DNA from: Olleya sp. YS
GTDB lineage: Bacteria > Bacteroidota > Bacteroidia > Flavobacteriales > Flavobacteriaceae
Direction of reading: 5' to 3'
NCBI RefSeq assembly: GCF_029760915.1
Contig: NZ_CP121685.1
Span: 1 to 64,000 of the forward strand
Length of the DNA: 64,000 bases
Below are positions 1-64,000 of this stretch, in pieces. The notes under the pieces are model-generated. The model worked only from the letters and a program-made list of their open reading frames with translations, made no database searches and was not told the DNA's origin. How positions within the stretch are numbered: the stretch's first letter is position 1; the number at the start of each line of letters is the position of its first letter. The translations under genes and the position numbers were made by a program.

Positions 1-1428
1 ATGAGTGTAACTGCGCAAACGGTATGGAATAATTGTCTCCTATTTATAAAGGATAATATCCAGCCACAAGCATACAAAACTTGGTTTGAGCCAATTGTAG
101 CGGTTAAATTAACGGACAATGCACTTAGCATTCAAGTACCAAGTAAATTTTTCTACGAATGGCTAGAAGAACACTATGTAAAATTATTAAAAGTTGCTTT
201 AACTAAAGAATTGGGTGAAACTGCCAAACTAGTGTACATTATTAAAATGGAAAACACCTATGGCAACAAACAACCATTTACAGAAAAAATTCCAAGTTCT
301 AATAGAAGTGCAGTAAAGTCGCAAGACGTTGATGTACCGCTTAATAATAAGAACCCAGAGTTAAGAAACCCTTTTGTAATTCCTGGTATTAGAAATGTAA
401 AAATCGAATCTCAACTTAATCCAAACTATAATTTTGATAACTTTTTAGAAGGTGATTCTAACCGATTAGCACGTAGTGCTGGTTTAGCAGTATCTGCAAA
501 ACCTGGAGGGACATCTTTTAATCCCTTATTAATTTTTGGTGGTGTTGGATTGGGTAAAACACATTTAGCACATGCTATTGGAGTGGATATTAAAGATAAA
601 TATCCAGAAAAAACAGTTTTATACATCTCTGCTGAAAAGTTCACACAGCAATATATAGACTCTGTTAAAAAGAACAATAGAAATGACTTTATACACTTTT
701 ATCAATTAATAGATGTATTGGTTATTGATGATGTACAATTCTTATCTGGTAAATCTGGAACACAAGATGTATTCTTCCATATTTTTAATCACTTACATCA
801 AAACGGAAAGCAAGTTATTTTAACCAGTGACAAAGCACCTGTGGATATGCAAGATATTGAACAACGTTTACTATCTAGATTTAAATGGGGACTTTCAGCC
901 GAATTACAAACACCAGATTTTGAAACACGTGTTTCAATTTTAAAGAATAAATTATATCGTGATGGTGTAGAAATGCCTGATGATATTATTGAATACGTTG
1001 CTAAAAACATCAAATCTAATATTAGAGAATTAGAAGGTGCTATTATCTCTTTAATTGCTCAATCTTCGTTCAATAAAAAAGAAATTAATATTGAATTAGC
1101 TAAGCAAGTCGTTGAGAAGTTTGTAAAAAATACTAAACGTGAAGTTTCTATTGATTACATTCAAAAGATTGTATCTGATTACTTCCAAATGGATGTAGAT
1201 ACCTTACAATCTAAAACTAGAAAGCGTCACATTGTACAAGCTAGACAGTTAGCCATGTTTTTTGCAAAAAAATTCACCAAAGCCTCATTAGCTAGTATTG
1301 GTTCTCAAATTGGTAAACGTGATCATGCTACGGTTTTACATGCTTGTAAAACAGTAGATAATTTATCCACTACAGATAAGCAGTTTAGAAAATACGTTGA
1401 GGATTTAACCAAAAAACTGTCGGTTTAA
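1..1428 (+). CDS. dnaA: Chromosomal replication initiator protein DnaA
   Basis: DnaA is the AAA+ ATPase that binds DnaA boxes and opens the origin. The 475-residue protein has the usual length. An N-terminal DnaB-interaction domain is followed by a Walker A motif GGVGLGKT near residues 180-187, a Walker B motif VLVIDDVQFL near 239-248, a sensor region around SRFKWGL, and a C-terminal helix-turn-helix with the signature GKRDHATVLHACKTV near 437-451. The window begins exactly at its ATG, the usual convention for numbering a closed chromosome, so oriC is probably just outside the window. The LMW phosphatase gene follows in the same direction after 32 nt, with a perfect palindrome in between. Confidence 0.98.
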   Translation: MSVTAQTVWNNCLLFIKDNIQPQAYKTWFEPIVAVKLTDNALSIQVPSKFFYEWLEEHYVKLLKVALTKELGETAKLVYIIKMENTYGNKQPFTEKIPSSNRSAVKSQDVDVPLNNKNPELRNPFVIPGIRNVKIESQLNPNYNFDNFLEGDSNRLARSAGLAVSAKPGGTSFNPLLIFGGVGLGKTHLAHAIGVDIKDKYPEKTVLYISAEKFTQQYIDSVKKNNRNDFIHFYQLIDVLVIDDVQFLSGKSGTQDVFFHIFNHLHQNGKQVILTSDKAPVDMQDIEQRLLSRFKWGLSAELQTPDFETRVSILKNKLYRDGVEMPDDIIEYVAKNIKSNIRELEGAIISLIAQSSFNKKEINIELAKQVVEKFVKNTKREVSIDYIQKIVSDYFQMDVDTLQSKTRKRHIVQARQLAMFFAKKFTKASLASIGSQIGKRDHATVLHACKTVDNLSTTDKQFRKYVEDLTKKLSV

Positions 1429-1436
1429 TTAATTAA

Positions 1437-1454
1437 TTTCCGATATCTCGGAAA
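1437..1454. repeat. Perfect 7-bp inverted repeat between dnaA and the phosphatase gene
   Basis: TTTCCGA and TCGGAAA flank a 4-nt loop TATC. The hairpin ends 6 nt before the ATG at 1461. It is not followed by a T-run on the plus strand, so it is not a typical terminator. It could be an operator or an RNA hairpin near the translation start. The perfection of the repeat is seen directly; the role is unknown. Confidence 0.6.
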
Positions 1455-1460
1455 AAATAT

Positions 1461-1910
1461 ATGACTAAAATTTTAATGGTTTGCTTAGGAAACATTTGTC
1501 GTTCTCCTTTAGCAGAAGGTATTTTAAAATCTAAACTAGATGCAGACTTTTTTACAGTTGATTCTGCAGGAACCAGTGCTTATCACATTGGTAATAAACC
1601 AGATGCAAGATCCATTGCTGTTGCAAAATTAAATGGTATTGATATTTCTAGTCAACGTGCTAGACAATTCAGCAAACAAGATTTTAAAGATTTTGATGTT
1701 ATCTATGCAATGGATAATTCCAATTACAATAATATTGTTGCTTTAGCAGCTAATGAAGACGATAAAGCAAAAGTAAAATTAATTTTAAACACAATATCCC
1801 CAAATCAAAATCTAGACGTACCAGATCCATATTATGGAGGTGACAAGGGTTTTGATAATGTGTATCATCTACTAGACAATGCTTGTTCTGCTATTATAGA
1901 AACCCTTTAA
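1461..1910 (+). CDS. Low-molecular-weight protein-tyrosine phosphatase
   Basis: This is a cytoplasmic cysteine phosphatase of the LMW-PTP fold. The P-loop C-x5-R-S is CLGNICRS, with nucleophile Cys8 and Arg14, and the acid loop DPYY supplies Asp122. The length of 149 residues is normal for a full single domain. In bacteria such enzymes often act on tyrosine kinases that control exopolysaccharide export. No such kinase is visible nearby, so the substrate is unknown. It lies just behind dnaA and 28 nt before a methylase gene, probably co-transcribed. The start is an ATG 6 nt after a perfect hairpin. Confidence 0.93.
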   Translation: MTKILMVCLGNICRSPLAEGILKSKLDADFFTVDSAGTSAYHIGNKPDARSIAVAKLNGIDISSQRARQFSKQDFKDFDVIYAMDNSNYNNIVALAANEDDKAKVKLILNTISPNQNLDVPDPYYGGDKGFDNVYHLLDNACSAIIETL

Positions 1911-1938
1911 AATAATTAATTTATTACCTTTAAAATCT

Positions 1939-2649
1939 ATGGATAAAGGCACACTATATTTAATACCTTCGACTTTAGGAGATTCTAATCCTTTACATGT
2001 TTTACCCATTCAAGTGAAACATATTATAGACAGATTGGATACATTTATTGTAGAAAACTCAAAATCTGCAAGAAAATTTATAAAAAGTATAGCTCCAGAA
2101 AAGCAACAATCAAGTCTAACACTATTTGAATTAAATAAGCATACAGAACCAACAGACTTACCAAATTTTATACAAACTTGTTTAAAAGGTCAAGATTTAG
2201 GTTTACTATCTGATGCTGGTTGCCCAGGAATTGCAGATCCAGGAGCAGATATTGTAAGTTTAGCACATAAACATAACATACAAGTTGTTCCTTTAGTAGG
2301 CCCATCTTCTATTCTATTAGCTATGATGGCTTCAGGGTTTAATGGACAAAGCTTTGCTTTTAATGGTTATTTACCTATTGATAAAAATGAAAGAAAAACA
2401 GAGATAAAACGTCTTGAGCGAATAAGTTTTGAGCAAAATCAAACTCAATCTTTTATAGAAACTCCTTACAGAAACAATAAATTATTAGAAGATTTATGTG
2501 CTGTTTTGGGTGACCATACAGAAATTTGTGTAGCGTGTGATATCACTCTTCCTAAAGAATTTATAAAAACTAAAACTGTAAAGGATTGGAAAAAAAATAG
2601 TGTTAACCTACATAAAAGACCAACACTATTTATTATTCATAAAAGCTAA
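1939..2649 (+). CDS. SAM-dependent methyltransferase, RsmI-like tetrapyrrole-methylase fold
   Basis: The protein belongs to the tetrapyrrole methylase superfamily, in the branch containing RsmI, the 16S rRNA C1402 2'-O-methyltransferase. The motif LLSDAGCPGIADPGAD (near residues 90-105) matches the conserved SDAGxPgxxDPG signature, and VPLVGPSS follows as in RsmI. At 236 residues it is shorter than classical RsmI (about 280) and lacks its C-terminal extension. It may therefore be the short paralogue common in Bacteroidota rather than RsmI itself. It ends 3 nt before the stop of the convergent minus-strand gene, leaving no room for a separate terminator. Confidence 0.88.
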   Translation: MDKGTLYLIPSTLGDSNPLHVLPIQVKHIIDRLDTFIVENSKSARKFIKSIAPEKQQSSLTLFELNKHTEPTDLPNFIQTCLKGQDLGLLSDAGCPGIADPGADIVSLAHKHNIQVVPLVGPSSILLAMMASGFNGQSFAFNGYLPIDKNERKTEIKRLERISFEQNQTQSFIETPYRNNKLLEDLCAVLGDHTEICVACDITLPKEFIKTKTVKDWKKNSVNLHKRPTLFIIHKS

Positions 2650-2652
2650 TTA

Positions 2653-3270
2653 CTAAGCTCTATTATATTTTACTTTTACCTTTTTTAAAGGTTTTATTAA
2701 TGAAGTATCGTATCCAGAGAACTTCTTCATATAGTACTTAATAGTAGCACCATTGGCATCCGCAAAGTTTTGCTCGCCATAACTTCTAAGAAATTTTTTA
2801 ACACTTCCTGGACCTGCTAGATGTGCTGCAGCTAATATACCTGATTCGGTCACCTTAACACCACTAACATATTTACCATTAAAACGTTTAATATCACGAC
2901 GCAATACCCATTTATTACGTTGTGCATTAGCAATAAATGCTTTTTCTTGTAGTTCAGGATTATTTAAGAAGAAATTTGGATGATGAATTCCAATAACTTT
3001 TAAAGTACTTTTTCCAAACTGATATTTTCCTAAATACCCATATTGGTTGACTCTAAAATAATCGTTTTGAGATTCTTTAAAACCTAAAGCTTCTTTAAAG
3101 CCTGTAAAGGTCTTCCCTAAATGTGGGCTATAAGATTCAGGTTGGTAACAGTTTTCAACAGTTACCTTTTGCTCCTTTAATTGTTTTGGAGCAGGTTGTA
3201 TAGAAATGACTATAACAACTAAAATAGATATTGTAAGTACTAGCGATAAAAACTTTCCAATATTTTTCAT
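2653..3270 (-). CDS. Lysozyme-like, membrane-anchored peptidoglycan-active protein (putative)
   Basis: From the ATG at 3270 the protein is 205 residues, beginning with MKNIGKFLS and a single hydrophobic segment (about residues 6-24) that is a signal anchor or signal peptide. The periplasmic part contains FKESQNDYFRVNQYGYLGKYQFG and a later LAAAHLAGPGSVKKFL. This pattern, an early Glu followed by GxYQF and then AAxHLAG, resembles the lysozyme/SLT fold, so peptidoglycan cleavage is plausible but unproven. An upstream start at 3330 is open in frame but lies inside the -7 promoter box at 3328-3335, so the 3270 start is preferred. Confidence 0.7.
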   Translation of the reverse strand: MKNIGKFLSLVLTISILVVIVISIQPAPKQLKEQKVTVENCYQPESYSPHLGKTFTGFKEALGFKESQNDYFRVNQYGYLGKYQFGKSTLKVIGIHHPNFFLNNPELQEKAFIANAQRNKWVLRRDIKRFNGKYVSGVKVTESGILAAAHLAGPGSVKKFLRSYGEQNFADANGATIKYYMKKFSGYDTSLIKPLKKVKVKYNRA

Positions 3271-3327
3271 TTTTCTAGTTTTTGTAACCTTAAACCATGG
3301 TGGTTTTGAGGCTAAAATTTCGACGCG

Positions 3328-3335
3328 CAAATATA
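3328..3335 (-). promoter_or_regulatory. Bacteroidota -7 box for the lysozyme-like gene
   Basis: On the minus strand the sequence reads TATATTTG, an exact match to TAnnTTTG. The nearest TTG upstream is about 25 nt away, slightly farther than the usual -33 spacing. Transcription would start near 3322, giving a leader of about 50 nt to the ATG at 3270. Confidence 0.55.
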
Positions 3336-3377
3336 CGACATTTTATTAAAAACTGAAAATCAATATGTTAACTTGTG

Positions 3378-4286
3378 TTAAAAATAGATAAAGTGCCCAG
3401 TTAGCTTACCATTACCGCTTATTTCTAGCGTTGGAAAAGGTACCTTTATAACATTAATAATGTTGAAAAATTGTTTTAAAAAAGTAGATTTAGTTTTAAT
3501 CTTAGTTAAATCTGCATCTAAACTTAAATAAAATTGCTGACGTCGTTGTTGATTAGGAAAATGTACAGATTGAAGGTCATTAGTTCCATACAACAATCCA
3601 TCTACTCCATATCCAACTGCTATGTTTAACCACTTGGGTACATTGCTGTCTTTAAAAAAAGAATGTACATTGGCACTTAACCAATAGGTTTGACCATTAT
3701 AGTCTTTAATAACCTCTTCTAATAATCCTTCTCCCAATTTTTTAGGATTTTGTTTTGCATACGGACTTCTGTTAAAAGAATACTTTAGCTGGATACGTTG
3801 CTCATCCCATAATAAATCTTGTCCTACATACAAGCCAGCACCTGCTGCGTTTGCTGCAAAATCTCCCCAAGAAAAACCCCATTCTTTAGAAAATCCATCT
3901 AAAATTTCTACTGCTGTTAGAAAAGTAAACCCTAATGTTGCACCAAATACTAACTGGTTTTGTTGACTAACTCCACTCCATTCCAATGTTTGTGCTCCAA
4001 ATCGACCCAATTGATAAGCAGTAAACGTATGACCTAACTTATCCATTTGAAACCACTCCGAATTATCGTTGATAGTATGAAACTTTGAACGCTCAAAATC
4101 TGCATACCACAATTGATCTAAACCAATTAAAGCTATAGATGCTAAACCAGTTTCGGTAATAATTACAGCGCTTCTTCTTTTGATATTTAAGGTATCACTT
4201 GGTGCAAAAAATGAAGTCGTATCGGTTTGTGCAACAGTGACAACCGAAAAAAAGAATAAGAATAAATACGATATATATTTCAACAA
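3378..4286 (-). CDS. DUF2279 family protein
   Basis: The 302-residue protein has a cleavable signal peptide ending near VTVAQ (residue 20). A conserved central block follows: QMDKLGHTFTAYQLGRF, then WGFSWGDFAANAAGAGLYVGQDLLWDEQRIQLKYSFNRS. This pattern is typical of DUF2279, in which short hydrophobic helices are followed by a small amphipathic C-terminal part. It is exported and may sit in the outer membrane or periplasm; no function is established. Downstream of mltG on the same strand, it follows after 5 nt, so the two are probably co-transcribed. Confidence 0.85.
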   Translation of the reverse strand: MLKYISYLFLFFFSVVTVAQTDTTSFFAPSDTLNIKRRSAVIITETGLASIALIGLDQLWYADFERSKFHTINDNSEWFQMDKLGHTFTAYQLGRFGAQTLEWSGVSQQNQLVFGATLGFTFLTAVEILDGFSKEWGFSWGDFAANAAGAGLYVGQDLLWDEQRIQLKYSFNRSPYAKQNPKKLGEGLLEEVIKDYNGQTYWLSANVHSFFKDSNVPKWLNIAVGYGVDGLLYGTNDLQSVHFPNQQRRQQFYLSLDADLTKIKTKSTFLKQFFNIINVIKVPFPTLEISGNGKLTGHFIYF

Positions 4287-4291
4287 AAAAA

Positions 4292-5335
4292 TTATCTATT
4301 AACGCCTTGACTATTAATCCAATTGACATATTCCTGTCTATTAGCATTATGCTGATTCAGGGTTTTAGCAAATTTATGGTAACCAAAGTTTTTAACATTA
4401 GCTACAAAGTAATAGTAATCGTGTTTTTCTGGATTTAGTACAGCATCTATTGCAGAGACGTCAGGCATAGTGATTGGTCCAGGAGGAATTCCTGGGTATT
4501 TGTACGTATTATAAGGCGAATCTATTTCTAAATCTTTATATAAAACACGTTTGATGACTTGATCAAAATCATTCTCTTTAGATTTTTTAGCAAATATAAC
4601 GGTTGGGTCAGCTTGTAAAGGCATACCTCTTTTTATTCTGTTTAGATACACACCTGCAACTCGAGGTCGCTCATCGACTTTTGCGGTTTCCTTTTGCACA
4701 ATAGAAGCTAAGGTCATCACCTCATTGACTGATAAGTTTAACGCTTTACGTTTGGCTTGTCTATTATTATTCCAAAACTTAAAATATTCTTTCAACATTT
4801 TATCTCTAAAAGCTTCCGCAGAAGTATTCCAGAAAAATTCATAGCTATTGGGTACATACATATTTATAACAGTACCCTCTGTAAACTTATTCTTCTCTAA
4901 AAAAGCTTTATCAGTCATAGCTTTTAGTAGTGTTAAGCTGTCTGGTTCTATTTGTTGAGCAATTCGACCTGCAAGGTCTTGGATACGTTCTTGATTATTA
5001 AAACTTAGTTGTATTGGTAAATTATTAATTCGGATTGAATTAATAATATCGTTATTACTCATGTCTTTTTCAATTGCATAACGACCTGCTCTTATATTAG
5101 TCGTATATTCTTTTCTTTCAGCTAAAGCATCAAAACTATTTATGTCTTTAAGTAAAGGAATTAGTTGTTCTCTAACATCTTCATATCTTGCATCTGTTGG
5201 AATATAAATATAAGCTTTATCATTATTAAAAGCAGTGTTTTTTTTAAACATCGCTCCATAAACAAAGTTTGCAAAGTATGCAGCTATGACTAAGCCTATA
5301 ATGGCAATAGCCACTAAAATTTTTTTAATATACAT
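4292..5335 (-). CDS. mltG: Endolytic murein transglycosylase MltG (YceG family)
   Basis: MltG cleaves nascent glycan strands in the inner membrane and releases them from the synthase. The protein has 347 residues with one N-terminal membrane helix (about 5-27), a LysM-like linker region, and the YceG core. The catalytic signature LASIVQKETAKVDERPRVAG places the active Glu at residue 216. It is followed by YLNRIKRGMPLQADPTV and YNTYKYPGIPPGPI, both diagnostic. Its start overlaps the stop of the upstream GNAT gene by 11 nt, and the gene lies in a tight operon with dapF. Confidence 0.96.
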   Translation of the reverse strand: MYIKKILVAIAIIGLVIAAYFANFVYGAMFKKNTAFNNDKAYIYIPTDARYEDVREQLIPLLKDINSFDALAERKEYTTNIRAGRYAIEKDMSNNDIINSIRINNLPIQLSFNNQERIQDLAGRIAQQIEPDSLTLLKAMTDKAFLEKNKFTEGTVINMYVPNSYEFFWNTSAEAFRDKMLKEYFKFWNNNRQAKRKALNLSVNEVMTLASIVQKETAKVDERPRVAGVYLNRIKRGMPLQADPTVIFAKKSKENDFDQVIKRVLYKDLEIDSPYNTYKYPGIPPGPITMPDVSAIDAVLNPEKHDYYYFVANVKNFGYHKFAKTLNQHNANRQEYVNWINSQGVNR

Positions 5336-5858
5336 CTGTGTTTATTAATTGAAATAAATATTCGTTTTTATAGTGTCCGTTAATAAAATTCCAGTCTTTT
5401 TTTAGTCCTATCTCTTTAAATCCTTGGTTTTTAAAGAGAATGATGCTAGCTTCATTGTTTTCTGAAATATTACAATACAATTGGTGTAAATCTAAATGCG
5501 TAAAACAATAATTAACTAATAATTGCACTGCCTCTTTACCATAGCCTTGTTGTCGGTTTTCAGTATCCTTAATCAAAATTCCAATACCTGCACGACGATT
5601 TTTAAAATCAAAATCAAAAATATCAATCATACCAATAGCAACATCATTAGTATTACAAATCACTAACCGCAGTTGTTTGACTTCAAAAATATCTTTGTGT
5701 GCATTATCTAAATATTGCTTTATTAAATATTTTGAATAAGGTGTAATGGTATTACTAATTTCCCAAATAGTTTCATCATTTTCAATCTGATGAATAAATG
5801 CTAAATCTTCAGGCTCTAAAGCACGCAGATAAATATGTTTGCCTTGTAATGTTAGCAT
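5325..5858 (-). CDS. GNAT acetyltransferase, RimJ/RimL type
   Basis: This 177-residue single-domain acetyltransferase fits the RimJ/RimL branch. It starts with the typical LQGKHIYLRALEPEDLAFI, and the acetyl-CoA loop is about ENRQQGYGKEAVQLLVNYCF. The following NISENNEASIILFKNQGFKEIGLKK matches the family's C-terminal N-x-x-S-x-x-(L/F)F-x-x-x-GF pattern. The acceptor is unknown: a ribosomal protein N-terminus or a small metabolite are both possible. It overlaps dapF by 7 nt and mltG by 11 nt, suggesting translational coupling of the three genes. Confidence 0.9.
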   Translation of the reverse strand: MLTLQGKHIYLRALEPEDLAFIHQIENDETIWEISNTITPYSKYLIKQYLDNAHKDIFEVKQLRLVICNTNDVAIGMIDIFDFDFKNRRAGIGILIKDTENRQQGYGKEAVQLLVNYCFTHLDLHQLYCNISENNEASIILFKNQGFKEIGLKKDWNFINGHYKNEYLFQLINTDVY

Positions 5859-6631
5859 GTAATTTCGCCTTTAAAAACTTGAGTTGCAGGTCCAATTAAC
5901 ATGACCTGTTTATAGGTGTCTTTTTCTTTATTAAAAGCCACTTTTAATTGTCCGCCTTCAACATTCAAATTAATTTCAGAAGCATCCGTTTGCCCTGTCT
6001 TATGCATAGCTATTGCTACAGCTGTTACACCAGTACCACATGACAACGTTTCATCTTCTACACCTCTTTCATAAGTTCTTACCGCAAAGGTGTTTTTGTT
6101 AACTTGTTCTACAAAATTTACATTGCTTCCAATTTCATTATAAGGCTGTCCATATCGTATTGATCTACCATCGTTTTTTACATCAAAAGCTGTTAAGTCT
6201 TTAACCACTTGGACATGATGTGGTGAGCCTGTATCCAAAAACTGATGGGTATCAAAAAGTTGGATGGTAGTGACATCTTTCATTTGTAAATGGATTAAAC
6301 CGTCTTCAATCTTAGCATAATGTAATCCATCAATTGCTTCAAAAGTGGTTTCGTGTTTAATAAGCTGCAAAAATTCCGCGAAAGCAACAATACAACGTCC
6401 ACCATTACCACACATAGTGCTTTCGTTTCCGTCTGCATTAAAATACACCATTTTAAAATCAAGAGTAGGATGATTTTCTAACAATATCAAGCCATCAGCA
6501 CCTATGCCAAATTTACGGTCACATAAAAAAGCAATCCGTTTGGTATTATTTTTGTTGAAGATACCTTGTCTGTTATCAACGATAACAAAGTCATTACCTG
6601 TTCCTTGATATTTGTAAAAAGTTAGAGTCAT
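5852..6631 (-). CDS. dapF: Diaminopimelate epimerase
   Basis: DapF interconverts LL- and meso-diaminopimelate for lysine and peptidoglycan synthesis. Both catalytic cysteines are in their motifs: CGNGGRC with Cys74 and SCGTG with Cys198. The conserved start FYKYQGTGNDFVIVDN and the GSPHHV loop are also present. The length of 259 residues is normal. It is the first gene of a minus-strand group dapF-GNAT-mltG-DUF2279, which mixes wall precursor supply with wall processing. A -7 box TATATTTG lies 24 nt before the ATG. Codons 82-86 (VAFAE) hold a 15-mer also found in recQ. Confidence 0.97.
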   Translation of the reverse strand: MTLTFYKYQGTGNDFVIVDNRQGIFNKNNTKRIAFLCDRKFGIGADGLILLENHPTLDFKMVYFNADGNESTMCGNGGRCIVAFAEFLQLIKHETTFEAIDGLHYAKIEDGLIHLQMKDVTTIQLFDTHQFLDTGSPHHVQVVKDLTAFDVKNDGRSIRYGQPYNEIGSNVNFVEQVNKNTFAVRTYERGVEDETLSCGTGVTAVAIAMHKTGQTDASEINLNVEGGQLKVAFNKEKDTYKQVMLIGPATQVFKGEITC

Positions 6632-6654
6632 TTAAAAATGCAAAAATTGTAAGA

Positions 6655-6662
6655 CAAATATA
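6655..6662 (-). promoter_or_regulatory. dapF: Bacteroidota -7 box for the dapF operon
   Basis: The minus strand reads TATATTTG, an exact TAnnTTTG. No clear TTG is found at the -33 spacing. The expected transcript start is near 6650, about 20 nt before the dapF ATG. Confidence 0.5.
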
Positions 6663-6762
6663 AGTTTTTTCAGTTGTTAAAACGTCGTTAAAGTTGAAAT
6701 AGGCACTCAATAATTAATTAATTTTAATCGTTAGTCTAATAAATCTAAACTAAGTTTTTTAT

Positions 6763-8172
6763 ATGAAGAAGATGTTAACTTTGGTTTTAGTTTCGGTATT
6801 AGGAGGCGCAATTACTCTAGGAACCTATAAAACCTTTCTTGAAAAAGAAGAACAGCCAATTGCAACAACATTGCAGGATAATCCTGTGTTTTTACCTACC
6901 AATTATAACTCAAATAAAACTGTTTTAGCTGCTGCTGAGGGTATAGATTTTACTACTGCTGCAGACAAAACTTTAGATGCTGTAGTACATGTTAAAAATG
7001 TAGCAGTTAATAATGTACAACCAACTTTACAAGACTTGTTTTATGGTCGTGTACCACAACGTAGACAGTTAGGTACTGGAAGTGGCGTTATAATTTCGCC
7101 TGATGGTTACATTATAACTAACAATCATGTTATTGAAGATTCTGAACAATTAAGTATCACCTTAAACGACAACAGGACATTAGTCGCAGAAATTGTGGGT
7201 ACAGATCCTAAAACAGATATTGCGTTATTAAAAGTAGAAACTGAAGACCAGTTACCATACACTACGTTTGGTGATAGTGATTCTGCAAAAATTGGAGAAT
7301 GGGTTTTAGCTGTTGGTAATCCGTTTAATTTAACCTCTACGGTTACCGCTGGAATTATAAGTGCTAAATCCAGAGATTTAAGTGGGCAAAGTACACAATC
7401 CTTTATACAGACTGATGCTGCTGTAAATCCAGGTAATTCTGGAGGAGCCTTAGTAAATACAGCTGGCGAGTTAATTGGTATTAATACTGCAATTACTTCG
7501 CAAACAGGGTCTTACATTGGATATTCGTTTGCGGTACCTAGTAACATAGCCAAAAAAGTGGTACAAGATATTATGGAGTTTGGTAACGTACAAAACGGTA
7601 TCTTGGGTGTTATTGGAGGTTCTCTAAATAGTAACTATGCCGAAAAATTAGGAGTAGCAGAAACCGAAGGGTTTTATGTAGATGATGTTGAAGAAGATAC
7701 AGGAGCTGCAGAAGCTGGAATTAAAAGTGGAGACATCATTAAAAAAATAGATAATATCTCTATTAAAAAGTTTAGCGATTTAAGAGGGTTTTTAGACTCT
7801 AAAAGACCAAATGATGTGGTTAATGTAACCTTGTTAAGAAATGGTGTAGAAAAAGAACTTTCTGTTACACTGCTTAAAAGTAATACCTATATTTTACCTG
7901 TTATAGGTGTTATTAAAAATGCGAAGCCAGAAGAATTGAGAAAATACAAAACTAAACATGGTGTAAAAATCATGAAAGTTAATGGTACTTATGGCAGATA
8001 TTTACAAAGTGAAGGCATTGAAGAAGGTAACATTATAACTGCCATCAATAATATTAAAATTGAATCTATTGATGATGTTGATAGAATACTAAAAAACAGA
8101 GATACTTATCAACCTTTAAGCATTGAGTTAATTAACTCTAAAGGCGAAACTAATCGCTATGGTTTGAGGTAA
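6763..8172 (+). CDS. HtrA/DegP-type periplasmic serine protease with two PDZ domains
   Basis: This is a Do-type protease and chaperone of the envelope. The 469-residue protein has an N-terminal hydrophobic helix (about 3-20). The trypsin-like domain has His122 in TNNHVIE, Asp152 in TDIALLKVE and Ser226 in NPGNSGGAL, so the triad is complete. A PDZ domain around residues 280-375 includes AAEAGIKSGDIIKKIDN, and a more divergent PDZ domain ends the protein. It is transcribed divergently from dapF across 131 nt. A strong intrinsic terminator follows at 8198-8238. Confidence 0.95.
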   Translation: MKKMLTLVLVSVLGGAITLGTYKTFLEKEEQPIATTLQDNPVFLPTNYNSNKTVLAAAEGIDFTTAADKTLDAVVHVKNVAVNNVQPTLQDLFYGRVPQRRQLGTGSGVIISPDGYIITNNHVIEDSEQLSITLNDNRTLVAEIVGTDPKTDIALLKVETEDQLPYTTFGDSDSAKIGEWVLAVGNPFNLTSTVTAGIISAKSRDLSGQSTQSFIQTDAAVNPGNSGGALVNTAGELIGINTAITSQTGSYIGYSFAVPSNIAKKVVQDIMEFGNVQNGILGVIGGSLNSNYAEKLGVAETEGFYVDDVEEDTGAAEAGIKSGDIIKKIDNISIKKFSDLRGFLDSKRPNDVVNVTLLRNGVEKELSVTLLKSNTYILPVIGVIKNAKPEELRKYKTKHGVKIMKVNGTYGRYLQSEGIEEGNIITAINNIKIESIDDVDRILKNRDTYQPLSIELINSKGETNRYGLR

Positions 8173-8197
8173 TCTTTTAAATACTTATTATAAAATG

Positions 8198-8238
8198 ACA
8201 AAGCACTTAATTTAAAAATTAAGTGCTTTGTTTTTTTT
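8198..8238 (+). terminator. Intrinsic terminator after the HtrA gene
   Basis: A long AT-rich stem, CAAAGCACTTAATT paired with AATTAAGTGCTTTG around a short TAAA loop, is followed by eight Ts. It separates the protease gene from the GAPDH gene. Confidence 0.9.
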
Positions 8239-8272
8239 GTGGATTTTGTTTTACGAAATCGTTTGAAATCTG

Positions 8273-8280
8273 TACTTTTG
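8273..8280 (+). promoter_or_regulatory. Bacteroidota -7 box for the GAPDH gene
   Basis: The sequence TACTTTTG matches TAnnTTTG exactly. A TTTG at 8245-8248 lies 24 nt upstream and could serve as the -33 element, although the spacing is long. The transcript would begin near 8286, about 40 nt before the ATG at 8327. Confidence 0.55.
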
Positions 8281-8326
8281 CCGAAATTTTCAAATTCAAT
8301 TTTAACAACACACTAAACAAAAAACA

Positions 8327-9775
8327 ATGTCCATTAACGAAACTTACGAAAACGAATTAGCGTTTCAGGCAGACAGACGTAGAGCAACAGTAGAATTTAT
8401 TAAAATTGTTAGCGATTTATGGTATGATAAATCAATTGAACTAGTCCTGTTTAGAAACCAATTAATTGACAGAAATGTTTCCGAAATTTTAAATCTTCAT
8501 GAATATGCTGGCGAGTTTGTGCAAAAACCAATCTCTGTATTTGATTCTGTAGAAATTGCTCAAGCGATTAAAACACTTGACGTACCTCCTGCAAAGTTAG
8601 ATATTGGTAAACTTACATATGAATATCATTTAGAAGAAAAAAAGTATAGTAACGCGATGGCTTTTGTAGCAAATAAGCTTAAAGGCGCTAGCAAAACCAA
8701 GGATATTACACCTAAAGATGTCGTACTTTATGGTTTTGGTCGTATTGGTCGTTTGGTTGCAAGAGAGCTTATGACACGTACAGGTAAAGGTAGCCAACTG
8801 CGCTTACGTGCTATTGTAACTCGTGGTACAATGGATGCAACAGTTTTAGAAAAGCGTGCTGCATTATTACGTAACGACTCTGTACATGGTGATTTTTCTG
8901 GTACAGTGACAACAGATATTAAAAATCAAGCATTAATTATAAATGGTACAACAGTAAAAATAATTAATGCTAATCAACCTGAAGATATAGATTATACTAA
9001 ATATGGAATTAACAATGCGTTAATTATTGATAACACTGGTGTGTTTAGAGATAAAGAGGCATTGACACGATTAAAAAATTCGCCTGGAGCAGATAAAGTC
9101 TTGTTAACAGCACCTGGTAAAGGCGTGCCTAATATTGTGTATGGTGTTAACCACTTAGAAAATAATCCTGACCAAGTAGATATCTTTTCTGCTGCGTCTT
9201 GTACTACAAATGCAATTACTCCTGTTTTAAAAGCAATAGACGACACTTATGGCGTTAAATCTGGACATTTAGAGACCATTCATGCTTACACAAATGATCA
9301 AAATTTAGTGGACAACTTCCATAAAAAATACAGACGTGGTCGTGCAGCTGGTTTAAATATGGTAATTACAGAAACTGGAGCAGGACAGGCGGTATCTAAA
9401 GCATTACCTAGTTTTGAAGGTAAACTAACTTCAAATGCTATTCGTGTACCAGTACCTAATGGATCTTTAGCTATTTTAAACTTAGAATTAACTTCAAAAG
9501 CAAGTATAGATAGTATTAATGCAACTCTTAAAAAATATGCTTTAGAAGGTGATTTGGTTGAACAAATCAAGTACGAAATGAGTGACGAGCTTGTTTCTAG
9601 TGATATTATTGGTAGCTCTGCACCTTCTATTTATGATAGTAAAGCCACCATTGTGAGAAAAGACGGAAAAAATGCAGTCTTGTATGTATGGTATGATAAC
9701 GAGTATGGTTATAGCCATCAAGTGATAAGACTTGCCAAGTATATCGCTAAAGTTAGAAGATTTACATATTACTAA
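8327..9775 (+). CDS. Glyceraldehyde-3-phosphate dehydrogenase, long form
   Basis: GAPDH oxidises glyceraldehyde 3-phosphate with NAD(P)+ and phosphate. At 482 residues it carries an extra N-terminal domain of about 130 residues in front of the ordinary enzyme. The Rossmann motif GFGRIGR is near residues 136-142, the catalytic motif SAASCTTN gives Cys292, and the C-terminal WYDNEYGYSHQ is intact. Long forms of this kind are common in Bacteroidota and are usually a second GAPDH beside the standard ~335-residue enzyme; a gluconeogenic role is often proposed. The function of the N-terminal part is not known to me. It is flanked by terminators on both sides, so it is monocistronic. Confidence 0.95.
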   Translation: MSINETYENELAFQADRRRATVEFIKIVSDLWYDKSIELVLFRNQLIDRNVSEILNLHEYAGEFVQKPISVFDSVEIAQAIKTLDVPPAKLDIGKLTYEYHLEEKKYSNAMAFVANKLKGASKTKDITPKDVVLYGFGRIGRLVARELMTRTGKGSQLRLRAIVTRGTMDATVLEKRAALLRNDSVHGDFSGTVTTDIKNQALIINGTTVKIINANQPEDIDYTKYGINNALIIDNTGVFRDKEALTRLKNSPGADKVLLTAPGKGVPNIVYGVNHLENNPDQVDIFSAASCTTNAITPVLKAIDDTYGVKSGHLETIHAYTNDQNLVDNFHKKYRRGRAAGLNMVITETGAGQAVSKALPSFEGKLTSNAIRVPVPNGSLAILNLELTSKASIDSINATLKKYALEGDLVEQIKYEMSDELVSSDIIGSSAPSIYDSKATIVRKDGKNAVLYVWYDNEYGYSHQVIRLAKYIAKVRRFTYY

Positions 9776-9806
9776 CATCCAATTTTAATTTCTCATCGTA
9801 TATTAT

Positions 9807-9835
9807 AAAGCCTCGCAACTGTGAGGCTTTTTGTT
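9807..9835 (+). terminator. Intrinsic terminator after the GAPDH gene
   Basis: A stem AAAGCCTC/GAGGCTTT with a short loop is followed by a T-rich tail (TTGTTAT). It lies 31 nt behind the stop. Confidence 0.85.
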
Positions 9836-9869
9836 ATATTAAACCTATAAAGCAATCCTTTTTTTATAT

Positions 9870-9884
9870 TTTCGCAAAGCGAAA
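9870..9884. repeat. Palindrome TTTCGC-AAA-GCGAAA upstream of the coiled-coil protein gene
   Basis: Two perfect 6-bp arms flank AAA. The palindrome overlaps a -7-like box TATATTTT at 9865-9872 and lies 19 nt before the ATG at 9904. It could be an operator or a 5' UTR hairpin; only the symmetry is observed. Confidence 0.5.
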
Positions 9885-9903
9885 GACAACAAACTAAATT
9901 AAT

Positions 9904-10533
9904 ATGTGTAAAACAAACTATCTATTAGCAACAATTTTCGTTTTAATTTTTTCATTTGCTACCTCTGCTCAAACGCAAACAACTGATGCAACTGATAAGT
10001 TATCATTAGATTCTGGAACATTAGAAAGTCAATTTGAATATTTAACAAAAAAGTCGACCAATTGGAGAGATGAGCGTGGACGATCTTACGAAGTAATTAG
10101 AAATGAATGGGTCGCAAAAATAAAAGCAAATACTTTAGACTCGTTAAAAGCTATTAAAAAAGACTTATTGGATACTCAAAATAAGGTTTCTGCTCAAAGC
10201 ACTGAAATAGACCAATTAAAAAGTAGTTTATCAAACACTAAAACTAGTTTAGAAACTACAAATCAAGAAAAAGACAGCATGTCTTTATTTGGGATGCAAA
10301 TGAGTAAAACTGGTTATAATGCGTTGTTATGGTCTATTATAGCAGGTTTATTAGCGTTTTTATTGTTTTTCATTTTTAAATTTAAAAATAGCCATGCAGT
10401 GACTAGAGCTGCAAAACTTAAATTAGAAGAAACGGAAGAAGAGTTTGAAGAACATAGACGTAATGCACTAGAACGCGAGCAAAAAGTAAGACGTCAATTA
10501 CAAGACGAAATCAATAAAAACAGAAACAGTTAA
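9904..10533 (+). CDS. Coiled-coil membrane protein with signal peptide, function unknown
   Basis: The 209-residue protein has an N-terminal signal sequence ending near TSAQTQ (residue 22). A periplasmic stretch with the pattern WRDERGRSYEVIRNEWVAKIKANTL is followed by a coiled coil (about 80-120), one strong transmembrane helix (about 140-158), and a basic, acidic-rich cytoplasmic helix to the end. Flavobacterial homologues of this type are often labelled tRNA (guanine-N1)-methyltransferase, but nothing here resembles TrmD or a SAM-binding site, so that name should not be transferred. It is monocistronic, with its own terminator. Confidence 0.8.
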   Translation: MCKTNYLLATIFVLIFSFATSAQTQTTDATDKLSLDSGTLESQFEYLTKKSTNWRDERGRSYEVIRNEWVAKIKANTLDSLKAIKKDLLDTQNKVSAQSTEIDQLKSSLSNTKTSLETTNQEKDSMSLFGMQMSKTGYNALLWSIIAGLLAFLLFFIFKFKNSHAVTRAAKLKLEETEEEFEEHRRNALEREQKVRRQLQDEINKNRNS

Positions 10534-10563
10534 TTCAGTTTTTAAAATAATTATATAATCAAT

Positions 10564-10597
10564 AAAAATCTGTAAATTGAACCTTACAGATTTTTTT
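10564..10597 (+). terminator. Intrinsic terminator abutting the next start codon
   Basis: A perfect 12-bp stem, AAAAATCTGTAA paired with TTACAGATTTTT around an 8-nt loop, ends in a T-run. The next base after the Ts is the A of the GNAT gene's ATG at 10598. The GNAT gene would therefore have no independent leader, and any transcript reaching it reads through this hairpin. Confidence 0.85.
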
Positions 10598-11035
10598 ATG
10601 ACTATCATTCAAGCAAATTCATCACATTTAAATCAAATAGCACCTTTATTTGATGCATATCGTATATTTTACAAGCAAAACTCTAATATAGACGCAGCAA
10701 AACAATTTATAAAACAACGTCTAGAGAAGCAAGACTCAATTATTTTACTTGCTTTTGTAGACCATGAGCCTGTCGGGTTTACACAATTATTTTATAGTTT
10801 TTCTAGTGTTAGTATGCAACCCTTATTTATTTTAAACGATTTATATGTCAGTAAAGATTTTAGAAAACAAGGTATTGGCGTAGCACTTTTAAATAGTGCA
10901 AAAGCATTGTGTAAAACATATAATTATAAAGGCTTGGCTCTACAAACCGAAACGACTAATCCAGCTCAAAAATTATATGAACATTTGGGTTGGACATTAG
11001 ATAAAGACTTACATTATTTTTGGACTAATCAATAA
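10598..11035 (+). CDS. GNAT family N-acetyltransferase
   Basis: The 145-residue protein is one complete GNAT domain. The acetyl-CoA-binding loop is SKDFRKQGIGVALLNSAK, matching the R/Q-x-x-G-x-G/A pattern, and the C-terminal motif is AQKLYEHLGWTLDKDLHYFW. The substrate is not predictable. A TTG at 10577 would extend it by seven residues, but that codon lies in the loop of the upstream terminator hairpin, so the ATG at 10598 is chosen. The start codon directly abuts the terminator T-run. Confidence 0.88.
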   Translation: MTIIQANSSHLNQIAPLFDAYRIFYKQNSNIDAAKQFIKQRLEKQDSIILLAFVDHEPVGFTQLFYSFSSVSMQPLFILNDLYVSKDFRKQGIGVALLNSAKALCKTYNYKGLALQTETTNPAQKLYEHLGWTLDKDLHYFWTNQ

Positions 11036-11066
11036 AAAAAGCACAATCAAAATGATTGTGCTTTTT
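11034..11066. terminator. Bidirectional intrinsic terminator between convergent genes
   Basis: A-run, then the 9-bp stem GCACAATCA/TGATTGTGC with a 3-nt loop, then a T-run. It serves the plus-strand GNAT gene and the minus-strand DUF2911 gene. Confidence 0.92.
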
Positions 11067-11090
11067 AAATCTTTTAAATTAAAAACTAAA

Positions 11091-11939
11091 CTACATAGCT
11101 CCCCATTCTTTTAGGGAATCTTTATTCATCTTAACATAATCAGCATTACCAGCTTTCTCTGCTCCTGCTAAAGACGCTTTAGCAGCTTTAATTGCTCCTT
11201 TTTTGTCTCCAGCTTTTGCATGAATTAAAGATTGTTGACGCAAATACCAAAATCTTGGTTGATTTTTAGTCATTTCTACAGCCATATCAATCCATTTTAC
11301 TGCTTGATTAATGTCTTTTCCTGCAGTTAAATAGTAAACCGCTGCACTATAATAATCTGCAGCTCCTGGACCAGCCATAACTTTATCTATACTTGCAGAT
11401 ACTTTTTTATCTGTTGGCACTTCAATTTTAACTCCAACATATGCCTTTTCCCACATCATACCTAACATTGCAGAGTCATTAGTCATATCATCAAAAGAGA
11501 TAGTAAATGTCTCAATATCCATAGGCAAAGGATATACTTCTGCAGTTACTTTAGCGGCTACTTTAGAATCATCCCATTTTTGAGGTGTTCCCCAATTTTC
11601 AGTGTCAGAATAAAATACTACGTCCCAACTACTTTCATTTGGAGTTGTAAATACTGCATAAGATCCAGCTTTTACTTCTTTTCCTCCAATCATAACATCA
11701 TCACTAAATGTTATTATAGTATTTTTATTTGCTCCTGTTCTCCATAATTTTCCATAAGGCACTAAATCTCCAAAGATTTTACGTCCTTTCATAGACGGTC
11801 TAGAATATTCTACAGTCATATCTGTAAGACCAACTTTTTGTTCCATTTTTTGAAACGGGCTTGGTGCTGGCGCTTCAACTTGCGCATTAACAGCTAAAGA
11901 AACTGTTAACACCATAATAAGAGTCATTAATTTTTTCAT
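11091..11939 (-). CDS. DUF2911 domain protein with TPR-like tail, exported
   Basis: The 282-residue protein has a signal peptide ending near AVNAQ (residue 19). The DUF2911 domain covers about residues 35-170, with signature strings VEYSRPSMKGRKIFGDLVPYG and WRTGANKNTIITFS. A helical C-terminus follows, with a repeat-like segment (AVKWIDMAVEMT, then GDKKGAIKAAKASLAGAEKAG) resembling a TPR pair. DUF2911 has no established biochemical function. It is monocistronic, divergent from the arsR operon across 152 nt, and ends at a bidirectional terminator. Confidence 0.88.
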   Translation of the reverse strand: MKKLMTLIMVLTVSLAVNAQVEAPAPSPFQKMEQKVGLTDMTVEYSRPSMKGRKIFGDLVPYGKLWRTGANKNTIITFSDDVMIGGKEVKAGSYAVFTTPNESSWDVVFYSDTENWGTPQKWDDSKVAAKVTAEVYPLPMDIETFTISFDDMTNDSAMLGMMWEKAYVGVKIEVPTDKKVSASIDKVMAGPGAADYYSAAVYYLTAGKDINQAVKWIDMAVEMTKNQPRFWYLRQQSLIHAKAGDKKGAIKAAKASLAGAEKAGNADYVKMNKDSLKEWGAM

Positions 11940-12053
11940 GGTTGTGTTTTTTTGATTATAAATAATAAGTCTATAAAATTAAGCATATCTAACAGCTTGT
12001 TTGTTAATAAAAACTTAAAATAAAGTGAAAACATTTTTTAAGTAATAATATTA

Positions 12054-12069
12054 ATCGTAATATTGCGAT
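12054..12069. promoter_or_regulatory. Probable ArsR operator
   Basis: ATCGTAATATTGCGAT is a 16-bp near-perfect palindrome (one mismatched pair), 22 nt before the arsR ATG. ArsR-family repressors bind AT-rich dyads of this kind. Its position between the two divergent genes fits autoregulation of the arsenic operon. Confidence 0.7.
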
Positions 12070-12091
12070 ATACAAATTAATAGATTTATAA

Positions 12092-12421
12092 ATGGGATTA
12101 ATTAAAACCGAAAAATTTTCAGATTCTCAAAATCAGATTGCACTTTTTGCAAAAGCTTTAGGCCATCCTGCTCGTGTAGCTATTATTCAACATTTATTTA
12201 AAATAAATGCGTGTGTTTGTGGTGATTTAGTGGAAGAAATAGGATTAGCTCAACCTACAATCTCTCAACATTTAAAAGAACTTAAAAACCTAGGTCTTAT
12301 TCAAGGCACTATTGAAGGCACCAGCGTTTGCTATTGTATACATAAGGACAATTGGAAAGCTATGAAAGCTTTACTTAACTCCTTTTTTGATAACGATGTA
12401 AATAACAATACATGTTGCTAA
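12092..12421 (+). CDS. arsR: ArsR-family metalloregulator
   Basis: This is a winged-helix repressor of 109 residues that releases DNA when it binds arsenite or antimonite. The metal site ACVCGDLV supplies Cys41 and Cys43 in the alpha-3 helix, matching the ELCVCDL box of classical ArsR. The recognition helix QPTISQHLKELKNLGLI follows. Additional cysteines (VCYC near 83-86 and a terminal CC) could give a third ligand or tune metal selectivity. It begins a four-gene plus-strand operon with DUF6428, arsenate reductase and aquaporin genes. Confidence 0.93.
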   Translation: MGLIKTEKFSDSQNQIALFAKALGHPARVAIIQHLFKINACVCGDLVEEIGLAQPTISQHLKELKNLGLIQGTIEGTSVCYCIHKDNWKAMKALLNSFFDNDVNNNTCC

Positions 12422-12450
12422 TATCCAGAATTAATTAAACAATTTAAATT

Positions 12451-12900
12451 ATGACACTTTCAGAAGTAAAAAAACAATTATCAACTTTAAATCAGTTAAC
12501 TTTTACATTACCTGATGGTAGCTTAGTGCCAAGTCATTTTCACGTTACTGAAGTAGGAAAAACATCCAAACACTTTATTGATTGTGGTGGGACTTTAAGA
12601 CAAGAAAAAAAGATAAATTTTCAATTGTGGAGTGCTAACGATTATGACCACAGACTACATCCTGAAAAATTGATAAAAATTATTGAGCTGTCTGAAGACA
12701 TCTTAAATTTAGGCGATTTAGACATTGAAGTCGAATATCAAGGAGATTTAACAATTCAAAAATTTGGATTAGAATATAAAAACAATACGTTTCAATTAAC
12801 GTCTTTACTAACGGATTGCTTAGCAAAAGATAATTGTGGCGTTCCAACACAACAATCAAACAAAATAGAAAGTTGCGCTCCAGGTTCTGGTTGTTGCTAA
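12451..12900 (+). CDS. DUF6428 family protein of arsenic operons
   Basis: The 149-residue protein is cytoplasmic by appearance. Its N-terminal half contains LPDGSLVPSHFHVTEVGKTSKHFIDCGG, the recognisable DUF6428 pattern. The tail is unusually thiol-rich: DNCGV, SCAPGSGCC. Members are found next to arsR and arsenate reductase genes in Bacteroidota. The function is not established; arsenite binding or transfer by the C-terminal cysteines is my inference. It lies 29 nt behind arsR and 18 nt before the reductase gene. Confidence 0.85.
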   Translation: MTLSEVKKQLSTLNQLTFTLPDGSLVPSHFHVTEVGKTSKHFIDCGGTLRQEKKINFQLWSANDYDHRLHPEKLIKIIELSEDILNLGDLDIEVEYQGDLTIQKFGLEYKNNTFQLTSLLTDCLAKDNCGVPTQQSNKIESCAPGSGCC

Positions 12901-12918
12901 ATTAAAATCTAAAATTAA

Positions 12919-13533
12919 ATGTTTACAGACATCAACAATTACATAGAAACTTTAGATACAGAACTTATTTCTGAACAGCGAAAAAAAACGCTTGGACCAC
13001 TAATAGATTTTATATCATCAAAAAAATCACAAAACAAACCAATCAATTTAAACTTTATTTGTACTCACAATTCAAGACGAAGTCATTTATCACAAGTTTG
13101 GGCACAAGTTATTGCTCATTACTTCTCGGTTAAAAATGTAACTACCTATTCTGGTGGTACAGAAGCTACAGCTATGTTTCCAAAAGTAGGAGAAACGTTA
13201 ACTAAAACAGGGTTTAAAATTACAGCTTTGTCTGAAGGAAAAAACCCAGTGTATAGCATAAAATATTCAGATAACTTGCATCCCATAATAGCATTTTCAA
13301 AAACATTTGATAATGATTTTAATCCTAAATCAGAGTTTGCAGCTATATTAACCTGTTCTAGTGCAGATCAAGGATGCCCTTTTATTGCAGGAGCAGAACA
13401 AAGAATACCAATCACTTATGAGGACCCAAAAGCTTTTGATAATACAGAGTTGCAAGACGAAAAATACTTAGAACGCTCAACTCAAATTGCTACCGAAATG
13501 AAATACGTATTCCAACAGGTAACAACTAACTAA
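12919..13533 (+). CDS. Thiol arsenate reductase / LMW-PTP family
   Basis: This enzyme reduces arsenate to arsenite through cysteine chemistry. The P-loop FICTHNSRRSH provides Cys48 and Arg54 (C-x5-R). A second cysteine pair, CSSADQGCPF, lies around residues 150-157, followed by the acid loop YEDPKAF. At 204 residues it is longer than ordinary ArsC (about 130-140) because of an N-terminal helix and loop insertions, a form common in Bacteroidota. It sits directly before the aquaporin gene: the stop ends at 13533 and the next ATG begins at 13534. Confidence 0.9.
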   Translation: MFTDINNYIETLDTELISEQRKKTLGPLIDFISSKKSQNKPINLNFICTHNSRRSHLSQVWAQVIAHYFSVKNVTTYSGGTEATAMFPKVGETLTKTGFKITALSEGKNPVYSIKYSDNLHPIIAFSKTFDNDFNPKSEFAAILTCSSADQGCPFIAGAEQRIPITYEDPKAFDNTELQDEKYLERSTQIATEMKYVFQQVTTN

Positions 13534-14202
13534 ATGAAAAAATATCTAGCAGAAACTATTGGTACATTCGCCATGATATTTTGTGGTTGTGGTGCTATGA
13601 CCATAAATGAGATAACCCACGGAAGCATCACGCATGTTGGTATTGCTTCAGTTTGGGGCTTGATAGTAATGGCTATGATTTATGCATTTGGAGCGACTTC
13701 TGGTGCACATTTTAATCCTGCTGTTTCTATTGGTTTTGCAACAGCAAAAAAGTTTGCTTGGAAAGAAGTCCCAAGATACCTAATAGCCCAGTTTTTAGGC
13801 GCTATCATAGCTATAGCTTTACTAAGCTTTTTATTTCCTGAAAGTCAATTTTTAGGAGAAAGTACACCAATGATAGATTATCCAGATTATAAAGCTGCCA
13901 TTTTAGAGTTTATATTGACTTTTATTTTAATGATAGTCATCATCAACATTTCTACTGGTAGTAAAGAAATAGGTGTTATGGCAGGTATAGCTGTTGGTGG
14001 AGTTATTTTACTAGAAGCTATGTTTGCTGGACCAATAACCAAAGCCTCTATGAATCCTGTGAGAACAATTGCTCCAGCAATTTTTACAGGCCATTTTAAT
14101 CATGTTTGGTTTTATATATTAGCACATATTTTAGGTGCAATTTCTGCTGTTTTATCTTACAATATATTCAACCACAATACAGCAAACACAAAGTCTTGTT
14201 AA
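13534..14202 (+). CDS. Aquaporin/MIP channel in the arsenic operon (AqpS-like)
   Basis: The 222-residue integral membrane protein has six predicted helices and two half-helices. The first pore motif is a standard NPA (HFNPAVS, near residue 61); the second is NPV (SMNPVRT) rather than NPA. The channel follows arsenate reductase directly. In Sinorhizobium meliloti the aquaglyceroporin AqpS replaces an arsenite pump and lets arsenite leave down its gradient, which is a good model here. No ArsB or Acr3 pump gene is present in the window. Water or glycerol flux is the alternative role. Confidence 0.9.
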   Translation: MKKYLAETIGTFAMIFCGCGAMTINEITHGSITHVGIASVWGLIVMAMIYAFGATSGAHFNPAVSIGFATAKKFAWKEVPRYLIAQFLGAIIAIALLSFLFPESQFLGESTPMIDYPDYKAAILEFILTFILMIVIINISTGSKEIGVMAGIAVGGVILLEAMFAGPITKASMNPVRTIAPAIFTGHFNHVWFYILAHILGAISAVLSYNIFNHNTANTKSC

Positions 14203-14235
14203 ATTTTGTTTAACCTTTGAAAAATTTGGTTAAAC
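14198..14235. promoter_or_regulatory. Two-part operator, copy A (inverted repeat plus half-site)
   Basis: A perfect inverted repeat, GTTAAA-TTTTG-TTTAAC (14198-14214), is followed after exactly 14 nt by a half-site GTTAAAC (14229-14235). A -7-like box TATCTTTA lies at 14241-14248, with a TTTG at 14216-14219 in the -33 position. The same layout occurs at 22961-22998. It overlaps the promoter of the TetR-like gene, so repression or autoregulation is likely. Confidence 0.75.
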
Positions 14236-14268
14236 ATTTGTATCTTTATGTCATTAAATTTTCACATA

Positions 14269-14925
14269 ATGGCAAAAAAGAAAAACATATCTAATAACGA
14301 CATTATTTCATTTTATATGGATTATGTTTTGGAGCATAATGAACAACCAAAATCTGTTTACGCTTTTGCAAAACACAACAATTTTGAAGAAGCAAAATTT
14401 TACGAACATTTTGGAAGTTTTGATGCTGTAGAAAAAGGCGTTTTCAAAGCGTTTTTTGACAACACACACAAAGCTTTACAAGCAAGCGAAGACTATAATA
14501 CTTTCAACCCTAGAAATAAATTATTAAGCTTTTATTTTACCTTCTTCGAGAATCTAACTGCAAATAGAAGTTATGTTGTGTATGCTTTACACAAACACAA
14601 AAACAGTTTGAAAAGTTTTAAAACATTAGCACAATTAAAATCAAGTTTTACCAATTATATTCATGATTTAGGTATCGAGTTGATTGATGTCAAACAAGAA
14701 CAGTTAGAGCGTATTCAAAATAGAGGTCTTAAAGAGACTGCTTGGTTACAATTACTACTAACTATCAAGTTTTGGATGGATGACACCTCTCCGTCTTTTC
14801 AAAAGACGGATATTTTTATTGAGAAATCAGTAAACACTAGCTTTGATGTACTTAACGTTGCTCCGCTTAAAAGTTTAATTGACTTTGGAAAATTCATCTT
14901 CAAAGAAAAAATTCAGATGAATTAA
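14269..14925 (+). CDS. TetR/AcrR-like transcriptional regulator of the light island
   Basis: The protein has 218 residues from the ATG at 14269. The N-terminal 60 residues form a TetR-like helix-turn-helix (PKSVYAFAKHNNFEEAKFYEHFGSFDAVEKGVF), and the rest is an all-helical ligand domain. An in-frame ATG at 14248 would overlap the last base of the -7-like box, so it probably lies at or before the transcript start and is rejected. The gene opens the photolyase island and has a two-part operator in its promoter. The ligand is unknown. A UbiB-like kinase gene follows 16 nt downstream, as in many Bacteroidota. Confidence 0.8.
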   Translation: MAKKKNISNNDIISFYMDYVLEHNEQPKSVYAFAKHNNFEEAKFYEHFGSFDAVEKGVFKAFFDNTHKALQASEDYNTFNPRNKLLSFYFTFFENLTANRSYVVYALHKHKNSLKSFKTLAQLKSSFTNYIHDLGIELIDVKQEQLERIQNRGLKETAWLQLLLTIKFWMDDTSPSFQKTDIFIEKSVNTSFDVLNVAPLKSLIDFGKFIFKEKIQMN

Positions 14926-14941
14926 TTTAACACTCTTACTA

Positions 14942-16252
14942 TTGAAAACAATAGATAAAATACCGACTTCAAAAATTGCACGTGCTACCAAAATGGTTAC
15001 AACTGGAGCTAAAGTAGGTGTCAATTATTTAAAATATTATGGTGATAAAATCACTAAAACTGAAGCAGAAGCTAAAGCAAGATTAAACGAGAATAATGCA
15101 GAAGATATCTATGATGGCTTAAAGCAACTTAAAGGTAGTGCTCTTAAAGTTGCACAAATGCTTAGTATGGAAAAAAGCATTTTACCACAAGCCTATGTAG
15201 AAAAATTCTCGTTAGCGCAATTCTCTGTACCACCATTATCTGCACCATTAGTTAGTAAAACATTTAAACAATATTTTGGGAAATTACCTAGCCAAATTTA
15301 CGACTCTTTCAATCTTAACTCTGTAAATGCAGCCAGTATTGGTCAAGTGCATGTAGCAGAAAAGGATGGGAAAAAACTTGCTGTGAAAATTCAATATCCT
15401 GGAGTCGCAGAGAGCATTGCTTCAGATTTGGCTATGGTAAAGCCCATTGCAATAAAAATGTTTAATATTAAAGGAAAAGACTCTGATAAATATTTTAAAG
15501 AAGTTGAAAATAAACTAGTTGAAGAGACTAACTACCTTTTGGAAGTAGAGCAAAGTAAAGCAATTGTAGAGGCTTGTAAGCATATTCCAAACCTTAAATT
15601 TCCAGAGTATTACGAGGAATTATCGTCAGAACGTATTATTACTATGGACTGGATGGAAGGTGAACACTTGTCTGAATTTACTGCTCAAAATACAGACCAA
15701 GACAAAGCTAATAGGTTAGGTCAAGCCCTTTGGGACTTTTATATGTATCAAATGCACGTCCTTAAAAAAGTACATGCAGATCCACATCCTGGAAATTTTT
15801 TAGTTTCTAAAGAAGGAGACTTAATAGCTTTAGATTTTGGTTGCATGAAAGAAGTACCAAACGACTTCTACGTACCATATTTTGAACTAGCAAAAAAAGA
15901 AGTAATTAATAATCCTAAAGCGTTTACAGAAAAAATGTACGAGCTTGAAATCTTGCGTAAAGATGATAGTAAAGATGAATTAGCATTTTTTTCAGACATG
16001 TTTCATGAGTTATTAAGTCTATTTACAAGACCATTCCACGAAGAATCTTTTGATTTTTCCAATCCAGAATTCTTTGATGCTATCTCAGAAATGGGACAAC
16101 GTTACAGCAAAAGTACAGAACTACGCAAAATGAATGGTAATCGTGGTTCTAAGCACTTTATTTACATCAACAGAACATTTTTTGGATTATATAATTTGAT
16201 GTTTGATTTAAAAGCAAAAGACGTTAAAATAAATAATTTTATAAATTTATAA
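14942..16252 (+). CDS. ABC1/UbiB-like atypical kinase (AarF family)
   Basis: The 436-residue protein has the ABC1 signatures. These are the KxGQ-type motif as KVAQ (Lys69-Gln72), the Ala-rich loop AASIGQVH (130-137) in place of a P-loop, the VAVK-like lysine in AVKIQYPGV (Lys149), HADPHPGNF (His278) and DFG (Asp298). The third motif position is Ala rather than Gly. Family members support isoprenoid quinone synthesis or lipid homeostasis as ATPases more than as protein kinases. The start is TTG in the context ATTGAAAA. The stop overlaps the next start by one base (TAATG), implying translational coupling to the flavin reductase. Confidence 0.9.
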   Translation: MKTIDKIPTSKIARATKMVTTGAKVGVNYLKYYGDKITKTEAEAKARLNENNAEDIYDGLKQLKGSALKVAQMLSMEKSILPQAYVEKFSLAQFSVPPLSAPLVSKTFKQYFGKLPSQIYDSFNLNSVNAASIGQVHVAEKDGKKLAVKIQYPGVAESIASDLAMVKPIAIKMFNIKGKDSDKYFKEVENKLVEETNYLLEVEQSKAIVEACKHIPNLKFPEYYEELSSERIITMDWMEGEHLSEFTAQNTDQDKANRLGQALWDFYMYQMHVLKKVHADPHPGNFLVSKEGDLIALDFGCMKEVPNDFYVPYFELAKKEVINNPKAFTEKMYELEILRKDDSKDELAFFSDMFHELLSLFTRPFHEESFDFSNPEFFDAISEMGQRYSKSTELRKMNGNRGSKHFIYINRTFFGLYNLMFDLKAKDVKINNFINL

Positions 16253-16887
16253 TGCAATATTTCAGCAGAAAAGATATTGACACTTTACAACACTTATATA
16301 AAATTAATCTTATAAATAGTTGTTCTGGCTTTAAGAGTGCAAATTTAATTGGTACTAAATCTAAATCAGGTCAAGAAAACGTGGCTGTATTTAGCTCTGT
16401 AACACACATTGGTAGTAGTCCTCCTCTACTTGGTTTTTTTTGTAGGCCAACAACGGTAATGCGTCACACCTATGAAAACATTAAAGAAACTAATGTTTAT
16501 ACGCTAAATGCTATTCATTTAGAAAATTTTGAAGATGCACATCATACGTCTGCTAAATATCAAAAAGACATTTCAGAATTTGATATGACTAATTTAATTT
16601 CTGAATACAAAAAAGGTTGCTATGCACCTTTTGTAAAAGAGTCTCCAATGCAATTAGAAATGCAATTTGTGACAGAATACCCAATTAAAGAAAATGATAC
16701 GATTTTAGTTATAGGTGAAATAAAAGGTATACATATTAATAAAGATATATTAGAAGATGATGGCTTTATAAATTTATCTAAAGCCAATGTCGCTTCAATA
16801 AATGGATTAGATGGATACACAATACCAAAACTAGAAAAACGCTTAGAATATCAAAGACCGAAGTCAATAAGTAGTGAGCAGTATTAA
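16252..16887 (+). CDS. Flavin reductase-like FMN-binding domain protein
   Basis: The 211-residue protein is of the flavin reductase-like/FMN-binding split-barrel type. Recognisable segments are NLIGTKSKSGQENVAVFSSVTHIGSSPPLLGF, which forms the flavin pocket, and ENIKETNVYTLNAI. It may reduce free flavin or act as a flavin oxidoreductase. In this neighbourhood, supply of reduced flavin to photolyases or maintenance of flavin redox state is an attractive but unproven role. It is translationally coupled to the ABC1 kinase gene. An 83-nt spacer separates it from the oxidoreductase gene. Confidence 0.85.
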   Translation: MQYFSRKDIDTLQHLYKINLINSCSGFKSANLIGTKSKSGQENVAVFSSVTHIGSSPPLLGFFCRPTTVMRHTYENIKETNVYTLNAIHLENFEDAHHTSAKYQKDISEFDMTNLISEYKKGCYAPFVKESPMQLEMQFVTEYPIKENDTILVIGEIKGIHINKDILEDDGFINLSKANVASINGLDGYTIPKLEKRLEYQRPKSISSEQY

Positions 16888-16970
16888 ATTACAACTTATA
16901 ATACAACGCTAGTTAAGTGGATATTAATAAAAATAATTGTATCCAGAAACAATAAATTAAAACTAAACCA

Positions 16971-18395
16971 ATGAGAATATTAGTAACAGGAGCAACAGGC
17001 TACATTGGCAAGCGCATTATTCCGTTACTACTGGAGCAAGGTCACACAGTTGTATGTGCTGTACGTGGAAAATTACGGACTGAAAAAAAATATTCAGATG
17101 AAGATAATCTTCATGTTATTGAAGCCGATTTTTTAAAACCAGAAACACTTAAGAATATTCCTAAAGATATTGATGCTGCTTATTATTTGATACACTCCAT
17201 GTCAAACTCGGTAGATCAGTTCCATAAAATGGAAGAAGAATGTGCTATCAATTTTAAAACTTATATTGAAACAACTGACGCTAAACAAGTCATTTATCTT
17301 AGTGGTATTACCAACGACACCAAACTATCCAAACACTTGTTATCTAGAAAAAATGTCGAAGACACCTTAAAGTCAAACCATTATGCTTTGACTGTTTTTA
17401 AAGCAGGAATTATTGTAGGATCTGGTAGTGCAAGCTTTGAAATAATAAGAGATTTAGTCGAAAAACTACCAGTCATGATTGCTCCAAAATGGCTAAATAC
17501 TAAAACACAACCTATAGGTGTACGTGACGTGTTGGCTTTTTTAACCAAAGGATTAAGCAAAACAGAACTTTATAATACGTCTCATGACATTTTTGGACCA
17601 GAAGTGCTTACCTACAAGCAAATGTTACTACAATTTGCAGAGATTAGAAAATTAAAACGCTACATTATAACTGTTCCAGTAATGACACCAAAATTGTCTA
17701 GCTATTGGTTATATTTTGTGACATCTACATCATACAAATTGGCTTCATCTTTAGTAAATAGTATGGGAATCGAAATTATTGGCGAAAAAAGCAATATTAA
17801 CACACTTTTAGAAGTCAATCCAATGTCTTACAAAGAAGCTGTAAAATTTGCATTTGTAAAAATAGAAGGTAATGAGATTATCTCCAGTTGGAAAGATGCC
17901 TTTATTAACAGTCGCTATAAAAAACGTGCCTCAACAAAATACTTGAAAGTACCTAAATATGGATGCTTTAAGGATATTAAAGACCGCCAAGTTTTAGACG
18001 AACAACGCACTCTTGATAAAATTTGGGCTATTGGAGGCGAAAACGGATGGTATTATGGCACAACACTTTGGAAAATAAGAGGTTATTTAGATAAATTAGT
18101 TGGTGGTATTGGGTTACGTCGTGGGCGAACCAATAAAACAGATATCCAAACTGGTGATGCTTTAGATTTTTGGCGTGTATTATTGGCAGATAAAGATGAA
18201 AAACGCCTAATATTATTTGCAGAAATGAAATTACCTGGCGAAGCTTGGCTAGAATTCCAGGTAGCTAAGGGTAAGGTATATCAGCGTGCAACTTTTAGAC
18301 CACGTGGACTTTGGGGACGATTATATTGGTATAGCGTTTTACCATTTCATGGATTTATATTCAATGGGATGATTAAAAAACTAGCCAATGCCTAA
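16971..18395 (+). CDS. NAD(P)-binding SDR-like protein with C-terminal DUF2867 domain
   Basis: The 474-residue protein begins with an atypical SDR Rossmann fold ([16 protein letters not shown], dinucleotide loop at residues 4-14) of the NmrA/YwnB kind. From about residue 315 it has a DUF2867 domain with [31 protein letters not shown] and [24 protein letters not shown]. The two-domain protein is a regular companion of photolyase genes in Bacteroidota. The substrate is unknown. The gene's end overlaps the DUF2256 start by 8 nt. Confidence 0.9.
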
Positions 18396-18540
18396 AACTA
18401 TTAAAAAACAACATCTTCCAACTAAAACCTGCAATACCTGTGGTTTGCCATTTACTTGGCGTAAAAAATGGGAGAAAAACTGGGACGATGTAAAATATTG
18501 TAGTGAAAAATGCAGACGAAACAAAACAAAAATAGCTTAA
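18388..18540 (+). CDS. DUF2256 small zinc-ribbon-like protein
   Basis: This 50-residue gene is easily missed. The protein starts [19 protein letters not shown] and has two Cys pairs, C15-x2-C18 and C38-x3-C42, around a Trp-rich centre ([21 protein letters not shown]). This is the DUF2256 signature and suggests one zinc site. DUF2256 genes are typically found beside photolyase or cryptochrome genes; no function is established. The ATG overlaps the upstream stop by 8 nt, and the gene's 3' end overlaps the DASH cryptochrome start by 31 nt, so the three genes are translationally nested. Confidence 0.9.
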
Positions 18541-19823
18541 TCTGGTTCAGAAACAATCTAAGAACTCATGACAATGCATCTATTGTTAATGCAATTAATG
18601 AGAGTGAACAAGTAATTGCTATATTTTGTTTTGACCCTAGACAATATAATATATCTCCTTATGGATTTAAAAAGACTGAGAAATTTAGAGCACAATTTTT
18701 AATCGAAACCATAACCGATTTAAAAACACAATTAGCCAAACTAAACATTCAACTTTTTATTTATTTTGATTATACTGAATCGTGTATATCTAAACTAAAT
18801 AACACCTTTAATTTTGATGCTATTTATTTTCAAAAAGAATGGACACAAGAGGAAGTAGATATTACTAATAAAGTTATAAATATATTTCCAGAATCAATAA
18901 AAATTCGTGAGACATACAATCAGTTTTTGTTCCATCCAGAAGATATTAATATTGACGTTGAAAACATCCCACAAGTCTTCACTAATTTTAGAAAAAAAGT
19001 TGAAAAATACAGCAAAGTAAGACCTGAAACTGAAACTATTTCAGCAGAAAGAGACAACTTTAATATCAAAAACAACACTAAAATTCCTACTTTAAAAGAT
19101 TTGGGTTTTTCTGAATTTGAAACACACCCTAATTCAGCTTTTCCATGTAAAGGAGGTGAAACAGAAGCCATAAAAAGATTACAAAATTATTTTTTTGAAA
19201 CTAAAAAATTAGGGTTCTATAAAAAGACCAGAAACGGTTTAATAGGCACTGATTTTAGCAGTAAGTTTTCTTCTTGGTTAGCAAATGGTAGTTTATCTGC
19301 AAAACGCATCTATTGGGAAGTCAAACGTTTTGAAAAAGAACACGTTAAAAATCAATCTACCTATTGGCTAATTTTTGAACTTATTTGGCGCGATTACTTC
19401 AAATACATTTCGATGAAACATGGTAATCAAATTTTTAAATTAGAAGGCATTCTAAAAAAAGATTACGACTGGAGCGTCAACAAAAATAAAATCAATAATT
19501 GGATAAATGGAACAACTGGCGAGCCATTTGTAGATGCCAACATGATAGAAATTAAAAAAACGGGGTGGATGAGTAATAGAGGACGACAAAATGTAGCCAG
19601 CTATTTTGCAAAAGAACTGGAGTTAGATTGGCGCATAGGAGCCAGCTATTTTGAAAGTTTACTTATCGATTATGATGTCCATAGTAATTATGGCAATTGG
19701 ATGTACGTAGCAGGAGTCGGTAATGATCCAAGAGATCGAAAGTTTAATGTTAAACTTCAAGCAGAACGTTACGATACAAACGGAAAATACCAACGTTTAT
19801 GGCTTCAAGACACTCTTTTTTGA
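18510..19823 (+). CDS. DASH-type cryptochrome/photolyase
   Basis: Cry-DASH proteins bind FAD and usually a folate antenna and repair cyclobutane dimers, mainly in single-stranded or looped DNA. The 437-residue protein has the N-terminal antenna-binding Rossmann domain ([13 protein letters not shown]) and the helical FAD domain. Diagnostic DASH strings are [49 protein letters not shown] and [21 protein letters not shown]. The start ATG lies inside the DUF2256 gene with a 31-nt overlap. A hairpin plus T-run follows at the stop. Confidence 0.96.
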
Positions 19824-19847
19824 TTAGCGTCAGTTTGAGTGTTTTTT
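19810..19847 (+). terminator. Possible terminator overlapping the cry-DASH stop
   Basis: A 6-bp stem ACACTC/GAGTGT encloses a 21-nt loop and is followed by six Ts. The stem is short and the loop long, so it may be an attenuator or partial terminator between the DASH and Fe-S photolyase genes. Confidence 0.45.
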
Positions 19848-19902
19848 GAAGAATGAACAACATGTATCGAGAACATTTAATCAAAAATTATAAAATTAAC
19901 CA

Positions 19903-21435
19903 TTGAAAACATTAAGATTAATATTAGGCGACCAACTTAACAGTAAACATAGTTGGTATAAAGAAGACCAAGACAACGTTGTGTACTGTTTATTTGAAAT
20001 GCGTCAAGAAACAGACTATGTAACGCATCATATCCAAAAAGTTATTGGTTTTTTTGCTGCAATGAGAGACTTTGCGCAACACCTAGAAAAGCAAGATTGC
20101 AAAGTAGTTTATTTTAAGTTAGACGATAAGCAAAACACGCAAAGTCTAACAGAAAACTTAACCTTTTTAATTAAAGAACATCATATTAAAAAATTTGAAT
20201 ATCAGCTTCCTGATGAGCATCGTTTAGATGAGCAACTAACTGCTTTTTGTAAAGATTTAGATATAGACTCACAAAGTTTTTCTACAGAACATTTTTACAC
20301 TAAAAGACAAGACTTAGCTACTTTTTTTAAAGGAAAAAAACAGTTTTTAATGGAAAACTTCTATCGTGATATGCGTAAAAAACACGATATATTAATGGTA
20401 GCTGGACAACCTGAAGGTGGTAAATGGAATTATGATAAAAGCAATCGTAATAAATGGAAAGGAGAACATGACATCCCAACTTACAAATACTATAAAAATA
20501 ATGTTGAAAATATAGTTTCGCTTTTAGAAAAAGAAGATGTAATAACCATAGGTGAATTTGACACTAAAACCTTTAGCTATCCTATCAACAGGACTCAAGC
20601 TTTAGATCAGTTAAAGTATTTTTGTGAAGTGCTTCTCATCCATTTTGGTGATTACCAAGACGCCATGCATACAGACGAAGTGTATTTATTTCATTCTAGA
20701 TTGTCCTTTGCTATGAATCTTAAAATTATTTCACCAAAAAATGTGGTAGATACTGTCTTAAATTATTGGCGAAAACATGGTGAAAATATCAACATTAGTC
20801 AAGTTGAAGGATATATTAGACAAATCATTGGCTGGCGTGAGTATATGCGTGGCATGTATTGGGCTTTAACGCCTGACTACAAGTCTTTAAATCATCTAGA
20901 AAACAATAACAAGCTACCCGATTTTTTCTGGACTGGTAACACCAAAATGAATTGCTTAAAACAAGCCATAACCAATAGTTTAGATAACGGTTACGCACAC
21001 CACATCCAACGCTTGATGGTAACTGGTAATTTTGCTTTATTAGCGCAAATACATCCAGATGACGTTGACGCATGGTATTTAGGCATATACGTAGATGCTA
21101 TTGAGTGGGTTCAACTTCCCAACACAAGAGGAATGAGCCAATTTGCAGATGGCGGAAAAATAGCAACAAAACCTTACGTATCTAGCGGAAGTTACATCAA
21201 TAAAATGAGTAATTATTGTGATAGTTGCCATTACAATAAAAAAGAAAAACTAGGAGACAATGCTTGTCCTTTTAATAGTCTATATTGGAATTTTCTGGAC
21301 GATAAACGCCAACAATTAGGCAATAATTTTAGAATGGGTATGATGTATAGTCTTTTGGATAAAATGGAAAAAACACAACTCAGTCAAATTAAAGAAAGAG
21401 CACAAAAAATTATCGAAAATCCAGATGCTTTTTAA
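19903..21435 (+). CDS. Fe-S bacterial cryptochrome/photolyase (FeS-BCP, PhrB-like 6-4 photolyase)
   Basis: This branch (COG3046) carries a [4Fe-4S] cluster and a lumazine antenna, and PhrB of Agrobacterium repairs 6-4 photoproducts. The 510-residue protein has all four cluster cysteines: Cys351 (MNCLKQ), Cys439 and Cys442 (YCDSCHYN) and Cys455 (NACPFN). Each is one residue later than the C350/438/441/454 set I know from Agrobacterium PhrB. The N-terminus (LRLILGDQLN) and DVDAWYLGIYVDAIEWVQLPNTRGMSQFADGG are typical. The start is TTG in ATTGAAAA. The next photolyase gene starts 6 nt after the stop. Confidence 0.95.
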   Translation: MKTLRLILGDQLNSKHSWYKEDQDNVVYCLFEMRQETDYVTHHIQKVIGFFAAMRDFAQHLEKQDCKVVYFKLDDKQNTQSLTENLTFLIKEHHIKKFEYQLPDEHRLDEQLTAFCKDLDIDSQSFSTEHFYTKRQDLATFFKGKKQFLMENFYRDMRKKHDILMVAGQPEGGKWNYDKSNRNKWKGEHDIPTYKYYKNNVENIVSLLEKEDVITIGEFDTKTFSYPINRTQALDQLKYFCEVLLIHFGDYQDAMHTDEVYLFHSRLSFAMNLKIISPKNVVDTVLNYWRKHGENINISQVEGYIRQIIGWREYMRGMYWALTPDYKSLNHLENNNKLPDFFWTGNTKMNCLKQAITNSLDNGYAHHIQRLMVTGNFALLAQIHPDDVDAWYLGIYVDAIEWVQLPNTRGMSQFADGGKIATKPYVSSGSYINKMSNYCDSCHYNKKEKLGDNACPFNSLYWNFLDDKRQQLGNNFRMGMMYSLLDKMEKTQLSQIKERAQKIIENPDAF

Positions 21436-21441
21436 TAACAA

Positions 21442-22926
21442 ATGAAACAGAACCTAAGCATCGTTTGGCTAAAAAGAGACCTTCGTTTACAGGATAATGA
21501 AGCCATAACAAATGCTGCTAATTCTGGTAATCGTATCCTTCTACTCTATGTTTTTGAAGATTTCATGATTGAGGATAAACATTACAGTCAACGACATTGG
21601 GATTTTGTAAAACAATCATTGCAGGATTTAAATTTGCAATTAAAAACTTATAACTCTAAAATTTTAACCATAAATACAAAGGTTGAATTGGCTATTAAAA
21701 CATTACAATCTCAATTTAATATTACTCATGTTTTTTCTCATCAAGAAACAGGATTACTTTCTACTTATAAAAGAGATATCGCTTTCGCTGAGTTCTGCAA
21801 AAAACAGAATATTATTTGGACAGAAAACATCAATAATGGTGTACAACGCGGAATAACCAATAGACAAACTTGGGTTGAAGATTGGGAAACTTTTATGATT
21901 CAAGATGACTTTGTATTTAACCCAAAAGACAAACAACTACTTACTGTTTTAGAAGTTGAAACCCTTGAAAAAAGTTTTAAAACGGTTTCACTTAAAACAA
22001 CACCAAATACAAACTTCCAAAAAGGCGGAACTACTACTGGATTAAAATATTTACGTTCTTTTTTTAAAGAACGTTATAAAAACTACATGTTTCATATCTC
22101 AAAACCCTTAGAAGCCAGAACAGGTTGTAGTCGGTTATCACCATATATTGCTTGGGGAAATTTATCTATAAAACAAGTTATAAATGTAGCTGCAGAAGTA
22201 AGAAATCAATCTAAACACAAACGTCACTTAAATGCATTTATATCTAGATTACGTTGGCAATCACATTTTATTCAAAAGTTCGAGATGGAACACTTCATGG
22301 AACATAGAAGTTTAAATAAAGGCTATTTAACACTAAATAAACCAGTAAATAAAGCCTATCAAGATGCTTGGAAAACAGGACATACAGGTTTCCCATTGGT
22401 GGATGCTTGCATGCGTTGTTTAAACACAACAGGTTATCTCAATTTTAGGATGCGTGCGTTAGTCGTATCCTTTTTTACTCACAACTTATGGCAACCTTGG
22501 CAAGATTTAAGTGAGCATCTAGCAAGTCTGTTTTTAGATTTCGAAACAGGAATACACTATCCTCAAATACAGATGCAAGCTGGTGAAACAGGTATAAATA
22601 TGCTACGTATTTACAACCCATTAAAAAATAGCATAGAACATGATCCTGATGGTTTGTTTATTAAAAAATGGGTTCCGGAATTGACAAACTTAGACGCTCC
22701 ATTTATACATAATCCTTCAGAAATGTCTTATTTTGATCAGCAACTAACTGGTTTTGAATTGGGCAAAGACTATCCCTTCCCGATTATAAATGAAAAAGAA
22801 ACCAGAAAACATGCTAGCAATATTCTTTGGAGTGTGAAAGAGCTTCCTCTTGTAAAAAAAGAAAGTTATCGAATTTTAAAACGACATACTTTAAGCGATA
22901 GAAAACAAATGCTTCGCAACCAATAG
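21442..22926 (+). CDS. Atypical photolyase/cryptochrome-family FAD protein
   Basis: The 494-residue protein has the photolyase antenna domain ([16 protein letters not shown]) and a helical FAD domain ([17 protein letters not shown], then [35 protein letters not shown]). Where E. coli photolyase has the flavin-site NNGGWQW segment, this protein has HYPQIQM (residues 372-378). The N5-facing Asn and the proximal Trp of the electron-transfer chain are thus missing or replaced. The following MLRIYNP still aligns to FRIFNP. It resembles a Bacteroidota subgroup that regularly sits with FeS-BCP and DASH genes. Repair activity, signalling or another light role is open. Confidence 0.88.
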
Positions 22927-22960
22927 ATTTGTAACATTTTACATTAAAACACCTTCAAAT

Positions 22961-22998
22961 GTTAAATTTTGTTTAACATTAATTATTAAAAGTTAAAC
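22961..22998. promoter_or_regulatory. Two-part operator, copy B (inverted repeat plus half-site)
   Basis: The same 17-bp inverted repeat as copy A (22961-22977) is followed by exactly 14 nt of unrelated sequence and then the half-site GTTAAAC (22992-22998). An exact -7 box TACATTTG lies at 23005-23012. This places the unknown/TIGR03643/folE group under the same regulator as the TetR-like gene. Confidence 0.78.
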
Positions 22999-23009
22999 AT
23001 TTTGTACAT

Positions 23010-23459
23010 TTGAGTATATTCCAATATCGTTTGATACTAAACACAACACATACAAGTAAAGAAAATAAAGAGCTTATCAATGATTTGGTAGGCAAACCAT
23101 TTACATTCTTACAAAGTGTAAAAATGAAAGGTGTTGGATCTAAGCGTATGATTATTGATGAAGTTAGCCCAAACATGGCATCAATATTGAATACTATTGA
23201 TGATATTAATTATGGTAATATTGAATTAAGACCAAAGGGTATTATTATACACATTATTAAAGGTTTAAAAAACTTTGCATGGGTTATACCATATTATCAA
23301 TTGGTGATTTACAAAATAAACGGAACTAGTATTCATTCAAACGGAAAATTTATTCATTTTAGAAATAATAAAACGTTTAAAGAAAACAAGAAATTTTTTG
23401 ATAAATTATTAAATGAAAAAGTAAAATATGATGAACAGTTTAATTTTTCGCCAATATAA
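23010..23459 (+). CDS. Unknown protein of the photolyase island
   Basis: I do not recognise a family. With the TTG at 23010 the protein has 149 residues; it is basic, mixed alpha/beta in look, without signal peptide or clear membrane helix. Notable segments are ELINDLVGKPFTFLQSVKMKGVGSKRMIIDEV and FAWVIPYYQLVIYKINGTSIHSNGKFIHF, which hint at a small beta-rich, possibly PH-like domain. The TTG at 23010 is part of the -7 box TACATTTG, so the true start may be the next in-frame TTG at 23031. That start lies 39 nt from the operator half-site, compared with 40 nt for the TetR-like gene. The TIGR03643 gene begins at the next base after the stop. Confidence 0.7.
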   Translation: MSIFQYRLILNTTHTSKENKELINDLVGKPFTFLQSVKMKGVGSKRMIIDEVSPNMASILNTIDDINYGNIELRPKGIIIHIIKGLKNFAWVIPYYQLVIYKINGTSIHSNGKFIHFRNNKTFKENKKFFDKLLNEKVKYDEQFNFSPI

Positions 23460-23738
23460 ATGACAACAAAATTTACAATTGAAGAACTAGATCGCATCAT
23501 AGAAATGGCTTGGGAAGATCGCACACCATTTGATGCTATTACATTTCAATTTGGCATCAAAGAGCAAGAAATTATACAAATCATGCGACGCGAAATGAAA
23601 CCAAGTAGTTTCAGATTATGGAGAGCAAGAGTCCAAGGAAGAAGTACAAAACATAGTAAAAAAAGACCATTTGAAGAAGGTCGATTTAAATGCACAAGAC
23701 AAAAACAAATTACACACAACAAAATATCTAAACGTTAG
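23460..23738 (+). CDS. TIGR03643 (DUF2805) family protein
   Basis: The 92-residue basic protein starts FTIEELDRIIEMAWEDRTPFDAITFQFGIKEQEIIQIMRREMKPSSFRLWRARVQGRSTKH, the hallmark of TIGR03643/DUF2805. The core looks like a small helix-turn-helix (residues 6-45) followed by an Arg/Lys-rich tail, so nucleic-acid binding is possible. Members are commonly encoded beside photolyase/cryptochrome genes. No function is established. It has no gap to the upstream unknown gene and a 59-nt gap to folE that contains a perfect inverted repeat. Confidence 0.9.
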   Translation: MTTKFTIEELDRIIEMAWEDRTPFDAITFQFGIKEQEIIQIMRREMKPSSFRLWRARVQGRSTKHSKKRPFEEGRFKCTRQKQITHNKISKR

Positions 23739-23759
23739 GTATATATAAAATCTGCTTTG

Positions 23760-23776
23760 ATTTAGTAAAACTAAAT
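23760..23776. repeat. Inverted repeat ATTTAGT-AAA-ACTAAAT upstream of folE
   Basis: Two perfect 7-bp arms around AAA lie 21 nt before the folE ATG and have no following T-run. It could be an operator distinct from the two-part motif of the island, or a 5' leader hairpin. Confidence 0.5.
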
Positions 23777-23797
23777 ACAGCAACTAAAAAAGACAAC

Positions 23798-24493
23798 ATG
23801 AACAACAAACAAACACTGGTAAAAACAAACGGTCATCACTTAAACGGTTTTGATATTGAAGAAATCGGAGACGACCACCTTTACACTGGTTTGGAAACAC
23901 CAATGAGAGCAGACGCTTTCAAGCTTTCTGACAAAGAAAAAAAGGAAAGAATAGCTATATTATTTGAAGAAATAATGGAAGTAATGGGCTTGGATTTGAC
24001 CGATGATTCATTAAAAGGTACACCTAATCGTGTAGCAAAAATGTACATTGATGAAATATTTTCTGGATTAAACCCTCAAAATAAGCCAAAAATTGCGTTA
24101 TTTGACAACAAATACCAATACAATCAAATGTTGGTGGAGAAAAACATTACTTTCTACTCCAACTGTGAGCATCACTTTGTGCCCATAATAGGTAAAGCTC
24201 ACGTAGCCTATATTTCTTCAGGAAAAGTCATAGGCTTATCAAAATTAAATAGAATTGTACAGTATTATGCTAAACGTCCTCAGGTACAAGAGCGCTTAAC
24301 AAATCAAATAGCAGAAGACCTAAAAGCAACTTTACAAACAGATGATGTTGCTGTAATTATTGATGCCAAGCATTTATGTGTTTCGTCACGAGGTATTAAA
24401 GATGAATCTTCTGCTACAGTAACAACTTTCTATGGTGGACAATTTAATACACCAGAGAAAATAGCCGAATTACAGAATTATTTAAAAGAGTAA
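23798..24493 (+). CDS. folE: GTP cyclohydrolase I
   Basis: FolE converts GTP to 7,8-dihydroneopterin triphosphate, the first step of folate and other pterin synthesis. The 231-residue protein has the zinc ligands in SNCEHHFVPI and CVSSRG, and the core VIGLSKLNRIVQYYAKRPQVQERLTNQIA. Within the light island it could supply pterin for the folate (MTHF) antenna of photolyases; this is inference, since the enzyme is also housekeeping. It follows the TIGR03643 gene, and a 74-residue gene follows 4 nt downstream. Confidence 0.96.
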   Translation: MNNKQTLVKTNGHHLNGFDIEEIGDDHLYTGLETPMRADAFKLSDKEKKERIAILFEEIMEVMGLDLTDDSLKGTPNRVAKMYIDEIFSGLNPQNKPKIALFDNKYQYNQMLVEKNITFYSNCEHHFVPIIGKAHVAYISSGKVIGLSKLNRIVQYYAKRPQVQERLTNQIAEDLKATLQTDDVAVIIDAKHLCVSSRGIKDESSATVTTFYGGQFNTPEKIAELQNYLKE

Positions 24494-24497
24494 GATT

Positions 24498-24722
24498 ATG
24501 AGCATTGTAGAAAAAGCATTAGAGTTTGCAGACAGAAAGCACAAATTTGTAACCACTAGCGACAGAATTATAGCTGCAAGAGAAGTCAAAGATTTAATTT
24601 TAGGAGTTAATGAACTTTATAAAGAAAATAAAGATCAAGAATTAATGGACTTAATGAAACGCCTAACTGTTATTAAACAGAAAATTGAAAAGCGCCTTAA
24701 AGGTAGACCTTCTGCTGCATAA
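24498..24722 (+). CDS. Small helical protein downstream of folE
   Basis: This 74-residue protein has no family name I recognise. It is almost entirely helical and charged: FADRKHKFVTTSDRIIAAREVKDLILGVNELYKENKDQELMDLMKRLTVIKQKIEKRLKGRP. It may form a coiled coil or helical hairpin. The 4-nt gap from folE suggests co-translation, and a strong terminator follows. Codon use matches the neighbours, so it is likely a real gene. Confidence 0.72.
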   Translation: MSIVEKALEFADRKHKFVTTSDRIIAAREVKDLILGVNELYKENKDQELMDLMKRLTVIKQKIEKRLKGRPSAA

Positions 24723-24754
24723 ACAGAAAAAGAAAATTTTCATAAACACTTAAA

Positions 24755-24801
24755 AAGTGGTACTAATTGGCGCATAAAAAATGTGTAGTACCGCTTTTTT
24801 T
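24755..24801 (+). terminator. Intrinsic terminator after folE and the small helical protein gene
   Basis: An 11-bp stem, AAGTGGTACTA with TAGTACCGCTT (one G-U pair), holds a 20-nt loop and is followed by a T-run. It separates the folE unit from the SDR-photolyase operon. Confidence 0.88.
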
Positions 24802-24820
24802 ATACCTAAAAATTAAAAAA

Positions 24821-25504
24821 ATGAAACATTTAGTTATTGTTGGAGGCAGTAAAGGCATAGGTAAAGCTATTACAGAAACCTTTTTAAATAATCACAAAGT
24901 CACAAATATTAGTCGCTCTGCTCCAGAGCTAACTCATAATAATCTAACGCATTATAGTTGCGATGTATTAACAGATGATTTACCAGACATAGAAAGCGTA
25001 GATACGTTAATTTATTGTCCTGGAAGTATTAATTTAAAACCTATTGGACGTTTAAAATTAGACGATTTTAGAGAGGATTTTGAAATTAATGTACTAGGTG
25101 CAGTTAAAGCCATACAAAAGTATATAGACCCATTAAAAAAAGGACAACATCCATCTATTGTACTTTTTAGTACTGTAGCCTCTAAACTAGGTATGCCTTT
25201 TCATGCAAGCGTTGCAGCGTCTAAAAGTGCAGTTGAGGGATTAGTAAAATCTATTGGAGCAGAAATGGCTCCAACAGTAAGGATTAACGCTATTGCACCT
25301 ACCGTTACAGATACAGATTTAGCTTCAAAGTTACTACGTAATGAGAAAATGATTGAAAACATGACCGAACGCCATCCGCTTAAAAAGTTTTTAAATCCTC
25401 AAGAAGTTGCAGATATGGCAGAATTCTTAACGTCTACCAAAGCTGCGTCAATTTCGGGACAAATATTTGAAATGGACTGCGGAATTGTAAGTTTTAAAAT
25501 TTAA
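24821..25504 (+). CDS. SDR-family oxidoreductase lacking the catalytic Tyr
   Basis: From the ATG at 24821 the protein has 227 residues and starts directly with the SDR nucleotide loop VGGSKGIGKAI (residues 7-17). An upstream in-frame start at 24767 lies within the terminator hairpin and is rejected. The usual catalytic YxxxK appears as V131-AAS-K135, so the general-acid Tyr is replaced by Val while the Lys is kept; a Ser stands at about 117 (VLFSTVA). It may bind NAD(P) without classical dehydrogenase chemistry. It begins an operon with glutathione peroxidase, TspO, SRPBCC and photolyase genes. Confidence 0.88.
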   Translation: MKHLVIVGGSKGIGKAITETFLNNHKVTNISRSAPELTHNNLTHYSCDVLTDDLPDIESVDTLIYCPGSINLKPIGRLKLDDFREDFEINVLGAVKAIQKYIDPLKKGQHPSIVLFSTVASKLGMPFHASVAASKSAVEGLVKSIGAEMAPTVRINAIAPTVTDTDLASKLLRNEKMIENMTERHPLKKFLNPQEVADMAEFLTSTKAASISGQIFEMDCGIVSFKI

Positions 25505-25507
25505 AGT

Positions 25508-26044
25508 ATGAATCCTTTTAAAGCATTTGCTGCCACCTTATTTTCAAAATCAGAATCAACCTTGATAGAGCCAATGTCTATTTACGATATCGAAATTAAT
25601 AGTTTGCAAGGCAAAACTATTAATTTAAAAACCTTTAAAGGTAAACATATACTATTTGTTAATGTTGCTTCAAAATGTGGATTCACATCACAATACAAAG
25701 ACTTACAGGAACTTCATGAAGCGCATAATGACAAACTACAAATCATTGGAGTACCATGTAATCAATTTGGAAATCAAGAACCTGGAGATGCAAATACAAT
25801 AGAAGAATTTTGTGAGGTTAACTATGGTGTATTGTTTTTGATTACAGAAAAAATAGATGTAAAAGGTAATAAACAACATCCACTTTACGAATGGTTAACC
25901 CAAAAGCAAAAAAATGGAGTTAGCAATTCTAAAGTAAAATGGAATTTCCAAAAATATTTAGTTAATCCTGAAGGGCAGTTAGTAGATTACTTTTATTCTA
26001 TGACCAATCCAAACAGTTCAAAAATTATAAAATACTTAAAATGA
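25508..26044 (+). CDS. Glutathione peroxidase-family thiol peroxidase
   Basis: This enzyme reduces hydrogen and lipid peroxides, usually using thioredoxin in bacteria. The 178-residue protein has the active Cys57 in NVASKCGFTSQY (Cys, not selenocysteine), the Gln in CNQFGNQEPG near 86, and the Trp in KWNFQKYLV. A roughly 20-residue lead with FKAFAATLFSK precedes the domain and is not a clear signal peptide. It lies 3 nt after the SDR stop and overlaps the TspO start by 4 nt (ATGA). Peroxide defence fits the light-stress context. Confidence 0.95.
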   Translation: MNPFKAFAATLFSKSESTLIEPMSIYDIEINSLQGKTINLKTFKGKHILFVNVASKCGFTSQYKDLQELHEAHNDKLQIIGVPCNQFGNQEPGDANTIEEFCEVNYGVLFLITEKIDVKGNKQHPLYEWLTQKQKNGVSNSKVKWNFQKYLVNPEGQLVDYFYSMTNPNSSKIIKYLK

Positions 26045-26502
26045 AACTATTAAAACCATTACTACTCTTTTTAGTCATCAATTTTGGAGGATTGGCATTA
26101 GGCAGTTGGCTTATGGATAATGGACCATCATCAGAATGGTACAATAATCTTAACCAAGCACCATGGACACCTCCAGGATGGGTATTTGGCGTAGCATGGA
26201 CGACCATAATGATTTGCTTTTCAATATACTTAGCATATTTATTTACAAAGATAAACACACAAAAACTAAAGCTAGTATTTGCATTACAAGTATTTTTAAA
26301 TGTTGTTTGGAATTATATTTTCTTTAATCAACATCAAGTTTTTTTAGGTTTAATTACAATTACAGCTTTAACAATAGTCATCTTTTATTTCTTCTTTAAT
26401 TACAGACAAGAAATGAAAAACTTAAGTTATTTACTACTACCCTATATGGTATGGCTACTTATTGCTACTTCACTTAATGGATATATTTTATTAAACAACT
26501 AG
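26041..26502 (+). CDS. TspO/MBR family membrane protein
   Basis: The 153-residue protein has five hydrophobic helices and the family signature: WYNNLNQAPWTPPGWVFGVAWTTIM, then VVWNYIFFNQHQVFLGL. Bacterial TspO binds porphyrins and cholesterol-like molecules, modulates tetrapyrrole levels and responds to light or oxidative stress. In this operon, control of photosensitising porphyrins is a reasonable role. It overlaps the glutathione peroxidase stop by 4 nt and lies 12 nt before the SRPBCC gene. Confidence 0.94.
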   Translation: MKLLKPLLLFLVINFGGLALGSWLMDNGPSSEWYNNLNQAPWTPPGWVFGVAWTTIMICFSIYLAYLFTKINTQKLKLVFALQVFLNVVWNYIFFNQHQVFLGLITITALTIVIFYFFFNYRQEMKNLSYLLLPYMVWLLIATSLNGYILLNN

Positions 26503-26514
26503 AAATCAATTTGT

Positions 26515-26976
26515 ATGAAAATATACAGACTACATAAAAAACAAAATTTACCAATTACTAAAGTTGAAGCTTGGAAGTTTTTATCAGATCCAAAAAATCT
26601 AAAGACTATCACTCCAGATTATATGGGCTTTAATATCTTGTCTGGTGCAGACAGACCTATGTTTGCAGGTCAAATTATACAATATATTGTCACACCAGTG
26701 TTAGGGATTAAAACTAAATGGGTTACAGAAATTACACACGTTAAGGAAGGTGAGTATTTTGTAGATGAGCAACGTTTTGGTCCTTACGCTTTATGGCATC
26801 ATAAACATTTTATAAATGATATTGATGGTGGTGTAGAAATGGAAGATATTATAGATTATAAAATACCTTTAGGTTTTCTAGGTCAGTTAGCTCATCCTAT
26901 TCTAGTCAAACCCAAGTTAGAAGAAATCTTTAATTATAGAACTAAAAAGCTTGAAGAGCTGTTTGGTAAATATTAA
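26515..26976 (+). CDS. SRPBCC (START-like) domain protein
   Basis: The 153-residue protein starts with the typical Bet v1-like opening: MKIYRLHKKQNLPITKVEAWKFLSDPKNLKTITPDYMGF. The fold includes YFVDEQRFGPYALWHHKHFIND and VEMEDIIDYKIPLGFLGQLAH. Such domains hold hydrophobic ligands. Homologues with exactly this start are frequently encoded next to photolyase genes, but the ligand is unknown. It lies 12 nt after the TspO stop and 29 nt before the photolyase start. Confidence 0.88.
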   Translation: MKIYRLHKKQNLPITKVEAWKFLSDPKNLKTITPDYMGFNILSGADRPMFAGQIIQYIVTPVLGIKTKWVTEITHVKEGEYFVDEQRFGPYALWHHKHFINDIDGGVEMEDIIDYKIPLGFLGQLAHPILVKPKLEEIFNYRTKKLEELFGKY

Positions 26977-27005
26977 ATAAAAAAATAAAGACTTATAACT
27001 CAAAA

Positions 27006-28310
27006 ATGAAAAAACAAGTAAATATATTCTGGTTTAGACGCGATTTAAGATTAGACGATAATCTTGGGTTTTACAATGCCCTAAAATCTGATTATCCTGT
27101 GTTACCTATTTTTATTTTTGATAAAGAAATATTAGATAAACTACCAGAAGATGATGCACGTATTACCTTTATTTTTGAAACGCTACAAAATATGCGTAAT
27201 ACACTACAAGAGGAGCATAACAGTAGTTTAGCAATGTTTTATGGCACACCAAAAAACACGTTTGAACAATTGATTAAAGACTATCAAATTAACACTGTGT
27301 TTACCAATCATGATTATGAACCTTATGCAACAGAGCGTGACAAAACTATTAAGTCGTTATTAGAAGACCATAATATTAAGTTTAAGACCTATAAAGATCA
27401 AGTTATTTTTGAAAAAGATGAAGTCGTAAAAAAAGATGGCGACCCTTATGTGGTATACACACCATATATGAGAACATGGAAAGAACAATTTAAATCACAT
27501 GATTTAGACATTTACTATACTAATTCCTATCTAAATAATCTCATAGAACATACAAGATTACCTAATGTTAGCCTGTCGGATATGGGCTTTAAAACATCCT
27601 CACAAGAGATTAAAGATTATACAGTAACACCAACACTAATACAGGAGTATGAAGATACCAGAAATTTTCCTGCTAAAGACAGTACGTCTCGTTTAGGGCC
27701 TCATTTACGTTTTGGAACTGTCAGTGTTAGGAAAATGGTTAAAAAGGCTATTGCCGAAAAAAATGAAATTTTTTGGCAAGAGTTAATTTGGCGTGAGTTT
27801 TTTATGCAAATCTTATGGCATTTTCCACATACTAAAGACGAAGCGTTTAAATCTAAATATGATCGTATAGAATGGCGTAACAACGAAAAAGAATTTAAAG
27901 CATGGTGTGAAGGTAAAACGGGTTATCCTTTAGTAGATGCTGGTATGCGACAACTTAACCAAACAGGATTTATGCACAATCGTGTGCGTATGTTAGTTGG
28001 TAGTTTTTTATGTAAACATTTATTAATTGATTGGCGTTGGGGAGAAGCCTATTTTGCAGAGAAACTACACGACTATGAGATGGCATCTAATGTTGGAAAT
28101 TGGCAATGGGTTGCAGGATCTGGTGTAGATGCTTCACCATATTTTAGAATTTTTAATCCAACCACACAAATAGATAAGTTTGACAAGGAACATAAATTTA
28201 TTAAGCAATGGGTTCCAGAGTATCAAGAATCTAATTATCCAGAACCGATAGTAGACCATAAAGAAGCAAGAGAGCGCTGTTTAAAGGTCTATAAGGAAGC
28301 GGTTGGATAA
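27006..28310 (+). CDS. phrB: Class I CPD photolyase
   Basis: This enzyme repairs cyclobutane pyrimidine dimers using light and FADH-. The 434-residue protein has the antenna domain (FWFRRDLRLDDN) and the FAD domain with SRLGPHLRFGTVSVRKM, WQELIWREFFMQILWHFP and GYPLVDAGMRQLNQTGFMHNRVRM. The flavin and electron-transfer segment MASNVGNWQWVAGSGVDASPYFRIFNP is canonical, including the Asn and both Trps. It therefore has the complete repair set, unlike the paralogue at 21442. It ends the SDR operon. Confidence 0.97.
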   Translation: MKKQVNIFWFRRDLRLDDNLGFYNALKSDYPVLPIFIFDKEILDKLPEDDARITFIFETLQNMRNTLQEEHNSSLAMFYGTPKNTFEQLIKDYQINTVFTNHDYEPYATERDKTIKSLLEDHNIKFKTYKDQVIFEKDEVVKKDGDPYVVYTPYMRTWKEQFKSHDLDIYYTNSYLNNLIEHTRLPNVSLSDMGFKTSSQEIKDYTVTPTLIQEYEDTRNFPAKDSTSRLGPHLRFGTVSVRKMVKKAIAEKNEIFWQELIWREFFMQILWHFPHTKDEAFKSKYDRIEWRNNEKEFKAWCEGKTGYPLVDAGMRQLNQTGFMHNRVRMLVGSFLCKHLLIDWRWGEAYFAEKLHDYEMASNVGNWQWVAGSGVDASPYFRIFNPTTQIDKFDKEHKFIKQWVPEYQESNYPEPIVDHKEARERCLKVYKEAVG

Positions 28311-28358
28311 ATTGGATAAAAAATAAATTCTGATAAAGATCAAATCAATTAATATAAA

Positions 28359-28393
28359 ACTCTGTAATTTATTGTCAAATTTACTGTAGAGTT
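28359..28393. repeat. Imperfect inverted repeat upstream of the BLUF gene
   Basis: AACTCTGTAA (28359-28368) and TTACTGTAGAGTT (28381-28393) form an interrupted dyad, with outer 6-bp arms AACTCT/AGAGTT and inner GTAA/TTAC. It lies about 80 nt before the BLUF ATG, within a 163-nt gap. It may be an operator or a weak hairpin behind the photolyase gene; there is no T-run. Confidence 0.4.
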
Positions 28394-28473
28394 AGTTATA
28401 TATTATTAACTTTATGTTCATTCAAGCTATTAATCCATACCAATCGCGTTAAAAACGTCGATAAACCAACAAC

Positions 28474-28908
28474 ATGTACCAACTTAATTACCATTCAAAA
28501 TCAAAATCAGGGTTAGTTCTAAAAGATCTAGAAAACATTCTTGAAAGTGCTATCTTCACAAATTCCTCAAGAGATATTACAGGTTGCCTTATTTTTCATA
28601 ATAAAAATTTTGTACAAATATTAGAAGGTAAAAAAAAGGATGTACAAGACGTTTATGAAAAAATTAAAATGGATAATAGACACTCTGATGTCACATTACT
28701 TTGGGAAAATAAGGTAGACAAACGATATTTCCCGGAATGGAATATGGCCTACCACAAACCAGAAAATGAAAACTTAAAACAATATGTCAATAACCTAATG
28801 TTACTTTCAGCTCTTTCAGATAGATCGACAGGATCGTTACTAAGTTTTTGGGCAACTGTCCGTAAAATATTAAATAATGATAAAAAACATCAACTAAAAG
28901 AAATTTAG
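28474..28908 (+). CDS. BLUF-domain blue-light photoreceptor
   Basis: BLUF proteins bind FAD non-covalently and signal through a hydrogen-bond switch. The 144-residue single-domain protein has Tyr6 (NYHSKS), Asn30 (TNSSRDITG) and Gln48 (FVQILEG). Their spacing is the same as Tyr8, Asn32 and Gln50 of cyanobacterial PixD. The conserved DNRHSDVTLLWENKVDKRYFPEWNMAY supplies the W-x-M region. About 45 residues of C-terminal helix follow, with no effector domain, so it must act through a partner. A small membrane protein gene starts 6 nt later. Confidence 0.94.
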   Translation: MYQLNYHSKSKSGLVLKDLENILESAIFTNSSRDITGCLIFHNKNFVQILEGKKKDVQDVYEKIKMDNRHSDVTLLWENKVDKRYFPEWNMAYHKPENENLKQYVNNLMLLSALSDRSTGSLLSFWATVRKILNNDKKHQLKEI

Positions 28909-28914
28909 CATTTA

Positions 28915-29139
28915 ATGAGCAAAACTTGGATACTTATATTATCAATTTTACTGTTTTTAATACTCACTTTTGTGTATTGGAAATTAACTAGAGGGTATGT
29001 GCAACGAGTTATGGGTGAAAAAATGTGGTCGCATTGGGGAAATCGCACATTTTATTGGACCAATGTGCTATTAGTTAGTGGGTCGTTGACAGTATTGGTT
29101 ATTTACCTTCTTAAAGGATCCAATATTATAGATTTTTAA
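28915..29139 (+). CDS. Small two-helix membrane protein downstream of BLUF
   Basis: The 74-residue protein has two predicted membrane helices, about residues 4-24 and 48-66, joined by a cytoplasmic or periplasmic loop with RGYVQRVMGEKMWSHWGNRTFYW. I recognise no family. It lies 6 nt behind the BLUF gene, so co-expression is likely. An interaction between BLUF and this protein is possible but speculative. It is the last gene of the light island; the gene beyond it is convergent. Confidence 0.7.
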   Translation: MSKTWILILSILLFLILTFVYWKLTRGYVQRVMGEKMWSHWGNRTFYWTNVLLVSGSLTVLVIYLLKGSNIIDF

Positions 29140-29151
29140 TTGTCTACAAAA

Positions 29152-29700
29152 TTAAATCCAACCTTCACGTTTTGCTAATTCTTCGATATGTGCATAGTGA
29201 TGGTTACAATGCCAAGCATAAATCCCTAAATTTTCGGTTAACGCTACTGTTTCATTACCTTCTGGATGGATAAATGTTCGATGTAACTGCTCTAAATTTA
29301 GTCCTTTAACAAAATATACCAATTTAGCATGCACAGCCTTTATATGATATAATGATGCATCAATAGGTTGACTATAATCGTGTTGCTTAGCCCAATCTTG
29401 TTCGTTATATGCTTTAATAATAGGGTTATCTTCAGTCATAGCCCATTTAAATCTGGTGTAACTATTATGATGACTATCTGCAACGTGATGTACAACTTGC
29501 CTAACCGTCCAGCCCTCTGGTCTGTATGGTGTGTCCAATTGTTTGTCTGTAAAATCAGACACTAATTGCTCCAGTCTATTTGGAAAATGTTCTAAAATAG
29601 AAATCCAAGCATCTATTGTAGACGCTGAAATAGTTGTTGGACAATCAAATGTACCTATAGGATATTTAAGCTGTTCTAATTCTTGGTCAGTCATAAGCAT
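29152..29700 (-). CDS. YfiT-like putative metal-dependent hydrolase (DinB superfamily)
   Basis: The 182-residue four-helix-bundle protein fits the DinB/YfiT group. Metal-binding histidines appear in RQVVHHVADSHHNSYTRFKWA and the C-terminal YAWHCNHHYAHIEELAKREGW. The family-typical start DLEQLKYPIG-like string is seen as ELEQLKYPIGTF. Some relatives transfer bacillithiol or other thiols. Flavobacteria lacking bacillithiol carry similar genes, so the exact reaction is uncertain. It converges with the light-island end at a 12-nt gap and lies downstream of the PPIase gene's terminator. Confidence 0.88.
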   Translation of the reverse strand: MLMTDQELEQLKYPIGTFDCPTTISASTIDAWISILEHFPNRLEQLVSDFTDKQLDTPYRPEGWTVRQVVHHVADSHHNSYTRFKWAMTEDNPIIKAYNEQDWAKQHDYSQPIDASLYHIKAVHAKLVYFVKGLNLEQLHRTFIHPEGNETVALTENLGIYAWHCNHHYAHIEELAKREGWI

Positions 29701-29710
29701 AAAAGTAAAT

Positions 29711-29763
29711 AAAAAAACCTCAAAAGTTCCGAAACGTTGGAATTAATCTTTTGAGGTTTTTTT
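29711..29763. terminator. Bidirectional-looking terminator behind the PPIase gene
   Basis: AAAAAAACCTCAAAAG pairs with CTTTTGAGGTTTTTT, and the inner TTCC/GGAA arms extend the hairpin. On the minus strand it ends in a T-run, so it terminates the peptidylprolyl isomerase gene before the YfiT-like gene. Confidence 0.88.
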
Positions 29764-29799
29764 ATCTAATAGCTAAAGGCTAAAACCAAAAGCATTTTT

Positions 29800-30732
29800 T
29801 TAACTAACAGCTACAAGCTCTACATCAAATACAAGAATAGCATCTGGTGGAATCACTCCTCCTGCTCCTCTTGCTCCATATCCTAAATCTGAAGGAATTA
29901 CAAATCGTGCTTTATCACCTACGTTTAATAATTGGATACCTTCGTCCCAACCAGAAATAACTTGTCCTACTCCTACTTGAAAATCTAAAGGTTGGTTACG
30001 CTTGTAAGAACTATCAAACACTGTTCCGTCTGCTAGTTGACCTTTATAATGTACAGATACTTGGTTACCCTTTTCTGCTTTTTTACCATTTCCTTTTTGG
30101 ATGATTTGGTAACGTAAACCGCTTTCTGTCTCTTCAAAACCTACAGCTAATTTATCTAAGGCTTCACGTTTTGCTTCACGTTCTGCAGCAACACGTTTTT
30201 CTCTAGCTCCTTCAAACGTTCTAAAGGCTTCAATAGCATTAAAGTTTTCTGCATCCTTACCGACTCTTACAATTTCTAAAGTGTCAATTTGATCACCTTG
30301 TGCTATTGCATCAACTACATCTTGACCTTCAATAACTTTTCCAAATACTGTATGATTACCATCTAACCAATCTGTTGCAATATGAGTGATAAAAAACTGA
30401 CTACCATTGGTTCCAGGTCCAGCATTAGCCATACTTAAAACGCCAGGTCCATCATGCTTTAATTGAGGGTGGAACTCGTCATCAAACTTGTAACCTGGAT
30501 TTCCTGTTCCTGTACCTTGAGGACAACCACCTTGTATCATAAAATCTGGAATCACTCTATGAAATTTTAAACCATCATAATAAGGCGTCCCTTGAGGTTT
30601 TACAGCATTTTCCATATTTCCTTCTGCTAAAGCTACGAAGTTTCCTACGGTTCCTGGTGTTTTTTCAAATTCCAAAGCGACTAAAATTTCGCCTTTTGTT
30701 GTATTAAATTTTGCGTATAATCCGTCTTGCAT
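29800..30732 (-). CDS. Cyclophilin-FKBP fusion peptidylprolyl isomerase
   Basis: The 310-residue protein (start ATG at 30732) joins two prolyl isomerase types. The cyclophilin domain is at about residues 5-160, with [43 protein letters not shown] and [16 protein letters not shown] charged helical linker (about 165-205) is followed by an FKBP domain with [54 protein letters not shown] and [14 protein letters not shown]. Both active sites look complete. No signal peptide is seen, so it is cytoplasmic. An upstream start at 30774 lies beyond the -7 box and is rejected. Confidence 0.94.
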
Positions 30733-30754
30733 GTCATTGTTTTTTAATAAGGTG

Positions 30755-30762
30755 CAAAGATA
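30755..30762 (-). promoter_or_regulatory. Bacteroidota -7 box for the cyclophilin-FKBP gene
   Basis: The minus strand reads TATCTTTG, an exact TAnnTTTG, 23 nt before the chosen ATG. No good TTG is found at 17-23 nt upstream. It supports the start at 30732. Confidence 0.55.
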
Positions 30763-30821
30763 GGAAACTAACATGCAAGTTTAAAAGTTAAAACTAGAAA
30801 GTTTGATCGGCTAATTTTTAG

Positions 30822-30829
30822 TAGTTTTG
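30822..30829 (+). promoter_or_regulatory. Bacteroidota -7 box for the 144-residue unknown gene
   Basis: TAGTTTTG matches TAnnTTTG, with TTTG at 30802-30805 spaced 16 nt upstream, slightly short. The ATG at 30849 is 19 nt downstream. Confidence 0.45.
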
Positions 30830-30848
30830 ACCAAATTAAAATAAAAGA

Positions 30849-31283
30849 ATGGGAATTTTTAGCAGTTTCAAAAAGAAACAAAACCAAGAAAATAGTGATC
30901 CAAATTATATTGAAACCATCTTAAAACATAGTCAAGATGAACCTCTTGGTGTAGCAGATAATAATCTGATTTATGCAGGATATAATGAGCTAGGTGGTTA
31001 TTATTACTTTCAGACTTATGTAATTGGTAAATTTAAACTTAAAACCAAAACTGGTGCAAAATTGCGCATAGAAGGTACTAATTACACTTTAGATTTAAAT
31101 GCTGATATGGATGAACTAGAATCTGAACCAGCAGACATATTTAAAGGTTATGTTACCAGAATAGATTTTGAAATTGAAAAAGACGTAGTAGAAACCATAA
31201 GACGTTCGACAATTAAAGAACTAATATTAACTACTAAAAAAAACAAACTTGTTTTTAAGCCTTTTAAAAAATCTGAAGTTTAA
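30849..31283 (+). CDS. Conserved-looking unknown cytoplasmic protein
   Basis: The 144-residue protein is not recognised. It begins MGIFSSFKKKQNQ, a basic, possibly membrane-contacting start, and is otherwise beta-rich: GGYYYFQTYVIGKFKLKTKTGAKLRIEGTNYTLDLNADMDELESEPADIFKGYVTRIDFEIE, then IKELILTTKKNKLVFKPFKK. There is no signal peptide or membrane helix. Divergent from the PPIase gene across 116 nt, it has its own -7 box, and it is convergent with recQ. Confidence 0.7.
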   Translation: MGIFSSFKKKQNQENSDPNYIETILKHSQDEPLGVADNNLIYAGYNELGGYYYFQTYVIGKFKLKTKTGAKLRIEGTNYTLDLNADMDELESEPADIFKGYVTRIDFEIEKDVVETIRRSTIKELILTTKKNKLVFKPFKKSEV

Positions 31284-31291
31284 AACAAAAT

Positions 31292-31321
31292 ACTTTTTAC
31301 TTTTCACTTTTCACTTTTCAC
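31292..31321. repeat. Heptamer tandem repeat (ACTTTTC)n between convergent genes
   Basis: About four units of ACTTTTY fill the 38-nt gap from the end of the unknown gene to the recQ stop. The first unit has T instead of C at position 7. It looks like a small slippage-derived tract. Confidence 0.75.
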
Positions 31322-33514
31322 CTAATTAGCAACTTCACTAATAAACTTGATGCGATACAATCGTAATTCTTCATCATCATAATCACCATCAAATTCATCA
31401 ATAGCCACATCTATTTTATCTGTTTCAGACTCCATAAAATAATCATGTAACTCTTCTTGTTGGTCTTCGTCTAAAATATCGTTAATCCAATAATCAATAT
31501 TCAACTTAGTCCCAGAATAGACAATTGCTTCCATTTCTTTAATAAAAGCTGCCATTTCCATGCCTTTTGCAGAAGCGATATCCGTTAATGGTAGTTTTCG
31601 GTCAACATTTTGGATGATATATAATTTTAATCCAGAGTTGCTTCCAGTAGATTTAACGACTAAATCGTCTGGTCTAGTAATATCATTATCTTCTACGTAT
31701 TGACCTATAAGTTTTACAAAATCTTTACCATATTTTTTAGCTTTACCTTCTCCAACACCATGTACATTGGATAGTTCTTCAATTGTAGTTGGATATTTTA
31801 GTGCCATATCCTCTAAAGAAGGGTCTTGAAATATAACAAAAGGTGGTACACCTAATTTTTTAGCATTGGTTTTGCGTAGGTCTTTTAGCATTTTCATTAA
31901 TGCTTCATCCACTACTACTCCTCCACCCTTTTGAGCTGTTATGATGTTACTATCGGCATCGTCACCAAAATCATGATCTTTAGTCATCATAAACGATTCT
32001 GGTTTTTTAATAAAGTCTTTACCTTTAGGAGTTAATTTAATAACACCGTAAGTTTCTATATCTTTTTTAAGTAATCCTGCTACTAAGATTTGTCGTGTCA
32101 AAGCCATCCAATAGGATTTCTCTTTATCTTTTCCTTTACCAAAAAAGGGTTGGTCATCTGTTTTATGAGAGCTTATTAATGCATTAGACTTACCAACAAT
32201 AACATTAACTAACTCTTTTGCTTTATATTTTTCGTTTGTCGCATCAACTATTTCTAATACTAATTTAGCATCCTCTTTGGCTTCTTGTTTTTCTTTAGGA
32301 TGACGCATATTATCATCCATATCTCCACCTTCACCTGTTTCATTATCAAACTCTTCACCAAAATAGTGCAGTATAAATTTACGTCTTGAGATTGAGGTTT
32401 CCGCGAAAGCAACCACTTCTTGTAATAATGCGTGACCAATTTCTTGCTCTGCAACAGGCTTACCAGACATAAATTTTTCTAACTTTTCTATGTCTTTATA
32501 AGCATAATAGGCTAAACAATGACCTTCTCCTCCATCACGTCCAGCACGTCCAGTTTCTTGATAATAACTCTCTATGCTTTTTGGGATATCATGATGGATA
32601 ACAAAGCGAACGTCTGGCTTGTCAATTCCCATTCCAAAAGCAATGGTTGCTACTACAACGTCTATATCTTCCATCAAAAACATATCTTGATGACTAGATC
32701 GTTTTTTAGCATCTAAACCTGCATGATATGGCACAGCTTTAATCCCATTAACTTGCAAGACTTGAGCGAGTTCTTCCACACGTTTTCTACTTAAACAGTA
32801 GATTATACCAGATTTTCCTTCATGTTGTTTTACAAAACGAATAATATCTGAGTCTACTTGTTTGGTTTTAGGACGTATCTCGTAATATAAATTTGGTCTG
32901 TTAAATGATGCTTTAAAGGTATTAGCATCGTTCATACCTAAATTTTTCAAGATATCTTCTTGTACTTTAGGTGTTGCAGTTGCTGTTAACCCTATAATTG
33001 GAATATTATCGCCAATACGCTTAATTATAGATCTTAAATTACGGTATTCTGGTCTAAAATCATGTCCCCATTCACTAATACAATGGGCTTCATCAACAGC
33101 CATAAACGAGATTTTTACTGTTCGCAAAAATTCGACATTTTCTTCTTTAGTTAAAGATTCTGGAGCTACATACAATAGTTTAGTAATACCATTAGTAATG
33201 TCTGCTTTAACTTGTTTGACTTCAGTTTTATTTAAAGAAGAATTTAATACATGTGCTACACCATTTTCATTTGAGACACCTCGTATGGCATCTACCTGAT
33301 TTTTCATCAGTGCAATTAAAGGCGATACTACTATAGCTGTACCGTCTTGCATTAAAGCTGGAAGTTGGTAGCATAAGCTTTTACCACCTCCTGTTGGCAT
33401 AATTACAAATGTATTTTTTTGTTCTAGGATACTTTTTATAACTTGTTCTTGAAGACCTTTAAACTCGTCAAAACCAAAGTATTTTTTTAGTGCTGAATGC
33501 AAATCGCTTTTCAC
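31322..33514 (-). CDS. recQ: RecQ-family ATP-dependent DNA helicase
   Basis: RecQ unwinds DNA 3' to 5' in recombination and fork repair. The 730-residue protein has Walker A in PTGGGKSLCYQLPA (near residue 41), the DEAH box in VDEAHCISEWGHDFRPEY, and the C-terminal helicase motifs GIIYCLSRKRVEELA and VIHHDIPKSIESYYQETGRAGRDG. A zinc-binding/winged-helix region follows (RRKFILHYFGEEF). In place of the usual four-Cys zinc finger that follows the helicase core, few cysteines are visible, a possible divergence. An HRDC-like domain is near 560-640 (FQDPSLEDMALKYPTTIEELSNVHGVGEGKAKKYG). Its VAFAE codons share a 15-mer with dapF. Confidence 0.95.
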   Translation of the reverse strand: MKSDLHSALKKYFGFDEFKGLQEQVIKSILEQKNTFVIMPTGGGKSLCYQLPALMQDGTAIVVSPLIALMKNQVDAIRGVSNENGVAHVLNSSLNKTEVKQVKADITNGITKLLYVAPESLTKEENVEFLRTVKISFMAVDEAHCISEWGHDFRPEYRNLRSIIKRIGDNIPIIGLTATATPKVQEDILKNLGMNDANTFKASFNRPNLYYEIRPKTKQVDSDIIRFVKQHEGKSGIIYCLSRKRVEELAQVLQVNGIKAVPYHAGLDAKKRSSHQDMFLMEDIDVVVATIAFGMGIDKPDVRFVIHHDIPKSIESYYQETGRAGRDGGEGHCLAYYAYKDIEKLEKFMSGKPVAEQEIGHALLQEVVAFAETSISRRKFILHYFGEEFDNETGEGGDMDDNMRHPKEKQEAKEDAKLVLEIVDATNEKYKAKELVNVIVGKSNALISSHKTDDQPFFGKGKDKEKSYWMALTRQILVAGLLKKDIETYGVIKLTPKGKDFIKKPESFMMTKDHDFGDDADSNIITAQKGGGVVVDEALMKMLKDLRKTNAKKLGVPPFVIFQDPSLEDMALKYPTTIEELSNVHGVGEGKAKKYGKDFVKLIGQYVEDNDITRPDDLVVKSTGSNSGLKLYIIQNVDRKLPLTDIASAKGMEMAAFIKEMEAIVYSGTKLNIDYWINDILDEDQQEELHDYFMESETDKIDVAIDEFDGDYDDEELRLYRIKFISEVAN

Positions 33515-33589
33515 TAGATATAACTTACGTATTAAATTAATTATTTACACTTACATACTTTAGGCACACAAATAAATAGTTGCTAAGAA

Positions 33590-33623
33590 TTGAATTCCCC
33601 TCCCAATTTTTTCGCTAAATTTG
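33590..33623 (+). promoter_or_regulatory. Bacteroidota promoter for the KdsD-like/tatC unit
   Basis: TTG at 33590-33592 and the exact -7 box TAAATTTG at 33616-33623 are separated by 23 nt. Transcription would start near 33630, about 80 nt before the TTG start codon at 33712. Confidence 0.6.
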
Positions 33624-33711
33624 TTGCCATTAAGAATCTATAAAACTGTAGTTGTTTTTAGATTAAGACTAAAGATACTAAAATCTTTATAAACCAAAAA
33701 AATTAAAGACA

Positions 33712-34677
33712 TTGAAAACTAAAGCGTCCATTATTAATAGCGCAATCGAAACTATTAAACTAGAAGGACAGTCTATACTTAACCTTTCAACATTAATTGA
33801 TAATGATTTTGCAGAAGCTGTAGAACTTATCTACAATTCTAAAGGACGTGTCATAATTACAGGGATTGGTAAAAGTGCAATTATTGCTACCAAAATAGTG
33901 GCTACGCTTAATTCTACTGGGACACCAGCTGTATTTATGCACGCTGCAGATGCCATACATGGTGACTTAGGATTGATTTTGGAAGATGATGTAGTAATCT
34001 GTATTTCTAAAAGTGGAAACACACCAGAAATTAAAGTTTTGGTGCCTTTAATTAAAAATGCTGAAAATAAAATGATTGCCATTACTGGTAATAAAGATTC
34101 CTTTTTAGGGCAACAAGCCGATTTTGTTTTAAATGCGTTTGTACAGAAAGAAGCTTGTCCTAATAATTTAGCACCTACAACCAGTACCACAGCACAACTC
34201 GTCCTTGGTGATGCATTAGCTGTTAGTTTATTAGAATTACGTGGTTTTTCAAGTAAAGATTTTGCAAAATATCATCCTGGTGGTGCCTTAGGTAAAAAGT
34301 TATACTTAAGAGTACATGATATATCTTCTGTTAATATGAAACCTGAAGTAGCTTTGGACACCAATATCAAACAAGTTATTGTAGAGATTTCAGAAAAAAT
34401 GCTAGGCGTCACAGCTGTTACTGAAAACAACAAGATTGTTGGAATTATTACCGATGGTGATTTGCGTCGTATGCTAAGTAAAGTTGATGATTTTAGTCAA
34501 TTAACTGCTAAAGATATTATGAGTGCCAACCCTAAGCGCATAGAGGAAGACGCTATGGCTATAGACGCTATGGAAGTGTTGGAAACGTATGGGATATCTC
34601 AATTATTAGTCGAAAAAGAAGGTCTTTATGCTGGTGTCGTACATGTACATGATTTAATTAGAGAAGGGATTTTATAA
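33712..34677 (+). CDS. kdsD: D-arabinose-5-phosphate isomerase (KdsD/KpsF family)
   Basis: The enzyme makes arabinose 5-phosphate for Kdo, the inner lipopolysaccharide sugar. The 321-residue protein has an SIS domain (residues about 40-190) with ITGIGKSAIIATKIVATLNSTGTPAVFMHAADAIHGDLGLI, CISKSGNTPEIKVL and CPNNLAPTTSTTAQLVLGDALAV. Two CBS domains follow from about 205. The start is TTG in ATTGAAAA. Its stop overlaps the tatC start by one base. LptB, which exports LPS, is encoded nearby. Confidence 0.95.
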   Translation: MKTKASIINSAIETIKLEGQSILNLSTLIDNDFAEAVELIYNSKGRVIITGIGKSAIIATKIVATLNSTGTPAVFMHAADAIHGDLGLILEDDVVICISKSGNTPEIKVLVPLIKNAENKMIAITGNKDSFLGQQADFVLNAFVQKEACPNNLAPTTSTTAQLVLGDALAVSLLELRGFSSKDFAKYHPGGALGKKLYLRVHDISSVNMKPEVALDTNIKQVIVEISEKMLGVTAVTENNKIVGIITDGDLRRMLSKVDDFSQLTAKDIMSANPKRIEEDAMAIDAMEVLETYGISQLLVEKEGLYAGVVHVHDLIREGIL

Positions 34678-35513
34678 TGGCAAAGAAAGATGTAAATGAG
34701 ATGTCGTTTTTAGATCATCTCGAAGATTTAAGATGGCATTTAATTAGAATAGTTACAGCAGTAGTTATTTGCGGAATCATAGCGTTTTGTTTCCCAAGTT
34801 TTATTTTTGATACTATTTTATTTGCGCCTCAGAAAATGTCTTTTCCAACCTATCAATGGTTGTGTAATTTGTCTCAATTCTTTGGAATAAACGATATTAG
34901 TTTTTGTGCAGACGCCTTTCCGTTTATCATTCAAAACCGCGAAATGGCTGGACAATTTTCTATTCATATCTGGACTTCTATTTATACAGGTTTTATTGTT
35001 GCCTTTCCATATATTATTTATCAATTATGGCATTTTATTAGTCCTGGATTAACTGCTAAAGAAAGAAAAACTTCAACTGGATTTATTATTATTTCATCAT
35101 TGCTGTTTTTTATGGGTGTATTATTTGGTTATTACATAATCACACCTTTATCTATTAATTTCTTAGGAACATATTCTGTAAGTGCAGAAGTGTCCAATGA
35201 GATAGACATTTCATCCTACGTAGGTTTAGTAAGAGCTGCAGTTTTAGCGTCAGGAATTATCTTCGAGTTGCCTATCCTTATTTATTTTTTAGCAAAGGTA
35301 GGATTAGTTACTGCAGAGTTTTTACGCAAATACCGCAAATTTGCATTAGTCATTGTATTAATACTGTCTGCAATAATCACGCCTCCAGATGTAGCCAGTC
35401 AAATTATAGTAGCAATTCCTGTGTTGATTTTATATGAAATCAGTATTCATATTGCTAGAATAGTAGTAAAAAGAGATTTAAAAAAACAGAATAAACATGT
35501 CAGACCAAGTTAA
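34677..35513 (+). CDS. tatC: Twin-arginine translocase subunit TatC
   Basis: TatC is the receptor of the folded-protein export pathway in the inner membrane. The 278-residue protein has six predicted helices and the start MSFLDHLEDLRWHLIRI, with the conserved E-L/H-E-L-R-like entry site. PFIIYQLWHFISPGLTAKERK is the well-known first cytoplasmic-loop pattern. It has a Bacteroidota-type long first periplasmic loop (residues about 35-105, with CNLSQFFGINDISFCADAFPF). It is translationally coupled to kdsD and overlaps the next gene by 17 nt. Confidence 0.96.
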   Translation: MAKKDVNEMSFLDHLEDLRWHLIRIVTAVVICGIIAFCFPSFIFDTILFAPQKMSFPTYQWLCNLSQFFGINDISFCADAFPFIIQNREMAGQFSIHIWTSIYTGFIVAFPYIIYQLWHFISPGLTAKERKTSTGFIIISSLLFFMGVLFGYYIITPLSINFLGTYSVSAEVSNEIDISSYVGLVRAAVLASGIIFELPILIYFLAKVGLVTAEFLRKYRKFALVIVLILSAIITPPDVASQIIVAIPVLILYEISIHIARIVVKRDLKKQNKHVRPS

Positions 35514-35844
35514 AGACTTTAACGACTATCGTGCTAAGATGAACGACAAAATTCTTAGCGATAATAACAAAATAATCAAACGTATTTTTAATCTAGACAC
35601 CAATGCATTTACCGAAGGTGCTTTAGACGTTAAAACTAAAGAATTGTTAGGCTTAGTAGCCTCAACCGTTTTACGTTGTGACGATTGCGTTAAATACCAT
35701 CTAGAATCAAGCTTTAAGCAAGGTTTATCTAAAGCAGAAGTTATGGAAACCTTAAGCATAGCTACGTTAATTGGTGGTACTATAGTTATTCCTCATTTAA
35801 GACGTGCTTACGAGTATTGGGAAGCATTAGAAGCACAAGGTTAA
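35497..35844 (+). CDS. Carboxymuconolactone decarboxylase/AhpD-like protein
   Basis: The 115-residue single-domain protein has the AhpD-fold CxxC as RCDDCVKYHLESSFKQGLSKAEVMETLSIA, then GGTIVIPHLRRAYEYWEAL. The CxxC and downstream His suggest thiol redox or peroxidase activity rather than true decarboxylation. It overlaps tatC by 17 nt. Substrate and partner are unknown; a link to peroxide defence is a family-level inference. Confidence 0.9.
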   Translation: MSDQVKDFNDYRAKMNDKILSDNNKIIKRIFNLDTNAFTEGALDVKTKELLGLVASTVLRCDDCVKYHLESSFKQGLSKAEVMETLSIATLIGGTIVIPHLRRAYEYWEALEAQG

Positions 35845-35919
35845 ACTTTACATAAAATAATAGTCCTATTTTAATAGTTATATCTAAATGACTATTTTTA
35901 GCACAATTAAACACACCAC

Positions 35920-36660
35920 ATGAAGCTTAGAGCCGAACATTTAATGAAGTCCTATAATGGACGTAAAGTTGTAAAAGACGTCTCTCTTGAGGTTAATCAA
36001 GGAGAAATTGTAGGATTATTAGGTCCAAATGGAGCTGGTAAAACCACATCGTTTTATATGATTGTTGGTTTAATTAAGCCTAATGGTGGGCAAATATTTT
36101 TGGATAATACAGAAATTACTAAATATCCAATGTACAAGCGTGCACAAAATGGTATTGGTTACTTAGCACAGGAAGCATCTGTATTTAGAAAACTAAGTAT
36201 TGAAGATAATATTTTAAGTGTTTTACAACTAACGAAGCTTAGTAAAAAGGAGCAATTACACCGAATGGAGTCTTTGATTGAAGAATTCAGTTTAGGACAC
36301 ATTAGAAAAAACAGAGGTGATTTATTGTCTGGTGGTGAGCGTCGTCGTACAGAAATTGCACGTGCTTTAGCCACAAATCCTAGTTTTATTTTATTAGATG
36401 AACCCTTTGCAGGAGTTGATCCAGTTGCAGTAGAAGATATTCAACGTATAGTCGCACAATTAACCAAAAAGAATATTGGTATTTTAATTACAGACCACAA
36501 CGTACAAGAAACTTTAGCTATTACAGATAGAACCTATTTAATGTTTGAAGGAAGCATCCTAAAGGCAGGAGAACCTGAAGAATTGGCTAACGATGAAATG
36601 GTACGTAAAGTGTACTTAGGACAAAATTTTGAGTTGCGTAAAAAGAAGATTAGAGAATAG
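35920..36660 (+). CDS. lptB: LPS export ABC transporter ATPase LptB
   Basis: LptB powers extraction of lipopolysaccharide from the inner membrane with LptFG. The 246-residue ATPase has Walker [10 protein letters not shown] (residues about 34-42), signature [16 protein letters not shown], Walker [20 protein letters not shown] and the H-loop [17 protein letters not shown]. The string AGVDP and the tail [13 protein letters not shown] are LptB-specific. It is preceded by a 75-nt gap with a weak dyad and followed by a bidirectional terminator. Confidence 0.96.
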
Positions 36661-36682
36661 TACTAATAATTCACTACCTCAT

Positions 36683-36721
36683 AAAAAAAATCCCAATTGA
36701 AATTCAATTGGGATTTTTTTT
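36683..36721. terminator. Bidirectional intrinsic terminator between lptB and terC
   Basis: An A-run, the long stem AATCCCAATTGA/TCAATTGGGATT and a T-run. Its last bases touch the stop codon of the minus-strand TerC-like gene, which begins at 36720. Confidence 0.92.
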
Positions 36722-37550
36722 ATGACAACTTATCTTTCTTAGTATCTTTCATCATTGCTTTCTGCTCTGCCAAAATCTTTCTTTGATAACGACCTTGTAC
36801 AACATCTGTTATCACTAATATAGCAATCACAAAGTAGAAGGTTGTTTTACTCATTGATTCTATTGGGTTGCCAAATAACTTTAAATGTGCTAAGTGACCA
36901 CCTTCAGTGACTAACATAATTCCTACTATAAATAGGATAAATAAGCCAAGGACTTCGTACATTCTGTTTTTTGCTAAAAACACTGAAATTCTATCTGCTA
37001 AAAACAACATTAATAACCCACTAATAACAATAGCTATTGCCATGACAATGAAAGCAGTTGTGCTATTTTCAATATCGCTAGTTAATCCAATTGCTGCTAA
37101 AATAGAATCGAATGAAAATACTAAATTCATAATAACTATACTAGTAATTACTGCATTGGCAGATTTTCTACTTTTACCATCACCTTCAATATCATGATCT
37201 AAATCAGGAGCACCAATCATGTGCCAAATTTCTTTTATAGCAGTATAAATTATAAATCCACCACCAGCAAGCACAATTAGACTATGTCCATTAAATTCAA
37301 AGGATGCAACGTCTCCAATTTCTCCAGTTAAAAAAGAAAATGGCTCTTGAAAAAAACCAATGATTCTAACCAATACAAATAGTAAAACTATTCTTAAAAC
37401 AATAGCGATTAAAATCCCCTTTTTTCTAACCCCTTTTTGATCGGCTTCTGGTGCTTTTTTGGACTCTAAAGAAATATATAACAGGTTATCAAAGCCTAAA
37501 ACAGCTTGTAATAAAATAAGCATTAGTAATGTAAAAACAACTTCTAACAT
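36720..37550 (-). CDS. TerC-family integral membrane protein
   Basis: The 276-residue protein has seven to eight predicted membrane helices. The start VVFTLLMLILLQAVLGFDNLLYISLESKKAP includes the TerC-type acidic helix, and a second acidic helix contains NLVFSFDSILAAIG. The two FD-containing helices are the presumed metal path. TerC homologues are linked to tellurite resistance, manganese export and protein secretion; which applies here is not clear. The stop touches the terminator. It lies 9 nt behind pssA. Confidence 0.9.
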   Translation of the reverse strand: MLEVVFTLLMLILLQAVLGFDNLLYISLESKKAPEADQKGVRKKGILIAIVLRIVLLFVLVRIIGFFQEPFSFLTGEIGDVASFEFNGHSLIVLAGGGFIIYTAIKEIWHMIGAPDLDHDIEGDGKSRKSANAVITSIVIMNLVFSFDSILAAIGLTSDIENSTTAFIVMAIAIVISGLLMLFLADRISVFLAKNRMYEVLGLFILFIVGIMLVTEGGHLAHLKLFGNPIESMSKTTFYFVIAILVITDVVQGRYQRKILAEQKAMMKDTKKDKLS

Positions 37551-37559
37551 AGTATAAGA

Positions 37560-38309
37560 TTAGTTAATATTATTAAATAAGGATAGTAAAATATATAAGG
37601 CAATAATAATTGGTATGGCTGCAAAATGCAAGACAATTAATAGCACGATACTTAAAATAATAAAGATGTAACGGACTGCATTAGTCTTAAACGACCAATC
37701 TTTAAATTTTAAAGCAAATAGTTTTATAGGTGAGTTTAATAAGTAACAACTCGTTAAAGTTAGAGCAATTAAAAACCACTTGTTTAATATTGTTGCGTTA
37801 ATTAAATCGTTATTCTGAAACTCTAAAATTAAAGGCAGAGATAAAATTAGCAAGGCGTTTGCAGGTGTTGGCAAGCCTTTAAAGTAGCTTTGTTGGTCTT
37901 CGTCTAAATTAAAACGTGCTAACCTGTAAGCAGATGCTAACGTAATAAATAATCCAATAAAGGGTAACAAATTTAACTTATAACCACTCCATTGCATAGT
38001 TTCTGACCATTCACTTACAGGTGTTATAGCTTTGCTATTACTAGCTAACTCTAATAACTTAAACATGATAATTCCAGGCACCAAACCGCTAGTTACCATA
38101 TCGGCCAAGCTATCTAACTGTAAACCTAGCTCACTTTGGACTTTTAATTTTCTAGCTAATAGACCATCAAAAAAATCAAAGAAAATACCTAAAAACACAA
38201 AAAAAGCAGCAAACACAAAATGGTTATTGACTGCAAAGATGACTGCCACACTTCCGCAGAATAAATTTAGAAGTGTTACAAAATTTGGTATAAAAGCTTT
38301 AATAGTCAT
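37560..38309 (-). CDS. pssA: CDP-diacylglycerol-serine O-phosphatidyltransferase
   Basis: PssA makes phosphatidylserine, the precursor of phosphatidylethanolamine. The 249-residue membrane protein has the CDP-alcohol phosphotransferase motif D-G-x2-A-R-x8-G-x3-D-x3-D, seen here in FFDGLLARKLKVQSELGLQLDSLADM. The start IPNFVTLLNLFCGSVAVIFA is also typical of PssA. About six to eight membrane helices follow. It precedes the TerC-like gene by 9 nt, so the two are probably co-transcribed. Confidence 0.95.
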   Translation of the reverse strand: MTIKAFIPNFVTLLNLFCGSVAVIFAVNNHFVFAAFFVFLGIFFDFFDGLLARKLKVQSELGLQLDSLADMVTSGLVPGIIMFKLLELASNSKAITPVSEWSETMQWSGYKLNLLPFIGLFITLASAYRLARFNLDEDQQSYFKGLPTPANALLILSLPLILEFQNNDLINATILNKWFLIALTLTSCYLLNSPIKLFALKFKDWSFKTNAVRYIFIILSIVLLIVLHFAAIPIIIALYILLSLFNNIN

Positions 38310-38431
38310 TAGTTAGTTTTTTGTAAAAATAGCAAAGTATTTTGGTCTATTCCAAACACTAAACAATATAGTATTAAAATTGAAGTTTAATATATAGAAA
38401 AATTATAGCATCTTTGTAAAAAAAATTGACA

Positions 38432-39502
38432 TTGAAAATACGCTTACTAGCTTTTTTATTACTGAGCACGTCCATAAGTATAGCTCAAACTACACGTAAA
38501 TATTCTAACGAATTTATGAATATTGGCGTGGATGCAGCTGCATTAGGTATGAGTAATGCTGTTGTTGCACGAAGCAGCGACGTTAATTCTGGTTATTGGA
38601 ATCCTGCTGGATTAATAAACTTAGAAGACAACCAGTTAGCCTTAATGCACTCTAGCTACTTTGCAAATATTGCTAATTACGACTATGCTGCATTCGCTAT
38701 GCCATTAGATGACAGGAGTGCTTTTGGAATCTCTTTGATACGTTTTGCGGTTGATGATATTTTAGACACTACACAATTAATTGACGAACAAGGAAATGTA
38801 AACTATGATAGAATCAGCTTGTTTTCTACTGCAGATTACGGGTTAACGTTTTCGTATTCTAGAGATTTACCTATTGAAGGTTTAAGCTACGGAGTCAATG
38901 CCAAAATTATTAGACGTATTATTGGAGATTTTGCTTCAAGTTGGGGTTTTGGGTTAGATGCTGCCATTCAATTTGAAAGTAACAATAATTGGAAGTTTGG
39001 TATCATGGCTCGAGATATAACAACCACTTTTAATGCTTGGAATATTGATGAAGACGAATTTGCTAAAGTGCAAAACGCTGTTGAAGGACAAAACCAAGAA
39101 TTACCTGAAACTACAGAAATCACCATACCTAAGCTGCAAATTGGTGTGGCTAAATTATACCGTTTTCATTACGATTATACATTGGAAGCCGAGTTAGATT
39201 TAAATGTTAGATTCGAGCAGAATAACGATATTCTATCCTCCTCTTTTGCAAGTATTAATCCAGCTTTAGGATTTGAATTTGGGTATTTAGATATGATTTA
39301 TTTAAGAACTGGAGTTGGTAATTTTCAAAACGAATTACAGTTTGATAACTCGGAAGATTTGACCTTTCAGCCTAGCTTTGGTGTAGGTTTTAAATATAAG
39401 GGTATTCAAGTGGATTATGCTTTTACAGATATTGGCGACCAAAGTGTCGCTTTATACTCTAATGTGTTTTCTTTAAAACTTGATTTTAGTGTGTTTAGAT
39501 AA
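38432..39502 (+). CDS. PorV/PorQ-family outer-membrane beta-barrel protein
   Basis: The 356-residue protein has a signal peptide ending near SIAQT. It fits the PorV/PorQ family, with NIGVDAAALGMSNAVVARSSDVNSGYWNPAGLI and alternating beta strands to the end. PorV is a type IX secretion shuttle, but several paralogues of unknown role exist in flavobacteria. I cannot tell which this is. A TTG at 38426 also reads in frame; the second TTG at 38432 in ATTGAAAA matches three other TTG starts in the window and is preferred. A CATCTTTG box lies at 38409-38416. The Lnb gene follows 14 nt later. Confidence 0.88.
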   Translation: MKIRLLAFLLLSTSISIAQTTRKYSNEFMNIGVDAAALGMSNAVVARSSDVNSGYWNPAGLINLEDNQLALMHSSYFANIANYDYAAFAMPLDDRSAFGISLIRFAVDDILDTTQLIDEQGNVNYDRISLFSTADYGLTFSYSRDLPIEGLSYGVNAKIIRRIIGDFASSWGFGLDAAIQFESNNNWKFGIMARDITTTFNAWNIDEDEFAKVQNAVEGQNQELPETTEITIPKLQIGVAKLYRFHYDYTLEAELDLNVRFEQNNDILSSSFASINPALGFEFGYLDMIYLRTGVGNFQNELQFDNSEDLTFQPSFGVGFKYKGIQVDYAFTDIGDQSVALYSNVFSLKLDFSVFR

Positions 39503-39516
39503 GTTATCTTTGTAGT

Positions 39517-40689
39517 ATGACCTTAGTATTACGTTTATTCTTTTTATTTCTAGTTTCTACCAGTTTTTCTCAAACATTACCTTTATCTGAAGATAGTACT
39601 GTTAGTGTCATAACTTTTGGTCCAGGTAGCAATTTAAATGATGCTTTTGGACATAATGCTATCCGTATTAAATCTCGTTTTTTTGATAGAGCTTATGACT
39701 TTGGTCGATATAACTTTGATGACCCAAATTTTTATCTAAATTTTGCTCAAGGGAAATTAAAATATCTTCAAGGAAAAACAAACTATCAAGGTTTCATTAC
39801 TTCATACATCAATGATGACAGAACTATTATAGAACAACAATTAAATCTAACAACTTCACAAAAACAACAATTATATAATTACTTAGAAGCCAACTATAAG
39901 AAAAATGAAGGCGCCTATTTATATGACTTTTTTTATGATAATTGTGCTACCAAAATTAGAGATATAATTGAAACGACTTTAAACGGAAATTTAAATTACA
40001 ATTTACCTAAAGACTACAAAGACCAAACATTTAGGACATTAATTGATAAACACCTACATTGGAATACTTGGGGAAGTTTTGGAATTGACATTGCACTTGG
40101 TTCCATAATTGACAGAGAGGCTACTCCTAGAGAACAGCTATTTTTACCTGAAAAAATTTATCAATTTTTTGAAGTTGCGACTTTAAAAAATTCTGGAGAA
40201 AAATTAGTTAGCAACACCAAGGTTATTTACACTAAAGAAGGAGTTAATGAAAACAAGCAAGCCAATTTTTTAATAAGCCCTCTATTTACAATATTGATAA
40301 TTTCTGCAATTATTATTTTTTTAACTTACAAAGACTTTAAAAACAAAAAAAGAACTAAATGGTTAGATCTTATTGTTTTTATATTAACTGGATTGGTTGG
40401 ATTGGTTTTATTTTTATTGTGGTTTGCTACGGATCACACAGGTACAGCTTATAACTATAATTTATTATGGGCTTTTCCTTTAAGTTTATTTTGCGTGTTA
40501 CAATTATTAAAAGTCAATCCTAAAAAATGGTTTATTGGGTATATTAAATTTTTGATTTTAATGCTATGTCTAATGTCATTACATTGGACTATTGGTGTGC
40601 AACGCTTTGCTCCTGCTTTAATTCCTTTAGTATTTACTCTGTCTGTTAGATATGTGTTTTTGTTGAATTATTTCAAGAAAACTGCATAG
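39517..40689 (+). CDS. DUF4105/Lnb-type lipoprotein N-acyltransferase (putative)
   Basis: The 390-residue protein has an N-terminal signal or anchor (residues 1-18). A periplasmic domain contains SVITFGPGSNLNDAFGHNAIRIKSR, with a candidate His, and YLYDFFYDNCATKIRDII, with a candidate Cys. After a linker, five membrane helices occupy about 250-385. This layout is that of DUF4105 proteins, recently named Lnb as Bacteroidota lipoprotein N-acyltransferase. The His/Cys assignment and activity are inferred from family knowledge. It lies 14 nt behind the PorV-like gene. Confidence 0.85.
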   Translation: MTLVLRLFFLFLVSTSFSQTLPLSEDSTVSVITFGPGSNLNDAFGHNAIRIKSRFFDRAYDFGRYNFDDPNFYLNFAQGKLKYLQGKTNYQGFITSYINDDRTIIEQQLNLTTSQKQQLYNYLEANYKKNEGAYLYDFFYDNCATKIRDIIETTLNGNLNYNLPKDYKDQTFRTLIDKHLHWNTWGSFGIDIALGSIIDREATPREQLFLPEKIYQFFEVATLKNSGEKLVSNTKVIYTKEGVNENKQANFLISPLFTILIISAIIIFLTYKDFKNKKRTKWLDLIVFILTGLVGLVLFLLWFATDHTGTAYNYNLLWAFPLSLFCVLQLLKVNPKKWFIGYIKFLILMLCLMSLHWTIGVQRFAPALIPLVFTLSVRYVFLLNYFKKTA

Positions 40690-40747
40690 CTTTTTTAATC
40701 GATAAGTTACCAGAATAAATTTTATACTCAACACTGTTGACTACTAA

Positions 40748-42142
40748 TTATTGTCCTCTAAAAAAGATTACTGTGCTTAAAGTTTTAACAATAATATTAA
40801 TGTCCAATAAAAAACTACGGTGTTTGATGTAATACAAATCGTATTGAAGTTTTAACAAACTATCATCTATACTTGAACCATAACGTGCTTTTACTTGAGC
40901 CCAACCTGTAAGTCCAGGTTTTACAATGTGTCTTGTCTCATAAAATGGAATGACTTGAGATAACTCGTCCACAAAATATGGTCGTTCTGGACGTGGTCCA
41001 ATCAAACTCATATCTCCTTTTAGAATATTTATAAATTGAGGAAATTCATCAAAACGAGAGACACGCAAAAACTTCCCAAAAGCAGTAATCCGACTATCAT
41101 TTTTGGTAGCCCAAACCGCACCTTTAGTTTCAGCATTTTTAACCATAGTTCTAAACTTATAGATTTTAAATGGTACTCCGTTTTTACCAACACGTTCTTG
41201 AGTGTAAAATAAAGCTCCTCTATTTCCAATAAGGTTTCCTAGTAACACTATTGGTAACAACAAAGTACCAATAATCAAACCAATAATGGATAATACAACA
41301 TCAAATAACCGTCTATATGTTAAGTACAGTTTATTTTTATTATTTCGACTAAATGGAAAATATTTATAAAAGTCTTTACCTACAAACTGTACAGGGACAC
41401 GATATGTAATATCTTCATATACCTGAGTATATTCTTTAATTGGGAATCCTTTTTCTAATAGTGTGATTAAATCTGAATAGATGGAAGGTGTAATGTTTTC
41501 AGAATTATAACTTGCTACAACCACTTCAGAAATACTCTCATCCTTAATAATTTGATGCATTGCTGTAGGCTCATATTCTTTTAAACCTTTAAATTTTACA
41601 GCATCAGTTTTTTCGGTTTCACAATTTATAAAACCAACTATTTTATAGTTAGGATCTGCATTAGCAAAAGCATCGATAATACTTTTTATATTTGACGTTT
41701 CGCCAACCAATAACACCTTTTTAAAAAATCGTGGTGATGAAATAAAAGTAATGTAAGCCCAACGCCAAAGGTATAACCCAAATAATATGGCTAAATAAAA
41801 ATATAAAATTTGCAATCTATTTTCTGGTAAAGAAGGCGTAAAAAATGGGGTTAGTAAATAAAATAAAACAGTTACTGATGTGGTTAATAAAACAGTACCC
41901 AAAACGGTCTCTAACCGACTAGATTTTTGTAAATCGTATAATTCTAGAACTGTTCCAAATACAGAGATATACAATGCAAGTACAATAAACCAAGCCCAAT
42001 GTTGATCATAGACTCTAAAATAATCAAATTCAAAAAAAGTACTAACTACAAACAAAGACAAACCAACAAAAAGCAAATCAAACAAACGTAATAAAATTTT
42101 ACGTTCAGAAATTTCAAAGTGAATGCCACTAGTATCTGTCAT
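40748..42142 (-). CDS. Polyprenyl-phosphate sugar-1-phosphate transferase (WcaJ type)
   Basis: This enzyme starts polysaccharide repeat units by moving a sugar phosphate to undecaprenyl phosphate. The 464-residue protein has about four to five N-terminal helices, a Rossmann-like middle domain (KKVLLVGETSNIKSI), and the bacterial sugar transferase domain from about residue 270. That domain has YRRLFDVVLSIIGLIIG, YKFRTMVKNAETKG, SRFDEFPQFINILKGDMSLIGPRPERP and KPGLTGWAQVKARYG. The sugar is not predictable. It is the last gene of the long minus-strand locus but has its own well-formed promoter at 42167-42196. Confidence 0.94.
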   Translation of the reverse strand: MTDTSGIHFEISERKILLRLFDLLFVGLSLFVVSTFFEFDYFRVYDQHWAWFIVLALYISVFGTVLELYDLQKSSRLETVLGTVLLTTSVTVLFYLLTPFFTPSLPENRLQILYFYLAILFGLYLWRWAYITFISSPRFFKKVLLVGETSNIKSIIDAFANADPNYKIVGFINCETEKTDAVKFKGLKEYEPTAMHQIIKDESISEVVVASYNSENITPSIYSDLITLLEKGFPIKEYTQVYEDITYRVPVQFVGKDFYKYFPFSRNNKNKLYLTYRRLFDVVLSIIGLIIGTLLLPIVLLGNLIGNRGALFYTQERVGKNGVPFKIYKFRTMVKNAETKGAVWATKNDSRITAFGKFLRVSRFDEFPQFINILKGDMSLIGPRPERPYFVDELSQVIPFYETRHIVKPGLTGWAQVKARYGSSIDDSLLKLQYDLYYIKHRSFLLDINIIVKTLSTVIFFRGQ

Positions 42143-42166
42143 TGGTATTGGTTGGAAGAATTATTT

Positions 42167-42196
42167 CAAAGATAACAAGTAATTGTATTATAACAA
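42167..42196 (-). promoter_or_regulatory. Well-formed Bacteroidota promoter for the WcaJ-type gene
   Basis: On the minus strand TTG (42196-42194) is followed after 19 nt by TATCTTTG (42174-42167), matching the TTG-N19-TAnnTTTG consensus. Transcription would start near 42162, about 20 nt before the ATG at 42142. Confidence 0.75.
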
Positions 42197-42201
42197 GTTT
42201 T

Positions 42202-43212
42202 TTACTTTAAAGTGGTTAACCATTGTTGTTTAATATGTTTCCAATCAAATGATTCGGCTTTTAATCGTGCTTGTTTTATAACAGATGTTCTAAAAACAGT
42301 ATTGTTTTTATATTGTTTAATAGCATCTACAAAAGCTTCTGGATGATTTGGATTGACTAGTATACCTTCGCTATTATGCTCTATTAAATATGGTAGTCCT
42401 CCAACATTAGTAGATACTATTGGTAAACCTAAAGCCATAGCTTCAATAACACTAACAGGTGTGTTATCAAAATTTGTAGTATTAATAAACACTGAGTAGT
42501 TAGTTGATAATGCTACCCATTCTTTTTTGGTTAGCTTTCCTGTAAAAGTCACATCAATACCTAATTGGTCTGCATATGCTTTGGTGGTTTTCAAGCTCCC
42601 ATCATTATCTGGTCCGACCATACATAGTGTCGCTTTTGGGTATATTTTTTTTAATTGAAATAAAATAGTTACAGCAAGCTTAGGATTGTATAGGTTAGAA
42701 AAGGATCGAACCCAAAGCAAATCAACCTTATCCATAGATCGCTCAGTAAATGAATAATTATTAATAGAAATACTATTAGGAATTACTGACACATTGAAAT
42801 ATCCAAATGTTTCAAATTCAGATTTAATAAAATCAGAGGGTGAAATATTTATATAAGATTTATTAAATATCGAAGCGCTGAGTTTAGGATTATTTTTTAA
42901 ACGCTTTGGTAAATTACCTCCATGTAATATTGGTATGTACTTTAAGTTTAACCATTGACACAATTTGCTAACTGCATATGCATAAAAAAAATTTAAGGTG
43001 CTGTAGGTATCAATTAAAACATAGTCTGTCGTTTTTCTCTTTTGAAAAACCGTCCATAACATATCCAGAAATCTCAAAATAATATTTGAATAGCTTGATG
43101 CATATGTAACCTCAAAACCTGCTGCCTCAAGCCCTTTTCCAAGGGTGTCAATAGTTGTAGCAGTTTTACCTTTTTTTGATAACTTGTTGCCTATGTAAAC
43201 TAAGTGCTTCAA
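42202..43212 (-). CDS. Glycosyltransferase, GT4-like
   Basis: The 336-residue protein has a GT-B fold. The N-terminal domain begins MKHLVYIGNKLSKKGKTATTIDTLGKGLEAAGFEVTYAS. The C-terminal nucleotide-sugar site is FINTTNFDNTPVSVIEAMALGLPIVSTNVGGLPYLIE, with the E-x7-E type spacing of GT4. Sugar donor and acceptor are unknown. It is cytoplasmic or membrane-associated. The upstream membrane protein gene ends 4 nt before it. Confidence 0.92.
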   Translation of the reverse strand: MKHLVYIGNKLSKKGKTATTIDTLGKGLEAAGFEVTYASSYSNIILRFLDMLWTVFQKRKTTDYVLIDTYSTLNFFYAYAVSKLCQWLNLKYIPILHGGNLPKRLKNNPKLSASIFNKSYINISPSDFIKSEFETFGYFNVSVIPNSISINNYSFTERSMDKVDLLWVRSFSNLYNPKLAVTILFQLKKIYPKATLCMVGPDNDGSLKTTKAYADQLGIDVTFTGKLTKKEWVALSTNYSVFINTTNFDNTPVSVIEAMALGLPIVSTNVGGLPYLIEHNSEGILVNPNHPEAFVDAIKQYKNNTVFRTSVIKQARLKAESFDWKHIKQQWLTTLK

Positions 43213-43216
43213 ATAG

Positions 43217-44806
43217 TTATAATTTATACAAACTTATACTTCCTTCTGTATGTATTAGTGTTGCTGGTACATTTTTATTTCTAGTCACATAATAATCTAC
43301 ATTAAACTGTTTTAAATAATCTATTATTGCTTTCATATTGTTTAGACTATTAATGGTCTCTTGTCGTTTTTGCCATTCAATAAACTGCTGTGGATTGCCT
43401 TCTATTAACATCGAAGCCCCTTTTCCATCAAATATAACTGATCGTTTTGTGGCTCCTCTGTAAATATAGCTAGCACATAAAACATCAGATTGATTGGTGT
43501 TTTTATTGATGTATTTGGACATTCTATCTATAGCTAACTCAGTATCTTTTTCTGTAGAAAATACGCTTAAATTATGTGGCAAAATAGTTTTAGAGATATC
43601 TTCTCCAAAAAACGGAACCTTATTAAACCACAAGCTTTGACTAAATACCAATAGTACTAAATAAGTACCTACAACGTAAGGTGCGTATTTTAATCTGTTT
43701 TTATTGGCATTAATAATTCTTTCAAAAATAAAAGCCCAAGCAAAATACGCTGGAATGACTGCTACTTTTTGCACTCGGATTAACTGAAAGGATAATCTTA
43801 AATTAAGTCCAAAAAGTTTGTTTATTAATTGCTCTACTGGTACACTAATGGTAGGAATTAGTATAAGAATAACGGTTAACAACACTAATAATTTCGCTTT
43901 TTTATGCTGATCTTGATTTTTAAAAGAGAGTATAAAAAATAATATTAATGGTATAATAAAAAACAAGGTTTTTAGCTGTAGCCACTGTCTTAAAAACTGA
44001 AACGGTTGACTAAAGTAATCTGGAATCCTAGTGTGAAAGGCTTTTTCAAATGCATCAAGATTATAAGTGACTTCTGAAGATGTTTTTCCAAAATAAGTTA
44101 ATACAAATGGCAACATTCCCAAAGCAATAGCAGCAAGTATTAAAACAAATTGACGTAATGTTACACGTGCTTTATTTTTAAAATATATTTGATTTAAGAC
44201 TATAAATGAAAGAAATAATAATACGCCTCCAAGTCCTGTAATGGGATGAAAATTAAAAATTAACCCAATTAAAAAACTGGCAATTAATACTTTATAAAAA
44301 GGTTTTGAAAAGATTAAAAAAGGTAAGGGTAATAGACTAATATAAACTGTTCTTGGCATGATAGTCCATAAGTCTGAAATACCCCAAATCTCCAAGCCTG
44401 GAAGCCAAATAATACCTCTAATTAGTATTGATACAAGTAATGCCACCCAAAAATTACTGACGAATCTAAACAGTAAGAAAAACCATAATATTCCAAAACT
44501 TAAATGGCAAATAAAACCTAAAACATTAACCGCTTGTATGTAATTGTAATTGGTAAATGTTGCCATAAAACGCAACGTTTGCACATAAAATGGCGTGTAA
44601 TATTTAACATTTTCAATGTTATCCAAATATAAATCCTCTTGAAATAATGCTGGATTGTCAAATTTTTGAGCAACAGGAATTATATTTTGTATATCAGATG
44701 AGAGTTCACTATAATTAGCATCTAGGTTATCTATATAATAAGCAACAGCAATAACTAAATTAAATACAATTATTACAAGTAATTTTTGCTTACTTAAACG
44801 CTTCAT
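43217..44806 (-). CDS. Multi-spanning membrane protein, GT-C-like (putative)
   Basis: The 529-residue protein has about ten membrane helices, with a first periplasmic loop (DNLDANYSELSSDIQNIIPVAQKFDNPALFQEDLYLDNIE) containing acidic residues, and a soluble C-terminal part (about 420-529). The layout is like GT-C polyprenyl-linked glycosyltransferases, but no family-specific motif is certain. It might add a sugar from a dolichol/undecaprenyl donor made by the DPM1-like gene next to it, with no gap between. This is inference. Confidence 0.72.
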   Translation of the reverse strand: MKRLSKQKLLVIIVFNLVIAVAYYIDNLDANYSELSSDIQNIIPVAQKFDNPALFQEDLYLDNIENVKYYTPFYVQTLRFMATFTNYNYIQAVNVLGFICHLSFGILWFFLLFRFVSNFWVALLVSILIRGIIWLPGLEIWGISDLWTIMPRTVYISLLPLPFLIFSKPFYKVLIASFLIGLIFNFHPITGLGGVLLFLSFIVLNQIYFKNKARVTLRQFVLILAAIALGMLPFVLTYFGKTSSEVTYNLDAFEKAFHTRIPDYFSQPFQFLRQWLQLKTLFFIIPLILFFILSFKNQDQHKKAKLLVLLTVILILIPTISVPVEQLINKLFGLNLRLSFQLIRVQKVAVIPAYFAWAFIFERIINANKNRLKYAPYVVGTYLVLLVFSQSLWFNKVPFFGEDISKTILPHNLSVFSTEKDTELAIDRMSKYINKNTNQSDVLCASYIYRGATKRSVIFDGKGASMLIEGNPQQFIEWQKRQETINSLNNMKAIIDYLKQFNVDYYVTRNKNVPATLIHTEGSISLYKL

Positions 44807-45745
44807 TTAATTAGATTTTGGAGCTTTAGTTATGTCATAATGCACAGCTTGTAATAATAATTGAAACCCAATGATGATGGTTAAAGTTACTAACATGATG
44901 GTTCCTGTAGGCGCAAAGATAGCTTTGGAGCTATAGTACCACCACGTATACAACCCATAGATAAATCCGAATAAAAATAATGGCAATCCAAATAATAAAT
45001 AGATAGAAGACATATTAAAATCGTAAACAAAATACGATTTAACAATACGCTTAACAAAGGTTTTGAATAGTTTGGGTAAAAACACAAAAGGCATTTTCCA
45101 GACACTCATATTTGACTTTTCATCGCCATAAATGGCTGGCATAGGTACATCTTTTATTCTAACATCCTGAAAATACAACTCGGCAATTAAAGAGGTTTCA
45201 AAATAATATCGGTTAGCAATATTGTTAAAATCTAATTGCTTTAATGTAGATGTTTTAACTGCAAAAAAACCATTAGTTGGATCAAAATTATTCCAGTAAC
45301 CAGTTGCTGCTTTTGTTAAAAATGATAGTCCTAAATTTCCTATTTTACGTACAGTAGGCATATTTTTTAAAGCTTTAAAATCTCTAAATCTATTACCTTT
45401 AGCATATTCTGCTTTGTCTTCTATTAACGGATTAATTAAAGCTTTTATGTAGCTGGTATCCATTTGATCATCCGCATCTACTTTAACAACAATATCAAAT
45501 TGATCTTGTATAGCTTGTTTGAAGCCTGTCTTAGTTGCGCCTCCAACCCCTAAGTTTTTTTCATTTTTTAGATGTACTGATTTTTCAAAAGTCTCTAAAA
45601 TAGAATTAGGAAGAGCCTCTTCTCCACAATCATCAACAATGTAAACTACATCAATAAATTCTGGCAATTTATGCAATACATCAGCAATATGTTTTGACGC
45701 ATTGTAATAAGGTATAACAACTGCTATTTTATTTTGATTTAACAT
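44807..45745 (-). CDS. GT2 glycosyltransferase, DPM1/polyprenyl-phosphate type
   Basis: From the ATG at 45745 the protein has 312 residues. The GT-A domain has VVIPYYNASKHIADVL, DDCGEEALPNSIL and KVDADDQMDTSYI (DxD). Two C-terminal membrane helices (near 235-260 and 275-300) are typical of enzymes that load sugar on polyprenyl phosphate. An in-frame start at 45769 would extend the overlap with the polymerase gene to 41 nt; the downstream ATG gives 17 nt and starts directly at the domain. It abuts the GT-C-like gene. Confidence 0.9.
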   Translation of the reverse strand: MLNQNKIAVVIPYYNASKHIADVLHKLPEFIDVVYIVDDCGEEALPNSILETFEKSVHLKNEKNLGVGGATKTGFKQAIQDQFDIVVKVDADDQMDTSYIKALINPLIEDKAEYAKGNRFRDFKALKNMPTVRKIGNLGLSFLTKAATGYWNNFDPTNGFFAVKTSTLKQLDFNNIANRYYFETSLIAELYFQDVRIKDVPMPAIYGDEKSNMSVWKMPFVFLPKLFKTFVKRIVKSYFVYDFNMSSIYLLFGLPLFLFGFIYGLYTWWYYSSKAIFAPTGTIMLVTLTIIIGFQLLLQAVHYDITKAPKSN

Positions 45746-47060
45746 TAATAAAGTAATAACGTGGGACAATTAGCATAACCACAATTAATAAAAAGTAACC
45801 TAAAATAGTAAATAATGAACGGTAAATATATAAATGTTCTCCAAAAAATAAGGTAACTAGCATGGCTATTACCAATCCGCTTAACGCAGATTTTAAATAT
45901 CTTACTCTACCAAATTTTAAAAACAAATAATTACTTAACCATTTAAAGTATAAAAACAAACCTACTAATCCCACTTCATTTATCAAACTTAAGTAAATAT
46001 TATGCGCTGAAAATTGAATGAGCAATCTATTATTTAATCCAATACCAAATGGCATAATCAATGGGTTTTCAATTAAATAATACAAATATCTTACGGATAA
46101 TTCTTTTCTACCTGATCCTAAATCTTCATATAATTCGCCAACATTTAAATTCTGTCCTGTAAAAATCCCTGGATCTGATACTTTATTTACAACCCTATTT
46201 TCAATGGTTTCGGTAATGGTTTCAATTAATTCTAAATTTAAAAAAAACGCAATAATAATTCCTATTGATATAACAATTGAAAGACCAAAAAACTTTTTAG
46301 TACTAGAAATAAATAAGTAACAAACAAATACAATTAACGCTAAATACGTAGTCCTAGAACCTGATACACCAATGGTAGCCAAACTAGTTAAGATGGTTAT
46401 TATAATTAAAATACGATTGACCTTTAATTGCTGCTGCATTAATAAACCAATTGCAAACACTAGAGAAAACAACATATTCATCCCTAAATTAATTTTATTA
46501 GGACCTAATGCTCCAGATAAAAAACCTCCATATGCTTGTAGATAGACATCATTCCATAAAAAAGGAACTAAACCAGCATGTTGAGAAAATACTAATATAG
46601 CTTCTGCTATTGCTAGAATTAATATAAAGCTAGCTGCTCTTTTATAATTGAATCGGTTTCTTATATACATAGCCATTAACACTGCAGTGTAAAAGAAAAT
46701 AAGTAAATGATAATAATACAGACAGGTTTGTACAAACCATAGAGGTCTGCCTTTATATATACTAAAAGCTGCATTAAAAATTAATGTAAATCCAGCCCAC
46801 AATATAAATGTGTTGAGATATTTAAAATAAGTTTTAGATTTAATATAAACAGTAAATAACTTTAAATTATTAAAGACAATAAACAATATAACAACACCTG
46901 TCATATCATATAATCTCAACTCATTATCACCAGTTAAACTGTATTTAAGAGCTGGTAAATTATAAAAATAAGAGATGACCATTAAAGCCAATGCTAATTT
47001 TACATAAAGTGACTTAAATAAGTTTTCTATTTTTTTATTAATGTATTCTGTTTGTGTCAT
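45729..47060 (-). CDS. O-antigen ligase/polymerase (Wzy-like)
   Basis: The 443-residue protein has about eleven to twelve membrane helices and one large periplasmic loop (about residues 285-345) containing DPGIFTGQNLNVGELYEDLGSGRKELSVRYLYYLIENPLIMPFGIGLN. This contains the O-antigen ligase/polymerase pattern; HNIYLSLINEVGLVGLFLYF is the typical following string. It could polymerise the repeat unit or ligate the glycan. In a locus with a WcaJ-type initiator, Wzy is more likely. It overlaps its neighbours by 1 and 17 nt. Confidence 0.88.
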   Translation of the reverse strand: MTQTEYINKKIENLFKSLYVKLALALMVISYFYNLPALKYSLTGDNELRLYDMTGVVILFIVFNNLKLFTVYIKSKTYFKYLNTFILWAGFTLIFNAAFSIYKGRPLWFVQTCLYYYHLLIFFYTAVLMAMYIRNRFNYKRAASFILILAIAEAILVFSQHAGLVPFLWNDVYLQAYGGFLSGALGPNKINLGMNMLFSLVFAIGLLMQQQLKVNRILIIITILTSLATIGVSGSRTTYLALIVFVCYLFISSTKKFFGLSIVISIGIIIAFFLNLELIETITETIENRVVNKVSDPGIFTGQNLNVGELYEDLGSGRKELSVRYLYYLIENPLIMPFGIGLNNRLLIQFSAHNIYLSLINEVGLVGLFLYFKWLSNYLFLKFGRVRYLKSALSGLVIAMLVTLFFGEHLYIYRSLFTILGYFLLIVVMLIVPRYYFINVKSK

Positions 47061-48136
47061 TAAACTAAAATAGATTGGTAGATAGCTTTTATTGTTTTAA
47101 TTGTTGAAGTTTCAGAAAATTGATGCGCTACTTTATGATGAAATGTATTTCCAGCTAATTTAGCTTTTTCAGGATTATATATGTAATCTAATAACGCTTT
47201 TTCCATCTCTAAGCTATTTTCAGAAGGTATTAATTGACCTTCTGTACGCTCTGAAATTACCAAATTACAATCGCCTACATGTGTTGCAATAACTGGTAAA
47301 CCTGCTAAACCATATTCCAATAGAGCCAAAGGTAAGCCTTCAGATTTTGAGGATAAAATACCTATACTACACTGCGACAATATAGCAGATATATCTGGAC
47401 AACTCCCATAAACAAAAACATTTTGTTCTAATTTATTGTCTTTGATATAATTAAACACAGATTTAGAATACTCATCCTTAAAATCATGTCCCACCAAATG
47501 TAAAGTCCAATCTGGATGTTCATTTAGAACTACTTTGAAAGCCTTTAGTAAATTTAAATGGTCTTTTTGAGGACGTAAGTTAGCTAAACATACTATGCGT
47601 TTACCAAACTCTCCTTTTAAGTTAGTGGTGGAAGTTAATTCATTTTTAACAGCAAAATTTGGTAAATAGCTAACCGACTTCACCTTTAAATTATTTTTTG
47701 CCCAAGCTTCTAATTTAGAATTCACACTAAAAACATGATTAAAAAAATAAGAACATATTTTTAATATGCCTTGTGAACGTTGATCTAAAAATTCACTTTT
47801 CCCATAATGATCATGCCAAACTAGTTTTAGTTTTGGTTTTAAAATTTTAATAATAGTCGCTAAAAAATAAGACGTAGAATGCGCATGAATTACAGTAATT
47901 TGATGTTGATTTACAAAACGAAGTAAACGTCTTGTAGCTTTGATATCTAAAGTGTTCTGTTTATTTAAAAATAGATATTCAACTTCATTTTTGATACTTG
48001 ATTGTAATAAACCTTCAGCTCTTGTGGCACATAAAAATGACCCTTCAATCTCATCTACTAAAGCATTAGCAAAATTAACTGCTACTCGTTCTGCTCCACC
48101 AGCTTCTAAAGAATCAATAAGTTGCAATACTTTCAT
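47060..48136 (-). CDS. Glycosyltransferase, GT4 family
   Basis: The 358-residue GT-B protein opens MKVLQLIDSLEAGGAERVAVNFA, the classical GT4 glycine-rich acceptor-side motif. The donor site is GILSSKSEGLPLALLEYGLAGLPVIATHVGDCNLVI. A short string LVWHDHYGKSEFLDQRS is also frequent in polysaccharide GT4 enzymes of Bacteroidota. Specificity is unknown. It overlaps the polymerase gene by one base and follows the next gene without a gap. Confidence 0.94.
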   Translation of the reverse strand: MKVLQLIDSLEAGGAERVAVNFANALVDEIEGSFLCATRAEGLLQSSIKNEVEYLFLNKQNTLDIKATRRLLRFVNQHQITVIHAHSTSYFLATIIKILKPKLKLVWHDHYGKSEFLDQRSQGILKICSYFFNHVFSVNSKLEAWAKNNLKVKSVSYLPNFAVKNELTSTTNLKGEFGKRIVCLANLRPQKDHLNLLKAFKVVLNEHPDWTLHLVGHDFKDEYSKSVFNYIKDNKLEQNVFVYGSCPDISAILSQCSIGILSSKSEGLPLALLEYGLAGLPVIATHVGDCNLVISERTEGQLIPSENSLEMEKALLDYIYNPEKAKLAGNTFHHKVAHQFSETSTIKTIKAIYQSILV

Positions 48137-49255
48137 TTATGCGACAATTAGTTTTTTAATTTCCGCCTCAAAAGCATCTAAAGTATAATCTTGAGACCAA
48201 TTGGATGCTAATTTAGACATTTGCTGTAATTGTTCTTTAGATTGTAAATGAGTTTCTATTTTTGATATAGCATCTGTTATACTAGGTTCAATCAAAATCC
48301 CTCGTTTACCATAATCTAACATATTTGGCACGCAAGATATAGGTGTTGCAATGGGTATGACTCCAAAAAACATAGCTTCAGCTAAAGCTTTTGGCCAACC
48401 TTCAGATTGAGAGGCTAATATGGTGAAATGTGCCGATTGCAATGCAGTTTTAACGGTTTCGCTAGTTTGATTTCCGTGTAAACGAATATATTCTGATAAA
48501 TTATTATCAGATATATATTGTTGTAACTCTTCTTTTAAAATACCGTCTCCATACAGATCTAAAGTTATAGCATAGCCTTTCTGTTTTAAAGCTTCTACAA
48601 TTTGAATAGCCAGCAAAGGTCGTTTTCCACTAACCAAACTACCAACAAACACAAAGTGTAATTGTGCTGAATAATCTCTTTGTAATGCTATTAGTCGATC
48701 TTCATTTTTAAAAGTTGCTGTAAAAAAAGGTTTAATATTTTTGGTTTGATTGTACCAATGTCCATAAACAATTGCAGTCATATTTTTAGTCCATCGTGTA
48801 CTAGATAATATTTTTTTTTGAATGCGGTAACTTAATGGTTGTACTGCATGTGGATCCCAATTCCCAGCATATTTTGCTGTTTTTATTTTTTTTGGAAATA
48901 ACATCTGAACCACACACCCTAACAACCCAATATTACTTGGACAACGTAAGTGAATATGATCTGCACGACGACAGGCTTGATATAATTTATACAGAATAAA
49001 TGGTAAGGATAACAAAGACAGTAATGACCTACCAAACGTTACAAATGCAATGGAAGGAATTTCTGTTAAGGTTATGTTTTTGTGTTGATAAGCAATATCA
49101 ATATCTGTAATGGGTTGATTGGTTTTTGGTGCCACAATCTCCACGTCATTAACATATTTTAACCACAAATTCATTTCGCGCACGTATGGTGCGTAAGCAA
49201 ACCATTGCTGATTTTGGGACTTGTGTAAAACATGTGTGATGATTAAAAATCGCAT
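48137..49255 (-). CDS. Glycosyltransferase, GT4-like
   Basis: The 372-residue GT-B protein has a variable N-terminal domain (MRFLIITHVLHKSQNQQWFAYAPYVREMNLW) and the C-terminal donor site FTILASQSEGWPKALAEAMFFGVIPIATPISCVPNMLDYG. The middle LHFVFVGSLVSGKRPLLAIQIVEAL is the start of the second Rossmann domain. Donor and linkage are unknown. It overlaps the upstream GT2 gene by one base. Confidence 0.92.
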   Translation of the reverse strand: MRFLIITHVLHKSQNQQWFAYAPYVREMNLWLKYVNDVEIVAPKTNQPITDIDIAYQHKNITLTEIPSIAFVTFGRSLLSLLSLPFILYKLYQACRRADHIHLRCPSNIGLLGCVVQMLFPKKIKTAKYAGNWDPHAVQPLSYRIQKKILSSTRWTKNMTAIVYGHWYNQTKNIKPFFTATFKNEDRLIALQRDYSAQLHFVFVGSLVSGKRPLLAIQIVEALKQKGYAITLDLYGDGILKEELQQYISDNNLSEYIRLHGNQTSETVKTALQSAHFTILASQSEGWPKALAEAMFFGVIPIATPISCVPNMLDYGKRGILIEPSITDAISKIETHLQSKEQLQQMSKLASNWSQDYTLDAFEAEIKKLIVA

Positions 49256-50253
49256 TATTGAATTTTGGGTTTGTTAAAGATAAGCGAAAGCCAGCCCATT
49301 TTACGACCTGCAGTTTCTGTAAAGGCTTTTAATTTGTCTTTAGAGGTAAAGATATTTGTAAATCTGATGGTCATCAGCAACAACTCGGTAGCATGAAATT
49401 TAAATCGTGCCTTTAAACTTGGATTAGGGTATTTTACTCGCCAAACATACCAGCTATTTCTAACTACCATTTTACCATAGTTGTATTGATTAGGACGTCC
49501 AGAACCATCATGATAATGAGCTAATCTAGCATTTGTATTAATATATAACGCTCCTATTTTAGCCAATCTAATAGAGAAGTCTGCATCTTCATACAAACCA
49601 TAACCTTCAAAATACGTTGAAAATGATAGTTGATCAAACACTTCCCTTTTATAGCTAGACACGCCTCCCATAATTTGCTCAACTTCATAAATTTTTCCAG
49701 AAGGTGGCAAAAAACTTACCGAGCGTCCATGAGCAAACGTAGGTAAAAAACCAGGTTTGGCATCTGGCTGTAATCCAAAAACACGTCTTATTTTAAAACG
49801 AGAAGGCTCATTACGCATCCAACCATCATAATAAAATTTTGAAGGATTGTTTTTATGATTCGATGCTTCCCAATCGACTTCGTTGGTAATGCAACCTCCT
49901 ACTGCCAATGCGTTTGGATGTGTAGTATAAGTAGATAATAAATGTTTAAAATAATCTGCTTCTAAAACGACATCGTCATCTAAAAAACAAATAATAGCGC
50001 TATTTTTATCAACTTTACTAATTCCAAAATTACGTTGTTTAGTTAACCCTCTATTGCTGTCATCAACTTTAAAATAGCTAAGATTATTAAATGTTTTCTC
50101 TTTTAATACAACTTCAGTAGCATTATTTGTAGAACCATCAATAATTAAAATATCATTAGGATAGAGTGTTTGCAAAGCTACCGACTCTAAAAGCGTTACA
50201 ATCGCTTTTGGTCGCATGTAGGTGCAAATGACTAATGAAAAAGACAAATTCAT
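49255..50253 (-). CDS. Glycosyltransferase, GT2 family
   Basis: The 332-residue GT-A enzyme has LVICTYMRPKAIVTLLESVALQTLYPNDILIIDGSTNNATE, the acidic motif IICFLDDDVVLEADYF and, later, EDADFSIRLAKIGALY, which provides the conserved E/D-D of GT2. It is rhamnosyl/galactosyl-transferase-like by general look, but donor and acceptor are not predictable. There is no membrane helix. It overlaps neighbours on both sides by one base. Confidence 0.92.
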   Translation of the reverse strand: MNLSFSLVICTYMRPKAIVTLLESVALQTLYPNDILIIDGSTNNATEVVLKEKTFNNLSYFKVDDSNRGLTKQRNFGISKVDKNSAIICFLDDDVVLEADYFKHLLSTYTTHPNALAVGGCITNEVDWEASNHKNNPSKFYYDGWMRNEPSRFKIRRVFGLQPDAKPGFLPTFAHGRSVSFLPPSGKIYEVEQIMGGVSSYKREVFDQLSFSTYFEGYGLYEDADFSIRLAKIGALYINTNARLAHYHDGSGRPNQYNYGKMVVRNSWYVWRVKYPNPSLKARFKFHATELLLMTIRFTNIFTSKDKLKAFTETAGRKMGWLSLIFNKPKIQ

Positions 50254-51284
50254 TATTGTTGTTTGGTTTTAAACTGGTTGTAAATTTCTAAAAAATAAGG
50301 TTCTCTACGTAATGTATTTAACCACAAGTCTCTATTAGAGGTTTGTAAATTTTCAAATGCGACTTCTGTTAATGAATTATGAAATTCTAAAATTTGCTCT
50401 GCAATGGGCACATTACCCTTCTCTTCTATGATTAAACAATGTTTAGACCAATCTATTTTAGTAGATAAAGGTAAACGACAATCTGTATTTATTAAAATCG
50501 GGATACGTCCTACTGCTAAGGTCTCGTAAAAACGTACTGAAAAATTACCGACACCTCTTAAACAAAAAGTATAAGCATTATTAAACATATTGTCGTAAAA
50601 CTGTTTTGAACTTTCCTTTTGGGTTAATTCAGTTTGTAAACCTGCTCTATATTGGTGACGTAAAATAAACTGCGTATTTAATTGGTCATTAACTGCTAAT
50701 TGGCTTAGATACTTAGCGCGTTTTATACTAGATGGATAAAACGCTTGGTTATCGGCTAGAATAAGATTAAATAATCTTTTAACTTGATATTTAATATGAT
50801 TTGTTAATTCTTTGATATACTTTTTAAAACCAGATTGTGCATGACCAACAAATCCAATACTGGGTTGCTTTTCTTTTTTTAAAGCTGAAAAACCTTGTAG
50901 TAAAAAAGAGTCGTAAGGGTCATTAATAAAAGATGGTATTACAAACGTATTGTGGTCTAATTTGCTATCAAAACCACCTAATCTAAAGGTATAACTATTA
51001 GGTATGTAATTAGTAAACCCATAATCTCCAGCAGTGTATATCCAAATAGGTTTTTGATATTGTTTTGCTAAATTCAACAATGAAGATATTTCTTTTTTAT
51101 GCTTAAAAAAAACAGTATAATCTACAGGAAACACCACAATATCTGCATCTTCAATAGCATCTACCAATTGATATTTAGACAGCAAGGTGTCGTTTTCTTT
51201 AAACACCAAATCAAACAGTAACGGAAAGACTTGACGTCGATACGTTTCGGTTAAAAAATCGGTATTTGTATAGAGTTTAAGCAT
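50253..51284 (-). CDS. Exostosin-like glycosyltransferase (GT47-like)
   Basis: From the ATG at 51284 the protein has 343 residues. It resembles exostosin-domain proteins: DADIVVFPVDY near the start, then KKEKQPSIGFVGHAQSGFKKYIKELTN, and FCLRGVGNFSVRFYETLAVGRIPILINTDCRLPL, which is the typical C-terminal C-L-R-G-x-G-x-x-S-x-R-F/x-E motif. Exostosins make beta-linked chains in eukaryotes; bacterial homologues act in capsule and EPS loci. The in-frame start at 51359 overlaps the neighbour by 83 nt and is less likely; the ATG at 51284 overlaps by 8 nt. Confidence 0.85.
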   Translation of the reverse strand: MLKLYTNTDFLTETYRRQVFPLLFDLVFKENDTLLSKYQLVDAIEDADIVVFPVDYTVFFKHKKEISSLLNLAKQYQKPIWIYTAGDYGFTNYIPNSYTFRLGGFDSKLDHNTFVIPSFINDPYDSFLLQGFSALKKEKQPSIGFVGHAQSGFKKYIKELTNHIKYQVKRLFNLILADNQAFYPSSIKRAKYLSQLAVNDQLNTQFILRHQYRAGLQTELTQKESSKQFYDNMFNNAYTFCLRGVGNFSVRFYETLAVGRIPILINTDCRLPLSTKIDWSKHCLIIEEKGNVPIAEQILEFHNSLTEVAFENLQTSNRDLWLNTLRREPYFLEIYNQFKTKQQ

Positions 51285-52833
51285 GGTGTTTAGATTGGAG
51301 TTTGGCACTCCAAAATTGGCTACATTTCCATTGTTTTTTATACTGCTTAATATAAGCAAATGGATTTTTAGTTGAACTATGTTTAAAACTGCGTAATCCT
51401 AATAACAATTTGTAACCTAATAATTGGTGTTTTGTAAAATAAGTTTCGTTTAACAACATGATGGTTGGAGATGGTTTAGGCTTGACGACATCATCAGCCC
51501 AAAGCTGTTTGACTTTGGTACGATAACCACCAATTGGTGCTTTTAAATGCGTGATTTTAATATCTGCAAAATACACCACATCTTCGCCCAAATGTCTTAA
51601 TTGCATACCAAAATCATTGTCTTCGCCATAATTAAATTCGTAATTCATGTTAAACTTAACTTGCTTGATTAGACTAGATTTAACGATGCTATTCCCTGCT
51701 CCGAAAATACTAGTTTGTGCGGTTTTTAAATAGGTTTGCGTTTCGTTAGGTTGTAAATATACCGTTGTACCTACCTGTACACCATATTGCTCGATATGAT
51801 TAAATAGCGTTTTAATTAGATTAGTTTCCAATCTATTATCATCATCACCTAAAAAGGTCCATTCGCTTTCAACTTGTGATAAAGCTAAATTACGTGCATT
51901 ACAAACTCCAGATTGATGGGTAAAAGTATGTTTGATATTGAAAGGCCAATCTTGAGTGGTTAAATAATTTAATTCTGAAACAGAATCGTCAAGTGGATTT
52001 TGCTCGACAATAATGACGTTTTTTGGTAAAATAGTCTGAGCGGATAAATCTTTTAAAACATCATACAAATATTGCTTTCTACCTATGGTTGGAATAATAA
52101 CATCGATGTCTTTATTATTGATGACTTTTTTAGAGGATTGAATAGAAATTTGATCCAGATTAAAGTGAGTTGATAACTGTTTATAAAACAAACTTTTCAG
52201 CAACGGAAAAAAAGTAAATTTTCTCTCATAAATCAAATAACATGCGCTTAAGAAAAATATCCAAACCCATTTATAGTGTTGCTTGACAAACTTAAATAAG
52301 GTGTCAGTTGACGCTTGTTTTGTTTCAGTTTTTACTGAAGTGTTTGGTAGCAATAATCTAGGTTCAGAATAACAAAACAACCCTTCTACCATAGCACGTT
52401 TAGCTAAAGAATTGAAAAAATAGTCAAAGCATTCTAAAAAATTTAAATCCTCTTTTAAATGAGTTAAAACCGAAGCATGTATACCTCCAACATGGCTACT
52501 CATAAACCAGGTTGGGAAAGTCACACTCTTATTTATTTTTAAGAAGTAAGAGCGTTCAACATACCCTATTTGTTTAGGTAGATAATCTGTTTCTGACAAG
52601 TTATAACTTGCTAGTACACGTTGATGGTGAAAAATTTTTGAAAAGTCATCAATATTTAAATGGTCTAAATACTGTTGTTCACACCAAATAATCAATTCAT
52701 CTGTGTTAGTTTGAGCAATTTTTTCAAGGGTTTTAGTTATTGTCTCTCCAATACCAAATCCATCAGTAATGGGTTGCTGTTTAGCATCCAATACTTGAGT
52801 TAATTTGCTATGTTGATGTACTAATATAATCAC
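51277..52833 (-). CDS. GT2 glycosyltransferase with a 240-residue N-terminal extension
   Basis: The 518-residue protein has a GT2 domain in its second half (about 243-430): DIDVIIPTIGRKQYLYDVLKDLSAQTILPKNVIIVEQNP, WTFLGDDDNRLETNLIKTL and FNYGEDNDFGMQLRHLG. The N-terminal region (about 1-200) is mixed alpha/beta with no motif I recognise, and a hydrophobic stretch WVWIFFLSACYLIYE near 192-206 may anchor it. It could be a bifunctional transferase or a regulatory domain. It overlaps the downstream exostosin-like gene by 8 nt and the upstream gene by 4 nt. Confidence 0.85.
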   Translation of the reverse strand: MIILVHQHSKLTQVLDAKQQPITDGFGIGETITKTLEKIAQTNTDELIIWCEQQYLDHLNIDDFSKIFHHQRVLASYNLSETDYLPKQIGYVERSYFLKINKSVTFPTWFMSSHVGGIHASVLTHLKEDLNFLECFDYFFNSLAKRAMVEGLFCYSEPRLLLPNTSVKTETKQASTDTLFKFVKQHYKWVWIFFLSACYLIYERKFTFFPLLKSLFYKQLSTHFNLDQISIQSSKKVINNKDIDVIIPTIGRKQYLYDVLKDLSAQTILPKNVIIVEQNPLDDSVSELNYLTTQDWPFNIKHTFTHQSGVCNARNLALSQVESEWTFLGDDDNRLETNLIKTLFNHIEQYGVQVGTTVYLQPNETQTYLKTAQTSIFGAGNSIVKSSLIKQVKFNMNYEFNYGEDNDFGMQLRHLGEDVVYFADIKITHLKAPIGGYRTKVKQLWADDVVKPKPSPTIMLLNETYFTKHQLLGYKLLLGLRSFKHSSTKNPFAYIKQYKKQWKCSQFWSAKLQSKHHA

Positions 52834-53786
52834 GTTTCTAAAACTTGAAATTCAGTGTTTCCGATAATAGCTGCATATTTAGAAAAGCTACTATTATACA
52901 TTGGTTTCACATTTAAAAAATAAACTTTCTCACTATTAGCAATCATAAAAAAGTCGATTAATGTTTTTAAATGCCCATCTAACTGAGAACTCTTTGAAAA
53001 ATTATCCATGTGAAACGGATTGCCTTCAACAACTTTAATAGCTGTATTTTGCTTAATGTAATTAACAAAATTAATACTATCCGAAAACACATAAGCACTT
53101 TTATTACTTTCTGCCTTAACGCGATTAATGATTGCTAATAGCTGCTTGCTCAATTGTTCTTGTTGGGTTACTGAAAGCACTTTGTGAGTTGTATCTTCAA
53201 AATCTCCCATAAGCGTTGTAAATCTGGAATGAAATGCAATGTAAGGTTCAGAAGTCATTTCATTAAGCTTTTCTTCTAATAATTCACTCTTTTTAAATAA
53301 TGCATTAAAATCGGCTCGCCATTTTTGTTCTAGATCTTGGGTATCTAATTCTGGAAACGTAGCTTTAGAATAATCAATATTAGCATATACATAAAAGGTA
53401 TTTGCTTTAGATTTTTTTATTGTTTGTAATGGGATAGCAGTAAAATTATTAACTAAATACAAACATTTAGATTGGGTTGGATGCCAAGTCAAATTTCTTC
53501 TTTTTAACTCCCAATCTACTTCATTTGGTTCTAAAAAAGTAGAGAGTGTAAATGGGTTATCAAATAAAATTTTGAAATCGTAACCCAATTGCTCAGCGAT
53601 TTGATAAAAGGATACGATACCTTTTAAACGATCGACCAATCCACCATGAGTAAACAAACCATCAAAACAGACAACTATTTGCTTTTGTTTAGGTTGCTTC
53701 AAACTAAAGTATTTTAAGTAATGAAAAAACAACATTTGCTTTTTCTTTTTTTTACTTAAAAATTGCTTTAACTTTTTAAAAGTCAT
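52830..53786 (-). CDS. O-fucosyltransferase-like GT-B protein (putative)
   Basis: The 318-residue protein is basic at its start. The strings FDGLFTHGGLVDRLKGIVSFYQIAEQLGYDFKILFDNPF and EPYIAFHSRFTTLMGDFED resemble the G-x-x-D-R-L/x-G entry loop and the H-x-R motif of fucosyltransferases of the NodZ/O-FucT superfamily. YVFSDSINFVNYI could be the donor-side segment. If so, it may transfer L-fucose or a related deoxysugar from a GDP-sugar made by the gmd-fcl genes of the same locus. This is a weak-motif inference. Confidence 0.65.
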   Translation of the reverse strand: MTFKKLKQFLSKKKKKQMLFFHYLKYFSLKQPKQKQIVVCFDGLFTHGGLVDRLKGIVSFYQIAEQLGYDFKILFDNPFTLSTFLEPNEVDWELKRRNLTWHPTQSKCLYLVNNFTAIPLQTIKKSKANTFYVYANIDYSKATFPELDTQDLEQKWRADFNALFKKSELLEEKLNEMTSEPYIAFHSRFTTLMGDFEDTTHKVLSVTQQEQLSKQLLAIINRVKAESNKSAYVFSDSINFVNYIKQNTAIKVVEGNPFHMDNFSKSSQLDGHLKTLIDFFMIANSEKVYFLNVKPMYNSSFSKYAAIIGNTEFQVLET

Positions 53787-53791
53787 TAGTA

Positions 53792-54943
53792 TTATTTTTT
53801 TGAAATAATAGATTGGTAGTATTCTATATTTTTATCTGCAATGGTATTGATATCAAAAGTAGACTCCACTTTTAGACGTGCTTGTTGTCCCATCTTTAAA
53901 CACAATGCTTTATCGTTGAAAAGTTGTACTATTTTTTCACTATAGGTATCTATATCTGAAGGATGCGCTAAATAACCATTTACGCCATCATCAATCAGCT
54001 CTTGTGCCCAACCAATACTAGTATTGACCACTGGTTTTTGTAATGCCATACTTTCAATCGTAACCATGCCTAGTGTCTCAGCTAAACTTGGAAATGTACA
54101 AACATGTGCTTGTTTAATTTGATTTTTAACTTCAGAATAGGGTATTTTTCCTAGATATTCAACGTTTAATTTCGCTTTGTCAGACAACACATTTTGCATT
54201 AAAGCGTAGGTAGAAGCAGCTCCAGTTTTTACATCTGGTGCATCACCACCAATTAATTTTAATTTGGCATTAGGTTCTACTTCAATGACTTTATTAAAGA
54301 TTTCTGCTAATTCTAAAACTCCTTTTTTTCTGATTATAGTTCCAATATATAGTATCGTCTTATCTTCATAAACATTTGGTGCATCATTATTAAAATGATC
54401 TAACTGTAAGCCATAATGTATGGTCTTAATGTTATTTCGGTGTAAACCGAAAATTTTAGCAGTTTCTTGACCTGCAAATGTAGTTGGTGCAATGTAAGCT
54501 TTGGCTTTGAGCAATGCAGATTTTTCAAATACAAAGTTTTTAAACTTCTGCTGTCTTTTATCTAGCTTACAGAAATACGCATCACTACCATGAAAACGAA
54601 TCACTAGTGGTGCTTTTAAATTCATAAACGCAGTAATACCTGTCCAATCTGGAGCTTCCAGAATATTAATATTCTCTTTAACTACGACTGTATTAATATA
54701 GTTTTGCAAGTGCTTTCTATAGAAATACCATGTTAAAAATGAAAACTTTTTCTTTGCAATTAAATGAATCCTTACGCCTTTATCATTAATGATTTCATCT
54801 TTATTTTGGTGATAAACAAAAACAGTAACTTGTTCTCCTTTATTAACTAAAGTAACAGCTAAATTTTTGATACTTGTCGCTATTCCTGCTGCGTGAGAGA
54901 CTTTAGGATGTGGATATTCTGATGTGATTAAACCTATGTGCAT
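53792..54943 (-). CDS. Glycosyltransferase, GT4 family
   Basis: The 383-residue GT-B enzyme has MHIGLITSEYPHPKVSHAAGIATSIKNLAVTLVNKGEQVTVF at the N-terminus and TFPSLAETLGMVTIESMALQKPVVNTSIGWAQELIDDGVNGYLA in the donor site. The middle ILYIGTIIRKKGVLELAEIFNKVI is standard GT4. Donor and linkage are unknown. The ATG overlaps the upstream gene's stop by one base. Confidence 0.95.
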   Translation of the reverse strand: MHIGLITSEYPHPKVSHAAGIATSIKNLAVTLVNKGEQVTVFVYHQNKDEIINDKGVRIHLIAKKKFSFLTWYFYRKHLQNYINTVVVKENINILEAPDWTGITAFMNLKAPLVIRFHGSDAYFCKLDKRQQKFKNFVFEKSALLKAKAYIAPTTFAGQETAKIFGLHRNNIKTIHYGLQLDHFNNDAPNVYEDKTILYIGTIIRKKGVLELAEIFNKVIEVEPNAKLKLIGGDAPDVKTGAASTYALMQNVLSDKAKLNVEYLGKIPYSEVKNQIKQAHVCTFPSLAETLGMVTIESMALQKPVVNTSIGWAQELIDDGVNGYLAHPSDIDTYSEKIVQLFNDKALCLKMGQQARLKVESTFDINTIADKNIEYYQSIISKK

Positions 54944-56334
54944 TAAACTAGGTTTTTAATAGTGTTCCAAATAGTCTCTGATGCTTTTGTTGGCGTTTTA
55001 CCGACTACAATCTCATACCATAGTTTACCTTGTTCTACATTAGAAAGTTGCCCATCTAAAATTTGTTTTACTATACCTTCTAAATCATTTTTATTGGTAC
55101 AAAACACAGCTGCTTCTTGACTTGGCATACTTCTAAAGTGTACATACTTATAATTCTGTCCAATATCTCTAATACCGTTTTTAAGTTGTGGTTGCTCATA
55201 ATTATAATAAATACAAGCTTTATCATGAACCACAAAATCAAATACTGTCGAAGAACACACGTTGGTTACAAACTCAGAATGCTCGCACACATTATAAAGC
55301 ATTTTAAAGTCTTCTTTTGCAGGTAACACTTGATTCCATTGGTCACCAACTTGCTTCCAAATAGGATCTAACACTTCAATGATATCTTTATTTTCTTCTA
55401 TTACAGCGTCATAACGCGTTGTAAAATCTACTGGACATTTTCTATAGATAATGCCTAAGTTTTCGCCTTTACTATTTAAACTTCTAACAGCATTGGCTAA
55501 GTCTTCAAGATAGTATTGATCTAAAGGTGACGTGGTTTCGTCATCACCAGAATAGCAAATGTATTTTTTGTTGATATCTAAATTATATTGCTTAAAAAAG
55601 TCTTCTCGACTTAATTTTAAACTGGTGTCATAATGTGGTTCAAACTGTGGTGTACCTGTCACAAAGACTTGTTGTTCTTTTACAAAAGGGTAGTATTTTA
55701 ATACTTCCTCTTTCATTAAATCACTCCAAACACAATAATAATCTGTCTCAACCACTTGCATGGCTTTAGGTACATTATCCCAAGAATAGACAAATGCTAC
55801 TGTTGGAATGCCCAAATCTTGAGCTGCTAATAGCGCACTAATAGATTGTGTGGCACGCTGTGTAGTACAAAAAATTAAATCTGGTTTATGTTCTTCTAAT
55901 TGTGCTTTACAATAGGCATATTTTGGGTTTTTACGCTCTAAATCGTTTATTTTTTGACGGATTTTTTCAACGCCTTTCTCTGAAGAATATAAACCAATTA
56001 ATAATTTAGTATATAAACTTTTAAGCGTATTTTTTAATCCTTTGTAATTAAACGGAAATTTATAAGTCGGATAGACCTCATCATTAAACTTATCTCGCGA
56101 CACATTTAATTCTGCTCTTTTACGAGCACGAGAATAAATTGGAGTTAATGGATGAATTTGATGGTTTTCGATTTTAACTTCATTAAAACCTAGATTATCT
56201 TTTAAAGAAAATACTGTATTATTCCAATAGGTAATATCAAAACCCATTTGCTCACCTATAGCTTTAAAATTGGTAAAAGCAAAGTTTCTAAGACCAACTC
56301 CATCAGGAAAAAAGACAAATACTTTTTTTTTCAT
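54943..56334 (-). CDS. GT-B-like surface-glycan protein of unknown specificity
   Basis: The 463-residue protein is not assigned to a family with confidence. It has two Rossmann-like halves: KPDLIFCTTQRATQSISALLAAQDLGIPTVAFVYSWDNVPKA in the middle and VFVTGTPQFEPHYDTSLKLSREDFFKQYN before the second half. C-terminal segments such as FVTNVCSSTVFDFVVHDKACIYYNYEQPQ resemble the CDP-glycerol/Gtr-B type donor region. A glycosyl- or glycerophosphotransferase role is possible. There is no membrane helix. It is 15 nt behind the nonulosonate synthase gene. Confidence 0.7.
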   Translation of the reverse strand: MKKKVFVFFPDGVGLRNFAFTNFKAIGEQMGFDITYWNNTVFSLKDNLGFNEVKIENHQIHPLTPIYSRARKRAELNVSRDKFNDEVYPTYKFPFNYKGLKNTLKSLYTKLLIGLYSSEKGVEKIRQKINDLERKNPKYAYCKAQLEEHKPDLIFCTTQRATQSISALLAAQDLGIPTVAFVYSWDNVPKAMQVVETDYYCVWSDLMKEEVLKYYPFVKEQQVFVTGTPQFEPHYDTSLKLSREDFFKQYNLDINKKYICYSGDDETTSPLDQYYLEDLANAVRSLNSKGENLGIIYRKCPVDFTTRYDAVIEENKDIIEVLDPIWKQVGDQWNQVLPAKEDFKMLYNVCEHSEFVTNVCSSTVFDFVVHDKACIYYNYEQPQLKNGIRDIGQNYKYVHFRSMPSQEAAVFCTNKNDLEGIVKQILDGQLSNVEQGKLWYEIVVGKTPTKASETIWNTIKNLV

Positions 56335-56349
56335 ATGTAAAATAGAAAA

Positions 56350-57225
56350 TTAGCCTTTTTGATTTTTCAATTTATCGCGTTGTACTTGCTCAATTGGTAA
56401 AATATCTTGGCTTTTAAAAGCTAAAGCTTTATGAACCGCTTTTAAATCTCTTGATAGTTTACGCATTCCGATAGGCTCTAAAGAGGCTGCATGATCTGTG
56501 CCTTTCCATGTTCTATCTAACGTATAATGACGCTCAACAATATTTGCTCCTAGCGTATATGCTGCAACATCTACTGCAATACCTAGATGATGTCCAGAAA
56601 AACCAATATGCTTGACTTCGTTACCATATTTTTTAATCAATAAATTGATATCTAATAAACACACATCTTCAAATGGTACTGGATAACCAGAGGTGCAATT
56701 GTACAATACTAAATCTTTATTTCTGTTGTGTTTTTTGAAAAGCTCTACCAAATCCTCAATTTCATCTTTAGTAGTCATTCCTGTAGAGATATGAAGTTCT
56801 CCTTTATAATTCTCACACAACCACTCTAACATCTTAACATTATTGTTACATGCTGAAGGTATTTTAATAAACTTAGGGTTTAAAGACGCTATTTCTTTTG
56901 CAGAAGTCACATCCCAAACAGAGGTTGAATAATCGATACCTATTGCTTCACAAAAGTCTTTTAACTCTTGATGTTGGGTTACATCAAACTCTAAATACTC
57001 GCGATGTTCACCATAAGTATCTCCATAAGAATTAGATGGGTTAGGATGTGGACTATTGTACTGCTCCTCTGTCAATAACTCTTTATTGTGACGCTTCTGA
57101 AACTTGACAGCATCTACATTACAGAATATTTTAGCCATTTGAATTAATTCTTTGGCTATTTGCATATCACCTTTGTGGTTGCAACCAATTTCGGCAATGA
57201 TGTAAGGTGTTTTGTAAGTATTCAT
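56350..57225 (-). CDS. NeuB-family nonulosonate (sialic acid-like) synthase without SAF domain
   Basis: NeuB-type enzymes condense a hexose/hexosamine or its 6-phosphate with phosphoenolpyruvate. The 291-residue protein has the TIM barrel with YIIAEIGCNHKGDMQIAKELIQMA, DAVKFQKRHN, STGMTTKDEIEDLVELFKKH and VERHYTLDRTWKGTDHAASLEP. It stops soon after the barrel, so the C-terminal SAF (antifreeze-like) domain of about 60 residues usual in NeuB is absent. Partner genes suggest a 9-phosphate product (see next gene). The exact sugar (Neu5Ac, KDN or other) is unproven. Confidence 0.9.
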   Translation of the reverse strand: MNTYKTPYIIAEIGCNHKGDMQIAKELIQMAKIFCNVDAVKFQKRHNKELLTEEQYNSPHPNPSNSYGDTYGEHREYLEFDVTQHQELKDFCEAIGIDYSTSVWDVTSAKEIASLNPKFIKIPSACNNNVKMLEWLCENYKGELHISTGMTTKDEIEDLVELFKKHNRNKDLVLYNCTSGYPVPFEDVCLLDINLLIKKYGNEVKHIGFSGHHLGIAVDVAAYTLGANIVERHYTLDRTWKGTDHAASLEPIGMRKLSRDLKAVHKALAFKSQDILPIEQVQRDKLKNQKG

Positions 57226-57234
57226 AGTTTAGGA

Positions 57235-58389
57235 CTAAAATCTTTTATTATAATTTTTCACAAACTGACAAGCTTCTCTAATCGCACCATTAGCAGAGTC
57301 TTTAGACAATACCACATCAGCGTTTGTTTTAATTTCTACCATAGCATTATTTGGTGCTAATGACCAACCAACACTAACTATATTGGCTAAATCGTTAACA
57401 TCATCACCAACATAAGCGATGTTACTTAGTTCTATATTTTGCTCTTTAGCTAATTTATTTATCAAAGTAAATTTATCTTTTACTCCTAAATAGACTTGCT
57501 CTATTTGAAGCTTTTGCATACGCTTAGCCACTAATTCTGAGTTTTCAGAGGTCATGATTACTACCTCAACATCGAACTGGCGTAAAATTTCTAATCCCAT
57601 TCCATCACGCATATCAAAACGTTTGGTATGTTCGCCATCCTTAGTGTAAGTAATACTTCCATCCGTAAAGACACCATCTACATCTAGTATTAAATGTGTG
57701 ATTTTTTGGGCTGATTTGGCACGTTTTTGACGTTCAATCAACAATTGCTCAACAACAATCCAATCGCTTTCGCTATCAATCTCTTGTAAACTATCCTCTG
57801 GCATTTTAACAATACCTATGGTATCGCCTAATCTATTTTTTTTGTTTTGAAGCACTTCCTTTTTACAAACATAAACTGCTCCGTTTTCTATTAATAATCC
57901 CTCAAAATCTTGACGTCTTGGACGTTGTAACGGATTATAATTTATAGGTGTTCCATCTTCTTTCCATAAAAAACGATGTGTGTTGACTACAGTTAAAGCA
58001 GAATCTTTTCCGTTTTCAACTTCTTGCAAACATTTATTAATATCGGAAGCTTTTGTAAAAGGCGAAGTCGCTTGTAATAAGCAAAACACGTCAAAATCAT
58101 AATTGATTTTTTTAGCTAGTTCAAGCATAGCACTTTCTGTAGACGCAGTGTCTGTAGCACTTTCGTCGCTTCTTAATAGTCCTTTAATTTTTGTGGTGTA
58201 ATGGTATTCTTTATTGATAAAATCGATGATAGATTGATCGTCAGTATAAACATAAACTTCATCTAGATTAGATTGAAATGCCTCACCCAAAACCCAAGTA
58301 AACAAGGGTCTACCGACCATTTTACGTTTGTTTTTATTGGGAATACCTTTAGAGCCTTTACGTAAAGGAATAAAACCGATTTTTTTCAT
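57235..58389 (-). CDS. CMP-nonulosonate cytidylyltransferase fused to KdsC-like HAD phosphatase
   Basis: The 384-residue protein has two domains. The N-terminal cytidylyltransferase (about 1-222) has FIPLRKGSKGIPNKNKR, VYTDDQSIIDF, DVFCLLQATSPFTKASDI and IENGAVYVCKKEVL. The C-terminal HAD domain (about 230-384) starts THLILDVDGVFTDGS with Asp236 and Asp238, and has VYLGVKDKFTLINKLA and VGDDVNDLANIVSVG. The same order of domains is known in vertebrate CMAS. The HAD domain probably dephosphorylates the 9-phosphate of the NeuB product; the other half activates it with CTP. Confidence 0.92.
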   Translation of the reverse strand: MKKIGFIPLRKGSKGIPNKNKRKMVGRPLFTWVLGEAFQSNLDEVYVYTDDQSIIDFINKEYHYTTKIKGLLRSDESATDTASTESAMLELAKKINYDFDVFCLLQATSPFTKASDINKCLQEVENGKDSALTVVNTHRFLWKEDGTPINYNPLQRPRRQDFEGLLIENGAVYVCKKEVLQNKKNRLGDTIGIVKMPEDSLQEIDSESDWIVVEQLLIERQKRAKSAQKITHLILDVDGVFTDGSITYTKDGEHTKRFDMRDGMGLEILRQFDVEVVIMTSENSELVAKRMQKLQIEQVYLGVKDKFTLINKLAKEQNIELSNIAYVGDDVNDLANIVSVGWSLAPNNAMVEIKTNADVVLSKDSANGAIREACQFVKNYNKRF

Positions 58390-58439
58390 TTAATATTAAA
58401 AGATTCGAATTCTTAATTTATCGCTAAAATACACTTTTT

Positions 58440-58471
58440 TTCGGATGAAAGTTAAGAAATTTCGGATAAAA
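58440..58471. repeat. Direct repeats TTCGGATRAAA spaced by two helical turns
   Basis: TTCGGATGAAA (58440-58450) and TTCGGATAAAA (58461-58471) lie 21 bp apart start to start, in the 105-nt gap before the nonulosonate genes. It is the largest gap inside the polysaccharide locus and may contain a promoter with a regulator site. A minus-strand TAACTTTC lies between them. Confidence 0.5.
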
Positions 58472-58494
58472 GGAGGATTAAAGATGATTTGAAA

Positions 58495-59664
58495 TTAAAA
58501 GTTTTTATTTGAAACTTCGTGTAAATATTCAATTTCAGTTTTTAATGGAATTTGGTGATTTCCTACAAACAATCCATTAGCGTCAAGATACTTAGCATTT
58601 GTCATCTCTCCGAAGACTTCATAATCAAAATATTTTAAGACTTCATTTTTAGTAAAATCTCCTGTAACTATGGGTCTACAATCAATATGATGCGCTGTTA
58701 ATACCTCAACTACATCCTTACGTTTAATGTTAGATTCTGGTTTAATGATTAAGCTAAATCCAAACCAGCTACTTTTATCTATATTTTTCTGAATATAAAA
58801 GTGTTTGTGATTTTTAAACAGATTAACAAAATACTCTGCATTTGCTCTTCTGTGTTTCAAAAAATCTGGAAGTTTTTTTAATTGCTCAACTCCTATAGCA
58901 CCACTCATTTCTACAGGACGCAAATTATAACCTGGTAATACAAAACGGAAAGACTCTGTAAACCAATCGTCCGATTTGTTTGATACTTTGTTTTCTTTTG
59001 GTAAATGCCTAGTCCAACCATGTGCTCTTAAACTAATTAACACGTGGTATAATTCTTCATCGTCTGTTGCAACCAAACCACCTTCCATAGTAGCCATATG
59101 ATGCGAAAAAAACGTTGAAAAAGTACCCATTAAACCAAAAGTACCAGCTTGCTTTCCTTTGTACTCTGCTCCCATAGACTCGCAATTATCTTCTAATAAA
59201 ATAATATCTGTTTTGTCTATGTATGATTTTATGATATCAAAATCGTTAGGGTTTCCCAATAAGTTAACTGCAAAAATCATTTTTGTCTTATCTGTAATTG
59301 CAGCTTTTAATTGATTTAAGTCAAAATTTAATGTATGTAAATCAACATCTACAAACTTTAATTTTAAACCGTATTGATATAATGGAAAATAAGTTGTAGA
59401 CCAAGATACTGCTGGTACAATGACTTCATCACCTTTTTTTAATTTAGGGTTTTTAGTATAAAACAATGCAGCTACAGCTAGTAAATTAGCTGAAGACCCA
59501 GAATTAACCATCACACAGTATTTGGAATCTATAAATGATGCAAATTCGGTTTCAAATTTAGCAACATGTTTACCCATAGTGTACATATCACTATCGATAA
59601 CCGTTTTAATAGCTTCAATTTCTTTATCATCCCAAGTGGATGTTGCTAATGGATATTTAGTCAT
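58495..59664 (-). CDS. GDP-4-keto-6-deoxymannose 3-dehydratase-like enzyme (ColD type)
   Basis: The 389-residue DegT/DnrJ-fold PLP protein has VNSGSSANLLAVAAL, PAVSWSTTYFPLYQYG and LLEDNCESMGAEYKGKQAGTFGLMGTFSTFF. Ordinary sugar aminotransferases have a Lys that binds PLP. Here the segment is FSHHMATMEGG, with His189 at the Lys position, as in ColD (FYSNHIATMEGG by memory) and RfbH. Such His enzymes remove the 3-hydroxyl of a 4-keto sugar. Next to gmd and an fcl-type gene, it fits the pathway to GDP-L-colitose. It overlaps the fcl-type gene by 8 nt. Confidence 0.85.
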   Translation of the reverse strand: MTKYPLATSTWDDKEIEAIKTVIDSDMYTMGKHVAKFETEFASFIDSKYCVMVNSGSSANLLAVAALFYTKNPKLKKGDEVIVPAVSWSTTYFPLYQYGLKLKFVDVDLHTLNFDLNQLKAAITDKTKMIFAVNLLGNPNDFDIIKSYIDKTDIILLEDNCESMGAEYKGKQAGTFGLMGTFSTFFSHHMATMEGGLVATDDEELYHVLISLRAHGWTRHLPKENKVSNKSDDWFTESFRFVLPGYNLRPVEMSGAIGVEQLKKLPDFLKHRRANAEYFVNLFKNHKHFYIQKNIDKSSWFGFSLIIKPESNIKRKDVVEVLTAHHIDCRPIVTGDFTKNEVLKYFDYEVFGEMTNAKYLDANGLFVGNHQIPLKTEIEYLHEVSNKNF

Positions 59665-60595
59665 GTTTTACTTCTGTTTTATAGTAACTATAGGTTAATT
59701 GCAATCCTTGTTCTAAATCTGTTTTTGCAGTCCAACCAAAAGCTTTAAGTTTTGTATCATCAATCAATTTTTGATACATACCAACTGGTTTTGATAAATC
59801 ATGTTCAAACTGTCCCTCAAAACCAATAACTTTAGCTATGGTTTTATAATAGTGATTAATAGTAAAATCATACCCTAATCCTACATTAATATTTTGTGGC
59901 ATAGCAGTAAAATTTGATACTGCATAAAATATAAAATCTGCTAAATCTTTAGCGTACATAAACTCTCTTCTAGCTTCTCCATTTCCCCAAATTGTAATTG
60001 TTGAGTTTCCATTTAGTTTGGCTTCATCTATTTTTTTAATCACTGCAGGAACCATATGAGAGTGTTCTGGAGAAAACTTATCATACTTCCCATATAAATT
60101 ACATGGAATTACCGTTTTGTATTGAAAATAATCATCCTCTTTATTGATGTACTCACAAAGTCTTGTCGTTACTATTTTAGCCAATGCATAGCCTTCATTT
60201 GTGGGTTCCAATTCGCCTTTTAAAATTAAGTCTTCTTGTAAAGGATTTTTGGCCTCTCTTGGATACATACAAGAGCTAGACAGATTTATAAAGTTTTTAA
60301 CTCGGTTAGATTTAGCAGCCATAATCAAGTTACGACCAATATCAAGGTTTTTTATTAAAAAATCTACTGGTCGTGCTATATTGTCTTGAATACCACCTAC
60401 CAATCCTGCTGCGTGAATAATAAAGTCTGGTTTTTGTTGCTTTATATAATTAAATACCGCATTATAATCTTCAAGATTTATTTCTTTTCTATTTGGTGCT
60501 AGAATAGTAATGTTAGGGTTTGTATTATATTCTAGAATATTCTTACCAACCATTCCATTGCCTCCTGTTAAAAAAATCTTGATTTGTTGAGGCAT
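59657..60595 (-). CDS. GDP-L-fucose synthase or GDP-L-colitose synthase (Fcl/ColC type)
   Basis: This 312-residue extended SDR is a GDP-4-keto-6-deoxyhexose 3,5-epimerase/4-reductase. Key parts are FLTGGNGMVGKNIL, SSSCMYPREAKNPLQED (active Cys in SSCMYP), GYALAKI (Tyr and Lys of YxxxK), NLYGKYDKF and SHMVPAVIKK (His). Fcl acting on the Gmd product gives GDP-fucose. ColC is a very similar enzyme that acts on the 3-deoxy product of ColD. The adjacent ColD-like gene makes ColC a strong alternative; the sequence alone does not settle it. Confidence 0.92.
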   Translation of the reverse strand: MPQQIKIFLTGGNGMVGKNILEYNTNPNITILAPNRKEINLEDYNAVFNYIKQQKPDFIIHAAGLVGGIQDNIARPVDFLIKNLDIGRNLIMAAKSNRVKNFINLSSSCMYPREAKNPLQEDLILKGELEPTNEGYALAKIVTTRLCEYINKEDDYFQYKTVIPCNLYGKYDKFSPEHSHMVPAVIKKIDEAKLNGNSTITIWGNGEARREFMYAKDLADFIFYAVSNFTAMPQNINVGLGYDFTINHYYKTIAKVIGFEGQFEHDLSKPVGMYQKLIDDTKLKAFGWTAKTDLEQGLQLTYSYYKTEVKHD

Positions 60596-60596
60596 G

Positions 60597-61652
60597 TTAT
60601 TTGTTTTTAATCAGTTTTAAATCATGTTGGGTCATAATTTTTACTAACTCTTTAAAAGAGGTTTTATTAGGATTCCAGCCCAAATTAGCTTTGGCTTTGG
60701 CTGGATTACCTAATAAGGTTTCTACTTCGGCTAGGCGGTAATAATTTGGATCAATTTCTATTAAAACACGTCCTGATTCTGCACAGACTCCTTTTTCGTT
60801 CTCGTCTTTACCTTCCCAATTAATTGTAATATCAGCTTCTTTAAACGCCAGCTCACAAAATTCTCTAACGGTATGCTGTTCTCCTGTTCCAATAACATAA
60901 TCTTCAGGAACCTCTTGCTGTAACATGAGCCACATACATTCTACATAATCTTTAGCATAACCCCAATCACGTTTGGCGTCTAAGTTTCCTAAATATAGCT
61001 TATCCTGAATACCATGTGCAATTCTTGCTGCTGCTAATGTAATTTTTCTAGTGACAAACGTTTCACCACGACGCTCAGACTCATGATTAAATAAAATTCC
61101 GTTAACCGCATACATATTGTACGATTCGCGGTAGTTTTTAGTAATCCAAAAGGCATATAGCTTAGCAACTCCATAAGGCGATCTTGGATAAAACGGAGTT
61201 GTTTCTGTTTGTGGCGTCTCTTGTACCTTACCATATAGTTCTGAGGTAGATGCTTGATAGATTCTAGTTTTATTGGTCAGTCCACAAATGCGAATTGCTT
61301 CTAATAATTTTAAGGTACCTATACCATCTGTTTCTGCGGTATATTCTGGTAAATCAAAAGAGACTTTTACATGGGACTGTGCTGCGAGATTATAAATCTC
61401 GTCTGGTTGGATTTCTTGAACTAAACGAATCAAATTAGAACCATCTGTCATATCTCCATAATGCAATTTTATATTTTGCTGTTTATGAATATCTTTAAGT
61501 ATGGTGTCAATATATAAATGCTCTATACGTTCTGTATTAAATGTTGAACTACGTCTAATTATACCATGTACCATATAGCCTTTATCAAGTAAAAGCTCTG
61601 CAAGGTAAGATCCATCTTGTCCGTTTATTCCTGTAATTAATGCAACTTTCAT
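60597..61652 (-). CDS. gmd: GDP-mannose 4,6-dehydratase
   Basis: Gmd converts GDP-mannose into GDP-4-keto-6-deoxymannose. The 351-residue extended SDR has [114 protein letters not shown] with the TSE and Tyr/Lys, and [12 protein letters not shown]. All catalytic residues are present. The 1-nt gap to the Fcl/ColC gene and a 4-nt overlap with the upstream SGNH gene suggest one operon. Confidence 0.97.
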
Positions 61653-62560
61653 TGGTTGTTTATTGAGTTGATAAAGGTACTAATTTCTGAAGTGAATATT
61701 TGTGCTCCGTTTTTAAAAAGGTGCGAATAGTCGTTATAATATTCTTTTTCTCTGTAAATTGGATTTAAGGTATCATAAATAAATAATCTCTCCTTTGGAT
61801 TCATTAATGATTTAAAACGTGATACAAATGTTGAATTGAAAGTTTTAAAATTTGGTGGCAAGGCAAAAATTAATTCAATATTATTCATTTTACACATATA
61901 TTGAATATTTGTAAACGAGGTTAGCTTATTTGTAAGTTCTTCTTTTGCATTATATGAAATCACATTATTTGAAAAATCTAATTTTTTCTTGTTATTTCTT
62001 ACAATATACGGTCTAGATCCTGAACTATCTATTGGATTAAAATGAAACGGTTTTCTTTTATGAAATTCAAGATTAGAACGATTAATTCTTGATAACATAA
62101 AAAACCACGAAAGAAAATTTTTCTCTTTCTGTTTAATTAATTCAGAATTGATATAATTGTATTTAGATAGTGGTATTAATCGATCTATCCTAAATTTAAG
62201 AGACGCTTCTTCAATAAACTCATAAGGAGTATCTATGACTAAAACAACAATTTTAGGTACACTATTGTATTTTAAAAGAGTTTTTAAAACAAACTCATGA
62301 AATATGACATTTGAACCTTCATAGGATAAATTATAAGATGTAAACCCTGTCTCATTCTCTAGTTGTCCTGCTAATACATCTGAGGCTCCTTTAGAAGAAC
62401 CTAGTACTATTAACTCTTTATTCATTTTACCTTCTAAAACAGTTTCTAGTCTTTTATCATACTCACGTTTTGGTGCTTCTAGCAAAAAAATATAGGTGAT
62501 TTTTTCTACAATAAAAAAGAGTAGCACAAATAAAACGATATGTTTTAAAAAACGTTTCAT
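61649..62560 (-). CDS. SGNH-like membrane-anchored protein next to MBOAT
   Basis: From the ATG at 62560 the protein has 303 residues: one N-terminal membrane helix (about 5-22) and a periplasmic domain. [25 protein letters not shown] holds a GSS nucleophile-like block, and [17 protein letters not shown] near the end holds a D-x-x-H block, as in SGNH/DHHW acetyltransferases. It probably receives acetyl groups from the adjacent MBOAT protein and acetylates the polysaccharide. An upstream in-frame start at 62611 would overlap the MBOAT gene by 50 nt and is rejected. Confidence 0.82.
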
Positions 62561-62561
62561 C

Positions 62562-64000
62562 TTAAAACTGGAAATAAATAAATTCTTGTTGTTTTTCGTT
62601 ACTAAATACAAATACTAATGCTATAATAACCATATAAAAAGCCCATCGTAACACTCTGGATTGTTTTAATAACATGACCTCAATTGCATATTGTTGTCGT
62701 CTTCCAATCCACTCAACTACTATAAATATAAATATCAATATGATTATATTAGTTGGCCTTATCGTTGGTAAAGACAATAAGCTTTTACTAAAAATACTTT
62801 TTAGGTAAGAAATTGCATGCGTAATGGTCTCTGCCCTAAAAAAGACCCAAGCTAAAACAGTAATCCCAAAAGTAATAAGCATTTGTACACTTTCTTTTAA
62901 ATTAGGAAAACGTCTATCTTGAGCTATAACATTTAGATTATTACGGTTACGTTTTGCTAGTAATAAAGGTAAAAAATAAAGTGCATTTAAAAATCCCCAA
63001 ACCAAAAACGTCCAATTAGCACCATGCCAAAAACCGCTAACTAAAAAAATAATAAATGTATTGCGGACTTTCATCCACGTGCCACCTCTACTTCCTCCTA
63101 ACGGAATGTATAAATAGTCTCTAAACCAAGTAGATAAAGAAATATGCCAACGTCTCCAAAATTCAGCAATATCACGCGAAAAATAAGGGAATGCAAAATT
63201 TTGTTTTAAGTTAAATCCAAACAATCTAGACGTCCCAATTGCAATGTCTGAATACCCTGAAAAATCACCATAAATCTGAAAGGTAAAAAACAAAGCACCC
63301 ATCAATAAAGTACTTCCTGAATGTTCTGCAGAATTATTAAATATTTGATTGGCATATTCTGCACAATTGTCTGCAATCACAACTTTTTTGAAAAATCCCC
63401 AAAGGATCTGTCGGCATCCATCAACCGCTTGACTGTAATGGAAATGACGTTTTTTATAAAATTGAGGTAATAAATTAGTAGCACGCTCTATAGGTCCTGC
63501 AACTAATTGTGGAAAAAAGCTGACAAACGCTAAAAAAGACACAATATCTTGAGTGGGATCTAATTTTCTTTTATAGACATCAATAGTATAACTTAAGGTT
63601 TGGAAGGTGTAAAAACTTATTCCGACTGGAAGAATAATATCCAAAGTATTAGGTTGAATTTTAGTCCCGAAAAACGAAAACGCTTCCACAAAATTATCAA
63701 CAAAAAAATTATAATATTTAAAAAAGCCTAAAAACCCTAAATTAACAAGAATACTAGTCCATAGCAGTAATTTTCTTTTGCTGGGTAAATCTTCTTTTTT
63801 TAATTGTAAACCTATAGTATAATCTACTAAAGAACTGAAGATAATTAAAGACAAAAAACGCCAATCCCACCAACCATAGAACACGTAACTGGCTAATACT
63901 AGTAATGCATTTTGCAGTTTCAGGTTTTTATCTGTTATAAACCAATACAGTATAAATACTATAGGTAAAAAAACAGCAAAATCTAGTGAGTTAAATAGCA
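62562..64000 (-). CDS. MBOAT-family O-acyltransferase (AlgI/DltB-like), start just off the window
   Basis: The membrane-bound O-acyltransferase moves acetyl groups across the membrane. Reading on upstream of the GTG-start form (440 residues from 63884), the frame stays open to the window edge with LFNSLDFAVFLPIVFILYWF, the usual N-terminus of the family. The last two bases of the window are the TG of a likely ATG at position 64001, which would make about 479 residues. Core motifs are FYGWWDWRFL, PVGISFYTFQTLSYTIDVYK, FPQLVAGPIERA and GFWHGANWTFLVWG, with the catalytic His in FWHGANW. It precedes the SGNH gene by 1 nt. Confidence 0.93.
   Translation of the reverse strand, partial: LFNSLDFAVFLPIVFILYWFITDKNLKLQNALLVLASYVFYGWWDWRFLSLIIFSSLVDYTIGLQLKKEDLPSKRKLLLWTSILVNLGFLGFFKYYNFFVDNFVEAFSFFGTKIQPNTLDIILPVGISFYTFQTLSYTIDVYKRKLDPTQDIVSFLAFVSFFPQLVAGPIERATNLLPQFYKKRHFHYSQAVDGCRQILWGFFKKVVIADNCAEYANQIFNNSAEHSGSTLLMGALFFTFQIYGDFSGYSDIAIGTSRLFGFNLKQNFAFPYFSRDIAEFWRRWHISLSTWFRDYLYIPLGGSRGGTWMKVRNTFIIFLVSGFWHGANWTFLVWGFLNALYFLPLLLAKRNRNNLNVIAQDRRFPNLKESVQMLITFGITVLAWVFFRAETITHAISYLKSIFSKSLLSLPTIRPTNIIILIFIFIVVEWIGRRQQYAIEVMLLKQSRVLRWAFYMVIIALVFVFSNEKQQEFIYFQF

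Follow-up and report, generated by a model that had tools for sequence, protein, structure and literature searches.

The textbook photolyase combines a flavin with an Asn at its N5, a wire of Trp residues and a pocket for CPD or 6-4 lesions, and the roles of the E. coli photolyase residues used below for comparison are well established. The FeS-BCP photolyases, like the protein described here, depart from the N5 Asn and from the classical triad. A subfamily with the flavin loop of this protein is not named in the available parts of three surveys (PMC7560933, PMC9498864, PMC9649867), a scope outside which the 2020 similarity-network paper on NewPHL falls.

The gene under study is located in the window, i.e. 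the whole stretch of 64,000 nucleotides that was analysed (Table 1), and its ORF is intact, with an ATG start and no internal stops. Pfam analysis of the 494-aa product found an N-terminal DNA_photolyase domain (residues 6-125, 3.5e-60) and a C-terminal FAD_binding_7 domain (residues 266-461, 6.8e-20). Structure prediction, which the initial annotation had proposed as a check, was carried out with AlphaFold2 supplied with 36 family sequences and gave a model (pLDDT 93.3, pTM 0.92) with the photolyase/cryptochrome fold. When this model was used in a Foldseek search, every photolyase/cryptochrome subfamily was matched, with TM values of about 0.75-0.83 and identities of 16-24%, and none was prominent. 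Domains and matching fold identify the window protein as a member of the photolyase/cryptochrome superfamily. The genome contains three FAD_binding_7 genes (the one under study, a DASH gene and phrA) and one gene of the FeS-BCP type; with the canonical CPD photolyase paralogue PhrA the window protein shares 24% identity.

Table 1. Coordinates of the features discussed, numbered from the first position of the window. Residue equivalents refer to E. coli photolyase and counts to aligned family members or surveyed loci.
Feature	Position	Strand	Evidence
H-loop family photolyase-like protein, 494 aa	21442..22926	+	Pfam domains, AlphaFold2 model, fold search
R269 codon, replaces CPD-contacting E274	22246..22248	+	R in 120/120 members and in cyanobacterial and haloarchaeal sister proteins
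W310 (= W306, outer Trp)	22369..22371	+	Kept in 119/120
F335-R-M-R-A339: N341 to F, M345 to A; R338 (= R344) kept	22444..22458	+	F 119/120, A 115/120, R338 120/120
W353 (= W359, middle Trp)	22498..22500	+	Kept in 117/120
Flavin loop D366-M378	22537..22575	+	Matches E. coli D372-W384; D366, G370, H372 invariant; Q375 119/120
H372 codon, replaces the Asn (E. coli N378) that faces flavin N5	22555..22557	+	H in 120/120 members
I376 codon, replaces proximal Trp W382	22567..22569	+	L/I/F/V/T/M, W in 0/120 members; W in cyanobacterial and haloarchaeal sister proteins
Flavin-reductase-like protein, candidate source of reductant	16252..16887	+	Pfam Flavin_Reduct 3.9e-19; within 8 kb in 32/80 loci
Cry-DASH paralogue	18510..19823	+	TIGR02765 497 bits, above cut-off
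FeS-BCP-type (prokaryotic 6-4) photolyase paralogue, next gene upstream	19903..21435	+	Pfam DPRP 1.7e-75; adjoins family gene in 46/80 loci
DUF2805/TIGR03643 small protein, conserved neighbour	23460..23738	+	Within 8 kb in 48/80 loci
GTP cyclohydrolase I FolE (pterin synthesis; might supply the antenna)	23798..24493	+	Within 8 kb in 23/80 loci
Canonical CPD photolyase paralogue, NVGNWQW loop	27006..28310	+	Alignment

The initial annotation had read HYPQIQM at residues 372-378, where E. coli photolyase has NNGGWQW, with the flanking motifs kept, and had feared that the manual alignment of this loop could be off by one residue. The window protein was realigned by MAFFT with the window's own paralogues, including PhrA, and with E. 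coli K-12 Phr. In this alignment, LDFETGI-H372-Y-P-Q-I376-Q-M378 of the window protein faces IDGDLAA-N378-N-G-G-W382-Q-W384 of the E. coli enzyme, and the loop ascribed to PhrA as canonical was found as described. The register is anchored by D366 and E368 (D372 and D374 in E. coli) before the loop and by R389-I-Y-N-P after it, the sole gap, of two residues, being located beyond the loop. Since both flanks fix the register, the replacements N378 to H, W382 to I and W384 to M are real, and an off-by-one or gap error is ruled out. As had been stated, the loop contains no Trp, none being present between residues 354 and 409, and no replacement Asn or Trp is supplied from elsewhere in the loop.

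The conservation of these residues was counted over 120 aligned members, mostly from Bacteroidota, of what we refer to as the H-loop family. H372, R269, R338, W272 and D366 are invariant. Position 376 is L in 62 members, I in 27, F in 22, V in 4, T in 2 and M in 2, and is never W, while position 378 (E. coli W384) is M in 118 of the 120. The substitutions reported initially are thus found family-wide, and the protein is not an isolated divergent paralogue but has the form that is usual in a conserved family. Because the first member of the triad is absent throughout the family, the classical triad is unable to work as in E. coli, and FADH- must arise by another route, which the initial annotation had raised as a possibility. 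The residue following the His, at position 373, is aromatic (Y, F or W) in 119 of 120 members. Phe is a poor electron donor and occupies this position in 51 of them, so that residue 373 is not a Tyr/Trp relay common to the family; in the aligned sequences, an alternative aromatic relay of family-wide extent is not obvious.

The changes extend to the lesion pocket, which the initial annotation had not mentioned. All the class I CPD contacts compared (E274, N341, M345 and W384) are altered, their counterparts in the window protein being R269, F335, A339 and M378, respectively. R278, an FAD contact in E. coli, is replaced in the family by Q or H at position 273, with Q273 in the window protein. 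Kept residues of the FAD site are D366, E368, R338 (R344 in E. coli), Y215 and S230/S233, and W272, equivalent to E. coli W277, is also present. We infer that the window protein binds FAD, several contact residues of which are kept and others changed.

With the class I/III CPD photolyases (E. coli PhrB and Agrobacterium PhrA), the window protein has in common the domain order, the fold, most of the FAD phosphate/ribose site (SRLS, Y215, R338, D366, E368), W272 and the two outer triad Trp residues, with a TM of about 0.8 and 22-23% identity. It differs from them in N378 to H, W382 to I, W384 to M, E274 to R, N341 to F, M345 to A and R278 to Q, and belongs to a separate clade (support 100/99). 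Scores against the class I NCBIfam models are well below the cut-offs (PRK10674, 143.7 vs. 506; 8-HDF, 127.2 vs. 884.6 bits), a test that is weak by itself because the PhrA of the window is also below both (330.5 and 371.1 bits). Assignment to class I is ruled out by the changed CPD contacts and by the absence of the N5 Asn and of W382, only W353 and W310 being kept. Cry-DASH gave the best PDB match in the fold comparison and also in the sequence comparison (1np7, which scored 232 bits against the family profile); however, the window protein is without the DASH Asn/Trp loop, scores 152 bits with TIGR02765 against a cut-off of 317, and is placed outside the DASH clade. Plant cryptochromes are similar in that the N5 position is altered (Asp there, His here) and in a C-terminal GxELGxxYPxPI segment, but they keep the proximal Trp where the window protein has Ile, and the latter has no CCT extension. 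A plant cryptochrome is excluded by this His and Ile in place of Asp and Trp and by the TIGR02766 score (142.8 vs. a cut-off of 603.9 bits).

The remaining classes were also rejected. The (6-4) photolyases and animal cryptochromes are excluded by the separation from the Drosophila (6-4) clade and by F335 and A339 in place of the His pair, and the FeS-BCP (prokaryotic 6-4) class by the absence of the PF04244 N domain, only PF00875 and PF03441 being found. Class II CPD photolyases are excluded by the TIGR00591 score (57.5 vs. a cut-off of 550 bits), NewPHL, which has an inverted topology with an N-terminal FAD domain, by the C-terminal position of this domain in the window protein, and the PhrSph98-type (class II-like) by domain order and profile scores. 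A phage or plasmid origin was discarded, since the phage collection gave only weak partial matches and viral contigs one partial relative. Photolyase genes without annotation were seen in records labelled as Listeria, Enterococcus and Staphylococcus phage, which are probably host DNA.

Family members were detected in 36 of 247 Bacteroidota genomes (E<=1e-60), and at least 580 related coding stretches were found in genome contigs. The family ranges over Bacteroidota, Vibrionaceae, Alpha- and Gammaproteobacteria and Deinococcus, with members on plasmids or second chromosomes in Vibrio, Salinivibrio, Pseudoalteromonas, Duffyella, Tritonibacter, Novosphingobium, Deinococcus and others. In a set of 25 sequences having 36-60% identity to the window protein, dozens of residues are invariant. 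The phylogeny of the branch, also suggested earlier as a check, was obtained from FAD domains with E. coli, Agrobacterium class III, Sulfolobus, DASH, plant CRY, Drosophila 6-4 and pigeon CRY sequences as references. The H-loop members formed one clade outside the reference classes (support 100/99), and the support was still 100/97 without the loop and four pocket columns. The H-loop clade and the cyanobacterial and haloarchaeal proteins split from all reference classes at 100/100 and 100/99, in a tree that was midpoint-rooted, has long branches and is uncertain in its deep rooting.

The cyanobacterial (Nostoc, Tolypothrix) and haloarchaeal plasmid proteins are the closest sister lineages, and R269, F335, A339 and the NFRMRAM motif are common to them and the family. 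Both keep Trp at position 376 (DNWQW and NYTQW, respectively) and have Asp or Asn where the family has His372. Because these sisters keep it, the Trp was lost inside the lineage; the simplest reading of the sequences is that the pocket was altered first, and that the Asn-to-His change and the Trp loss followed a single time, in the common ancestor of the H-loop members. The window protein has all the marks of the family (R269, F335, A339, H372, a non-Trp residue at 376 and a position in the single clade), and belongs to an old and widespread branch of light-driven DNA-repair enzymes that is apparently undescribed so far. In the relative from Halorubrum sp. BOL3-1, the N domain and the FAD domain are annotated as two separate CDSs, perhaps because of a frameshift.

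The gene is surrounded by an island with three other photolyase genes, a BLUF gene and a flavin reductase gene. The neighbourhood was surveyed within 8 kb in 80 named Bacteroidota loci (Table 1). The FeS-BCP photolyase is both a neighbour and the constant companion of the family, although it is a separate protein with a different N domain (PF04244 vs. PF00875). In fact, PF04244 is present in 36 of 36 carrier genomes, as compared to 83 of 247 overall (hypergeometric p-values of 1.6e-20 by genome and 1.4e-11 by genus, which ignore shared ancestry and habitat), a co-occurrence that could stem from a common sunlit habitat. At least one further FAD_binding_7 protein was found in every carrier genome among the Bacteroidota searched, and the role of the family is therefore regarded as accessory. 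The DUF2805 gene is present in 31 of 36 carrier genomes, as compared to 42 of 211 others. In Vibrio pelagius, a DUF2805/TIGR03643 gene is also close to the family gene, and a flavin reductase gene is the next one after it. The 149-aa ORF at 23010-23459, which has no Pfam or NCBIfam match, lies within 8 kb of the photolyase gene in 25 of the 80 Bacteroidota loci and adjoins it in 24. The BLUF blue-light sensor at 28474-28908 is at the end of the island, and the 80 related loci gave no match to it in the 8 kb on either side of the family gene.

Several relatives have links to DNA repair. All seven Deinococcus plasmid matches are annotated as uracil-DNA glycosylase (UDG). These seven ORFs, from seven species, encode proteins of 753-774 aa in which the photolyase-like domain is N-terminal to a UDG with intact GQDPYH and HPSP motifs; Pfam detected UDG and both photolyase domains in the three fusions tested. 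In Deinococcus strain QL22, the fusion gene adjoins dinB and a gene for spore photoproduct lyase. Seven of the eight unfused proteobacterial members of the Deinococcus subclade have an extreme C terminus reading QLDLF, QLGLF, QLKLF, QLSLPF, QLVLDL, QMQLDL or QMQFDL, and QPxLF is present in six of seven Deinococcus linkers. Known bacterial sliding-clamp motifs are QL[SD]LF and the QLSLPL of Hda, which these tails and linkers resemble. Motifs of this type were counted in 13 of 15 Deinococcus and proteobacterial tails against a shuffle mean of 0.03, in a comparison for which the QP variant was added to the pattern once the tails had been inspected and in which not all rows are independent, and in none of the 112 other tails (Bacteroidota/Vibrio subclade, including the window protein). 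The window protein carries neither the UDG fusion nor the clamp motif, both of which occur in another subclade.

We give about even chances to the interpretation that the window protein, as a member of a distinct photolyase subfamily, serves as an accessory enzyme in DNA repair that probably depends on light, with an altered lesion specificity and with FAD reduced by cellular reductants rather than through the Trp triad. FADH- would be held reduced by such reductants, for example by the flavin reductase of the island, and the Trp wire would therefore be dispensable. The Trp triad has been described as not always essential (PMC7560933). His372 and Arg269 may form a pocket for a lesion that is poorly repaired by the co-resident CPD, DASH and FeS (6-4) photolyases. 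The substrate might be uracil-bearing photoproducts, such as CPDs with deaminated cytosine, in which case light would reverse the dimer and UDG would remove the exposed uracil. UDG acts on a deaminated CPD only after photolyase splits the dimer (PMC12887450), and the fusion fits uracil-containing CPDs because the glycosylase is blocked until then. Alternatively, the substrate might be a (6-4)-derived lesion such as the Dewar isomer, which would fit the tie to the FeS (6-4) enzyme. The full scheme is a tentative and rather doubtful one: a further kind of photolyase without the Trp triad, which would pass uracil-containing (deaminated) CPDs to UDG (fused in Deinococcus, free elsewhere), with sliding-clamp delivery in some lineages, or would act on a Dewar-type (6-4) derivative. 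As a counterpoint, the FAD contact R278 is changed in addition to N378. Mutation of E274 or N378 in the classical enzymes impairs CPD repair, and catalysis may for this reason have been lost.

Another possibility is a light-independent DNA-damage factor, which would bind DNA that is UV-damaged or being replicated and would assist excision repair or recruit it, FAD being structural or absent. Neither the UDG fusion nor the clamp motifs require photochemistry, and the loss of the proximal Trp and of the CPD-contact residues is in line with such a role. We consider it unlikely, given that the FAD-site residues D366, E368, R338, Y215 and S230/S233 are kept, that the gene is in a light-linked island (BLUF and three other photolyases) and that in the Bacteroidota genomes searched the family never occurs without other photolyases.

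The initial annotation had also suggested that light might be used for signalling instead of repair. A blue-light sensor, or bacterial cryptochrome, would signal to a partner protein by FAD photochemistry near His372. The change at N5 is reminiscent of the cryptochromes of plants and insects, which have Asp and Cys there, respectively; Asp is present also in the cyanobacterial sisters, and the conserved small neighbours (DUF2805 and the 149-aa ORF) are potential partners. On the other hand, the window protein has no sensor/effector fusion, output domain or C-terminal signalling extension, the fusion partner found in relatives is a DNA-repair enzyme and clamp-type motifs occur in a subclade, which makes this role rather improbable. 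With moderate confidence, we prefer a repair function, of altered specificity and with an external source of electrons for FAD, to signalling, because of the Deinococcus UDG fusions, the proteobacterial clamp-type motifs, the location in a photolyase island and the strict co-occurrence with the FeS (6-4) enzyme.

It is also quite improbable that the protein is an ordinary CPD or (6-4) photolyase with another electron route, for example through the aromatic residue 373 and the remaining W353 and W310. Position 373 is nearly always Y, F or W, both outer Trp residues are kept, and triads of another composition have been described for DASH and class III enzymes (PMC7560933); however, the frequent Phe at 373, the alteration of all the substrate contacts E274, N341, M345 and W384, and the CPD, DASH and FeS (6-4) enzymes already present in the genome argue against it. 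A decaying or neutral paralogue, or a pseudogene, is hardly credible, since, despite the loss of textbook residues, the ORF is intact, dozens of residues are invariant in the 25-sequence set and the same substitutions are fixed in 120 relatives from several phyla, a conservation that refutes it.

By their published descriptions, two further proteins may be members of the family, namely VcCry2 (VC1392) of Vibrio cholerae and Phr1 (RS9916_27184) of marine Synechococcus. The function of VC1392 is given as unknown in PMC4019646, and the protein is described as an ssDNA photolyase in PMC5241685 and PMC11976125. The C terminus of Phr1, DQQLQLEL, as read from the published reverse primer (PMC9426592), ends in QLQLEL and is similar to the proteobacterial tails of the family. 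Loss of Phr1 lowers UV-C survival 6-fold, and Phr1 expressed in E. coli gives light-dependent protection from UV-C, not from UV-B (PMC9426592). The legend of Figure 1 in the same paper can be read as indicating that Phr1 has the N5 Asn, in which case it would be outside the H-loop clade.

The H-loop proteins constitute a large natural family in which the replacements of the Asn, of the first Trp and of the pocket are fixed, and which is still found in repair-gene islands and fused to UDG in Deinococcus. The family is a natural experiment on the need of photoenzymes for the Trp triad and the N5 Asn, and might bring to light a pathway that repairs deaminated or other rare photoproducts, with a bearing on UV mutagenesis in sunlit bacteria. 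The label "deoxyribodipyrimidine photo-lyase" carried by many members may mislead. Elsewhere in the window, at 12092-14202, genes for an ArsR-type regulator, a phosphatase/reductase-like protein and an aquaporin-type channel are consecutive and resemble an arsenic-resistance operon.
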